Below, piece after piece: positions 1 to 37,387 of a stretch of DNA of 37,387 nucleotides (the stretch's first letter is position 1; every line of letters starts with the position of its first letter). Source of the DNA: Pyramidobacter piscolens W5455 (GTDB lineage Bacteria > Synergistota > Synergistia > Synergistales > Dethiosulfovibrionaceae); contig NZ_ADFP01000044.1 of NCBI RefSeq assembly GCF_000177335.1, positions 1 to 37,387 on the forward strand. Direction: 5' to 3'. Position numbers and translations under genes: made by a program. The notes below the pieces were generated by a model. That model saw only the letters and a program-made list of their open reading frames with translations. It had not been told where the DNA came from and did not search any database.

Positions 1-18
1 GTACGTACGTACGTACGT
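1..18. repeat. GTAC tetranucleotide tract at window edge
   Basis: Four and a half tandem copies of the self-complementary unit GTAC open the window, followed at once by ordinary sequence leading to the stop codon of the aminotransferase gene. It may be a genuine microsatellite or an assembly or contig-end artefact; the sequence alone cannot decide. Confidence 0.8.
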
Positions 19-47
19 GTAGTAGATTTTTATGGAAAGGTCCTATT

Positions 48-1175
48 CTATTCCAGCGTCTTCATGAAGCGGCTGATGCCATCCAGGCCGGCCTTGAGGT
101 ACTCGGCGGTGTTGCCGGCGTAGCCGAGGCGGAAGGAGCCGGGCATTTCGAAGCAGTCGCCGGGCGACACAAACACGCCGGTCCGGTCGAAGAGTTTTTG
201 GCAGAAGTCGTACGAGTTCATGTCAAAATCGTAGTAAAGCAGTGTGATCGAGCCGCCCTGCGGCTTCACCCAGGAGATGTGCGGCTCGCTTTGCACCCAG
301 TCCTCGACGACCTGCAGATTGTTGCGGATCACGTTCTGTCCGCGCTCGATCAGCGTGCCGGCGTGTTTCAGCGCCAGCGCGGCGATAGTGTCGTCGAGGT
401 TGCCGCAGCTGACGAGGTTGTAGTCGCGGTGCGACAGGCAAGAGGCGACGAAATCGTGGTCGCGGCAGGCGATCCAGCCCATGCGCAACCCCGGCATGGA
501 GAACACTTTCGAGGTGCTGCTGGTGGAGATGCCTTTCTCGTAAAGGTCGGCCACCGAGTCGATCCACTCGCCGTTCTGCGTCAGATGCCGGTAGGATTCG
601 TCGCAGAGCAGCCAGGCCCCCGCGGCGCGGGCGATGTCCACGACGCGGCGCAGCGCCTCGTTGGAGATGACAGAGCCGCAGGGATTGTTGGGGTTGATGA
701 TGCAGATCATCTTCGTTCCCGGAGCGGCCAGACGTTCCAGTTCGTCGAGATCGGGCTGGAAGCTGTCTTCCTTGCGGAGCTTGAGCCACTTTACGTCGGC
801 GCCATAGCCTTCGGGGATCGAGTAGAGCTGCTGATAAGTCGGCACGATGCTGACCACGCGGTCGCCTGGTTCGATGAGCGTGTAGAAAACGTGGTGGTTC
901 GCACCCGCGGCGCCGTGCGTGGGCACCACGTCCACTGGCCTCAGCGTGCGGTACAGGCCGCAGATGCCCTGCAGTAGTTCCGGCGAACCGCCGATGTGGC
1001 CGTAGGACAGGCGGCGCGAGCAGAGCTCCTCGAGAAACGCTTCCCGATCGGTCCCCGTCAGTTCCAACAGGCCATCCAGCGTCAGATTGACCACGCCGGT
1101 GCTGGAGATGTTGTACTTGGCGGTCCGTTCGTGAGCGTTGATCCACTCTTCGACTTTAAACGGCTTGACGTACAT
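48..1175 (-). CDS. PLP-dependent aminotransferase, class I/II (fold type I)
   Basis: This 375-residue cytosolic protein should transfer an amino group from an amino acid to a 2-oxo acid using pyridoxal phosphate. The fold-type-I signature is complete: NPNNP at 161-165, the cofactor-ring Asp in CDESYR (D192), the Schiff-base lysine K223 in TSSTSKVFSMPGLRMGW, and the Arg after it in GLRMGW. The length is normal for the family and both termini look intact. The gene is third in a minus-strand set after nhaC and the PHP phosphatase, 13 bp downstream of the latter, so it is probably co-transcribed from the promoter near 3612. The substrate cannot be read from the sequence; HisC-like, aspartate or aromatic activity are all possible, and the PHP (HisJ-like) neighbour is only a weak hint. 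Confidence 0.9.
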   Translation of the reverse strand: MYVKPFKVEEWINAHERTAKYNISSTGVVNLTLDGLLELTGTDREAFLEELCSRRLSYGHIGGSPELLQGICGLYRTLRPVDVVPTHGAAGANHHVFYTLIEPGDRVVSIVPTYQQLYSIPEGYGADVKWLKLRKEDSFQPDLDELERLAAPGTKMICIINPNNPCGSVISNEALRRVVDIARAAGAWLLCDESYRHLTQNGEWIDSVADLYEKGISTSSTSKVFSMPGLRMGWIACRDHDFVASCLSHRDYNLVSCGNLDDTIAALALKHAGTLIERGQNVIRNNLQVVEDWVQSEPHISWVKPQGGSITLLYYDFDMNSYDFCQKLFDRTGVFVSPGDCFEMPGSFRLGYAGNTAEYLKAGLDGISRFMKTLE

Positions 1176-1188
1176 GGAGATCCCTCCG

Positions 1189-2007
1189 TCACAGCGGCAG
1201 GAATTCGGGCTGGTGGTTTTTGAACACGCAGTAATACGTGAAGCCCGCGTCCTTGAGAATGTCGCCGGCGATGTCGAAGCACGCGCCGATCCGTTCCGGG
1301 AAGTGCGCGTCGGAACCGAGCGTGACCAGTTCGCCGCCCAGCTCGCGGTAGCGCTTGAACACCTCGCGTCCGGGACTGGAATCGCGCATGCCCACGACGA
1401 GAGATTTTGTGTTCAGCTCGACGGCCTTGTTCTTTCTGATCGCCGTCAGCAGCATGGCGTCGATCAGATCGGCGTACTGCGCGTAAGTGAAGCCCTCGTT
1501 TTTGCCGGGGATGTCGCGCAGCACGTAATCGAGATGGCCGACGGTGTCGTAGCCGTCGGTGACGGTCATGTTTTCCAGCTCGGTTTCGAAGTAGGCGCGG
1601 ATCGAGGCTTCCTTGCTGCGCCCTTCGTAAAGCGTCTGGTCCTCCGTGTCGCGTCCCTCGAAAATGTGCGTCGAACCGATCACCATGTCGAACGGATAGT
1701 CGGCGTAGACTTTGTTGTGCTTGGCAGCCAGATGGGGCTGCAGGCCGAACTCGATGCCCAAAAGCATCTCGATGCGCCCTTTGTAGGCTTCGCGCGTTTC
1801 CAGCAATTTTTCGACGTAGGCGTCCACGTCGCCGTTTTCGTTCAGCTGGTAAGTGCTGTGCCATTGAGGATAATCGTAATCCTGGTGGTCGGTGATGCAG
1901 ACGTACTTCATCCCCAGTTTGACGGCGCGGTCGAGCTGGTCTTCGATCGTCGTCTTCGAGTCGCTCGATGCCTCCGTGTGAATGTGAACGTCGCAGTACA
2001 TTTTCAC
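1189..2007 (-). CDS. PHP-domain phosphoesterase, histidinol-phosphatase (HisJ) family
   Basis: This 272-residue protein has a single PHP metal-binding domain that normally hydrolyses phosphate esters with a di- or trinuclear metal site. Visible motifs are HIH at residues 8-10 (CDVHIHTEASSD), TDHQDYD, the metal-binding Glu in GIEFGLQ, GSTHIF, GHLDYV and the C-terminal GSDAHFPERIG. This set and length match HisJ-type histidinol phosphatases rather than PolX or DnaE PHP domains. It starts 6 bp after nhaC ends and lies 13 bp before the aminotransferase, consistent with one operon. Histidinol-phosphate is only the family default; no other his gene is in the window, so the real substrate may be different. 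Confidence 0.88.
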   Translation of the reverse strand: MKMYCDVHIHTEASSDSKTTIEDQLDRAVKLGMKYVCITDHQDYDYPQWHSTYQLNENGDVDAYVEKLLETREAYKGRIEMLLGIEFGLQPHLAAKHNKVYADYPFDMVIGSTHIFEGRDTEDQTLYEGRSKEASIRAYFETELENMTVTDGYDTVGHLDYVLRDIPGKNEGFTYAQYADLIDAMLLTAIRKNKAVELNTKSLVVGMRDSSPGREVFKRYRELGGELVTLGSDAHFPERIGACFDIAGDILKDAGFTYYCVFKNHQPEFLPL

Positions 2008-2013
2008 GCGCCT

Positions 2014-3495
2014 TTACTGCGCGGCGGCGCGCCGGGCGGCTTTTTCAAGCTGCTTGCGAGTCGGCGACGTGCGCAGGCACAGTCCGGTGAAGCCGTAGAA
2101 AATGGCGAGCAGCCAGACGATCCAGCTGAAGAACGAATAGCGCAGGAACGTCGTGCTCGACGAGAAGAGCACGCTGGCGTAAAGAATTCCCGACGAAGTC
2201 CAGGGGAAGAAGCCCGAAGTCCCCGTGCCGAAGTCTTCCAGCGTGCGGGACAGGTTCAGCGTGTTGACGCCCATCTCTTCGTATTTGGACTTGAACATGC
2301 TGCCGCCGATCAGCAGAGAGACCGTTGAGGAACCGCCGACGGCCGTCAGCACCACCATCGAGATTCCCGTGGTGAGGATCAGGCTGCCCGGGCTCTTGAC
2401 GAAGCCCATCAGCGAATCCAGCAGCACGTCGAGACAGCCGCACTGCTCGGCGATGGCCGCGAAGTAGAAGCACAGCCAGGTGGCGACGAACGTCTTGTTC
2501 ATGTCGGCGATGCCGCCGCGCTCGAGCAGCGTTTTGGCCGCCTTGCTCATGGTTGCAATGTCAAAGTCGGGGTGCGCCGCCAGCACCATCTTGGAGTCGA
2601 AGCCGCCGTACAGCACGTTGATGGCGTCCCTGGCGGAAAAACCCTGGTAGAGCACGCCGATGACGACGGCGATGAAACCGGCGCCGAAGAGCACCAGCGT
2701 CGTGGGCTTCTTCGTGAAGGAGCCCCAGAGCAGGAACGCGACCGGGATCAGCAGCACCCAGTGGAACTTGAACATGGCGCTCAGCGACGCGAGCAGCGCC
2801 GCCGAATCCTTGCTGACCACCGCGGGCGTCTCGGGGGAGTTCATGCCGATGAAGACGTAAATGCCGATGGCGATCAGCGCCGCGGGAACGACCGTCTTGG
2901 ACATGTTGATGATGTGATCGAAAATGTCGTTGTCCGTCGTCAGCGAGGCCAGGACCGTCGTGTCGGAAAGGGGCGACAGCTTGTCGCCGAACTGCGAGCC
3001 GGCGTAGCAGGCTCCCGCCACCAGCCCCAGATTCACGTCCGGCATCGCCATGGCCAGCCCCATCATCGCCAGCCCCGCCGTGGACGCCGAACCGTTCGAG
3101 GTACCGGTTACGGTCGAGAACACGCAGCAGAGCAAAAAGGCGCAGAGCGCGATCCAGCGCGGCGAGACCACCTGCAGACCATAGTAGATCAGCATCGGAA
3201 GCGTGCCGGAAAACATCAGCCCGCCCAGCATGAAGCCGATCGCCAGCAGGATCATGATCACCGGCACCGAACGGCCGATGCGCTTGCCCACCGCCGATTC
3301 CATCTCGTCCCAAGCGTAGCCGCACCGCCAGCCGATCAGCGCCGAATAGGCCGCGACCACGACCATCAGCGGCACGTAGTTCAGCCCCCACAAAGCGCCG
3401 GCGCCGAACGTCAGCAGCAGGAACACGACGGTCGAAACCGCTTCGAACGTGGTCGGTTTTCTTTTCTCTCGCACTTTTTTCTCCGTGCTGGACAT
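2014..3495 (-). CDS. nhaC: NhaC-family Na+/H+ antiporter
   Basis: This 493-residue inner-membrane protein is a secondary antiporter of the NhaC/ion-transporter superfamily, exchanging cytoplasmic Na+ (or an organic anion in some relatives) for protons. About 11-12 hydrophobic helices are visible. Family motifs include the stretch around GSQFGDKLSPLSDTTVLAS and the later GGSSTVSLLIGGSMF and PWTSSGILYASV. A basic N-terminus (EKKVREKRK) precedes the first helix and a basic tail follows the last. The ATG at 3495 has a GGGAGGGA ribosome site 7 bases upstream. It leads a minus-strand operon with the PHP phosphatase and aminotransferase. Some NhaC proteins work as malate-2H/lactate-Na antiporters, so the exact substrate is open. 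Confidence 0.9.
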   Translation of the reverse strand: MSSTEKKVREKRKPTTFEAVSTVVFLLLTFGAGALWGLNYVPLMVVVAAYSALIGWRCGYAWDEMESAVGKRIGRSVPVIMILLAIGFMLGGLMFSGTLPMLIYYGLQVVSPRWIALCAFLLCCVFSTVTGTSNGSASTAGLAMMGLAMAMPDVNLGLVAGACYAGSQFGDKLSPLSDTTVLASLTTDNDIFDHIINMSKTVVPAALIAIGIYVFIGMNSPETPAVVSKDSAALLASLSAMFKFHWVLLIPVAFLLWGSFTKKPTTLVLFGAGFIAVVIGVLYQGFSARDAINVLYGGFDSKMVLAAHPDFDIATMSKAAKTLLERGGIADMNKTFVATWLCFYFAAIAEQCGCLDVLLDSLMGFVKSPGSLILTTGISMVVLTAVGGSSTVSLLIGGSMFKSKYEEMGVNTLNLSRTLEDFGTGTSGFFPWTSSGILYASVLFSSSTTFLRYSFFSWIVWLLAIFYGFTGLCLRTSPTRKQLEKAARRAAAQ

Positions 3496-3529
3496 GGGAA
3501 AGTCCCTCCCGATCGAGTGTTTTATGCCA

Positions 3530-3548
3530 AGGGAACCGGCGGTTCCCT
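3530..3548 (-). promoter_or_regulatory. Perfect hairpin in the nhaC 5' leader
   Basis: AGGGAACC, a GGC loop and GGTTCCCT form a perfect 8-bp stem about 35 bases before the nhaC start, inside the predicted transcript. It could be an mRNA-stabilising stem, an operator or a small regulatory fold. No T-run follows, so it is not an intrinsic terminator. Confidence 0.5.
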
Positions 3549-3580
3549 AAACATCCTTTTGTCGCTGAAAAAGTTTTAAT

Positions 3581-3590
3581 TTGTATACAA
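3581..3590. promoter_or_regulatory. GntR-type operator candidate (TTGTATACAA)
   Basis: The perfect palindrome TTGTATACAA lies about 15-20 bases downstream of the predicted start of nhaC transcription, where a bound repressor would block elongation or initiation. TTGTATACAA-like half-sites (TNGTATACNA) are typical of FadR-type GntR regulators. No GntR gene is in the window, so the assignment rests on the motif alone. Confidence 0.4.
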
Positions 3591-3611
3591 TGAAAAGCTT
3601 ATGACAATAGA

Positions 3612-3639
3612 ATTATACCTTATAACAAAGCGTTGTCAA
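3612..3639 (-). promoter_or_regulatory. Sigma70-type promoter for the nhaC operon
   Basis: Read on the minus strand, a perfect TTGACA (3639-3634) and a perfect TATAAT (3617-3612) are separated by 16 bases. It points toward nhaC, about 115 bases upstream of its start codon, with initiation expected near 3605. It is one of the strongest promoter matches in the window. Confidence 0.8.
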
Positions 3640-3732
3640 TCAGGACGGAGATATTTTTCAAGAATGACGGAGTACCGCAGCGCAATAACGCGAACAAAAA
3701 TTGCGCCGGCGGAAAAACGTCGTGCCCGGACA

Positions 3733-3777
3733 AAAAACGGAGCCGGCCGAGAAACTCGACCGCCCCCCGTTTTTTTG
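3733..3777. terminator. Bidirectional terminator-like hairpin
   Basis: CAAAAAACGG pairs with CCGTTTTTTTG around an inner CCGAG/CTCG stem. T-runs appear on both strands. It sits just after the citF remnant on the minus strand, so it probably ended the former citrate lyase transcript. Confidence 0.6.
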
Positions 3778-3786
3778 TATGCGATT

Positions 3787-4232
3787 TCATTTTTTCTTCA
3801 GCTGACGCACCACGTCGATGACCGTGCCGTCGCGCCATTCGATGACGCCGACGATCCGGTCGGCGGTTTCGACGGGATCCATGGGGCCGGACATCTGCCT
3901 GGCCTTGTCGGCCAATTCGTCCATGGAGATTACCGGCGCGTCCCGGATCCCCCGGCACGCCTCGACCAGGTCGGCGCGGCGTCGACGCATTCGCCGGGCG
4001 TCGTCACCGAGTAGACTGTGTCGGTGACGCAGGGGATGCGGCCGCGCAGCAGCGGCTGGGCGATGATCGTCAGCTTGGCGCCGGCCGCCGTGTCCTGATG
4101 GCCGCCGATGCCGTGCAGCAGCGCGCCGTCGGCCTCCGTGTTGACGTTGACGTCGCGGTCCACCTCCGTGGCGCCGAGAATGACCACGTCGAGCATGTTG
4201 ACCGCGGCGCGGAAAAGGTCTGTTGTATTCAT
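3787..4232 (-). pseudogene. citF: Citrate lyase alpha subunit (citF) remnant, truncated and frameshifted
   Basis: The reading starts at the ATG at 4232 with a good ribosome site (AAAGGACGAG). It encodes a segment with LDVVILGATEVDRDVNVN, GGHQDTAAGAKL, LLRGRIPCVTD and VTTPGECVD, which is the last third of CitF, the acetyl-ACP:citrate CoA (ACP) transferase subunit of citrate lyase. Near 3975-3983 the homology jumps to another frame, continuing as RRADLVEACRGI and ending EWRDGTVIDVVRQLKKK, the family's normal C-terminus. The residues that normally join VD to NPRR are missing, so an out-of-frame deletion of roughly 37 bases is inferred. About two thirds of the N-terminal coding region is also absent, and no citC, citD, citE, citG or citX is nearby. 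It cannot make an active subunit. Confidence 0.85.
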
Positions 4233-4338
4233 GAGCTCGTCCTTTCTGAATGTTGGGGGGAGAGGATATGATGAACTCATTATAAGCTTTTGCTCTGCCT
4301 CTCACGATGGTCTGGCGTTATCTTGATATTTTGTGCTA

Positions 4339-4466
4339 TTTCTTGATTGAAACACGGAATATCAAGAGTGCCCCGCAGGGGAGTCCAAAGCGATCTGCGC
4401 AACTCACTTTAGACTCTCTCTCGGGGCGCCGTAAAGTTCAATCTTTTAATAAAGAAACAGTATTAT
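4339..4466. repeat. Structured intergenic repeat, copy A
   Basis: The element starts with TTTCTTGAT, passes through a short AT-rich segment with GAATA, forms a long imperfect hairpin (outer arms GTGCCCCG and CGGGGCGC, inner arms GAGTCCAAAG and CTTTAGACTC), and ends with AGTATTAT. The same order of landmarks occurs at 21409-21522. The two copies have diverged but keep the hairpin, as dispersed extragenic elements do. Confidence 0.45.
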
Positions 4467-4606
4467 CGCTGGTGTTGATTGAATGCGGGGTACCTTGGAA
4501 GGCTCTGTTTTATGGCGCCGGCTACCCACACTAAAGAGCGAATGATCAAAAGTATGATCGGCGAGAGTATGGTGGCGTCGCGTCCGTTATGGCGCTGTTT
4601 TGTCAA
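4463..4606 (-). CDS. Possible 47-residue membrane peptide
   Basis: On the minus strand a full AGGAGG (4621-4616) sits 9 bases before a TTG codon that opens a 47-codon frame ending at 4463. The peptide has a charged N-terminus (TKQRHNGRD), one hydrophobic stretch (ILSPIILLIIRSLVWVAGAI) and a basic polar tail. The Shine-Dalgarno lies in the loop of a short TTGTC/GACAA stem. Single-helix peptides of this sort include type I toxins and regulatory membrane peptides, but no family is recognised. The TTG start and the lack of any known relative make it speculative. Confidence 0.3.
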   Translation of the reverse strand: MTKQRHNGRDATILSPIILLIIRSLVWVAGAIKQSLPRYPAFNQHQR

Positions 4607-4834
4607 AAAGAGAAACCTCCTCGACAATTTGTTAGTTTCATTCTCATGTTGTCGGTTTTCATGGCTAATGAAATGAGGTAAAATAAAAAGAAAGCAGGAC
4701 TTTCGGGATTTTCGTGGCGCTGGATAAATGAGACGGTAGAAAATCAAAAAGTTTCGTGTTAAAATGAGCGCCCGTAAAAATCGCTGTACAAGGCTTGCGC
4801 CTTTAAAATTTTGAAGCGCTGGAAGGGAATGGGT

Positions 4835-5266
4835 ATGGAAATGATGAGCGATGAAGCATTGGAGAAGATGACATCGACCCTCGTGGAGTTCTGCGAGAGG
4901 TTTTACGGCTGGGAGGCGTCGGTGGCGAAGCTGGGGCGGCTGTCCGCGCCGCAGCTGCGTACGATCTGCGTGATCGGGCGCAATGAAGACATCCGCATGA
5001 AGGATATCGCCGACCGCATGGAGCTGACCACGGGAACGGTGACCGTGATGATCGATCGTCTTCAGGTCATGGGACTTGTGGAACGGTGCCGGAACGAAAA
5101 CGACCGCCGTTCCTACAAGATCCTTCTTTCCGAAAGAGGGCGCGCTTATTACGAGGAACACCGCAAGCGCCAGAAAGAGCTCGTCCGCAAGCTGGCTCTG
5201 AAAATTTCCGACAGCGATCGCGAGGTGTGCGAGCGCGTGCTCGAAAACTTTATGCATTGCATCTGA
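4835..5266 (+). CDS. MarR-family transcriptional regulator
   Basis: This winged-helix DNA-binding protein of about 143 residues should act as a homodimer that represses (or activates) genes in response to a small ligand or oxidant. The segment with LSAPQLRTICVIG, MKDIADRMELTTGTVTVMIDRLQVMGLVER and the wing NENDRRSYKILLSERG is the classic MarR helix-turn-helix plus wing; long helices for dimerisation flank it. Of several in-frame starts, the ATG at 4835 is chosen because GGAAGGG lies 7 bases upstream; an upstream TTG (4811) and ATG (4829) are less well placed. It stands alone between spacers, with a terminator right after it. Its target genes are unknown. Confidence 0.88.
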   Translation: MEMMSDEALEKMTSTLVEFCERFYGWEASVAKLGRLSAPQLRTICVIGRNEDIRMKDIADRMELTTGTVTVMIDRLQVMGLVERCRNENDRRSYKILLSERGRAYYEEHRKRQKELVRKLALKISDSDREVCERVLENFMHCI

Positions 5267-5304
5267 TCGTTGACGGGATCGTTCGATTTCGGTGATTCGC
5301 CAAG

Positions 5305-5351
5305 AAAAAGTGAAAGCGGCTTTCGTCCTGCAAGCCGCTTCCACTTTTTTT
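5305..5351 (+). terminator. Intrinsic terminator after marR
   Basis: AAGCGGCTT and AAGCCGCTT form a 9-bp stem extended by GTG/CAC on the outside, followed by T7. The matching A-run on the left allows it to work in both directions. Confidence 0.85.
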
Positions 5352-5415
5352 GTCCGAATACCTGAAACGGGCAGAAAATTTTGAGGGAGCCGGAAAATAT
5401 ATTGTCTGAATTTTT

Positions 5416-5472
5416 GCCGCCCGAGGGAGAGTCCCCGGCGGCGAAAGGCACGAATGAATGGCATCATGCCAT
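5416..5472. other. Two unexplained dyads in the spacer after marR
   Basis: The 5352-5641 spacer holds no gene. It has a GCCGCC (5416-5421) / GGCGGC (5437-5442) stem around a GGGAGAGTCCCC-like core, then the perfect 7-1-7 dyad ATGGCATCATGCCAT (5458-5472). Neither is followed by a T-run. The first resembles parts of a structured RNA but fits no riboswitch class known to me; the second looks like a protein-binding site. Confidence 0.35.
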
Positions 5473-5653
5473 GATCTGCAAAAAATTCATCATATCTGTG
5501 AGTATCTTGAGGAAGCATACTGAGAAATGACGGATAAAAAAAGAGAACTGTATAAAAATTGTATTTTTATTCGCGAAGCGATGCACAATGTAAATTTTAT
5601 CGTATAAGGAATAAGGAATTCTGTTTTTTTCTGTTCAAAGTGTGGTGAGTTGG

Positions 5654-5821
5654 GTGAGATGCCCTTACTGCGGCTCAAAAGAAGTAAGAGAAGTCATCTA
5701 TGGTTATCTGCCCTTTGACGTGGCGCGAAAGAAGGAAGAGGGAAAAATCGTTTATGGCGGACTCTTTATGCCGGAAGGCGCCGCAAGTTACCAGTGCGCT
5801 TGTTGCGGCAAGCGTTGGTGA
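5654..5821 (+). CDS. Small zinc-ribbon protein
   Basis: A 55-codon frame begins with (V/M)RCPYCGSKEVREV and ends with YQCACCGKRW, giving two CxxC knuckles about 45 residues apart that should bind one structural zinc. Between them lies a YGYLPFDV...EGKIVYGGLFMPEGAASY core typical of short stand-alone zinc-ribbon proteins found in many bacteria, with no established function. The GTG at 5654 puts the first Cys at residue 3, as is usual for this group; GTG codons at 5642 and 5645 are alternatives, and none has a strong ribosome site. An intrinsic terminator follows about 40 bases downstream, supporting it as a separate gene. Confidence 0.65.
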   Translation: MRCPYCGSKEVREVIYGYLPFDVARKKEEGKIVYGGLFMPEGAASYQCACCGKRW

Positions 5822-5859
5822 GTGACGGTACGGATCGAACCGCGGGTATTTTGAAAGGG

Positions 5860-5879
5860 CGCACGCCGGTGCGTTTTTT
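5860..5879 (+). terminator. Intrinsic terminator after the zinc-ribbon gene
   Basis: CGCAC, a GCCG loop and GTGCG are followed by T6. It separates the small zinc-ribbon gene from the hydrogenase cluster. Confidence 0.75.
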
Positions 5880-5889
5880 CTGGAAAGCC

Positions 5890-5907
5890 TGCCGGCGTGC
5901 GCCGGCA
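5890..5907 (+). promoter_or_regulatory. Hairpin upstream of the hydrogenase cluster
   Basis: TGCCGGC, a GTGC loop and GCCGGCA form a perfect 7-bp stem 33 bases before the first mbh gene. No T-run follows. Its closeness to the start codon suggests an effect on translation or mRNA stability. No clear promoter was found between here and the terminator just upstream. Confidence 0.4.
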
Positions 5908-5939
5908 AGTTGATTTTGGCTGAAGGGGGGAACAGGGAT

Positions 5940-6428
5940 TTGTTTGTCTTTGTGCTTACGTTTATCACCTATTTGCTTCTTTCCTGGTCAGGGGAGGCGC
6001 TACCCGCTTATGAGTACGCGATCGCGCTGCTGGTGGCGGCGATCCTGTACCTGTCGCTGGGACGGAAGAACCGTTCGCGGCGCTACGGCTGGGGAGGCCT
6101 GAGCCCGAAACGCTGGGGACTGTTCGTCTGCTATTTCTTCGGGCCGTTCCTTTGGGCCTTGGTCAGGGCAAATATCGACGTGGCGCTGCGGATCATCACG
6201 GGGCGGGTGAAGCCCGGCATCGTCAAGGTCTCTTCGGAGTTGAAGAGCGGCCTGGGACAGACGGTGCTTGCCGATTCGATCACGCTGACGCCGGGGACCA
6301 TGACGGTGGATATCGATCCCGAAAACGGCGATCTGTACGTCCATTGGATCAACGTGACCGATCTGCGTCCTACGGAGGAAATGGTTTACGGCAGCTTTGG
6401 CGCCTGGGCGAGGAGGCTGACTCAATGA
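5940..6428 (+). CDS. mbhA: Membrane-bound hydrogenase antiporter subunit A (MnhE/MrpE-like)
   Basis: This 162-residue protein belongs to the MnhE family, the E subunit of multisubunit Na+/H+ antiporters and MbhA of the P. furiosus hydrogenase. Two hydrophobic segments near the N-terminus are followed by a longer soluble part with the family stretch LKSGLGQTVLADSITLTPGTMTVD and DLYVHWINVTD. The TTG at 5940 is taken as start because GAAGGGGGG lies 9 bases upstream; the next upstream TTG at 5910 has no such site. It opens a 14-gene run with overlapping or near-touching genes. As part of the Mrp-like membrane module it should help build the cation path rather than catalyse anything itself. Confidence 0.88.
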   Translation: MFVFVLTFITYLLLSWSGEALPAYEYAIALLVAAILYLSLGRKNRSRRYGWGGLSPKRWGLFVCYFFGPFLWALVRANIDVALRIITGRVKPGIVKVSSELKSGLGQTVLADSITLTPGTMTVDIDPENGDLYVHWINVTDLRPTEEMVYGSFGAWARRLTQ

Positions 6429-6697
6429 CGTTTGCGCGTTCGCTCTTCGGCTTTGCGGCCGCGGTTCTCGGCGTGCTGGCCTTCGGCTCGGTGGCGCGCA
6501 TCGTCTGGGGGCCGACGGACGCCGACCGCGCCGTAGCTCTGGACACCATGAATTCGCTGGTGATCGCGATCATGATCCTGCTGGCGGCCGCTTACGACTC
6601 GGTGCTTCTGGTGGATCTGTCCATCGTGTACGGCGGCCTGTCTTTTGTGGCGACGATGTTCCTGGCCCGCTATATCGAGAGGAGGAGCCGCTCATGA
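6425..6697 (+). CDS. mbhB: Membrane-bound hydrogenase antiporter subunit B (MnhF/MrpF-like)
   Basis: This 90-residue protein has three predicted membrane helices and a short basic tail (ARYIERRSRS), as in MrpF and MbhB. The core around RIVWGPTDADRAVALDTMNSL is typical of the family, whose conserved Asp/Arg pair precedes the second helix. It overlaps mbhA by ATGA and is overlapped the same way by mbhC, so the genes are probably translationally coupled. It should be a small structural subunit of the Na+/H+ antiporter module. Confidence 0.88.
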   Translation: MTFARSLFGFAAAVLGVLAFGSVARIVWGPTDADRAVALDTMNSLVIAIMILLAAAYDSVLLVDLSIVYGGLSFVATMFLARYIERRSRS

Positions 6698-7110
6698 GCT
6701 GGATCATGTATGTGCTGATCGTTCCCTTTGCGGCGCTCGGTATGCTGGTCAACTCTCTCGGCGTGATCTCCCTGTACCGTTTCAAGGACGTCTACATGCG
6801 CATGCACGGCGCCACCAAGTGCAGCACGCTGGGGGCGATTTTCTGCGCGGCGGCGGTGATCGTCTACTGCGTGGCGAGAATTGTCGCCGGCGGTGAACTG
6901 CGGTTTGCCGTGTTGATCATCCATATCGTCATGGCGCTGTTCGGGCTGCTGATCGGCAATTCGACGAGCGCCCACGTGCTTTCGCGCGCGGCCTACCGTT
7001 CCGGCCTCAAACCCCGGTTTGCCGTGGTGGACGAATTCGACGGCTTCTGCAAAAAGGAGCTTCTTGAAGAGGAAGCCGCCGAGCTGGCGCAGGAAAAGGA
7101 GCGTGAGTAA
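6694..7110 (+). CDS. mbhC: Membrane-bound hydrogenase antiporter subunit C (MnhG/MrpG-like)
   Basis: This 138-residue protein has three membrane helices. The motif VISLYRFKDVYMRMHGATKCSTLG is the MnhG signature (R-F-x-D-x-Y-x-R-x-H-A/G-x-T-K). The charged tail (about 35 residues, rich in Glu and Lys) is somewhat longer than in stand-alone Mrp complexes and may face the cytoplasm. It belongs to the E-F-G part of the Mrp-like module of the hydrogenase. The start ATG overlaps the mbhB stop codon. Confidence 0.88.
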   Translation: MSWIMYVLIVPFAALGMLVNSLGVISLYRFKDVYMRMHGATKCSTLGAIFCAAAVIVYCVARIVAGGELRFAVLIIHIVMALFGLLIGNSTSAHVLSRAAYRSGLKPRFAVVDEFDGFCKKELLEEEAAELAQEKERE

Positions 7111-7112
7111 GC

Positions 7113-7373
7113 GTGGACTGGCTGCATTTTACGGTTTTGATTCTTTTGCTGGTTTCCGGCTTTTTCACGGTATGGTTCCGCGACCTGCTCTGCTCGGTGA
7201 TCTGTGCCGGAGCCTTCAGTCTGCTGCTGGCGCTTGAGTTTTACATCCTTCAGGCGCCCGACGTGGCCATCGCTCAGGCGGGCATCGGCGCGGCCCTCGA
7301 CACGGCGATCTTCATCATTGCCCTGACGGGCATCGGTTACGTGCATCGCGGGAACGGAGGCGGGCGCCGATGA
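7113..7373 (+). CDS. mbhD: Membrane-bound hydrogenase subunit D (DUF4040)
   Basis: This 86-residue protein has three helices and the DUF4040/MbhD signature ILQAPDVAIAQAGIGAALDTAIF. In full-size MrpA this region is the domain just before the C-terminus; in Mbh complexes it is a separate gene, as here. It starts with GTG at 7113, two bases after the mbhC stop. Conserved residues of this domain lie near the putative Na+ path in the archaeal complex. Confidence 0.87.
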   Translation: MDWLHFTVLILLLVSGFFTVWFRDLLCSVICAGAFSLLLALEFYILQAPDVAIAQAGIGAALDTAIFIIALTGIGYVHRGNGGGRR

Positions 7374-7654
7374 AATCCGTGCGGATTCTTTTCGTCATTG
7401 CGGCCATTATGATGGGCGGAGCGCTGATGGGCGCGGTTTCGTCGCTGCATCCTTTCGGCATGCCTTCGGCTGAAGGACGCGCGGTGGACGAACACTATCT
7501 GAACCGCGCCGGCGCCGATCTGTCGTGCGAAAACGTGGTCACGTCCATCGTCTTCGACTATCGCGGTTTCGACACGATCGGCGAGTCAACGGTGTTGTTT
7601 GCGGCGCTTCTCTCGGTGATGATGCTGTTCCGCAAGGGGGGCAGAAAACAATGA
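7370..7654 (+). CDS. mbhE: Membrane-bound hydrogenase subunit E (MrpA C-terminal-like)
   Basis: This 94-residue protein has an N-terminal helix, a periplasmic-type loop with HYLNRAGADLSCENVVTSIVFDYRGFDTIGE, and a C-terminal helix ending in a basic tail. The VTSIVFDYRGFDTIGE motif marks the MbhE / MrpA C-terminal family. It overlaps mbhD by four bases and mbhF by ATGA. The split of MrpA into separate D and E genes is what distinguishes Mbh-type clusters from ordinary mrp operons. Confidence 0.87.
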   Translation: MKSVRILFVIAAIMMGGALMGAVSSLHPFGMPSAEGRAVDEHYLNRAGADLSCENVVTSIVFDYRGFDTIGESTVLFAALLSVMMLFRKGGRKQ

Positions 7655-8166
7655 AGAACAGGAGCATGCGCCCGCTTTCCGTGATCGCGCGCACGGCCTG
7701 CGACATGTACGCGTGGTTCATGGTGGCTTTCGGCGCCTATGTGATCGTCCACGGCGACATCACGCCCGGCGGCGGCTTCCAGGGCGGCGCGATCTGCGCG
7801 ACGTTCCTGGCGCTGATGCTGGTCACCCAGGGCAGCACCTACGTCTCGGCGTGGCTGAACGAGAATTTTTACAAAGTCTGCCTGTTCCTTGGGCTGTTCA
7901 TGTTCATCGGTTTCGGCCTGATGGGATTGGGCTGGGCGATGGACGGCACGATGATGCTGAACTGGGCCGCGGTAGCTCACGACCAACTGGCGACGGTAAA
8001 GCCATGGTGGCCGCCTTCCGGCACGGTCGCGCTGATGGATATCGCCGTCGGTATCGAAGTCGCCGGCGGGCTGAGCCTGATCCTGATGACGATGTTCCGC
8101 GCCATTCGTCTGGGCACGGTTCAGGAGGATGGCATGGGAAAGGAGACTGGCCATGATCAGCGCTAA
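7651..8166 (+). CDS. mbhF: Membrane-bound hydrogenase subunit F (MnhB domain)
   Basis: This 171-residue protein has four membrane helices and the MnhB signature YVIVHGDITPGGGFQGGAI near residues 30-50. It corresponds to MrpB and MbhF. The ATG at 7651 overlaps the mbhE stop. Its 3' end overlaps the next gene by 14 bases, the longest overlap in the cluster. Confidence 0.88.
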   Translation: MKNRSMRPLSVIARTACDMYAWFMVAFGAYVIVHGDITPGGGFQGGAICATFLALMLVTQGSTYVSAWLNENFYKVCLFLGLFMFIGFGLMGLGWAMDGTMMLNWAAVAHDQLATVKPWWPPSGTVALMDIAVGIEVAGGLSLILMTMFRAIRLGTVQEDGMGKETGHDQR

Positions 8167-8506
8167 TCTGCCTTATTTCGTGGTGGCCGTGCTTTTCTTG
8201 ATCGGGCTTCTCGGCGTTCTGCTGGAGACGAACATGATCAAGATCGGCATCGCCATCGACGTGATGGAATCGGCCGCCAACATGTTCCTGATCGTGCTGG
8301 GATACCGCGAGGGCGGTTATATCCCGGTCAAGTTCCTGATGCCGGCCGGCACGGAAAACTTTGTGCTGCCCACGCCTCAGGCGCTGACGCTGACGGCCAT
8401 CGTCATCGCGCTGGCGACGTCGGCGCTGATGCTGTCGCTGATCGTCATGCTGTACCGCCATTACGGCACGCTTGACGTGCGCGAGATCAGGAGGCTGAGA
8501 GGATGA
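8153..8506 (+). CDS. mbhG: Membrane-bound hydrogenase subunit G (MnhC/NuoK-like)
   Basis: This 117-residue protein has three membrane helices with the NuoK/MnhC pattern: GVLLETNMIKIGIAIDVMESAANMFLI and, in helix 3, PTPQALTLTAIVIALATSALML. It corresponds to MrpC/MbhG and to NuoK of complex I, where acidic residues in the helices line the ion path. The ATG at 8153 is chosen over the upstream ATG at 8129 because it has AAGGAGA before it and starts directly at the first helix. Confidence 0.88.
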   Translation: MISANLPYFVVAVLFLIGLLGVLLETNMIKIGIAIDVMESAANMFLIVLGYREGGYIPVKFLMPAGTENFVLPTPQALTLTAIVIALATSALMLSLIVMLYRHYGTLDVREIRRLRG

Positions 8507-10068
8507 GGCTGATGAACCATCTTCCGGCGCTGGCGCTGGCCCTGCCCCTGCTGGCCGCTTTTGCGACGCCTCTCTTCGCCGCGGTGAGCGCCAAGGCGCG
8601 CGACCGTTGGGTGACGTGCGTCTCCGCGCTGGTGACGCTGGTCGTCTTCGCGTTGCTGCGTCGCGTGCTCGTCCATGGCACGCAGATCTACGTGATGGGG
8701 GCGCCTTCGTGGAACATCTCGTTGCCTTCGGGATTTGCCATCCCCGTGCGCATCATTCTCGAAGTCGACGCGTTCAACGCGCTGGCGGCCTGCGCGGCGG
8801 CGCTGGCGCAGCTGGCGGGCACGATCTACGGCCTGAAATTCGTGAAGAAATTCACCGGGCTCGAGTTTTACAGCGCGCTGTTTCTGCTGCTGACGGCCGG
8901 CACGATGGGCATGATCCTGACCGGCGACCTGTTCAACTTTTTCGTGTTCCTCGAGATCAGCTCGGTGGCGTCCTTCGGTCTGATCGCGTTTTGGCGCGAC
9001 CGTCCCGAGTCGGTCGAGGCTTCCTACAAGTACATGTTGGTGTCGCAGCTGGCGGCCCAGTTGGTGCTGGTCGGGCTGGCGTTCATCTACGGGCGTTACG
9101 GCGTGCTCAACATGGCTGCTTTCAGCCGCGCCGTGCAGCCCGACCTGATCAGCAAAGTGGTGCTGGTCTTCGTTCTCGTCGCGCTGGGCATGAAGTGCGG
9201 CGCGTTCCCGATGCACATGTGGATGCCCGATTCCTACGCCGAGGCCCCCGCTTCCGTGACGGTGATGCTGGTGGCGACCAGTCAGGCTTCGCTCGTGGTG
9301 CTCTGCCGCTTCTGCTTCTCGCTGTACGGCACGGCGATCGGTTCGGCGGCGGTGCCCTGGGCGCTGATCGTCATGGGCTGCCTGTCCATGTTCGGCGGCG
9401 TGTCCATGGCGGTGGTGCAGCACGAAGTGAAGCGCCTGATGGGCTATCACTCGGTGTCGCAGGTGGGCTATATGCTTACGGCGTTCGGCGTCGGGCTGCT
9501 GGCCTTGGGCGACGCGACGGCCATGAACGATTACGGTCTGGCGGCGGTATCCGGCGGACTTTATCACATGATCAACTACATTCTTTACAAGGGATTGCTG
9601 TTCCTCTGCGCCGGCGCTCTGTATTACGTCGCGGGCAGCCGCGATCTCGACAAGATGGGCGGCTTGGCGCGGCGCATGCCGGTCACGAGCGTGCTGTTCC
9701 TGATCGCCGCGGCCGCCATTTCCGGCCTGCCGCCGTTCAACGGCTTCGTCTCCAAGTGGATGATCTACGAGAGCGTCTACGCGGTCCATCCGTTCCTGAT
9801 GGTGGTGGCCCTGGTCTCGTCGGTGCTGACGCTGGCTTCCTTCGTCAAGGTCTACCAGACGGCGTTCCTCGGCCCCGAGCGCTCTCAGTTCGCGGCGGTC
9901 CGCGAGGTGCCGAAGTCGATGATCGCCGGCATGGTGGTATTGGCGGCGGCGATTCTCGTGCTTTCGCTGTTCCCCTCGTGGACGGTGAACACGCTGGTGC
10001 GCCCGGCGGCGGAGGCTCTGGTGGACAAGGCTTCTTACGGAGCGGCAGTGATGGGAGGTGCTTTGTGA
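8503..10068 (+). CDS. mbhH: Membrane-bound hydrogenase antiporter-like subunit H (MnhD/NuoM-like)
   Basis: This 521-residue protein has about 14 transmembrane helices and is the large ion-translocating subunit, homologous to MrpD and NuoM/NuoN. Key segments are LFNFFVFLEISSVASFGL (conserved Glu in helix 5), GMKCGAFPMHMWMPDSYAEAPASVTVML, HEVKRLMGYHSVSQVGYM and GLPPFNGFVSKWMI. There is only one such subunit in the cluster, as in Mbh; Mbx complexes have two. It should translocate Na+ or H+ across the inner membrane, driven by electron transfer in the hydrogenase module. It overlaps mbhG by ATGA. Confidence 0.92.
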   Translation: MRLMNHLPALALALPLLAAFATPLFAAVSAKARDRWVTCVSALVTLVVFALLRRVLVHGTQIYVMGAPSWNISLPSGFAIPVRIILEVDAFNALAACAAALAQLAGTIYGLKFVKKFTGLEFYSALFLLLTAGTMGMILTGDLFNFFVFLEISSVASFGLIAFWRDRPESVEASYKYMLVSQLAAQLVLVGLAFIYGRYGVLNMAAFSRAVQPDLISKVVLVFVLVALGMKCGAFPMHMWMPDSYAEAPASVTVMLVATSQASLVVLCRFCFSLYGTAIGSAAVPWALIVMGCLSMFGGVSMAVVQHEVKRLMGYHSVSQVGYMLTAFGVGLLALGDATAMNDYGLAAVSGGLYHMINYILYKGLLFLCAGALYYVAGSRDLDKMGGLARRMPVTSVLFLIAAAAISGLPPFNGFVSKWMIYESVYAVHPFLMVVALVSSVLTLASFVKVYQTAFLGPERSQFAAVREVPKSMIAGMVVLAAAILVLSLFPSWTVNTLVRPAAEALVDKASYGAAVMGGAL

Positions 10069-10403
10069 TGTTCGGCAGCATTTTCTCCGGCGCCGGCTTC
10101 TGGGATGCGGGCGCGTGGATCCTGGCGTTCCTCTTCGTGGGGGGAGCAGCGCTTTTCATCCGCCGGATGGGACGCAGCGATTACAAAAAAGGGACCGACC
10201 AGGACGAAATTTACTATTCGGGCAACGTCGTCCCCGACGCGGAGGTCTTTACGGTTCCGGCCAGCTCTTCCTACTGGGGATTCCGCGAAGCGCTGAAGGG
10301 CTATTATTCCCATCTGACGGCGCTGCACCGCGGCATCGCTACGGAATACGTGGGTTGGTTCGTGTTCACGGCCGCCCTGATTCTCACGTTTGTGCTCGTT
10401 TAG
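10068..10403 (+). CDS. mbhI: Membrane-bound hydrogenase subunit I
   Basis: This 111-residue protein has an N-terminal helix (WILAFLFVGGAALFI), a polar middle with DQDEIYYSGNVVPD and a C-terminal hydrophobic segment after a possible amphipathic helix. Position between H and J, size and the YYSGN motif match MbhI, the subunit that joins the antiporter and hydrogenase membrane modules. The ATG at 10068 is used; it shares its A with the mbhH stop, and a GTG lies directly before it. Confidence 0.8.
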   Translation: MFGSIFSGAGFWDAGAWILAFLFVGGAALFIRRMGRSDYKKGTDQDEIYYSGNVVPDAEVFTVPASSSYWGFREALKGYYSHLTALHRGIATEYVGWFVFTAALILTFVLV

Positions 10404-10415
10404 GAGGCTGCCGTC

Positions 10416-10886
10416 ATGAAGCTGGAAAATTATCTTCAGGTCCTGCCCAAGTCGCTGTGGGTTTTTACGCTCAACAGCGGTTCCTGCAACGGCTGCGACA
10501 TTGAAATCGTCGCCAGCCTGACGCCCCGTTACGACATCGAGCGTCTCGGGCTGAAGCTGACGGGCACTCCGCGCCATGCCGACGTCCTTCTGGTCACCGG
10601 ACCGGTGACGCGTTTCATGGAGCCGAAGCTGCGCCAGATCTACGCGCAGATCCCCGACCCCAAGGTGGTCATCGCCGTGGGCAACTGCGCCACTTCCGGC
10701 GACGTGTTCTACAAATCCTACAATCTCGTCGGCCCCGTGGATCGCATCGTGCCCGTAGACGTGTACGTCCACGGCTGCGCCATCCGTCCCGAAGCGCTGA
10801 TCGAGGGCGTGGCCAAGGCGGTCACGCTGCTGGAGGCCAAGCGGGCCGGGCTGTTGAACAAGAGCGCGGTGGGAGAGGGGGCGTAA
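10416..10886 (+). CDS. mbhJ: Membrane-bound [NiFe]-hydrogenase small subunit J (NuoB-like)
   Basis: This 156-residue protein is the electron-transfer small subunit that carries the [4Fe-4S] cluster nearest the NiFe site. The four cluster cysteines are visible: two in GSCNGCDIE, one in GNCATSG and one in HGCAIRPE. It is homologous to NuoB of complex I and to EchC and HycG. It starts at an ATG with AGGAGG 8 bases upstream. It is soluble and should sit at the membrane surface between the ferredoxin-like subunit N and the large subunit L. Confidence 0.93.
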   Translation: MKLENYLQVLPKSLWVFTLNSGSCNGCDIEIVASLTPRYDIERLGLKLTGTPRHADVLLVTGPVTRFMEPKLRQIYAQIPDPKVVIAVGNCATSGDVFYKSYNLVGPVDRIVPVDVYVHGCAIRPEALIEGVAKAVTLLEAKRAGLLNKSAVGEGA

Positions 10887-10892
10887 TCCGCG

Positions 10893-11486
10893 ATGGACAT
10901 GAGGGCAAGCGCGCAATCGAAAAAATATCCCACGTCGATGGAAATCTACGCGGATAAAAATGTGAATTACAAAACGCCTCAGGAAGCGCTCGAGTTTCTT
11001 CGGAGCCGTTTCGGCGACGCCGTGACGGAAACGGAGCTGCGCGAGTACAAAGAGGGCGTGTGCCAGTATTCGCGCTGGCATCTGCTGCTTACCGTGAGGC
11101 GCGAGAGGTTTCTCGATCTCGTGGACGCCCTCGGCGAGCTGGACTTTCCCCATTTTCACGTGGCCAGCGGCAACGACGACGGCGACACGATCCGGCAGAT
11201 CTACCACTTCTCGCTGTTCCGCCGCGAAGGACGCGGCAGGGAGCTGACGGTCACGGTCACGGTGCGCGTGCCCAAGACCGACCTGGTCATGCCGTCGCTG
11301 CACGGGCGCAATCCCGGCGTCGGCTTCAGCGAGCGCGAGATGAACGAAATGCTTGGCGTCGCTCACGACGGACAGCCCAACACGGATCTCGTTTTCCTGC
11401 CCGACGGCTGGGACCGCACGATCCTGCCCTGGCGCCGCGACGAGACCGGCCCCGAAGGCAAGGGCGTCATCAATGAGCTCGATTAG
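10893..11486 (+). CDS. mbhK: Membrane-bound hydrogenase subunit K (NuoC-like)
   Basis: This 197-residue protein is of the complex I 30-kDa (NuoC) family. The C-terminal part has the signature PSLHGRNPGVGFSEREMNEM, followed by GQPNTDLVFLPDGWD. It is structural, binding beside the large subunit on the cytoplasmic side. About 20 N-terminal residues before the domain are poorly conserved and the start may be either ATG at 10893 or the in-frame ATG at 10899. In formate hydrogenlyase this domain is fused to the large subunit; here it is separate, as in archaeal Mbh. Confidence 0.88.
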   Translation: MDMRASAQSKKYPTSMEIYADKNVNYKTPQEALEFLRSRFGDAVTETELREYKEGVCQYSRWHLLLTVRRERFLDLVDALGELDFPHFHVASGNDDGDTIRQIYHFSLFRREGRGRELTVTVTVRVPKTDLVMPSLHGRNPGVGFSEREMNEMLGVAHDGQPNTDLVFLPDGWDRTILPWRRDETGPEGKGVINELD

Positions 11487-11497
11487 GAGGTGCCGTG

Positions 11498-12736
11498 ATG
11501 ACCAAAACTTATAAACTTCCCATCGGTCCCGCGCACGTGGGACTCAAGGAACCTGTTACGGCATGGCTCGACATCGAGGGAGAGCGCATCGTCGACGCGA
11601 CGGTCCGCCCCGGAGCGATCCATCGTGGCATCGAGTTTATGAGCCGCGAGCGCAATCCCGTCCAGGTCATCTTTCTGGCCGAGCGGATCTGCGGCATCTG
11701 TTCGTTCAGCCATTCCATCGCGTACGCCAAGGCCGTGGAAGACGCCGCCAAAGTCGAGGTGCCCGTGCGCGGTCAGTACATCCGCTCGCTGGTGCTGGAA
11801 CTGGAGCGCGTTCACTCCCACATCCTCTGGCTGAGCGTGGCCTGCTATTCGATCGGTTTCGACAGCGCCTTTCACCTCGGCATGGCTCTGCGCGAAAAGG
11901 TCATGGACGTCCTGGAAGCGCTCACCGGCAACCGCGTCAACTACGCCGTGACGGCCATCGGCGGCGTGCGCTGGGACGTGACGCCGAAGGTGGACCGCGT
12001 CGTGCGCGACATGATCGCGTATTACCGCAGCGAGTTCCACGAATATTACGACGCCGTGATCAACGATCCGGTGGTCAAGGCCCGTCTGCGCGACGTGGGC
12101 GTGCTCCCTACGGGCGACGCCGTGCGTCTGGACGCGCTCGGGCCGACGTCGCGCGGCAGCGGCGTGCGCGCCGACGTGCGCGAGTCGTCGCCCTACGACG
12201 CGTACTGCGACATTCCCGTCAAGGCCATCGTGCCTCAGGACTATTTCGGCGAAGTTCACGGCGACGTGCTCGACCGTTTCCTCGTGCGCCTGCTCGAGGT
12301 CTATCAGTCGCTCGATCTGCTCGAAAGCATTCTCGACGGGCTGCCCGAAGGGCCGATCACGGCGTTCCCGAAGCCGGTCGCCGGACTGGCCAAACTGAAG
12401 GCGGCCGGCGGCTTCGGCTACGGCTGCATCGAGGCCCCCCGCGGCGACGTCACGCACGTGGTGGAGCTGAAAGCCGGCGACGAAAACGTCTTCATGTGGA
12501 AAGTCCGTGCCCCCACCTATGCGAACGCCCAGGCCTGGCCGCTGATGTTCATCGGCAACGAGATCGCCGACGCGGCGCTGATCATCAACAGCATCGACCC
12601 GTGCATCTCCTGCATGGAGCGCATGGTGCTGACCGACCGCGCGGCGAACCGTCAGGGCGTCGTCACCAAGGACGAGCTTTTGCAGATGAGCCGCGAAAAG
12701 ACGGCTGACCTGAGGAGGAAGATAGGCCAATGCTGA
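11498..12736 (+). CDS. mbhL: Membrane-bound [NiFe]-hydrogenase large subunit L
   Basis: This 412-residue catalytic subunit carries the NiFe centre that reduces protons to H2. Both metal-binding motifs are intact: ERICGICS near residues 62-69 and DPCISC near 367-372. That separates it from NuoD, which lost them, and from Mbx-type sulfane reductases, in which they are altered. A 40-residue tail follows the last cysteine; whether it is cleaved during maturation is unknown. The ATG at 11498 is chosen because AGGAGG ends 7 bases before it; a GTG three bases earlier is closer. No hyp maturation genes are in the window, so these must lie elsewhere. Confidence 0.94.
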   Translation: MTKTYKLPIGPAHVGLKEPVTAWLDIEGERIVDATVRPGAIHRGIEFMSRERNPVQVIFLAERICGICSFSHSIAYAKAVEDAAKVEVPVRGQYIRSLVLELERVHSHILWLSVACYSIGFDSAFHLGMALREKVMDVLEALTGNRVNYAVTAIGGVRWDVTPKVDRVVRDMIAYYRSEFHEYYDAVINDPVVKARLRDVGVLPTGDAVRLDALGPTSRGSGVRADVRESSPYDAYCDIPVKAIVPQDYFGEVHGDVLDRFLVRLLEVYQSLDLLESILDGLPEGPITAFPKPVAGLAKLKAAGGFGYGCIEAPRGDVTHVVELKAGDENVFMWKVRAPTYANAQAWPLMFIGNEIADAALIINSIDPCISCMERMVLTDRAANRQGVVTKDELLQMSREKTADLRRKIGQC

Positions 12737-13716
12737 TTGTGAGAATCGTCCTCGCGCTTCTGCTGTCGTTCTTTGTCGTTCTTTTTGCGCTGTATTTTCA
12801 GGCGCTGGACCGCATCGGTCACGCCCGTATGCAGCGTCGTCTCGGGCCGCCCCTCCTGCAGGGGTTTTACGATTTCTTCAAGCTGCTCGGCAAGGAGAAC
12901 ATCACGCCGCGCCGCGCGGTAGGCTGGATTTTCAACGGCGCGCCGGTGCTCGCGCTGGCGACGGGGCTGATGATCTTCCTGTACATTCCCATGGGCTCGG
13001 TGCCGGCGGTGCTTTCCGGCCGCGGCGACATGATCACCGTGCTGTACCTGATCACGCTGTCGAGCATCTGTCTGGCCATGGCGGCCTTCGCTTCCGGTTC
13101 GCCGATCGCCACGATCGGCGCTCAGCGCGAGATCGTGCTGATGATGAGCTTCGAGATCCCTACGGCGATCATCGTCTCCTCGATCGCATGGCTGGCCAGC
13201 CGGGCCGGCGTACCGGGCGCCCCCTTCGCGCTGTCGACGTACAACCTCAGCAGCCCGTGGAGCATGGTGGGCTGGAGCGGCTTCATCGGCCTGATCTGCT
13301 TTCTCTTCTCGGCGCTGATGATCACCCCGGGCGAAAGCGGCACGGGGCTGATGGACATTGCCGAGGCCAAGACGGAGATCCTCGAGGGCATGACGGTGGA
13401 GTTCAGCGGCGTCAACCTGGCGCTGGTCAATCTGTCGATCACCGTGCGCTCGCTGGCTTTTTCGGCGCTGATCGTGAGCCTGTTCTTTCCCGGATCGCTG
13501 TTCGCCGGCAGTCTGCCCAGAGCCGCGGGCTACGTCGTGGATTTCTTCTGGTTCTGGCTGAAGGTGTTGGCTGTGGCGCTGGTCGGCGTCACGTATCTGC
13601 GCAGCGTCTTCGGACGGCTCAAGATCTGGCAGGCCGCGCGTTTCTACTGGGGGTACGTGGGACTGCTGTCCCTCGCCGGCATGATCCTGATCACCGTCGA
13701 GATCATGCTTCGCTAA
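12730..13716 (+). CDS. mbhM: Membrane-bound hydrogenase subunit M (NuoH-like)
   Basis: This 328-residue protein has about eight membrane helices and is the complex I subunit 1 (NuoH) homologue, also EchB/HycD. The loop with DIAEAKTEILEGMTVEFSG matches the acidic NuoH loop that contacts the peripheral arm and lines the (vestigial) quinone cavity; GPPLLQGFYDFFKLLGKE is the matching N-terminal loop. It anchors the hydrogenase module to the membrane and is part of the coupling path. The gene starts inside the end of mbhL (7-base overlap). Confidence 0.92.
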   Translation: MLIVRIVLALLLSFFVVLFALYFQALDRIGHARMQRRLGPPLLQGFYDFFKLLGKENITPRRAVGWIFNGAPVLALATGLMIFLYIPMGSVPAVLSGRGDMITVLYLITLSSICLAMAAFASGSPIATIGAQREIVLMMSFEIPTAIIVSSIAWLASRAGVPGAPFALSTYNLSSPWSMVGWSGFIGLICFLFSALMITPGESGTGLMDIAEAKTEILEGMTVEFSGVNLALVNLSITVRSLAFSALIVSLFFPGSLFAGSLPRAAGYVVDFFWFWLKVLAVALVGVTYLRSVFGRLKIWQAARFYWGYVGLLSLAGMILITVEIMLR

Positions 13717-13737
13717 AGGAAAGGGAGGAGATCCGCG

Positions 13738-14316
13738 ATGCTGAACGCCATGTCGCTGACGGTGCTCCGTCAGTTCTTTATGCGCTGCCTGACCCGTCCT
13801 TTCCCCGCCATGCGCATGCCCGATTCCATGAGCGGCGCGCTGCAGGCGGCGGCCGAGGGCAAAGTTGCCCTCAATCCTGCCGTGCCGCGCTGGGGGCGCT
13901 TTCGAGGGCGTCTGAATTACGACCGCGCCAAGTGCATCGGCTGCGGCATGTGCACCAAAGTCTGTCCGGCGCGCGCCATCGTCTTCGATCCCGACACCGA
14001 AGGGCAGAAGCCCCGCAAGGTGATGCTGCACGGCGACCGCTGCTGCTTCTGCGCGCAGTGCAACGACGTCTGTCCGGTGTCGGCGCTGAGCATGACGACC
14101 GATTTTGCCTTCTCCAGCTCCGGCGACCGCAAAGCCGGCACGACCCGGAAGGACACGGGCAAGGCGGTCCGGCTGCCGTTCCAGAAAGAATGGCTCGACC
14201 CCAAACCGGGCGAAGTGGAGGAGTTCCTGCCGCCGGAACTGCCCGAGGAAGTTGCCGCGTTTTCCGCAGAACCGCCGGCGCCTGCCGCGCAGCCCGCTGC
14301 GGTTGAAGGGAAATAA
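13738..14316 (+). CDS. mbhN: Membrane-bound hydrogenase ferredoxin-like subunit N (NuoI-like)
   Basis: This 192-residue protein has two [4Fe-4S] cluster motifs, CIGCGMCTKVCP and CCFCAQCNDVCP (each C-x2-C-x2-C-x3-C-P), about 40 residues apart. It should take electrons from reduced ferredoxin and pass them to subunit J. A helix-forming N-terminus may lie on the membrane. The C-terminal 60 residues are Pro/Ala/Glu-rich with low complexity and are longer than in the archaeal protein. It is the last gene of the cluster, 21 bases after mbhM, and a strong terminator follows. Confidence 0.92.
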   Translation: MLNAMSLTVLRQFFMRCLTRPFPAMRMPDSMSGALQAAAEGKVALNPAVPRWGRFRGRLNYDRAKCIGCGMCTKVCPARAIVFDPDTEGQKPRKVMLHGDRCCFCAQCNDVCPVSALSMTTDFAFSSSGDRKAGTTRKDTGKAVRLPFQKEWLDPKPGEVEEFLPPELPEEVAAFSAEPPAPAAQPAAVEGK

Positions 14317-14333
14317 GCGCGTTTCGTTGGCGC

Positions 14334-14373
14334 AAAAAAATCGCCCGGTCTTCGCAAGACCGGGCGATTTTTT
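14334..14373 (+). terminator. Strong terminator after the hydrogenase cluster
   Basis: ATCGCCCGGTCTT and AAGACCGGGCGAT form a 13-bp perfect stem around CGC, with A-run before and T6 after. It closes the 14-gene transcript. Confidence 0.92.
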
Positions 14374-14427
14374 GCGGGCCCCGTTCCGTTTTTCAGGCGG
14401 CGCGTGAAAAAAATTTTCTTTGGTCAC

Positions 14428-14456
14428 TTGATTCATTTTTTGCGAGTGTGTATCAT
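14428..14456 (+). promoter_or_regulatory. Promoter for the mgtE pair
   Basis: TTGATT (14428-14433) and TATCAT (14451-14456) are 17 bases apart, just after the hydrogenase terminator. Initiation near 14463 would give an untranslated leader of about 180 bases before the first mgtE gene. Confidence 0.6.
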
Positions 14457-14462
14457 AATAAA

Positions 14463-14645
14463 ATGTTGCCCTGAAAAGAGTCAGGGCGTTTTCATGAGAA
14501 GGAGGCGGTCGGAAACCGATGGATCAACACGCTGACGGTATTCCCTTACGATTCGGCACAATAGCTCCGGCGGTTTTCGTCCGGCCCTGACGTCCCTTTC
14601 GCGTCGGCGCGCCGCCGCTGCCGGAATGCGAAAGGAGTGTTTTTT
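14463..14645 (+). promoter_or_regulatory. Long structured leader of mgtE with a possible upstream ORF
   Basis: The leader begins with a GCCCTG/CAGGGC hairpin (14468-14488). A full AAGGAGG follows near 14499-14505 although mgtE starts only at 14646. About 13 bases after it, past a CGGT/ACCG mini-hairpin, the ATG at 14519 opens a 23-residue frame (MDQHADGIPLRF... ending VRP) that stops at 14590. A shorter frame starts at 14494. Mg2+ transporter genes are often controlled by M-box riboswitches or leader peptides; this leader has no clear M-box core, so leader-peptide or another RNA control is inferred only. Confidence 0.4.
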
Positions 14646-15998
14646 TTGGAATGCAACAAACTTTTTGAACAGATCGAGAACTGCATCGACCAGAAGCGCT
14701 TCCGCGAAGCCAAGGAGCTGCTCTCCGACATGGAGCCGATCGACATCGCCGAAGGGTTGGAGCGCGATCTGTCGCCGGCCCGCCTGGTGTTTTATTTCCG
14801 ATTGCTGCCCAAGGATCTGGCCGTCGAGGTGTTCGAGCTGTTGGACATCGAAGAGCAAGAACGCTTTTTGCAGCACGCCACGGACGACGAAGTCAAGGAA
14901 ATGATCGAGGAAATGTCCGACGACGACCGCACGGAGCTGTTCGACGAGCTGCCGGCGACCACGGTCAAGCGCCTGCTGCAGAAGCTGTCGCCCGAGGAGC
15001 GCAAGCTGGCCAACACGCTGCTGGGCTATCCACAGGACAGCGCCGGCCGCATCATGACGCCCGAGTACATCGACCTCAAGGCGCACATGACCGCCGAAGC
15101 GGCGCTCGTGCGTATCCGTCAGAAGGCCCGCAGCAAGGAGACCATCTACACGTGCTGCGTCACCGACGAGGGGCGCCACCTGCTCGGCATGGTCGAGCTG
15201 GAAGACTTGATCCTCGCCGACCCGCAGACGGAAGTGCTCGACATCATGGACGGCGGCCCCGTTTCCGTGCCGACTACGGCCGATCAGGAGGAAGCCGCGC
15301 AGCTCATCTCCCGCTACGACCTGCACACGCTGCCGGTGGTGGACAGGGAAAACCGCCTGGTCGGGATCATCACTTTCGACGACATTCTCGACGTCGTCGA
15401 AGAAGAAGCCACGGAAGATTTCGAACGCATGGCGGGCATCGAGCCGGTCGAGGAGGATTACCTCGACGCCGGCCTGCTTACCGTCGCGCGCAAGCGCTTC
15501 ATCTGGCTGATCATCTGCATCGTCGCCGAAGCGCTGACGTCGACGGTGCTCAAACATTATTCGCCGATCGTGCAGCGCGTGGTGTCGCTGACGTTTTTCG
15601 TGCCGCTGCTGATCGGCACCGGCGGCAACGCCGGCACGCAGGCGGCGACGCTGATGATCCGCGGCATGACCGTGGGCGAAGTGCAGTGGCGCGACCTGGG
15701 GCGGATCATCCTGCGCGAGACGACGACGGGGCTTCTGCTCGGAAGCGCGCTGGGCCTGCTGGGCGTGGCGCGCGCGTGGATGATCGGCACGGGAACGGCC
15801 GTTGCCTGGACGGTAGCCGCGGCGGTGACGCTGATCGTGCTGCTGGGCAACCTGGCGGGAACGCTGCTGCCGTTGCTGGCCCGAGCCGTGCGGCTGGACC
15901 CGGCGATCATGTCGGGGCCGCTGATCACGACGGTCGTCGACGTCTGCGGGCTGATCGTTTATTTCGAGCTCGCCGGCGTCTTCATCGGCCTGAATTGA
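14646..15998 (+). CDS. mgtE: Magnesium channel MgtE
   Basis: This 450-residue inner-membrane protein is an MgtE-type Mg2+ channel. In order: an N-terminal helical domain to about residue 130 (acidic, with EMSDDDRTELFDELP), two CBS domains to about 255 (GRIMTPEYIDL, HTLPVVDRENRLVGIITFDDI) that sense cytosolic Mg2+ and gate the pore, a connecting helix, and five membrane helices with PLLIGTGGNAGTQA and the pore Asp in LITTVVDVCGLIVYF. The TTG at 14646 is preferred since AAGGAG lies 8 bases before it; the GTG at 14637 overlaps that ribosome site. It is followed within 75 bases by a second, diverged mgtE. Confidence 0.93.
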   Translation: MECNKLFEQIENCIDQKRFREAKELLSDMEPIDIAEGLERDLSPARLVFYFRLLPKDLAVEVFELLDIEEQERFLQHATDDEVKEMIEEMSDDDRTELFDELPATTVKRLLQKLSPEERKLANTLLGYPQDSAGRIMTPEYIDLKAHMTAEAALVRIRQKARSKETIYTCCVTDEGRHLLGMVELEDLILADPQTEVLDIMDGGPVSVPTTADQEEAAQLISRYDLHTLPVVDRENRLVGIITFDDILDVVEEEATEDFERMAGIEPVEEDYLDAGLLTVARKRFIWLIICIVAEALTSTVLKHYSPIVQRVVSLTFFVPLLIGTGGNAGTQAATLMIRGMTVGEVQWRDLGRIILRETTTGLLLGSALGLLGVARAWMIGTGTAVAWTVAAAVTLIVLLGNLAGTLLPLLARAVRLDPAIMSGPLITTVVDVCGLIVYFELAGVFIGLN

Positions 15999-16028
15999 GC
16001 GGCCTGTGTCCGCGATGAGGTGACGAAC

Positions 16029-16103
16029 ATGAAAAAAATCTGCGTTTTGGACCGGGAGGACGACCCGCCATGTCCGCCCGCATGGGATACAGTTCTCGTT
16101 TGA
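16029..16103 (+). CDS. Possible acidic/proline-rich leader peptide before the second mgtE
   Basis: A 24-residue frame (ATG at 16029, GAGG 8 bases upstream) reads MKKICVLDREDDPPCPP and seven more residues, stopping 34 bases inside the next gene. Acidic runs followed by prolines near the N-terminus destabilise translating ribosomes at low Mg2+ in the E. coli mgtL leader. The same chemistry upstream of a Mg2+ channel gene is suggestive. Caution: part of the acidic run (RED) is forced by the Shine-Dalgarno GGGAGGAC of the next gene, so chance cannot be excluded. Confidence 0.3.
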   Translation: MKKICVLDREDDPPCPPAWDTVLV

Positions 16104-17401
16104 AGACGCTGCTGCAGCAGGGGCGCCTGGACGAAGCCCGGCTGATGATCCGGGGCATGGCGCCGGAAGTGCTGGAGGAAGAACTGCTGCGCCTGCCGCC
16201 GCGAAGCGGCCTGGCGCTGTGCAGCATTTTGAAGCCGCCCCGCCTGGCCGTGCTGATCGAAGGGCTGTCGCGCCGCGAGCGGCAGAAGCTGCTGAGCAGC
16301 GCTTCGATCCCCGAGCTGCGGGGGCTGTTCCTGTCGCTGCCGGAACGTCTGCTGCCGGAACTGCTGAACGCCCTGCCCTCGCGCCAAAAGCATCCGCTGC
16401 TGGAAAAGCTGCCGAAGAATCTGCAAAAGCTTTTGCAACCCAAAAAGGAGTGGGCGGAGGATTCCGTCGGCTACATCATGAGCGGCGACGGCGTGGTCCT
16501 GTCGCCGCGGGACACGGTCGCCGAAGCGCTGGACAAGATCCGGCGCGACGCGCCCGGCAAGGATCTGGTCTATCACTGTTTCGTCATCGACGGCGAGCGC
16601 TTCGTCGGCACGGCGGCGCTGGAAGATCTTGTCCTCGCCGCGCCGGAGGAAAAAGTCGCGCAGCTCACGGAAGAGGACTGCCACGCCGTGCCGCCGGAGA
16701 TGGACCGCGCCGAGGCGGCGCGCATCATGTCGCGCTACGACGTGCAGGTGCTGCCGGTCGTGAAAGACGGGCGGCTCCTCGGCGCGCTGCCCTTCGACGA
16801 CGTGCTCGACGTCATGGAAGACGAAAATACGGAGCTGTTCCACCACGCCGGCGGACTTTACGGCGATAACGACGAGGGCAGCCTGTGGGGCGAAGCGCTG
16901 CGGCGCTTTCCCTGCCTGTTGCTGTGCCTGGTGACGGGCATCCTCACCACGGGCATCATGGAAAATTACGAGGGCATGCTCTCGCAGGTGCTGGCGCTTT
17001 CGTTCTTCGTGCCACTGCTGATCGACACGGGCGGCAACGTGGGCGCGCAGATCTCGGTGCTGATCATCCGCTCCATGGGACTAGGGCGGATGGAAAGCAA
17101 CGTGCTGGGGCGCGTGCTGCTGCGCGAGCTGGTCACGGCCCTGCTGCTGGGCGGCGCCATGGCGCTGCTGGCGGCGGGACGGTCGCTTTTCATCGGCGCG
17201 GGAGGGCAGGTCACGTTCGTGGTCGCCATGGCGATGGTCTGCGTGGTCGTCGCCTCCGATCTGCTCGGCGCGGTCATGCCCTTCGTGGTCAAACGCCTCG
17301 GCTTCGACCCGGCGCTGATCTCCGGGCCGCTGCTGGCGACGATCGTCGACGTGCTCGGCCTGGCGCTGTATTTCGCCGTGGCCAGCGCGGTGCTGCTGTA
17401 G
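16070..17401 (+). CDS. Second MgtE-family magnesium transporter (diverged paralogue)
   Basis: This 443-residue protein has the MgtE layout: helical N-domain, two CBS domains (DSVGYIMSGDGVVL, VQVLPVVKDGRLLGALPFDDVLDV), and five membrane helices with PLLIDTGGNVGAQIS and the pore Asp in LLATIVDVLGLALYF. The N-domain is far less acidic than in the first copy and is rich in Leu, Arg and Pro, so its Mg2+ sensing may be changed. The ATG at 16070 has GGGAGGA 9 bases upstream. It is probably co-transcribed with the first mgtE. It could be a Mg2+ channel with another set point or serve another divalent cation. Confidence 0.87.
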   Translation: MSARMGYSSRLKTLLQQGRLDEARLMIRGMAPEVLEEELLRLPPRSGLALCSILKPPRLAVLIEGLSRRERQKLLSSASIPELRGLFLSLPERLLPELLNALPSRQKHPLLEKLPKNLQKLLQPKKEWAEDSVGYIMSGDGVVLSPRDTVAEALDKIRRDAPGKDLVYHCFVIDGERFVGTAALEDLVLAAPEEKVAQLTEEDCHAVPPEMDRAEAARIMSRYDVQVLPVVKDGRLLGALPFDDVLDVMEDENTELFHHAGGLYGDNDEGSLWGEALRRFPCLLLCLVTGILTTGIMENYEGMLSQVLALSFFVPLLIDTGGNVGAQISVLIIRSMGLGRMESNVLGRVLLRELVTALLLGGAMALLAAGRSLFIGAGGQVTFVVAMAMVCVVVASDLLGAVMPFVVKRLGFDPALISGPLLATIVDVLGLALYFAVASAVLL

Positions 17402-17454
17402 CCGTCTGTGAACGGTGGGAGCGCGACGCTCCCGAAGCGGGGAAGAGGTTGGAA

Positions 17455-18693
17455 ATGAATCGAAACGCGGAGCCGCAGGAAAAAAATTCGTCATACCGCT
17501 ACGTCATTGCGGCCGTGAGTTTCATGTTCATGTTTGTGGCCATGGGGCTGGGCAACGCGCCCAACGGGCAATACCTTGCTCCGGTGACGCGGGAGTTCGG
17601 TCTGAGCCGGGCCGATTTTTCCCTGACCTTCAGCATGAGATATTTGTTCACGACGATTTTCAATCTGCTGTGGGTGAAAATTTTTACGAAAATCGGCATC
17701 CGCCTGATGGTCGGCGTCGGCTTTCTGATCCTTGCAACGGCGTTTTTCATCTTTTCGTCTTCCAGTACGCTGCCCGGGTTTTACGTCGGCGGCATCCTGC
17801 AGGGCGCCGCGCTGGCCCTGTGCATCAGCGCGTCCTGCTCTTATCTGGTGGACCACTGGTTCGCGGAACGCAAGGGCACCGTGCTGGGCGTTGTCTTTGC
17901 CGCCAGCGGCATCGGCGGCGCTCTCGGCAACGTGCTCGTGGCGCGCTGGATCGCGCGGAGCGGCTGGCGTTTTTCCTACCGGTTGACTTCGTTCCTGATC
18001 CTCGGGCTCGGGCTCGGCCTGACGTCGTTCGTGCGCACGCGCCGCGCGCCGGAAAACGCCGCTTTGGAAAGGGCGCGTGCAGAGCCCTCCGGCGGCGGAC
18101 CGTCGCTTGCGGAGTTACGCCGCACGAGTCGTTTTTACGCGCTGTTCGCGATCGTGTTCGTGCTTGGCTGGCTGTGCAATCCTGTCTACACGGTCGCTCC
18201 CGCGCATCTCGTGGACCGCGGTTTCGATCCCGTCTTCGCCGGGCAGATGACGGGGCTGATGTTCATCGCGCTGGGCGCGGCCAAGATTCTCTGGGGCGCG
18301 CTGTACGACCGCTTCGGGCTCCGTCCTGTGTTTCTGACGAGCTGCGCCTGCGGCATCGCCGCGCTGCTGACGCTTGCCCGCGCCTCAAGCGAGCTTTCCG
18401 CCGTCGCGTTCGCCGTGCTGCTGGGCTTTGCCATGCCGGTGGAAACGATTATTGTGCCGCTGCTGGTGATGAACCTTCTGGGGGCTCGGGCGTACGCCGC
18501 CATGATCGGCGTTTTCTTCGCGCTCATGTCCGCCGGCATCGCCGTCGGTAACCCGCTGATCAATTTCGGTTACAGTCTCGCCGGCAGTTACTCGCCCGTG
18601 CTGGCCCTCTACGCCGGGCTCTTCGCGCTCTGCGCGGCGCTGTATCTGTGGTGCGAACGCGAGGCGAAACGTTTTGAGAAAAGGACCCGCTGA
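17455..18693 (+). CDS. MFS transporter (OFA-like)
   Basis: This 412-residue protein has 12 predicted helices in two halves with a cytoplasmic loop near residues 200-225. Helix 1 (MGLGNAPNGQYLAPVTREFGLSRADF) and the loop 2-3 and 8-9 patterns (WVKIFTKIGIRLMV; LWGALYDRFGLRPVF) are typical of oxalate/formate-antiporter-like carriers of carboxylates. The substrate is not predictable. The ATG at 17455 follows GGAAGAGG by 6 bases. A perfect 7-bp hairpin (GGGAGCG/CGCTCCC, 17417-17433) lies between it and the mgtE paralogue, and a terminator follows the gene. Confidence 0.88.
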   Translation: MNRNAEPQEKNSSYRYVIAAVSFMFMFVAMGLGNAPNGQYLAPVTREFGLSRADFSLTFSMRYLFTTIFNLLWVKIFTKIGIRLMVGVGFLILATAFFIFSSSSTLPGFYVGGILQGAALALCISASCSYLVDHWFAERKGTVLGVVFAASGIGGALGNVLVARWIARSGWRFSYRLTSFLILGLGLGLTSFVRTRRAPENAALERARAEPSGGGPSLAELRRTSRFYALFAIVFVLGWLCNPVYTVAPAHLVDRGFDPVFAGQMTGLMFIALGAAKILWGALYDRFGLRPVFLTSCACGIAALLTLARASSELSAVAFAVLLGFAMPVETIIVPLLVMNLLGARAYAAMIGVFFALMSAGIAVGNPLINFGYSLAGSYSPVLALYAGLFALCAALYLWCEREAKRFEKRTR

Positions 18694-18707
18694 AAAGCCG
18701 CGGCAGG

Positions 18708-18744
18708 AAAAACCGGAAACAGCCGCTCCGTTTCCGGATTTTTC
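18708..18744 (+). terminator. Intrinsic terminator after the MFS gene
   Basis: CCGGAAAC and GTTTCCGG pair around a 9-base loop and are followed by ATTTTTC. It separates the MFS gene from the PgsW-like gene. Confidence 0.8.
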
Positions 18745-18780
18745 TTGTTCATGCGCCACGGCGTCGTGAAGGTGGAAACG

Positions 18781-19701
18781 ATGAAAAGAATTTTCTTGCT
18801 TTTGGTCCTGGCGCTGGCGGCGCGTTCCGCTTCCGCCTTCGAAGACGCGAGGCAGAACGCTGCCGCCGATCTGATGCGCCGCTGCGAGACGGTGCTGTGG
18901 GAAGAAAAGTTGAAGCGCGTGCCCGATTTCGACGTGCGCCTCGATCCCGATCACACCGGTTTGGTGGGCGAGGAGTTCACCGCGCTGGCCACGACCCCAG
19001 GCAGCTGGCACGACAAGCGCGCGGCCGCCCAGCCGGAAATGGCCGGGGCCGTGGCCGGCTATCTGATCCGCGCCGGCGTCAAAGAGGGGGACTGGATCGG
19101 CATCAACGCCACCAGTTCTTACCCCGGTTTCACGATGGCTGCGCTCTGCGCTGCGCGAACGCTGAAACTGAACACGGTCTTCGTGCTCTCCTACGGCGCT
19201 TCCATGTACGGCGGCACGCTGCCGCGGTTTACCGTGCCGGTGATGCTCGACGCGCTGCGCGAACGCGGCGTCGTGGACGTGAAGATCGACGCGCTGACGC
19301 CGGGCGGCGTGGACGACCGCATGCGCCGGAACGTTCTCGACGAGGACGTGCTGCCGCTCGTGCGCCGGCTCATGGGCGAGCGCCGCGAAACCTGCATGAT
19401 CCCGGCGGACCTCCGCATGTCCATGGCTTTCCGGCAGATGCTCTTCGCTGCAAAGCCCATCAAAGCCTTCGTCAGCTGCGGAGGTTCGTGGCTGAGCCTT
19501 GGCCGCAGCATGGAGGAAGGCGCCGTTCTGCCTCACGGGCTGATCATGCCGCCATGGCCCGTGAAGCCGAAGACGTGGGATCGCGGTCTGATCATGGATT
19601 TCCTCGAAAAAGGCGTGCCCTGCATCCATCTGCTGTTCACCAAAGGCGTGTGCCGCGATTGGAATCTGCCCCACGGCACGGGGCCCGAGCCTAATTTTTG
19701 A
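18781..19701 (+). CDS. PgsW-like poly-gamma-glutamate system protein, exported
   Basis: The ATG at 18781 gives a 306-residue protein with a clear signal peptide (MKRIFLLLVLALAARSASA, cleavage after ASA). The segment TTPGSWHDKRAAAQPEMAGA...AGVKEGDWIGINATSSYPG and the later VFVLSYGASMYGG resemble the PgsW family that accompanies poly-gamma-glutamate synthesis (pgsBCA) in several anaerobes. Its biochemical role is not known. No pgsB, pgsC or pgsA is in this window, so it is an orphan here. AAGGTGG lies 5 bases before the chosen start; an in-frame upstream ATG at 18745-18747 region lacks a signal-peptide context. Confidence 0.7.
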   Translation: MKRIFLLLVLALAARSASAFEDARQNAAADLMRRCETVLWEEKLKRVPDFDVRLDPDHTGLVGEEFTALATTPGSWHDKRAAAQPEMAGAVAGYLIRAGVKEGDWIGINATSSYPGFTMAALCAARTLKLNTVFVLSYGASMYGGTLPRFTVPVMLDALRERGVVDVKIDALTPGGVDDRMRRNVLDEDVLPLVRRLMGERRETCMIPADLRMSMAFRQMLFAAKPIKAFVSCGGSWLSLGRSMEEGAVLPHGLIMPPWPVKPKTWDRGLIMDFLEKGVPCIHLLFTKGVCRDWNLPHGTGPEPNF

Positions 19702-19728
19702 TGTTGATCTTCATTGAAAATCAACATC
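19700..19728 (+). other. Inverted repeat at the end of the PgsW-like gene
   Basis: GATGTTGAT and ATCAACATC flank an 11-base loop and overlap the stop codon. No T-run follows, so it is a weak terminator at best. Confidence 0.4.
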
Positions 19729-19793
19729 AGTAGGGGATCGGGGCGGAAACGAGCGTGAAGATGCGGAGAAAAACGGAAAAACGGGAGACGAAC

Positions 19794-19817
19794 GGAATGT
19801 TCCACGTGGAACATTCC
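19794..19817. promoter_or_regulatory. parS: parS-like ParB-binding site 1
   Basis: The core TGTTCCACGTGGAACA (19798-19813) is a perfect 16-bp palindrome of the parS type recognised by chromosomal ParB (consensus TGTTNCACGTGNAACA). Here it extends to a perfect 24-bp palindrome. It is intergenic, and the same 16-mer recurs at 31510. parS sites cluster near replication origins. Confidence 0.85.
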
Positions 19818-19822
19818 GCATG

Positions 19823-19866
19823 AAAAAAGCCTGTCGATCGCGTATCGCGCGACCGACAGGCTTTTT
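19823..19866. terminator. Bidirectional terminator between PgsW-like and symporter genes
   Basis: AAAAAGCCTGTCG and CGACAGGCTTTTT form a 13-bp stem with an inner TCGCG/CGCGA pairing. The A- and T-runs make it functional for both convergent genes. Confidence 0.88.
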
Positions 19867-19969
19867 GTTATAAAGCGCGCTGACTGAAAAGCGTGGTCCG
19901 GTTTTGGGGAAAATCGCAAAAACAAGCGGACGCCCTTTTTCAATGAGGTCCCCTGATCGAAAAGCGGTG

Positions 19970-21229
19970 CTACATCGAGCGTTCGTTTTCTTCGCGTGCT
20001 GCGGCGGCCTGCAGCACTTCCGGCGAATTTTCCTTGACGCCGTGTTTTTCCGCATACCCCGTAAGAATCAACGTCAACGCGCCGTCGCCGGTGACGTTGC
20101 ACGCCGTGCCGAAGGAATCCTGCAATGCAAAAATCGTGAGCATCAGCGCCGTTCCCGTGTCGTCGAAGCCGATCACGCTCGTGATCAGTCCAAGGGACGC
20201 CATGACAGTGCCGCCGGGCACGCCGGGAGCGCCGATCGCGAAAACGCCGAGGAGCAGGCAGAAAAGGATCATCTTTTCAACTGAAGGGAATCCTCCGTAA
20301 AGCATTTTGGAAACGGCCATCACGAAGAACGTTTCCGTCAGTACGGAACCGCAGAGATGGATGTTGGCAAAAAGCGGAATGCCGAAGCTCACCAGATCGT
20401 CTCTTAAAGGAGGCTCGGACTTCTGCGCGCACTTCAGCGCCACCGAGAGCGTCGCCGCGGAAGACATCGTGCCGATCGCGGTCATGTACGCAGGCCCGTA
20501 GTTCTTGACGATGTCCAGCGGATTCTTTCCGGAATAGGCGCCGGCGATGGAATACAACAGCGTCAGCCAGATATAGTGGCCGATGATGACAAGGACGATG
20601 ATGATCAGGAAGATCGGCAGCTGCTTGGTAATGCTCCCCTCATAGGAAAGCGTGCAGAAGGTCGTTCCGATCAGGACCGGAAGCAACGGGATGACGAATT
20701 TGGTGACGATGCTCAGGACGATCGCCTGGAACTCCTCCAGGACATTCGTAATGTACTTGCTGGAATTCCACGCCGCCGCCAGACCCACCAGAACCGAGAA
20801 GAACAGCGCGGACATGACGGACATGATCTGCGGGATGTTCAACGTAAACACGGGCTGCGGCAAGGCTTTGAGACCGTCTACGTTGGGGCTGATGGAGAGA
20901 TGCGGCAGGATTATGTAACCGCTGCCGGTGGCGAAAAACGCGGCGCCGATGGAGGAAACGTAGGCGAGGCAAATGGCAAGCAGCAGCATTTTGGAGGCGT
21001 TGCCGCCGAGCCGCGTGATCGAAGGGGCGATAAATCCGATGATGATGAGAGGAACGCAGAAATTGATAAACTGAGCGACGACGTACTTTACGCAGACGAT
21101 AACGTTGAGAACGACTCCGCTGAGCGGACTCGTATCGGTGACGTGAAGCGCCAGCCCCAAAACGATGCCGACTGCCAACGCGCAGATCAGTTTGAACGGC
21201 AGGGTGTGAACGAAGCCTTTCTTCTCCAT
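19970..21229 (-). CDS. Na+/dicarboxylate or amino acid:cation symporter (DAACS family)
   Basis: This 419-residue inner-membrane carrier belongs to the sodium:dicarboxylate symporter family (GltP/GltPh/SstT-like), which takes up glutamate, aspartate, serine/threonine or C4-dicarboxylates with Na+ or H+. Eight helices and two re-entrant loops are expected. The Ser-rich hairpin is seen as MTAIGTMSSAATLSVALK, the second hairpin as GAPGVPGGTVMAS, and helix 8 as ALQDSFGTACNVTGDGALTLI, where the family's substrate-binding Asp and Asn fall in NVTGD. The Arg often following in acidic-amino-acid carriers is not evident, so serine/threonine or neutral substrates are possible. The start has GGAGGG 8-10 bases upstream. 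Confidence 0.9.
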   Translation of the reverse strand: MEKKGFVHTLPFKLICALAVGIVLGLALHVTDTSPLSGVVLNVIVCVKYVVAQFINFCVPLIIIGFIAPSITRLGGNASKMLLLAICLAYVSSIGAAFFATGSGYIILPHLSISPNVDGLKALPQPVFTLNIPQIMSVMSALFFSVLVGLAAAWNSSKYITNVLEEFQAIVLSIVTKFVIPLLPVLIGTTFCTLSYEGSITKQLPIFLIIIVLVIIGHYIWLTLLYSIAGAYSGKNPLDIVKNYGPAYMTAIGTMSSAATLSVALKCAQKSEPPLRDDLVSFGIPLFANIHLCGSVLTETFFVMAVSKMLYGGFPSVEKMILFCLLLGVFAIGAPGVPGGTVMASLGLITSVIGFDDTGTALMLTIFALQDSFGTACNVTGDGALTLILTGYAEKHGVKENSPEVLQAAAAREENERSM

Positions 21230-21258
21230 TTTTCGTGCCCTCCTGGAATTTAAATTTA

Positions 21259-21264
21259 ATTATA
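21259..21264 (-). promoter_or_regulatory. Probable -10 element for the symporter gene
   Basis: A perfect TATAAT on the minus strand lies 30 bases before the symporter start, within an AT-rich stretch. A -35 match about 17 bases further up (CTGCAA) is poor, so activator help or another start is possible. Confidence 0.4.
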
Positions 21265-21408
21265 CTGGTTATTATTGATTATTGCAGAAATGAAGATAAA
21301 TTGCAACGCCGAATTTCTTGGATTTTGGCGTTTTTATGGTCGGCATGTGCGTTCGCCCTGTCCTTTCGCCGCTTCTCCGCGGTTGATTTGTTCGCGGTCT
21401 TATAACCG

Positions 21409-21522
21409 TTTCTTGATCAAAAAGCCGAATACGAGGGCGCTGCGAGGGAGTTCAGTCGCTCAGGACTGCCCCGCAGCGCCCAGAAAACTATGTTAACACT
21501 TTCTATCAAGAATTAGTATTAT
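21409..21522. repeat. Structured intergenic repeat, copy B
   Basis: It begins TTTCTTGATC, continues AAAAGCCGAATACGA, then forms a strong hairpin with arms GGGCGCTGCG and CGCAGCGCCC and an inner CAGTC/GACTG stem, and ends with AGTATTAT overlapping the stop codon of the sugar kinase. ATCAAGAA near the end pairs with TTCTTGAT at the start. The order of parts matches copy A at 4339-4466. It may also serve as the transcription end of the kinase gene. Confidence 0.45.
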
Positions 21523-22475
21523 TGATGCGTGCCGTCGGCGCTGTAAATATCGCGGTAGCGGGGCATGGCGGCGATCGCTCCCTGCTTTTCGCAGACGCGG
21601 GCGGCGACGGCCGACGCGCTGGAGCCGACCCAGCGCGCCTGTTCGGCGGTCAGCTCGTCCCAGGCGGTGGCGTCGGGCAGGCTGAAGAGGCCGCGCAGCA
21701 ATCCGGCGGCGTAGCCGTCGCCGCAGCCGGTCGTGTCGGCAACGGCGACGGAGTAAGCGAAGAGACGTTCGCAGACCTGTCCCGAAGCGATCAGCGAACC
21801 CTGCACGCCGGCGGTGAGCACGGTGAGCGCGCCGCGGCGGGCTTGGTGCATGGCGGCGAAGCTGTCGTTGACGTCCTCGCCGGGGAAGAACCATTCGATA
21901 TCGTCGCGGCTGAACTTGACGAGCTGCGGGCGGATCATGAATTTCAACGCCCGTTCGCAGAACGCCGTCTTGTCGGCGATCAGCGCGGGACGGACGTTGA
22001 GGTCGAACGACACGGGGACGGCGGCGTCGTAAAATTTTTCCGCCAGCCGCTCCTGCGCGGACGCGCCCGGTTCGGAGGCGAGCATGACGCCGCCGCAGTG
22101 CAGGCCGCTGAAGTCGTTCGGATCGATCTCTTCCACGTCGTCCGGCGTCACGGCTTCGTCGGCGCAGCCCGCGCGGCGGAAGGCGAAAATCGGCTGTCCC
22201 TTCGCGTCGAGGCGCACTTCCGCGGCGGCAGTGGCGCGGTCTTTTTTGTAGAAGGCGAAGCGGTGAGCGATGTGTTCGCGGTTCAGCAGGCGCAGCAGGG
22301 CGCGCCCTTCCTCGTCGCCGCCGATGCCGCCGCCGAAAGCCGCCGGCAGGCCGAGACGCGCCGCGCCGACGGCCGCGTTGAGCACGGAGCCGCCGGGCAG
22401 CGAGCTTTGCAGTTCGCCCGCGGCGTCGCAAAACTGGTCCATCAGCGCTTCTCCAAAGAACAGAACTGGTTTCAT
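21519..22475 (-). CDS. PfkB-family carbohydrate kinase (fructokinase-like)
   Basis: This 318-residue cytosolic kinase phosphorylates a sugar with ATP. The PfkB hallmarks are the N-terminal glycine pair LPGGSVLNAAVGAARLG (27-43), the anion/ATP site FDLNVRP (157-163) and ADTTGCGDGYAAGLL (246-260) with catalytic Asp 253. The family usually reads DTTGAGDSF; the Cys and Gly-Tyr variants here are conservative. Fructokinase is the nearest guess from the overall pattern, but ribose, 2-keto-3-deoxygluconate or other substrates are possible. It is monocistronic, with a perfect 16-bp palindrome (22494-22509) in its leader and AAGGAGAAA before the start. Confidence 0.88.
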   Translation of the reverse strand: MKPVLFFGEALMDQFCDAAGELQSSLPGGSVLNAAVGAARLGLPAAFGGGIGGDEEGRALLRLLNREHIAHRFAFYKKDRATAAAEVRLDAKGQPIFAFRRAGCADEAVTPDDVEEIDPNDFSGLHCGGVMLASEPGASAQERLAEKFYDAAVPVSFDLNVRPALIADKTAFCERALKFMIRPQLVKFSRDDIEWFFPGEDVNDSFAAMHQARRGALTVLTAGVQGSLIASGQVCERLFAYSVAVADTTGCGDGYAAGLLRGLFSLPDATAWDELTAEQARWVGSSASAVAARVCEKQGAIAAMPRYRDIYSADGTHQ

Positions 22476-22493
22476 GGTCTTTTTCTCCTTTTT

Positions 22494-22509
22494 CGCCGCC
22501 CGGGCGGCG
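22494..22509. promoter_or_regulatory. Perfect 16-bp palindrome before the sugar kinase
   Basis: CGCCGCCCGGGCGGCG is a perfect palindrome 18 bases upstream of the kinase start. It could be a repressor operator or an mRNA hairpin hindering translation. No regulator gene is adjacent. Confidence 0.4.
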
Positions 22510-22560
22510 CGTTCGTTTTCACAAGTCTACCATAGCCGGGCGCCTTTCGGCGAGACGGCC

Positions 22561-22589
22561 TTGACGCGCCCGGCCGGAACGATGATAAT
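22561..22589 (+). promoter_or_regulatory. Promoter for the TPP riboswitch-thiT transcript
   Basis: TTGACG (22561-22566) and GATAAT (22584-22589) are 17 bases apart. Initiation near 22596 would begin the transcript right at the riboswitch. Confidence 0.7.
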
Positions 22590-22595
22590 AAAAGC

Positions 22596-22692
22596 AGGAA
22601 CCGGGGGCGTCGGCGTATCCGGCTGAGAGGAGACGAAACGGTCTCGACCCTTGGAACCTGATCCGGTTCATACCGGTGCAGGGAAGGTGCGG
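22596..22692 (+). promoter_or_regulatory. TPP riboswitch (thi-box)
   Basis: The two conserved thi-box blocks are present: GGCTGAGAGG (22621-22630) and ACCCTTGGAACCTGATCCGG through TACCGGTGCAGGGAA (22648-22685). They form the pyrimidine- and pyrophosphate-sensing arms that bind thiamine pyrophosphate. The variable stem between them is GAGACGAAACGGTCTC. It precedes thiT, so high TPP should reduce production of the thiamine transporter. Confidence 0.96.
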
Positions 22693-22702
22693 GGTTTCCC
22701 CG

Positions 22703-22733
22703 TCCCCTGTAAATCTTTTGATTTTACGGGAGG
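22703..22733 (+). promoter_or_regulatory. Shine-Dalgarno-sequestering hairpin of the TPP switch
   Basis: CCCCTGTAAATC can pair with GATTTTACGGGAGG around TTTT. The right arm contains the ribosome site GGGAGG of thiT (start 8 bases later). No T-run terminator follows the aptamer, so control is more likely at translation initiation than by termination. Confidence 0.55.
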
Positions 22734-22741
22734 TCTTTTCG

Positions 22742-23245
22742 ATGTATCAACGCAGCAAAACGCAGTCGGTGGTAGAGGCGGCGCTGTGCATTGCGCTGGC
22801 GGTGGTGTTCTCGCGGCTGAGGCTGTTCCGTCTGCCTCAGGGCGGTTCGGTGACGCTGGAGATCGTGCCGCTTCTGGTCTACGCGATGCGCTGGGGACTG
22901 CTGAAAGGGATCGGCGCTGGCGCCGTGGCCGGCCTTTTGCAGTACGTGATGGGCGGCTACGTGGTTCATCCCGTGCAGGGGCTGCTCGATTATCCGCTGG
23001 CCTACGCGGCGCTGGGACTGGCCGCCTTGGGCGGAGAGCACGTCTTCGTAGGCATCCTCGTCGCCGTGGCGGCGCGGATCGTCTGTCACGTGGCGTCGGG
23101 CGTGGTGTTCTTCGCGTCCTACGCGCCGGCCGGCACGCATCCGCTGGTCTACTCGCTGCTGTACAACGGCAGCTTCATGGCCGCCAACATGGTGATCGCG
23201 CTGATCCTGGTGCCGCTGATTTTGGCGCGGCTGAAAAAATTCTGA
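22742..23245 (+). CDS. thiT: ECF thiamine transporter substrate-binding (S) component ThiT
   Basis: This 167-residue membrane protein with six helices is the thiamine-specific S component of an energy-coupling-factor transporter. The family motifs are SVTLEIVPLLVYAMRWGLLKG, the GLLQYVMGGYVVHPVQGLLDYPLAY stretch whose aromatic residues bind thiamine, and GVVFFASYAP later. It needs a separate EcfA/A'/T module, not found in this window, so a shared group II module elsewhere is expected. The TPP riboswitch directly upstream strongly supports the substrate. The ATG follows GGGAGG by 8 bases. Confidence 0.95.
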   Translation: MYQRSKTQSVVEAALCIALAVVFSRLRLFRLPQGGSVTLEIVPLLVYAMRWGLLKGIGAGAVAGLLQYVMGGYVVHPVQGLLDYPLAYAALGLAALGGEHVFVGILVAVAARIVCHVASGVVFFASYAPAGTHPLVYSLLYNGSFMAANMVIALILVPLILARLKKF

Positions 23246-23266
23246 GCGATACGGAGGTGCGCCGTC

Positions 23267-24295
23267 GTGAAAAGGAACCGTTTTCTGGAAGCCGCGCTGG
23301 GCGCTCTGCTGGCGCTGGCTTTGGCGGGCGCGCCTGTTCGGGCGTCCGTGGAGAGCGCGCTCGAAGCGTGCCGCGCCGAAAACGGCCTGCTGCCCGACCA
23401 GCCCGGCGGCGGCACCTATTCGTCGGAAGTCGTTGTGCGCGAGCTGCGCCTGCGGCTGCTGCAGAATGACCACGAGCGCTTCGAGGCGCTCTACCGCCTG
23501 ACGGCGAAACACTTCCAGTCGCCGCTGATGCTACTGTACCGCCAGCTGGACGCTTCGCTGAAGCCGGTGGCGTGCGAGAATCTCACCGCGACGGACCTGC
23601 AGTTCTGCCGCGTGCTGCTCGACGCGGCGGAGCGATGGAACGAACCGCGCTACCGCGAACGCGCGCTGAAAACGGCCGGGCGTATGCTGCGCTTCAACGT
23701 CTACCGCAGCGTGCTGATCAACGGCGCTTCCTGGAAAGAACGGAGATCGGGCATTTTCAGCATTTACGAGCCGAGCCACCGCCTCAGTCTCGGCGCCGTC
23801 GACGTGAAAGCGCTGCAGCAGCTGCAAAGTTTTTCTTCCCAATGGGAGCCGGTGGCGCAGCGCTGCCTCGGCATCCTGTTGGCGGGAAGCGGCGCGCAGA
23901 CGCTGCGTCTGTCCTACGACGTGGACAAGCGCAGCTACGTCGACAGCCAGGACGGTTCTCTCGAGGCGCTGCTGATCATGGCCAATCTTGTGGACGGCGG
24001 CCTTGTGCCGCTCCATTCCATGGACCGGCTGGTGGAAAAACTGCGTCTCGAGCCGGAATTTCTCGTGACGGGCGCGCAGGCGTCGCTGGCGGCCGCGTCG
24101 CTGGGCGCTTACGTGCTGGCTCAGACGGGACGCGCGGCGGAATCGCGTCAGGTCTTTCTGCTTCTCGAAGAACGTTTCGGCGCCGGCGGGGCGCTGCTGC
24201 GCGCCCCCGGTCAGGAGCCCTCGGTCCTGCACAACCTTATGTATCTGATCGTGCGCGAGATCCTCGAGCCGAAAAGAAAAGCGGAGAACCGCTGA
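23267..24295 (+). CDS. Exported protein of unknown function, helical-barrel glycosidase-like
   Basis: This 342-residue protein has a signal peptide (basic KRNR, then LEAALGALLALALAGAPVRA). The rest is mostly helical, with repeated Leu/Ala/Arg patterns. A section with SGIFSIYEPSHRLSLGAVDVKALQQLQSF followed by LAGSG..TLRLSYDVDK is reminiscent of family 8 glycosidases (BcsZ-like, alpha/alpha-six barrel), where a tyrosine-rich DPSYF-type segment sits at this point, but catalytic residues could not be confirmed. It begins at GTG 23267 with ACGGAGGTG upstream, 21 bases after thiT, and is probably co-transcribed with it. The role is unknown and a link to thiamine is not implied. Confidence 0.6.
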   Translation: MKRNRFLEAALGALLALALAGAPVRASVESALEACRAENGLLPDQPGGGTYSSEVVVRELRLRLLQNDHERFEALYRLTAKHFQSPLMLLYRQLDASLKPVACENLTATDLQFCRVLLDAAERWNEPRYRERALKTAGRMLRFNVYRSVLINGASWKERRSGIFSIYEPSHRLSLGAVDVKALQQLQSFSSQWEPVAQRCLGILLAGSGAQTLRLSYDVDKRSYVDSQDGSLEALLIMANLVDGGLVPLHSMDRLVEKLRLEPEFLVTGAQASLAAASLGAYVLAQTGRAAESRQVFLLLEERFGAGGALLRAPGQEPSVLHNLMYLIVREILEPKRKAENR

Positions 24296-24317
24296 ACGGG
24301 AAGCTTTTCCGAAAAAG

Positions 24318-24367
24318 AAAAACAAGGGCGGACAGCTGGGGGAATTCGGCCGTCCGCCCTTGTTTTT
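24318..24367 (+). terminator. Terminator after the exported-protein gene
   Basis: ACAAGGGCGGAC and GTCCGCCCTTGT form a 12-bp stem around an 18-base loop, with an A-run before and T5 after. It ends the thiT transcript. Confidence 0.9.
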
Positions 24368-24390
24368 GCCGCAGAAGACGGTTCGCATGA

Positions 24391-24399
24391 TGGTATAAT
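24391..24399 (+). promoter_or_regulatory. Extended -10 promoter for the rRNA methyltransferase gene
   Basis: TGGTATAAT combines a perfect TATAAT with the upstream TGn extension, about 47 bases before the start codon. No good -35 is seen, which extended -10 promoters can do without. Confidence 0.55.
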
Positions 24400-24445
24400 G
24401 GCGAAAAATCGCGGCCGTTCAGGCCGATCTTCGAGGAGTCCGATC

Positions 24446-25675
24446 ATGAAACAGGAACGACACTATCCGCGCTTCGCTGTCACTGTCAAGGCGGAACGCA
24501 GCGTCAAAAGCGGGCATCCGTGGGTCTACGGCGAAGAAGTCGCGGACGTTCGGGGGCAGTACGCTCCCGGCGACCTTGTGGACGTGGTGAGCCGCGGCGG
24601 GGCGTACCTCGGCACGGGATTCGTCAACGACCATTCCAAGATCCGCGTGCGCCTTATCTCCGCCAACGCCAACGACCGCTTCGACGCCGCCTTTTTCGAG
24701 CGCCGCCTGCGCTACGCGCTGAACTACCGTAAAGCGGTGATGGGCGGTCAGTACGACTGCTGCCGCCTGCTCTTCGGCGACGCCGACGGCTTTCCCGGTC
24801 TGACCGTGGACCGCTTCGGCGACGTGCTCGTGGCCGAAGTGCTGTCGCTCGGCATGGACAAGTTGAAAGAGTTGCTGTTTCCCATGCTGGTGCGGCTGCT
24901 GCGCGAGGACGGGCAGGAAATCAGCGGCCTGTACGAGCGCAACGACGCCGCCATCCGCGATCTCGAGGGGCTGCCGCGGCACAGCGGCGAGTTCGCCATG
25001 GACGGCTGCTCGCTGGCGGGGCGGCGCACGGCGCGCATCTGCGAGAACGGCGTGCTCTACGACGTCAATTTCGTGGAGGGGCAGAAGACGGGCTTCTTCC
25101 TCGACCAGAAGTTCAACCGCGCCGCGGCGGCCCGCTTGTGCGCCGGTCTGGACGTGCTGGACTGTTTCACCCACACCGGCTCGTTCGCGCTCAACGCCGT
25201 CAGGGGCGGCGCGGCGCACGTCACCGCCGTGGACGTCTCCGCAGGCGCTCTGGAGATGGCGCGCCACAACGCCGCGCTGAACGGCTGTCTCGGAAAGATG
25301 GACTTTATCGCCGCCGACGTCTTCGACCTCCTGAGCGATATGGCTTCCCGCGGCCGCGGCGAGTACGGCATGATCATTCTCGACCCGCCCGCGTTCGCCA
25401 AATCGCGCCGCAGCGTGCGCGACGCCGCCCGCGGCTACAAGGAGATCAACCTCAAGGCCATGAAGCTGCTGCCCCGCGGCGGTTATCTCGCGACGGCTTC
25501 GTGCTCGCACTTCATGACCGGCGATCTGTTCCGGCAGACGCTCGCCGCCGCGGCCGCCGACGCCAAGGTCAGCCTGCGCCAGATCGAGGCCCGCGGCCAA
25601 TCCCCCGACCACCCGGTCCTGTGGGGCGTGCCGGAGACCGAGTACCTCAAGTTCTATCTGTTCCAGGTGGTATAA
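24446..25675 (+). CDS. rlmI: SAM-dependent 23S rRNA m5C methyltransferase, RlmI-like
   Basis: This 409-residue cytosolic enzyme should methylate a cytosine of 23S rRNA (C1962 in E. coli). An N-terminal PUA domain covers residues 10-75 (VKSGHPWVYGEEV...GDLVDVV), an EEHEE-like linker follows, then a Rossmann methyltransferase domain from about 205: GFFLDQKFNR, DCFTHTGSFAL (SAM motif I), VTAVDVS (motif II), DPPAF (313-317, motif IV) and SCSHF with the catalytic Cys 353 (motif VI). The ATG at 24446 has GAGGAG 8 bases upstream. It may be the first gene of a short unit with the GT32-like gene 24 bases downstream. Confidence 0.9.
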   Translation: MKQERHYPRFAVTVKAERSVKSGHPWVYGEEVADVRGQYAPGDLVDVVSRGGAYLGTGFVNDHSKIRVRLISANANDRFDAAFFERRLRYALNYRKAVMGGQYDCCRLLFGDADGFPGLTVDRFGDVLVAEVLSLGMDKLKELLFPMLVRLLREDGQEISGLYERNDAAIRDLEGLPRHSGEFAMDGCSLAGRRTARICENGVLYDVNFVEGQKTGFFLDQKFNRAAAARLCAGLDVLDCFTHTGSFALNAVRGGAAHVTAVDVSAGALEMARHNAALNGCLGKMDFIAADVFDLLSDMASRGRGEYGMIILDPPAFAKSRRSVRDAARGYKEINLKAMKLLPRGGYLATASCSHFMTGDLFRQTLAAAAADAKVSLRQIEARGQSPDHPVLWGVPETEYLKFYLFQVV

Positions 25676-25699
25676 GGTCAGTATCGGAGGGGGAAAGAC

Positions 25700-26431
25700 A
25701 TGGCGATTCCAAAAATCATCCATTACTGCTGGTTTGGCGAAAAGGAATTCCCGGCGCTGGGACGCCGGTGTCTTGCCTCGTGGAAAAAATTTCTGCCCGA
25801 TTACAGGATCGTGCTTTGGAACGAGCTGAATTTTGACCTTTCCGCGTTTTGTTTTACACGGGAAGCGGCGGCCATGAAAAAATGGGCCTTCGTCTCGGAT
25901 TTCCTGAGGCTTTACGCTCTGTACCGCCGGGGCGGGGTTTATCTGGACAGCGACGTCGAGGTGCTGAAGCCGCTCGATGGCTTCTTGCGGCACCGCGCTT
26001 TTACCGGATTCGAGCGTCCCGGCTGCCCGGTAACCGGGATCATGGGGGCCGAAGCGGGGCACCCGTGGATAAAAGGACTGCTCGCCGACTACTCGCGGAA
26101 GCATTTCATCGACGAAAGCGGCGTTCCCGATCTGACTCCGAATACGGAACTGATCACGCGGGACCTTCGGAAACGGTACGGCGTGCTTTTGAACAATCGG
26201 AAGCAGTTTCTTGACGACGGCCTGTGTATCTATCCGCAGGAGATCTTTTGCCCGCTGACCCTGAAAGGTGAAAATTACGGAAAAAATTTTGCCGGCGCCT
26301 TTACGGTCCACTGGTTCGCGGGAAGCTGGCGTCCGCCGGGCGCCCGGCTGTTGAGCGGGCTGGGGCGGGCGCTGCGGAAGATCCATCTGTACAATGTGAT
26401 GCGGCGGATTGTGCGCGGGAAAGACGCGTAG
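25700..26431 (+). CDS. Glycosyltransferase, GT32/DXD sugar-binding family
   Basis: This 243-residue protein matches short GT32-type transferases that add a sugar from a nucleotide donor in capsule or lipopolysaccharide synthesis. Signatures are IPKIIHYCWFG at the N-terminus, WNE (40-42), AFVSDFLRLYALYRRGGVYLDSDVEV with the metal/nucleotide-binding DSD (83-85), and HWFAGSW near the end. There is no membrane helix. AGGGGGAAAGAC precedes the start. It faces the minus-strand polysaccharide genes next door (convergent, 39 bases apart), suggesting a shared pathway though separate transcription. Confidence 0.87.
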   Translation: MAIPKIIHYCWFGEKEFPALGRRCLASWKKFLPDYRIVLWNELNFDLSAFCFTREAAAMKKWAFVSDFLRLYALYRRGGVYLDSDVEVLKPLDGFLRHRAFTGFERPGCPVTGIMGAEAGHPWIKGLLADYSRKHFIDESGVPDLTPNTELITRDLRKRYGVLLNNRKQFLDDGLCIYPQEIFCPLTLKGENYGKNFAGAFTVHWFAGSWRPPGARLLSGLGRALRKIHLYNVMRRIVRGKDA

Positions 26432-26470
26432 TTTTTGTTGGGAAGCGGGTTTTCCCGTCGCGGCGCGGAA

Positions 26471-27637
26471 TCAGCGTTTGTTTTCCCGCGGCGCGGGAGT
26501 CGGAGAGAGAAGTCTGGCGTAGAGCGCTTCGTGCATTTTTTGGAGGCGTTCGATGGCATAGTCTTTGACCTTTTCGGAGGCCCGGGCGACATGTTGTCCG
26601 CAGGACGCAGGCGCGCTGAAAATGGCGCTGAACGCTCCCGCCAGAGCTTCCGTGTCGCCTACGGGAACAAGCGTGCCGCAGCCGCCGGCGAGCAGGTCGC
26701 GTGTGCCGCGGACGTCGGCGCCGATGACCGGCGTCCCCATGGCCATGGCTTCCAGCACCGAGCGGGGCAGGCCTTCGCGTTCCGAAGGCAGCACGGCCGC
26801 CGCCGCGCCTTTGAGCAGCGCGGGCACGTCGGCGCGCTGGCCGAGGAAGTGGCAGCGTTTTTCGACGCCGCGGCGGCGGGCCAGCGCTTGCGTTTCCGCA
26901 AACAGCGGCCCCTGTCCGGCGAAGGCGAGATGAAGACGCGGGTCCTCGATTCGTGCGAGCGCCCTGACGGCGTCGCGGTGGCGTTTGCCGGGGTTGAACT
27001 CCGCGATCATCAGGATATAACGGTCTTCCGGCGTCAGCCGCATCTCCTCGCGCGCGGCGGCAACCTGCGCGTCGTCGACGGCATCGCGGCTGTATTGCGA
27101 TAGATCGACGCCGATCCCCGGCATCAAGGTGACGTTTTCGCGCGGAACGATGCGGTATTGCAGCGCGGCGTCGTAATCTTCTTCGTTGATGACGATCAAA
27201 TAGTCTGTCCAGCGCCCGGCGAGCTTTTCGAGGGCGATGAACAGGCCGTTTTTTATTTTTGAGTTCCCCTTGAAGAAATGGAAGCCGTGCGCGGTGTACG
27301 CGATTTTGACCTTCCCCGCCGCGCGCAGGCGCCGCAGGGCGAAGCGGGCGACGAACGCCGCCACGGGCGTGTGCACGTGGACGATGTCGTAGCGCTGCTG
27401 CGACACCAGTTCCCGCACAAAATCCGGCGCGCGCGCGAAATTACGCGGATCGAGAGGGTTGCGCCCCCAGTCGACGGCGTAAAAACGATCGAAATGCCCC
27501 GCCGCGGCGGGAAAAGGATCGCGCACGTTGGCCATCGCGTCGACCTGCCAGCCCTTGGCGCGGAAAGAGTCGCCGTAAGGAAGCAGAAAATCGCGCAACG
27601 TTCTCTGGATTGTCGTTACAATAAGAAGTTTTTTCAT
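26471..27637 (-). CDS. Glycosyltransferase family 4/1 (GT-B)
   Basis: This 388-residue GT-B glycosyltransferase should transfer a sugar to a lipid-linked glycan at the cytoplasmic face of the membrane. The N-terminal domain has DIVHVHTPVAAFVARFALRR and AYTAHGFHFFKG. The C-terminal domain has IAEFNPGKRH, FAGQGPL, FLGQRADVPALLKGA and the donor-binding PSEREGLPRSVLEAMAMG (E-x7-E). The YTAHGFHF and NPGKRH motifs are common in WcaA/EpsD-like exopolysaccharide enzymes. The ATG overlaps the epimerase stop codon (ATGA), so it is third in the minus-strand operon. Donor and acceptor are unknown. Confidence 0.9.
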   Translation of the reverse strand: MKKLLIVTTIQRTLRDFLLPYGDSFRAKGWQVDAMANVRDPFPAAAGHFDRFYAVDWGRNPLDPRNFARAPDFVRELVSQQRYDIVHVHTPVAAFVARFALRRLRAAGKVKIAYTAHGFHFFKGNSKIKNGLFIALEKLAGRWTDYLIVINEEDYDAALQYRIVPRENVTLMPGIGVDLSQYSRDAVDDAQVAAAREEMRLTPEDRYILMIAEFNPGKRHRDAVRALARIEDPRLHLAFAGQGPLFAETQALARRRGVEKRCHFLGQRADVPALLKGAAAAVLPSEREGLPRSVLEAMAMGTPVIGADVRGTRDLLAGGCGTLVPVGDTEALAGAFSAIFSAPASCGQHVARASEKVKDYAIERLQKMHEALYARLLSPTPAPRENKR

Positions 27638-28506
27638 TGTAAATTCTCGAACGCGTTCAGCGTTTCCACGAGAGATTGCTCGAACGGCACGATATTGTAC
27701 TCTTCGCATCGACTTAACTCCCGAGCGTAGCAGAGGGATCCGAAGGCTTTGTCGACGGCCGGCGTGAAGCGGCGCAAAAAATGCAGCGCGGGATTGAGAA
27801 GTCGCGTGAGAGTGATTTTCCGCCCCTGAAGCGCGCCCAGACAGCGCACCAGATCGGAAGTGCCGACGTACGCTTCGTTTTGCGGGAAGAACGTGCCGGA
27901 ATCCTCCCGGTCGACGATCAGGCGAAGCTGTTCGCAGAGGTTGCCGATATAGATCATGCTGCGGCGGTTTTCCACTTTGGGGAAAATCGGCAGGCGGCGC
28001 GCGCATCCGATCAGCGCGGGAAAGTTCCCCTTGCAGCCCGGGCCGTAAATCAGCGGCGCGCGAACGACGGCGATCTTGAACGCCGGAGCGGCGAGCGCGG
28101 CGATTCTCCTTTCGGCTTCCAGCTTCGACCGTCCGTAAACGTTCGTCGGCGCGGGGACGGTCCCGGCCGCGATGATTTTTTCCTTTCCCGGCGGCGCGCT
28201 GTCGCCGTAAACGGCGATGCTGCTCATGAAGATGAACTGTCCGACGCCCTCGCGCCGGGCTTTGAGGGCGGTTTCTTCGGCAAGGTCGCGGTTGACGCGC
28301 AGATAAAGCTCGTTGGGCCCGGCGGACAGGTGGGCGATCCCCGCGCAGTGAATCAGGGCGTCGTAACCGGCGAAGCTGCGCCGGCGCCACTCCGCGCCGC
28401 GCAGGCTGACGAAGTCGGTGCGATAGCGGCCGCCGAACCGTTCCAGCCATCTGGCGAAAGAGCGTCCCACAAAGCTGCGGGCGCCGGCGACGAGGATCTT
28501 TTTCAT
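27634..28506 (-). CDS. NAD-dependent epimerase/dehydratase (extended SDR)
   Basis: This 290-residue Rossmann-fold enzyme should oxidise, epimerise or reduce a nucleotide-sugar. It shows ILVAGARSFVGRSF at the N-terminus (the dinucleotide loop, with Ser in place of the middle Gly of GxxGxxG), CAGIAHL, MSSIAVYG and the catalytic YxxxK at Tyr 124 and Lys 128 (NVYGRSKLEAE), then RAPLIYGPGCKGNF. It is slightly short of the usual 310-330 residues. It overlaps the sugar transferase before it and the glycosyltransferase after it by ATGA, indicating coupled translation. The pairing of a small epimerase with a priming sugar transferase suggests it makes the first sugar of the repeat unit. Confidence 0.88.
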   Translation of the reverse strand: MKKILVAGARSFVGRSFARWLERFGGRYRTDFVSLRGAEWRRRSFAGYDALIHCAGIAHLSAGPNELYLRVNRDLAEETALKARREGVGQFIFMSSIAVYGDSAPPGKEKIIAAGTVPAPTNVYGRSKLEAERRIAALAAPAFKIAVVRAPLIYGPGCKGNFPALIGCARRLPIFPKVENRRSMIYIGNLCEQLRLIVDREDSGTFFPQNEAYVGTSDLVRCLGALQGRKITLTRLLNPALHFLRRFTPAVDKAFGSLCYARELSRCEEYNIVPFEQSLVETLNAFENLQ

Positions 28507-29177
28507 GACGGCCGGTCCTTCGCGCCTTTGATCTTTTCGAGCGCGCGGGGGCGCTTGATCTCCGTCGGCGGCGCGATGACCGTTTCCCCTTCGCCGGCGT
28601 CGATGCCGTCGCGGCGCAAGACGGCGGCGACGGTGCGCCAGAGGATCTTGAGGTCGAGCCACAGGCTGAGGCGGTCGACGTATTCGAGATCGTACTGGAG
28701 GCGCTTTTCCCAGCTCATGGCGTTGCGCCCGCTGACCTGGGCCAGCCCCGTGAGCCCCGGGCGGACGGAGTGGCGGCGCGCCTCCTCTTCGCCGAAAAGC
28801 GGCAAAAAATCGACCAGCAGCGGCCGCGGCCCGACGAGACTCATGTCGCCCTTGAGAACGTTCCACAGCTCGGGCAGTTCGTCGAGGCTCGAACGGCGCA
28901 GCTCGCGGCCGAACGGCGTGAGGCGTTCCTGGTCGGGCAGCGGGCGCCCCGAAGCGTCGACGGCCTGGCGCATGGAGCGGAACTTGTAGTTCAGAAAAAT
29001 CTTTTCGCCGCGTCCGGGGCGCGGCTGAGCGAAGACGACGGGAGAGCCCAGCTCCCGTTTCACCCGCAGCGCGACCCGGATCATCAGCGGGGAAAAAATC
29101 AGCAGCGCCACCAACGCCCCGACAATATCCATAAGCCGCTTGAGCGGCAGATAACTTTTTCCGCTGATCAGGATCAT
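28503..29177 (-). CDS. Priming sugar transferase (undecaprenyl-phosphate phosphoglycosyltransferase)
   Basis: This 224-residue monotopic membrane enzyme should move a sugar-1-phosphate from a nucleotide sugar onto undecaprenyl phosphate, the first step of a surface polysaccharide. One hydrophobic segment (RLMDIVGALVALLIFSPLMI) is followed by the catalytic domain with FAQPRPGRGEKIFLNYKFRSM, RRSSLDELPELWNVLKGDMS, LVGPRPL and VRPGLTGLAQVSGRN. The ATG at 29177 is chosen because GGAGG lies 8 bases before it; the ATG at 29207 has no such site. It is first in a three-gene minus-strand operon. Confidence 0.92.
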   Translation of the reverse strand: MILISGKSYLPLKRLMDIVGALVALLIFSPLMIRVALRVKRELGSPVVFAQPRPGRGEKIFLNYKFRSMRQAVDASGRPLPDQERLTPFGRELRRSSLDELPELWNVLKGDMSLVGPRPLLVDFLPLFGEEEARRHSVRPGLTGLAQVSGRNAMSWEKRLQYDLEYVDRLSLWLDLKILWRTVAAVLRRDGIDAGEGETVIAPPTEIKRPRALEKIKGAKDRPS

Positions 29178-29270
29178 GGCCTCGGCCTCCGCGAAGATTT
29201 TTTCCATTATATCCCACCGGCCGCGAAATGGGGCGCGTTTCCTCCCCGTCGCGCTTCGTTTTCGCCCGGC

Positions 29271-29298
29271 TTGATTTCTCCGGCGCTTCCTGTATGAT
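29271..29298 (+). promoter_or_regulatory. Promoter for the helicase gene
   Basis: TTGATT (29271-29276) and TATGAT (29293-29298) are 16 bases apart and end 33 bases before the start codon of the helicase gene. Confidence 0.6.
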
Positions 29299-29331
29299 GG
29301 TTGGTATTCGCGAAAGAAAGGGGCGAGCGGC

Positions 29332-31482
29332 GTGAAAGACATTCTCGGAGGGCTGAACGCGGTCCAGCGCGAGGCCGTGACGGCGACGGAAGGCTACGTG
29401 CGCGTCATCGCCGGCGCCGGATCGGGCAAGACTCGCGCCCTGTCGCGGCGTTTCGCCTGGCTGGTGAACGGGCTGGGCGTGATGCCGGGGCACATCCTCT
29501 GCGTCACCTTCAGCAACAAGTCGGCCAACGAAATGCGCCAGCGCATCCACGCGCTCACCGACGACAACGACACCGGCTACGTCAACACGTTTCACGGCTT
29601 CTGCGTCTCCGTCCTGCAGGAGGACAGCCACGCCGTACAGTATCCGAAAAGCTTCATCGTCCTCGACAACTCCGACATCGACGACATCCTCAGGATCATT
29701 TACGCCGAGCGCGGCCTGACGCTGCGCGACATGACTTTCGCCGAGGCGCGCGACATGTTCGAGATCCGCAAGCTCTTCAAGGAGCCGCTGTACTGCCGCG
29801 ACATGATCGCCCTGCCGCTGGAGCGGCTGCGCAAAAAATACGAGGAAGCCGCAGAGCCGGCGGACATTTTGTTTTACGGCTATCTCTATCAGCAGAAGAA
29901 ATGCTTCGGCCTCGACTACAACGACCTGATCGTTTTCACGCTGCACATCTTCGAGCGCGAGCCGGAGATCCGCCGCAAGTGGCAGCAGCGCCTCGAATAT
30001 ATTATGATCGACGAGTTCCAGGACATCGACGGGCTTCAGTACCGCCTCATGGAAGCCCTTTGCGGCTTCCACAAGAACCTGTTCGTCGTCGGCGACCCCG
30101 ACCAGACCATCTACACGTGGCGCGGCGCCAGCGTCAGGTACCTGCTCGACTTCGACGCCCGCCACCTGGGCACGCGCACGATCATGATGATGGAGAATTA
30201 CCGCTCCACGCCGCAGATCCTCGCGGCCGCCAACAGCCTGATCGACGCGAACGAGACGCGCGTCAAAAAGGACCTGCTCCCCGTGCGCGCTCCCGGCGGC
30301 CCCGTGCGCTGCTTTCACGGCGAGACGGCGGAGGACGAGGCGCGCTGGATCGCCGCCGAGATCGAAAAACTCCGCGAAGCGGGCGCGCCCTACAAGTCGT
30401 GCGCGGTGCTGTACCGCGCCCATTACCTGACGCGCAGCCTGGAAGCGGCGTTTCTGAAGGAGAAGATCCCCTACACGATCTACGCCGGCGTGCAGTTCTA
30501 CGACCGCGCCGAGATCAAGGACGCGCTCGCCTACCTGCGCCTGGTCGCCTACCGCGACGACCTCTCCTTCCGCCGCGTGGTCAACGCGCCGCGGCGCAAC
30601 ATGGGCGCGCGGCGCATGGCCTTTTTGGAAGAACAGGCGGCGTCTCGCGGCTGCTCGCTGTGGGACGCGCTGACCGCGACGCTGGACGACGAGATCTTCA
30701 AGGGCACCCGCGCCGCCGCCTTCGTGAGCCTGATCGAACGGTTTTCCGCCGCCCCGGTTCTGCCCGTCTCGGAAGCGCTGTCCGGCCTCCTTGACGAGAG
30801 CGGCTACGAAGCCATGCTGCGCACCGATGGCGCCCAGCAGCGCCTCGACAATCTGGCCGAGCTGAAACAGGCCGTCCACGAGTACGAGACGACCTGCGGC
30901 GAGGAAAGCGGCGTCGCCGATTACCTCCGCCACGCGGCGCTGTTCACCGACGGCGACCGCGCCGAGTCGGCCGACACGGTGCGCTTCATGACCGTGCACG
31001 CCGCCAAGGGGCTGGAATTTTCCCGCGTGTTCCTGTGCGGCATGAACGAAGGCGTGTTCCCGACGCGCCGCACGCGCACGCTGCAAGCGATGGAGGAAGA
31101 GCGCCGCCTCGCCTTCGTCGCCATGACCCGCGCCCGCGACGCCCTCTGCCTGACGGAAGCCGACGGCCGCACGCTCGACGGTTCGCCGCGCTATCCGAGC
31201 CGCTTCATCCTCGACATCGACCAGGGACTTTTGCAGTACGTCGCGCCGCCGCGCCCCGGCCTGATCGAAGAGGCCCGCGACCGCATCGCCGAGAGCGAAA
31301 GGCAGCTGCGCCGCGACAGCCGGATCGAGGCGCTGCCGCCGGGCACGGCCGTGACGCACCCCGTCTTCGGCCCCGGCGTGATCGTCGAAGCGGACGCGGG
31401 CGAACTGTGCTACACGGTGCGCTTCGACCGCCTCGCCACGCCGCGCCGCCTCAGCTTCAAGGCGCCGCTGACGCGATCGTAG
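29332..31482 (+). CDS. UvrD/PcrA/Rep-family ATP-dependent DNA helicase
   Basis: This 716-residue superfamily 1A helicase unwinds DNA 3' to 5' in repair, restart or plasmid-type replication. Motifs in order: Q-motif LNAVQREAV, Walker A GAGSGKT (28-34), TFSNKSANEM, DEFQDID (motif II), VVGDPDQTIYTWRGA (III), MMENYRST (IV), TVHAAKGLEFSRVFLCGMNEGVFP (V) and EEERRLAFVAMTRAR (VI). A C-terminal Tudor-like segment (VTHPVFGPGVIVEAD) is typical of PcrA/UvrD and contacts RNA polymerase there. It starts with GTG at 29332 after AAAGGGGCG. It is slightly shorter than usual but complete. Confidence 0.94.
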   Translation: MKDILGGLNAVQREAVTATEGYVRVIAGAGSGKTRALSRRFAWLVNGLGVMPGHILCVTFSNKSANEMRQRIHALTDDNDTGYVNTFHGFCVSVLQEDSHAVQYPKSFIVLDNSDIDDILRIIYAERGLTLRDMTFAEARDMFEIRKLFKEPLYCRDMIALPLERLRKKYEEAAEPADILFYGYLYQQKKCFGLDYNDLIVFTLHIFEREPEIRRKWQQRLEYIMIDEFQDIDGLQYRLMEALCGFHKNLFVVGDPDQTIYTWRGASVRYLLDFDARHLGTRTIMMMENYRSTPQILAAANSLIDANETRVKKDLLPVRAPGGPVRCFHGETAEDEARWIAAEIEKLREAGAPYKSCAVLYRAHYLTRSLEAAFLKEKIPYTIYAGVQFYDRAEIKDALAYLRLVAYRDDLSFRRVVNAPRRNMGARRMAFLEEQAASRGCSLWDALTATLDDEIFKGTRAAAFVSLIERFSAAPVLPVSEALSGLLDESGYEAMLRTDGAQQRLDNLAELKQAVHEYETTCGEESGVADYLRHAALFTDGDRAESADTVRFMTVHAAKGLEFSRVFLCGMNEGVFPTRRTRTLQAMEEERRLAFVAMTRARDALCLTEADGRTLDGSPRYPSRFILDIDQGLLQYVAPPRPGLIEEARDRIAESERQLRRDSRIEALPPGTAVTHPVFGPGVIVEADAGELCYTVRFDRLATPRRLSFKAPLTRS

Positions 31483-31509
31483 CCGGCGCGTTTTTGCGCG
31501 CGCCGAAAA

Positions 31510-31525
31510 TGTTCCACGTGGAACA
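31510..31525. promoter_or_regulatory. parS: parS-like ParB-binding site 2
   Basis: The 16-bp palindrome TGTTCCACGTGGAACA is identical to the core at 19798-19813. It lies in the spacer after the helicase gene, 28 bases past its stop codon. Two identical intergenic copies within 12 kb are very unlikely by chance. Confidence 0.85.
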
Positions 31526-31576
31526 TCATCACTTCGGACACGACGCCGCAACGGTTCGTTTTATACGCTCCTCAAG

Positions 31577-31624
31577 AAATTCGCCCGTTCCGGTTCGCGC
31601 GGCCGGAACGGGCGAAATTTTTTT
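31577..31624. terminator. Bidirectional terminator after the helicase gene
   Basis: TTCGCCCGTTCCGG and CCGGAACGGGCGAA form a 14-bp perfect stem with an A-run before and T7 after. It ends the helicase transcript and could end the decayed fic gene on the other strand. Confidence 0.9.
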
Positions 31625-31657
31625 GTGCTCTTTGTTGCGCCGCCGGCGCCGCGCGGT

Positions 31658-31948
31658 TCATAGTCCGGCGCGGCGGTTTTTCTCTTTTGCGCGGGCGAGC
31701 TGCTTTGCCCAGGTTTTGACCGTCTGTTCTTCTCTCTGTCCCACGCTTCGAGCGCGGCGTAATAGCTCCGGCGGTCCTCTTCGTGAACGGTGACGGGCGG
31801 GTGCCCGTGCAGTACCAACAGATAATTCATGACGAGACGGCCGGTGCGCCCGTTTCCGTCCGCGAACGGGTGAATGTTCTCGAACCTGGCGTGGAAGCAG
31901 GCCGCGGCCGTGAGGGCTTTTTCGCGGATCGGTATTCGTGTTTTGTCC
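31658..31948 (-). pseudogene. Fic-domain protein remnant
   Basis: Directly behind the tpx stop codon the minus strand encodes EKALTAAACFHARFENIHPF and then ADGNGRTGRLVMNYLLVLH, i.e. an intact Fic motif HPFADGNGRTGR, which normally transfers AMP or another group to target proteins. Everything upstream of it in the family (about 100 or more residues) is missing, and no start codon is available before the motif. After YAALEAWDRE the homology jumps frame near 31725-31738 to EEQTVKTWAKQL and ends at the stop at 31658, with the residues usually between them absent. So it is truncated at the 5' end and frameshifted, and is best seen as a dead gene. Confidence 0.82.
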
Positions 31949-32461
31949 TTACGCCAGCGCCTTGACGGCCTTCAGCAGCTTGTCGTAGTCGATGGAGTTC
32001 GTGGCCTCGGGCACCACTTCGACGTAGCGGATCACGTCGTCGCGATCGACCACGAACACGGCGCGGGCCAGCAGGCGCAGTTCCTTGAGCAGCACGCCGT
32101 AGGCCGTGCCGAACGAAGCCTCGCGGTGGTCGGAGAGCGTCGCCACCTTGTCGAAGCCCTTGGCGGCGCAGTAGCGCTTCAGCGCGAAGGGCAGATCCAT
32201 GCTGACATTGAGCACGTACACGTCGCCCAGCTCGGCCGTGTCCTCGTTGAACCACGTGGCCTGCAGATCGCAGACGGGCGTGTCCAGCGACGGCGTGACG
32301 GAGAGCACTTTGATCTTGCCCTCGTAATCTTTCAGCGACTTGGGCGCCATGGCCGTATCGACCACGACGAAATCGGGCGCTTTGTCGCCGACTTTCAGCT
32401 CCGGCCCGACCAGCGTGAGCGGAGTGCCCTTCATCGTAACGGTGCCTTTTCTTTCCTGCAT
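31949..32461 (-). CDS. tpx: Thiol peroxidase (Tpx, atypical 2-Cys peroxiredoxin)
   Basis: This 170-residue protein reduces H2O2 and alkyl hydroperoxides using thioredoxin. The peroxidatic Cys is C64 in VTPSLDTPVC and the resolving Cys is C98 in LKRYCAAKGF, the Tpx spacing. MDLPFA and DREASFG are also family marks. The ATG at 32461 has AAGGAGG 9 bases upstream. It is monocistronic, divergent from the beta-lactamase-like gene, and should protect this presumed anaerobe against oxygen exposure. Confidence 0.95.
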   Translation of the reverse strand: MQERKGTVTMKGTPLTLVGPELKVGDKAPDFVVVDTAMAPKSLKDYEGKIKVLSVTPSLDTPVCDLQATWFNEDTAELGDVYVLNVSMDLPFALKRYCAAKGFDKVATLSDHREASFGTAYGVLLKELRLLARAVFVVDRDDVIRYVEVVPEATNSIDYDKLLKAVKALA

Positions 32462-32616
32462 GCGGATAACCTCCTTAAGATCGACGGTCGCCGGGGCGTT
32501 CCCCGGCGGCGGTTGAATTCCGAGCAAAAGACACTTCTTTGCATCTGCGAGTATTTTGACACACAAAGCGAAAAATTGCAAGACCGCGGGAAGCCCAAAA
32601 AGCCTCCGCGGAAAAA

Positions 32617-32645
32617 TTGACAGCGGCGGCGGGAACGTTTACACT
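32617..32645 (+). promoter_or_regulatory. Sigma70-type promoter for the beta-lactamase-fold gene
   Basis: A perfect TTGACA (32617-32622), a 17-base spacer and TACACT (32640-32645) lie 31 bases before the start codon, with AAAGGAGG between. The gene thus has complete expression signals. Confidence 0.75.
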
Positions 32646-32676
32646 CTTGCGGGATCATTCAAAGGAGGAATTTTTC

Positions 32677-33396
32677 ATGCCTGAAAACTGGAAGGGCGGC
32701 GTCCTGCGGGCGATCGCCGGCGCCGACGGCGGCGCGCCGGCGGCGGCCGTTTACGACGGCGCGGCGGACATGCGGCTTGTCTATAACGGCGGCCGTTTGG
32801 TGCCCGCCGGTCTGATGGCGGCGCTGCCGGCGCTGTGGAACCTGTTCGAGCGCGTCGAAGCGGGGGAGTTCGCGCTGGAAGACGCGCTTCCCGGCGCTTC
32901 CATGACATGGGAAGAGGCGGCCCGCGCCGTCTGCGGCGGCGGAGTGGAAGCGGCCAATGCGCTGATCGGCGCGCTCGGCACGGAAGCGGTCAACGCCGCG
33001 GCCCGGCGCGCCGGCATGGAGCAGACGGAGATCCTCCGTCCGGTAGGGGAAAACGAATCGTTGCGGGGCAACGTCACCTGCGCGGAAGACGCGGCCGGAT
33101 TCTTCCGCCGCCTGCTGGACCGCGAGGGGCTGCCGGACGCTTCCTGCCGCCGCCTGCTGGCGCTGATGTCGGAATCTCGGAGCGACGACAAGTTCGCTTC
33201 CGTGGGAGGGAAATGCTTGGCGCGTTTCGGCGCTTCGTTTCCCGGCAGCGAATACGACGCCGGCGTCCTCTGTCCCGACGGCCAGCGCCCCGTGATCGCC
33301 GCGGCGCTGGTCATGCTGCAGCCGGATCGCGAAAAGGGCGAACGCTTCTGCCGCCGCGTCGCCGAAGCCGTCTGCGGCGAGCGCATGCAGGCATAG
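32677..33396 (+). CDS. Class A beta-lactamase-fold protein lacking catalytic residues
   Basis: This 239-residue protein follows the layout of class A beta-lactamase/serine hydrolase domains: VYNGGRLVPAGLMAALPALW where the SxxK helix should be, CGGGVEAANALIGALG where SDN should be, RGNVTCAEDAAGFFRRLL where the Glu166 region sits, VGGKCLARFG in place of KTG, and YDAGVLCPDGQRPVIAAALV as the last strand. The nucleophilic Ser, its Lys, and the SDN motif are all replaced, so no hydrolase activity is expected. There is no signal peptide, so the protein is probably cytosolic. A clean promoter and AAAGGAGG suggest it is expressed. A binding or regulatory role is possible; the family assignment rests on pattern reading. 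Confidence 0.62.
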   Translation: MPENWKGGVLRAIAGADGGAPAAAVYDGAADMRLVYNGGRLVPAGLMAALPALWNLFERVEAGEFALEDALPGASMTWEEAARAVCGGGVEAANALIGALGTEAVNAAARRAGMEQTEILRPVGENESLRGNVTCAEDAAGFFRRLLDREGLPDASCRRLLALMSESRSDDKFASVGGKCLARFGASFPGSEYDAGVLCPDGQRPVIAAALVMLQPDREKGERFCRRVAEAVCGERMQA

Positions 33397-33409
33397 GGAC
33401 AAAGGTCAA

Positions 33410-33589
33410 AACAAAAGCCGTCACGGAGACACGGAGAAAAGCGAAAAACATGGACTATAGAAAAAAAACGAGGAAAGCTGGCAGGAGAACGATCTCCTGC
33501 CAGCTTCTTCTTATGTTTTTGCCGCGAAGCGGCAGCCGTCTTTTGCCTTTTCTTTGCGCCTTCGTGTTTCCGCGGCGGCTTTTGTTTAC
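33410..33589. repeat. Inverted-repeat element with CACGGAGACACGGAG-type arms
   Basis: The left arm ACAAAAGCCGTCACGGAGAC (33411-33430, then ACGGAGAAAAGCG) matches, in opposite orientation, the right arm ending at 33585 (read on the minus strand ACAAAAGCCGCCGCGGAAAC followed by ACGAAGGCGCAAAG). Between them lie the pst terminator and about 50 other bases. Similar CACGGAGACACGGAG sequences are seen between genes in many bacteria. The right arm touches the pstB stop codon. Confidence 0.55.
33461..33506 (-). terminator. Terminator of the pst operon
   Basis: On the minus strand AAGCTGGCAGGAG and CTCCTGCCAGCTT form a 13-bp stem, followed by TCCTCG and T8. It ends transcription after pstB. Confidence 0.88.
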
Positions 33590-34341
33590 AACAGACGTTC
33601 GATGAACAGCTCGCCTTCGCCGCCCGCGGGCAGCTCGCCGGCGTCGAAAGTCCGGCAGAGCACGCCGCCGCGCAGCACGGCGAGTCGGTCGGCGAGGCGG
33701 CGCGCCTGGATCAGGCTGTGCGAGACCATTACGATCGGATAACGTTCTTTCAGCGACAGCAGCAGATCTTCGACGACCTCGGCGGCGCGTCGGTCGAGCG
33801 ACGCGGTCGGCTCGTCCAGCAGCAGCACGTCGGGCTCGAGCGCCAGCGTGCGCGCCAGGCAGAGCCGTTGCTGCTGGCCGCCCGACAGCGCCGCGGCGGG
33901 ATGATTCAGGCGTCCGGCGACTTCCGCCCACAACCCGACCTGTTCGAGCGCACGTTCCATGCGCCCTTCGGCCTCCGCGCCGCGGACGCCCAGCGTCAGC
34001 TGCAAAGGCAGCAGCACGTTGCGCGCGACGCTCAGCGGCAGCGGGTTGGGCGACTGAAAAACCATGCCGGCGCGGCGGCGCAGCTCCGGCAGCGGCAAAT
34101 CCCCGTCGACGACGGAGCGCAGCCGCCCGCCGATCTTCACCTCGACGCGCCCCGACGTGCGCAGCGCCGGAAAATGCTCGTTGAGACGGTTCAGCGACCG
34201 CAGCAGCGTCGTCTTGCCCGAGCCGGAGCGCCCTACCAGCACGGTGATCGCCCGGTCGGGGCATTCCAGCGACAGCCCGTCGAGAATGACCTGCGCCCCG
34301 GTGCTGACGTTCAGGTTTTCGATGCGCGCGCACAGATTCAT
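33586..34341 (-). CDS. pstB: Phosphate ABC transporter ATP-binding protein PstB
   Basis: This 251-residue ATPase powers uptake of inorganic phosphate. It has Walker A VGRSGSGKTTLL, Q-loop MVFQSPNPLPLSV (the PNP-x-P after the Q-loop is typical of PstB), signature LSGGQQQRLCLAR, Walker B VLLLDEPTASLD and H-loop MVSHS. The segment after the D-loop (RRAA) differs from the usual DPIAT of PstB, so the protein is a diverged member. The ATG at 34341 overlaps the pstA stop (ATGA) and has AAAGGAG 8 bases upstream. No phoU follows it. Confidence 0.9.
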   Translation of the reverse strand: MNLCARIENLNVSTGAQVILDGLSLECPDRAITVLVGRSGSGKTTLLRSLNRLNEHFPALRTSGRVEVKIGGRLRSVVDGDLPLPELRRRAGMVFQSPNPLPLSVARNVLLPLQLTLGVRGAEAEGRMERALEQVGLWAEVAGRLNHPAAALSGGQQQRLCLARTLALEPDVLLLDEPTASLDRRAAEVVEDLLLSLKERYPIVMVSHSLIQARRLADRLAVLRGGVLCRTFDAGELPAGGEGELFIERLL

Positions 34342-35213
34342 GGGCGCACTCCTTTCCATTTTCGTTCGAGGCTCCTTTGCAGCGCGTGGGCGCACAGCAG
34401 CAGCGCCCCCGAGAGGATCAGCAATACCAGCGCCGCGCCGAAACCGCGCCGCAGGTCGCTCTGGTCGGCGTACTGCGCCGAGATGTAGAAGATGAAAAAC
34501 GGCAGCGCCTCGTACTTGGCCGTCAGCCCGGCGGGCAGCCCGGCGTTGGCGACCGCGCCCGTGACCATGATCACCGCCGTGTCTTCGGCCGCGCGCCCCA
34601 GCGCCAGCATCACGCCGCCGAGAATGCCGCGGCCGCCCGCGGGCAGCAGCAGATAGCGCGCCGTCTGCCAAGGCGTCAGCCCCAGCGCTTCCCCCGTCAG
34701 GCGCAGACCGTCGGGCAGGCTTTCCAGAACCGTGCGCGTCGTGATCGCCAGCGGCGGCAGCACCAGCAGCGCCAGACAGAACGCCGACAGCAGCAGACAC
34801 GTGGTGGCCTCGGGCGCGAACAGCCGCCGCAGCAGCAGGATCAGCATGAAGCCGAACAGCCCCATCACGATCGAGGGCACGCCCGCCAGCAGATCGACCG
34901 CCAGACTGAGCCAGCGCTTTGCCCGCGGAGCGGCGAAGCACGCCAAGTACACGCCGCAGCCGACGCCGGGAAGCAGCGCCAGCGCCATCGTCAGCGCCAG
35001 CAGCGAGAGCGTGCCCGCGGCCGCCGGCCAGATGCCGTCCCACACTGGCCTCTGCCCGAGAAGAGCTGCCAGCGGCGGCGCGTCGCCAAAGAACAGATCC
35101 AGCCCCAGCGCCGGACCGCCCCGCAGACACAGGTGCCAGAGCATCGCTCCGATGGCGGTCGGCACGATCAGCGCCGCGCACCACGAGAGGACCGCCAGAG
35201 CCCGGCTCCTCAT
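34338..35213 (-). CDS. pstA: Phosphate ABC transporter permease PstA
   Basis: This 291-residue inner-membrane permease has six helices. The conserved coupling loop that docks on PstB is visible as LTGEALGLTPWQTARYLLLPAGGRGILGG. LLAGVPSIVMGLFG is the family's second marker. The ATG at 35213 is chosen because it overlaps the pstC stop (ATGA) and has AAGGAG 8 bases upstream; an ATG at 35219 is too close to that site. It forms the channel with PstC. Confidence 0.9.
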   Translation of the reverse strand: MRSRALAVLSWCAALIVPTAIGAMLWHLCLRGGPALGLDLFFGDAPPLAALLGQRPVWDGIWPAAAGTLSLLALTMALALLPGVGCGVYLACFAAPRAKRWLSLAVDLLAGVPSIVMGLFGFMLILLLRRLFAPEATTCLLLSAFCLALLVLPPLAITTRTVLESLPDGLRLTGEALGLTPWQTARYLLLPAGGRGILGGVMLALGRAAEDTAVIMVTGAVANAGLPAGLTAKYEALPFFIFYISAQYADQSDLRRGFGAALVLLILSGALLLCAHALQRSLERKWKGVRP

Positions 35214-36058
35214 GCGCATTTCTCCTTTTCTGCCTTCAAACGGCGCACCGTCAGACTGGCCGCGGCGCTGAAAAGCAGCAGCAGTCCGCCGGCCGCGAAC
35301 AGCGAATGGTACGCCTGACCGGTCACGTCCGTCGAAGTGATCAGGCCGATGTGAGCCGCCAGCGTCCGCATCGCCTGCAACGGCGTGCGCGCGTACTGCA
35401 CCGCGTTGCCGGCCAGCATCGTCGGGATCAGCGTGTCGCCTACGGCGCGGCCGAATCCCAGCGTAGCGGCGCTGAGCAGGGCTCGGCGCGACGCCGGCAG
35501 CGCGATCCACGCCAGCGACTGAGCGGGGGAAATCCCCAGCGCCGCCGTCGTCAGCGCCGTACGCTCCTCGACGGCACGGAGCGCGCCGTCGATCACCAGC
35601 GTCATCGCCGGCAGGATCTGCAGGCTGAGGACCAGCCCCGCCGACAGCCAGCACAGCCCCGAACCGCCCAGAGAGCGCCGCACCAGCGGCACGAGCAGGA
35701 ATACCGAGACAAAACCGTACACGACCGTCGGCACCGCCGTCATGAAACGGATCACCGCGCCGAGCGCGCGCGCCGCCCAGCGCGGCGACAGACCGTGCAT
35801 GAAGCAGGCGCAGCCCACCGACAGACACCACGACAGCGCCAGCGCCGACAGCGACAGAACCAGCGTCGCCCAGATCATCGGCGCGATGCCGTACTGCCCG
35901 GCGTCGGGCCGCCACGTGTCGCCCATCAGCGCCGCCGCGTCGCCGCCGAGCGCCGCCTGCAGCGCGCTGACGATGATAAAGCCGAACACCGACGCCATCA
36001 GCGCCCCCACGCAGGCCGCCGCGGCCGAGAGCCACAGCGGCGCTCCGTCCTGAGTCAT
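35210..36058 (-). CDS. pstC: Phosphate ABC transporter permease PstC
   Basis: This 282-residue inner-membrane permease with six helices pairs with PstA. The loop RTALTTAALGISPAQSLAWIALPASRRALLS is the EAA-type coupling site, and TAVPTVVYGFVSVFLLVP is the conserved PstC segment. A 20-residue cytoplasmic or membrane-edge stretch with GDAAALMGDTWRPDAGQYG precedes the core. It is separated from pstS by 138 bases that hold a terminator-like hairpin, so its expression is probably lower than that of pstS. Confidence 0.9.
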   Translation of the reverse strand: MTQDGAPLWLSAAAACVGALMASVFGFIIVSALQAALGGDAAALMGDTWRPDAGQYGIAPMIWATLVLSLSALALSWCLSVGCACFMHGLSPRWAARALGAVIRFMTAVPTVVYGFVSVFLLVPLVRRSLGGSGLCWLSAGLVLSLQILPAMTLVIDGALRAVEERTALTTAALGISPAQSLAWIALPASRRALLSAATLGFGRAVGDTLIPTMLAGNAVQYARTPLQAMRTLAAHIGLITSTDVTGQAYHSLFAAGGLLLLFSAAASLTVRRLKAEKEKCA

Positions 36059-36112
36059 CGAATCATCTTCTTTCGTCGCCCCGCCGCTTTTTCGCGCGCG
36101 GAAGCCTTTTCA

Positions 36113-36158
36113 AGATAAAATACAACAACGCGGGGAAAGCGCCGAGGCTTTCCCCGCG
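36113..36158 (-). terminator. Terminator-like hairpin between pstS and pstC
   Basis: On the minus strand CGCGGGGAAAGC and GCTTTCCCCGCG form a 12-bp perfect stem, followed by TTGTTGTATTTTATC, a T-rich but interrupted tail. It is likely to be a partial terminator that keeps the binding protein in excess over the membrane parts. Confidence 0.7.
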
Positions 36159-36196
36159 TGGATCGCGCGCCGCGAGAAATTTTCCCGCGTCCGGTT

Positions 36197-37027
36197 TTAT
36201 TCGCGGGGCAGGGGGATGTAGCCGCTCTTGCGGATGATTTCGGCCCCCTCGTCGGTGTAGATGTAGTCGATGAACGCCTTCGTCAGGCCCTGCGGCTCGC
36301 CCTTCGTGTTCATGAACAGGTCGCGCACCACCGTGTAGGAACCGTTGGCCGCGTTCTCCTGCGTCGCCGTCATGCCGTTCAGCGTCGGTGCTTTCACGGA
36401 AGCGTCGATGTGGCCGATGCCCACGTAGCCGATCGCGCGCTCGTCGCCGCCGACGGCCGTCTTCATCGCGCCGTTGGAGTTGACCACGTTCACGCTGGGA
36501 GCCAGCCCGCCCTTGCTGATCACCTTGTCGGTGAACACTTCGCGCGTGCCCGAGCCGTCCTCGCGGCCGAACACGTTGATGGCCCCCGCCGCGCCGCCCA
36601 CTTCCGACCAGTCCTTGACCGTGCCGGCGTAGATCGCCGCCACCTGCTCCTTCGTCAGCGCGGCGACGGGATTGGACGGATTGACCACGACCGCCACGCC
36701 GTCGATCGCGAAGGGGAACGTTTTCAGGCCGTACTGGGCGACTTCCTTCTCCTTGAGCGGACGGCCCGTGTTGCCGATGGCGACCAGCCCTTCGCCGACC
36801 TGTTTGACGCCCACGCCCGAACCGCCGCCGGCCACGGTGATGCGGATCTCGGGATTGACGCTCATGATGCGCTTGGCCGCTTCCTTCATGACGGGGATGT
36901 GCGCCGTGCCGCCGGCGATGTCCATTTTGCCCGACATGCCCTTGAAGGCGTCCAGCGGCGCGGCGACGGCCGCCGAGGCGACGGCGAGAGCCAGCGCGGC
37001 GGAAAGGAAAAACTTTTTCACGTTCAT
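36197..37027 (-). CDS. pstS: Phosphate-binding periplasmic protein PstS
   Basis: This 276-residue exported protein binds phosphate for the Pst transporter. It has a signal peptide (KKFFLSAALALAVASAAVA), GGGSGVGVKQVGEG near residue 70 (phosphate-binding loop), DGVAVVVNPSNPV, and FGREDGSGTREVF, the family's phosphate-contact segment. The length is typical of the short bacterial PstS type. The start ATG at 37027 lies 13 bases after AAAGGAG, which is long. An out-of-frame ATG at 37037, only 3 bases after the site, could compete for initiation. Confidence 0.93.
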   Translation of the reverse strand: MNVKKFFLSAALALAVASAAVAAPLDAFKGMSGKMDIAGGTAHIPVMKEAAKRIMSVNPEIRITVAGGGSGVGVKQVGEGLVAIGNTGRPLKEKEVAQYGLKTFPFAIDGVAVVVNPSNPVAALTKEQVAAIYAGTVKDWSEVGGAAGAINVFGREDGSGTREVFTDKVISKGGLAPSVNVVNSNGAMKTAVGGDERAIGYVGIGHIDASVKAPTLNGMTATQENAANGSYTVVRDLFMNTKGEPQGLTKAFIDYIYTDEGAEIIRKSGYIPLPRE

Positions 37028-37208
37028 TTTTTTTCATCTGCTCCTTTGAAATGAAAATAATCTATACAACCATAAAGAATATCTTAGGCGAAAAAAATCC
37101 TTCGTGATACTGCCGAATACCTGAGAACTCAGCGAAAAAATTCGCGCGATTTGCGCTGTTTGTCGTGTATTCCCGAATCCTATCGAGACGCGCTCAATTC
37201 ATAACTCG

Positions 37209-37248
37209 GCGCTTCGAAAACAAAACCACCACAGAAGCGCGGTTTTTT
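37209..37248 (+). terminator. Terminator-like hairpin with competing stems
   Basis: GCGCTTC (37209-37215) and GAAGCGC (37234-37240) pair, followed by GG and T8 on the plus strand. AAACAAAACC and GGTTTTTTTTGTTT can also pair across the same region, so two folds exclude each other in part. No plus-strand gene precedes it in the window; read on the minus strand it would lie upstream of pstS. Confidence 0.45.
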
Positions 37249-37306
37249 TTGTTTGATTGCGCCGAAATGGCTTTATTTTGAAAAAGGAATTTAAAGTTCT
37301 CGAATG

Positions 37307-37335
37307 TTGATTAGTTATAACAGACTAACTATAAT
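37307..37335 (+). promoter_or_regulatory. Consensus promoter facing out of the window
   Basis: TTGATT (37307-37312) and a perfect TATAAT (37330-37335) are 17 bases apart. The spacer holds TAGTTA and TAACTA as an inverted repeat, a possible operator overlapping the promoter. The gene it serves lies beyond the right edge. Confidence 0.65.
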
Positions 37336-37387
37336 GACCATGCGTTAGATCCTGTTTTTGCGACGGGATTTGCTTTTCAAAGAGGCG

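What the first reader, a model, noticed from the sequence alone, without database searches (positions are those of the whole stretch)
32677..33396. Beta-lactamase-fold protein without catalytic residues but with strong expression signals
The SxxK, SDN and KTG positions read as PAGLMAAL, GGV and KCL. The rest of the domain is intact and the gene has a TTGACA-17-TACACT promoter and AAAGGAGG. There is no signal peptide, so it is unlike secreted beta-lactamases. It may be a cytosolic binding protein or inhibitor.
Basis: partly seen in the sequence, partly recalled or inferred. Interest (0 to 1): 0.5.

Follow-up and report, generated by a model that had tools for sequence, protein, structure and literature searches.

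The report
Dead beta-lactamase-fold protein in Pyramidobacter
This bacterium keeps a gene for a protein shaped like penicillin-binding and penicillin-destroying enzymes but with all the catalytic residues gone; selection still preserves it, so it probably has a new, non-enzymatic job inside the cell.

Summary
Window 32677-33396 (+) encodes a 239-aa PF13354 (Beta-lactamase2) protein (E 2.5e-17), modelled with a full-length class A beta-lactamase/PBP-A fold (pLDDT 93; best Z 30.4). SxxK, SDN and KTG are all lost. Orthologues with the same losses, between tpx and pst, occur in 4 of 6 genomes of the genus Pyramidobacter. In the phylum, 51 other matches keep SxxK wherever it could be read (49 of 49). 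The dead clade sits on a very long stem (2.73 changes/site) but now evolves under constraint (dN/dS 0.33), with a conserved promoter. Intact relatives also appear to lack signal peptides and lack Glu166, so "cytosolic" is ancestral; 25 of the 26 whose flanks were examined lie beside epimerase, NlpC/P60, DUF819 or transporter genes, suggesting muropeptide catabolism. Best reading: a muropeptide peptidase of PBP-A type that lost catalysis and was kept for a non-catalytic role, probably protein binding (inferred).

The parts
32677..33396 (+). Catalytically dead PF13354 (class A beta-lactamase/PBP-A fold) protein, 239 aa
   Evidence: Pfam E 2.5e-17; AlphaFold2 pLDDT 93.1, best PDB matches 4ewf Z 30.4 and PBP-A 2j9o Z 28.2; orthologues in 3 further genomes
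32617..32645 (+). Sigma-70-like promoter TTGACA-17-TACACT
   Evidence: 10/12, expected 0.1; hexamers identical in four Pyramidobacter genomes
32661..32668 (+). Shine-Dalgarno AAAGGAGG, 8 nt before the ATG
   Evidence: sequence
32800..32826 (+). Ex-SxxK region VPAGLMAAL (residues 42-50); ex-Ser = L46, ex-Lys = A49
   Evidence: alignment with intact FPSASLIKL
32932..32958 (+). Ex-SDN region CGGGVEAAN (residues 86-94)
   Evidence: alignment with VSDNTAAN
33217..33246 (+). Ex-KTG strand LARFGASFPG (residues 181-190)
   Evidence: alignment with LAHKTGELPG
33474..33507 (.). Two-way terminator-like hairpin separating the gene from convergent pstB
   Evidence: 14-15 pair stem on either strand; -31.3 kcal/mol, z -7.3
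31949..32461 (-). tpx-like peroxiredoxin (Redoxin/AhpC-TSA), divergent neighbour; adjacency conserved in G001, G004 and G005
   Evidence: Pfam; synteny

Best explanation
A genus-specific pseudoenzyme. The ancestor was a cytosolic serine peptidase of PBP-A type (class A beta-lactamase fold, no Glu166), encoded with a transporter, an L-Ala-D/L-Glu-type dipeptide epimerase and an NlpC/P60 peptidase, that is, a muropeptide-catabolism cluster. In the Pyramidobacter lineage it lost the nucleophile, the general base, SDN and KTG and shortened the loops round the cleft in one burst. It came to lie as a single gene with its own promoter between tpx and the pst operon, and has since been held under purifying selection. 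Shown: the fold (by homology and a model), loss of all three motifs, orthology within the genus, the long stem followed by constraint, the conserved promoter, and the neighbourhood of the intact relatives. Inferred: that it has no hydrolase activity, that the ancestor trimmed muropeptides, and that the present role is non-catalytic. The mechanism I think most likely (about 40%) is binding a protein partner through the retained surface, as a scaffold or regulator, rather than binding a small ligand in the remodelled cleft (about 25%).
For: Homology: PF13354 E 2.5e-17; 31% identity over 228 columns to the intact G007 protein. Structure: pLDDT 93.1, Z 30.4 over 232 residues to 4ewf and 28.2 to PBP-A. 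Loss is unique to the orthologues: all 4 lack the motifs, while SxxK is present in 49 of 49 other phylum matches in which that region could be read (51 other matches; 2 start after it), SDN/SDD in 50 of 51 (the other reads SGN) and K[ST][GA] in 43 of 51 by pattern, the 8 others not examined further. One clade, 100/100 support, stem 2.73, inner branches 0.02-0.12. dN/dS 0.33 in the three distinct pairs, synonymous excess p 4e-6 to 7e-5. Promoter hexamers conserved. Synteny tpx - gene - pst in G000, G001, G004 and G005. Intact relatives: transporter, epimerase, NlpC/P60 or DUF819 within about 1.5 kb in 25 of 26 loci, and in 0 of the 4 dead loci; Pfam names of these neighbours. Position 166 is Met or Phe in 26 of 26 intact loci (register).
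Against: With only the three genus sequences as alignment the model falls to pLDDT 46.6, so the confident model leans on the intact relatives. dN/dS of 0.33 is higher than in the neighbouring genes (0.07-0.26 for informative pairs), so constraint is weaker than there. Only three distinct orthologue sequences were available. The placement as sister to G007 has 93/77 support, is flagged as a meeting of long branches, and three dead rows have deviating composition. No expression or activity data. The partner-binding step has no direct evidence.
Confidence: 0.72

Rival explanations
1. The protein still binds a muropeptide, D-Ala-D-Ala or beta-lactam-like ligand non-covalently in the old cleft and acts as a cytosolic sensor or sink.
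For: The fold is kept and the segments around the old cleft are among the best conserved in the genus: 1 of 19 columns vary in the ex-SxxK helix, 2 of 21 in the omega region, 3 of 31 around ex-KTG, against 9 of 17 in the loop 62-78. Intact relatives lie in muropeptide-type clusters.
Against: The one variable column of the ex-SxxK helix is the ex-Ser itself (L or P). The Ser, Lys, Asn and KTG residues that hold such ligands are all gone, and the loops that wall the cleft are shortened. G001, G004 and G005 have the gene but no hit to the g2 epimerase.
Confidence: 0.25
2. A decaying relic with no function, not yet lost.
For: dN/dS is above that of neighbours; the orthologue was not found in 2 of 6 genus genomes, and beside tpx in G002 another gene lies instead.
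Against: Synonymous excess p 4e-6 to 7e-5; no internal stop in any of four genomes; conserved promoter; first 28 residues vary at 1 column; the two genomes without it are only 82-83% complete.
Confidence: 0.13
3. A new enzyme or redox protein on the old fold, using other residues, for example the seven cysteines, next to the thiol peroxidase gene.
For: All seven cysteines are shared by the three distinct orthologues, and six of the seven positions have no cysteine in the intact relatives of alignment A1; the gene is divergent from tpx.
Against: Seven random columns would all be invariant with probability 0.21; 2.9% Cys is not extreme in this window. No coordinates were available to test clustering.
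Confidence: 0.12

Closest known systems
PBP-A of Thermosynechococcus (PDB 2j7v, 2j9o; PMC11189452, abstract and three passages read)
   Same: Same fold over the whole length (Z 28); second-best profile match of the family alignment (E 7.4e-52); like the intact relatives it lacks the class A omega-loop glutamate; it is a DD-carboxypeptidase/endopeptidase acting on muropeptides (paper)
   Different: PBP-A is an active enzyme; the window protein has lost SxxK, SDN and KTG and has shorter loops
Class A beta-lactamases (PF13354; 4ewf Sphaerobacter thermophilus)
   Same: Fold, Z 30.4, 23% identity
   Different: All catalytic motifs are absent and no signal peptide is seen; 24 bits against the NCBIfam class A cut-off of 200
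Intact signal-less PF13354 proteins of Synergistota, beside epimerase/NlpC/transporter genes (L041-L056 and others)
   Same: Direct relatives, 18-33% identity; same N-terminal architecture
   Different: They keep SxxK, SDN and KTG and lie in muropeptide-type clusters

Membership tests
Pfam PF13354 Beta-lactamase2 | Profile score above the curated cut-off | tested here: met
   63.4 bits against 22
Pfam PF13354 Beta-lactamase2 | Class A / PBP-A fold | tested here: met
   Predicted model only; 999 of 999 aligned chains Z >= 8, best 30.4
Class A beta-lactamase | Ser70-x-x-Lys73 | tested here: not met
   L46-M-A-A49, P46 in G001
Class A beta-lactamase | Ser130-Asp131-Asn132 | tested here: not met
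   GGV/GSV
Class A beta-lactamase | Lys234-Thr-Gly | tested here: not met
   RFG/HFG region
Class A beta-lactamase | Glu166 in the omega loop | tested here: not met
   Already Met/Phe in the intact relatives; the window protein has Val at that column and an omega loop three residues shorter
Class A beta-lactamase | NCBIfam equivalog score | tested here: not met
   24.1 bits against 200
Class A beta-lactamase | Hydrolysis of beta-lactams | not testable with these tools
   needs an assay
PBP-A-type DD-peptidase | Acylable serine with Lys base | tested here: not met
   absent; no conserved displaced SxxK
Pseudoenzyme (retained, non-catalytic) | Homology to enzymes, catalytic residues lost, retained under selection | tested here: met
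   only three distinct sequences
Pseudoenzyme (retained, non-catalytic) | Absence of activity in an assay | not testable with these tools
   needs an assay

The most novel reading that the evidence does not exclude
A muropeptide-catabolic PBP-A-like peptidase was converted, in one burst at the base of Pyramidobacter, into a cytosolic non-catalytic regulator with its own promoter beside tpx and pst: an exaptation of the beta-lactamase fold for signalling or protein binding inside the cell, in a lineage whose intact relatives represent a little-described cytosolic, Glu166-less branch tied to dipeptide epimerases.
Probability: 0.35. Interest if true: 0.55.

Novelty: new variant of a known kind. 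Interest (0 to 1): 0.38.

Why it matters
Annotation by Pfam would call it a beta-lactamase, yet it cannot hydrolyse beta-lactams by the known mechanism, so it should not be counted as a resistance gene. It is a clear case of an enzyme fold losing catalysis and then being conserved, and the search exposed a cytosolic-looking, Glu166-less branch of the beta-lactamase fold beside muropeptide-type genes in Synergistota, whose activity is directly testable.

Tried and rejected
Shifted Ser/Lys pair: searched for SxxK in the three distinct orthologues; the single hit (S169DDK, window only) is not conserved. Functional cysteine cluster: all seven are conserved, but the chance of that is 0.21, so not claimed. 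Acquisition on a phage: no relative in viral contigs, close-relative patterns only. Other copies: none in the window's own genome. A named relative: one locus in genome contigs, Pyramidobacter sp. C12-8, whose contig length (125,692) equals that of G004:C155. Genus-only structure control: pLDDT 46.6, reported as evidence against. dN/dS: its NG86 values above 1 for pstB and pstS come from trimming unaligned sequences of different length and were dropped in favour of the codon-aligned values; four YN00 runs failed there. pstA of G004 was matched only in part. The tree used 49 of 55 matches; six shorter than 230 residues were left out. One search examined 30 of the 55 phylum matches (those with 1.5 kb flanks), 26 of them intact.

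Literature: ten searches. Searches returned nothing; the listings of the others show no paper on a dead PF13354 protein of Pyramidobacter or on a beta-lactamase-fold protein in dipeptide-epimerase clusters, but only listings were read, except PMC11189452 (abstract and three passages). The library holds open-licence papers only. LppW of Mycobacterium as another catalytically deficient member is recalled; one search looked for it and its listing did not confirm this.

Full report
OBSERVATION. It is 239 codons from ATG 32677, preceded by AAAGGAGG and by TTGACA-17-TACACT, a match expected 0.1 times by chance in this stretch. In the divergent tpx - gene intergenic region of four Pyramidobacter genomes the two hexamers are identical, and the gene ends before a strong two-way hairpin. 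It therefore looks like a single-gene unit between tpx (divergent) and pstB (convergent); the same order holds in G001, G004 and G005. The genus is named through a GTDB record, Pyramidobacter sp. C12-8.

WHAT IT IS. Pfam gives only PF13354, E 2.5e-17; NCBIfam class A beta-lactamase scores 24 of the required 200 bits. A model from 29 aligned proteins has pLDDT 93.1 and matches class A beta-lactamases and PBP-A over its whole length (4ewf Z 30.4, rmsd 2.0, 232 residues; PBP-A 2j9o Z 28.2). With only three genus sequences the model is poor (46.6), so the fold rests on homology with the intact relatives. About 17 residues before the SDN helix, 3 in the omega loop and up to 8 before the KTG strand are also missing, so the cleft is remodelled as well as inactivated.

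HOW UNUSUAL. A profile search of 185 genomes of the phylum gave 55 matches in 48 genomes. All 55 were read. The four Pyramidobacter orthologues lack every motif. Of the other 51, SxxK is present in 49 of 49 with that region in the hit, SDN/SDD in 50 of 51 (one SGN), and K[ST][GA] in 43 of 51 by pattern; I did not look further at the remaining 8. G003, a genome of the genus with 83% completeness and 6% contamination, carries an intact but different paralogue beside the same transporter type; it falls elsewhere in the tree.

EVOLUTION. The dead proteins form one clade (100/100) on a stem of 2.73 changes per site, with inner branches of 0.02-0.12, next to the intact G007 protein of the same family (93/77; long branches and composition make this place unsure). 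dN/dS is 0.33 in the three distinct genome pairs (G004 and G005 proteins are identical), with a significant synonymous excess, but higher than in tpx and pst genes. The best conserved parts are residues 1-28 (1 variable column), the ex-SxxK helix (1 of 19, and that one is the ex-Ser), the omega region (2 of 21) and the ex-KTG strands (3 of 31). A burst followed by constraint fits gain of a new role better than simple decay.

ANCESTRAL ROLE. Intact relatives also appear to have no signal peptide (by eye) and have Met or Phe where class A enzymes have Glu166 (26 of 26; register), as PBP-A lacks that Glu (PMC11189452, passage). Their neighbours within about 1.5 kb include a Na_H_antiporter/GntP-like transporter in 22 of 26, a dipeptide-epimerase-like enolase in 14 of 26, and at least one of transporter, epimerase, NlpC/P60 or DUF819 in 25 of 26; the four dead loci have none (names; that the enolase-superfamily protein is an L-Ala-D/L-Glu-type epimerase is my reading of its family and neighbours). 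In the window's genome an epimerase - DUF819 - NlpC/P60-like set without this gene is found on contig C24 (DUF819 there by eye), while G001, G004 and G005 have no hit to that epimerase, so the dead protein is not tied to that pathway now. That the intact enzymes trim muropeptides is inferred from neighbourhood and from PBP-A, not tested.

MECHANISM. Hydrolysis by the known mechanism is excluded by sequence. Non-covalent binding in the old cleft is possible, since its walls are conserved, but its ligand-holding residues are gone. I favour a protein-binding role (about 40%), then ligand binding (25%), relic (13%), new chemistry (12%).

VERDICT. It is a new variant of a known kind: a pseudoenzyme of the PF13354 fold, found in 4 of the 6 genus genomes held.

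Noticed in passing
L041-L056, L061-L068, L070 (1.5 kb flanks): Cytosolic-looking, Glu166-less, motif-intact PF13354 proteins of Synergistota lie beside a GntP/NhaC-like transporter, a dipeptide-epimerase-like enolase, NlpC/P60 or DUF819 genes in 25 of 26 loci; a candidate cytosolic muropeptide peptidase branch.
   Followed up: partly
L037:1-5000 (G003:C459): Intact PF13354 gene between a transporter and an amino acid permease-like gene, with a D-aminoacylase-like start on the other strand upstream and an acetamidase/formamidase-like gene downstream (last three named by eye).
   Followed up: no
L040:637-2602 (G002:C29): In G002 the gene beside tpx is not the dead protein but, by eye, an SH3/NlpC-P60-like gene.
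   Followed up: no
22593-22702: TPP riboswitch (Rfam RF00059, 69.2 bits) before a small integral membrane protein ending at 23245, likely a thiamine transporter.
   Followed up: partly
5910-14316: By eye: Mrp-type Na+/H+ antiporter genes followed by NiFe-hydrogenase-like/Nuo-like subunits, resembling an energy-converting membrane complex.
   Followed up: no
14637-17401: By eye: two adjacent MgtE-like magnesium transporter genes.
   Followed up: no
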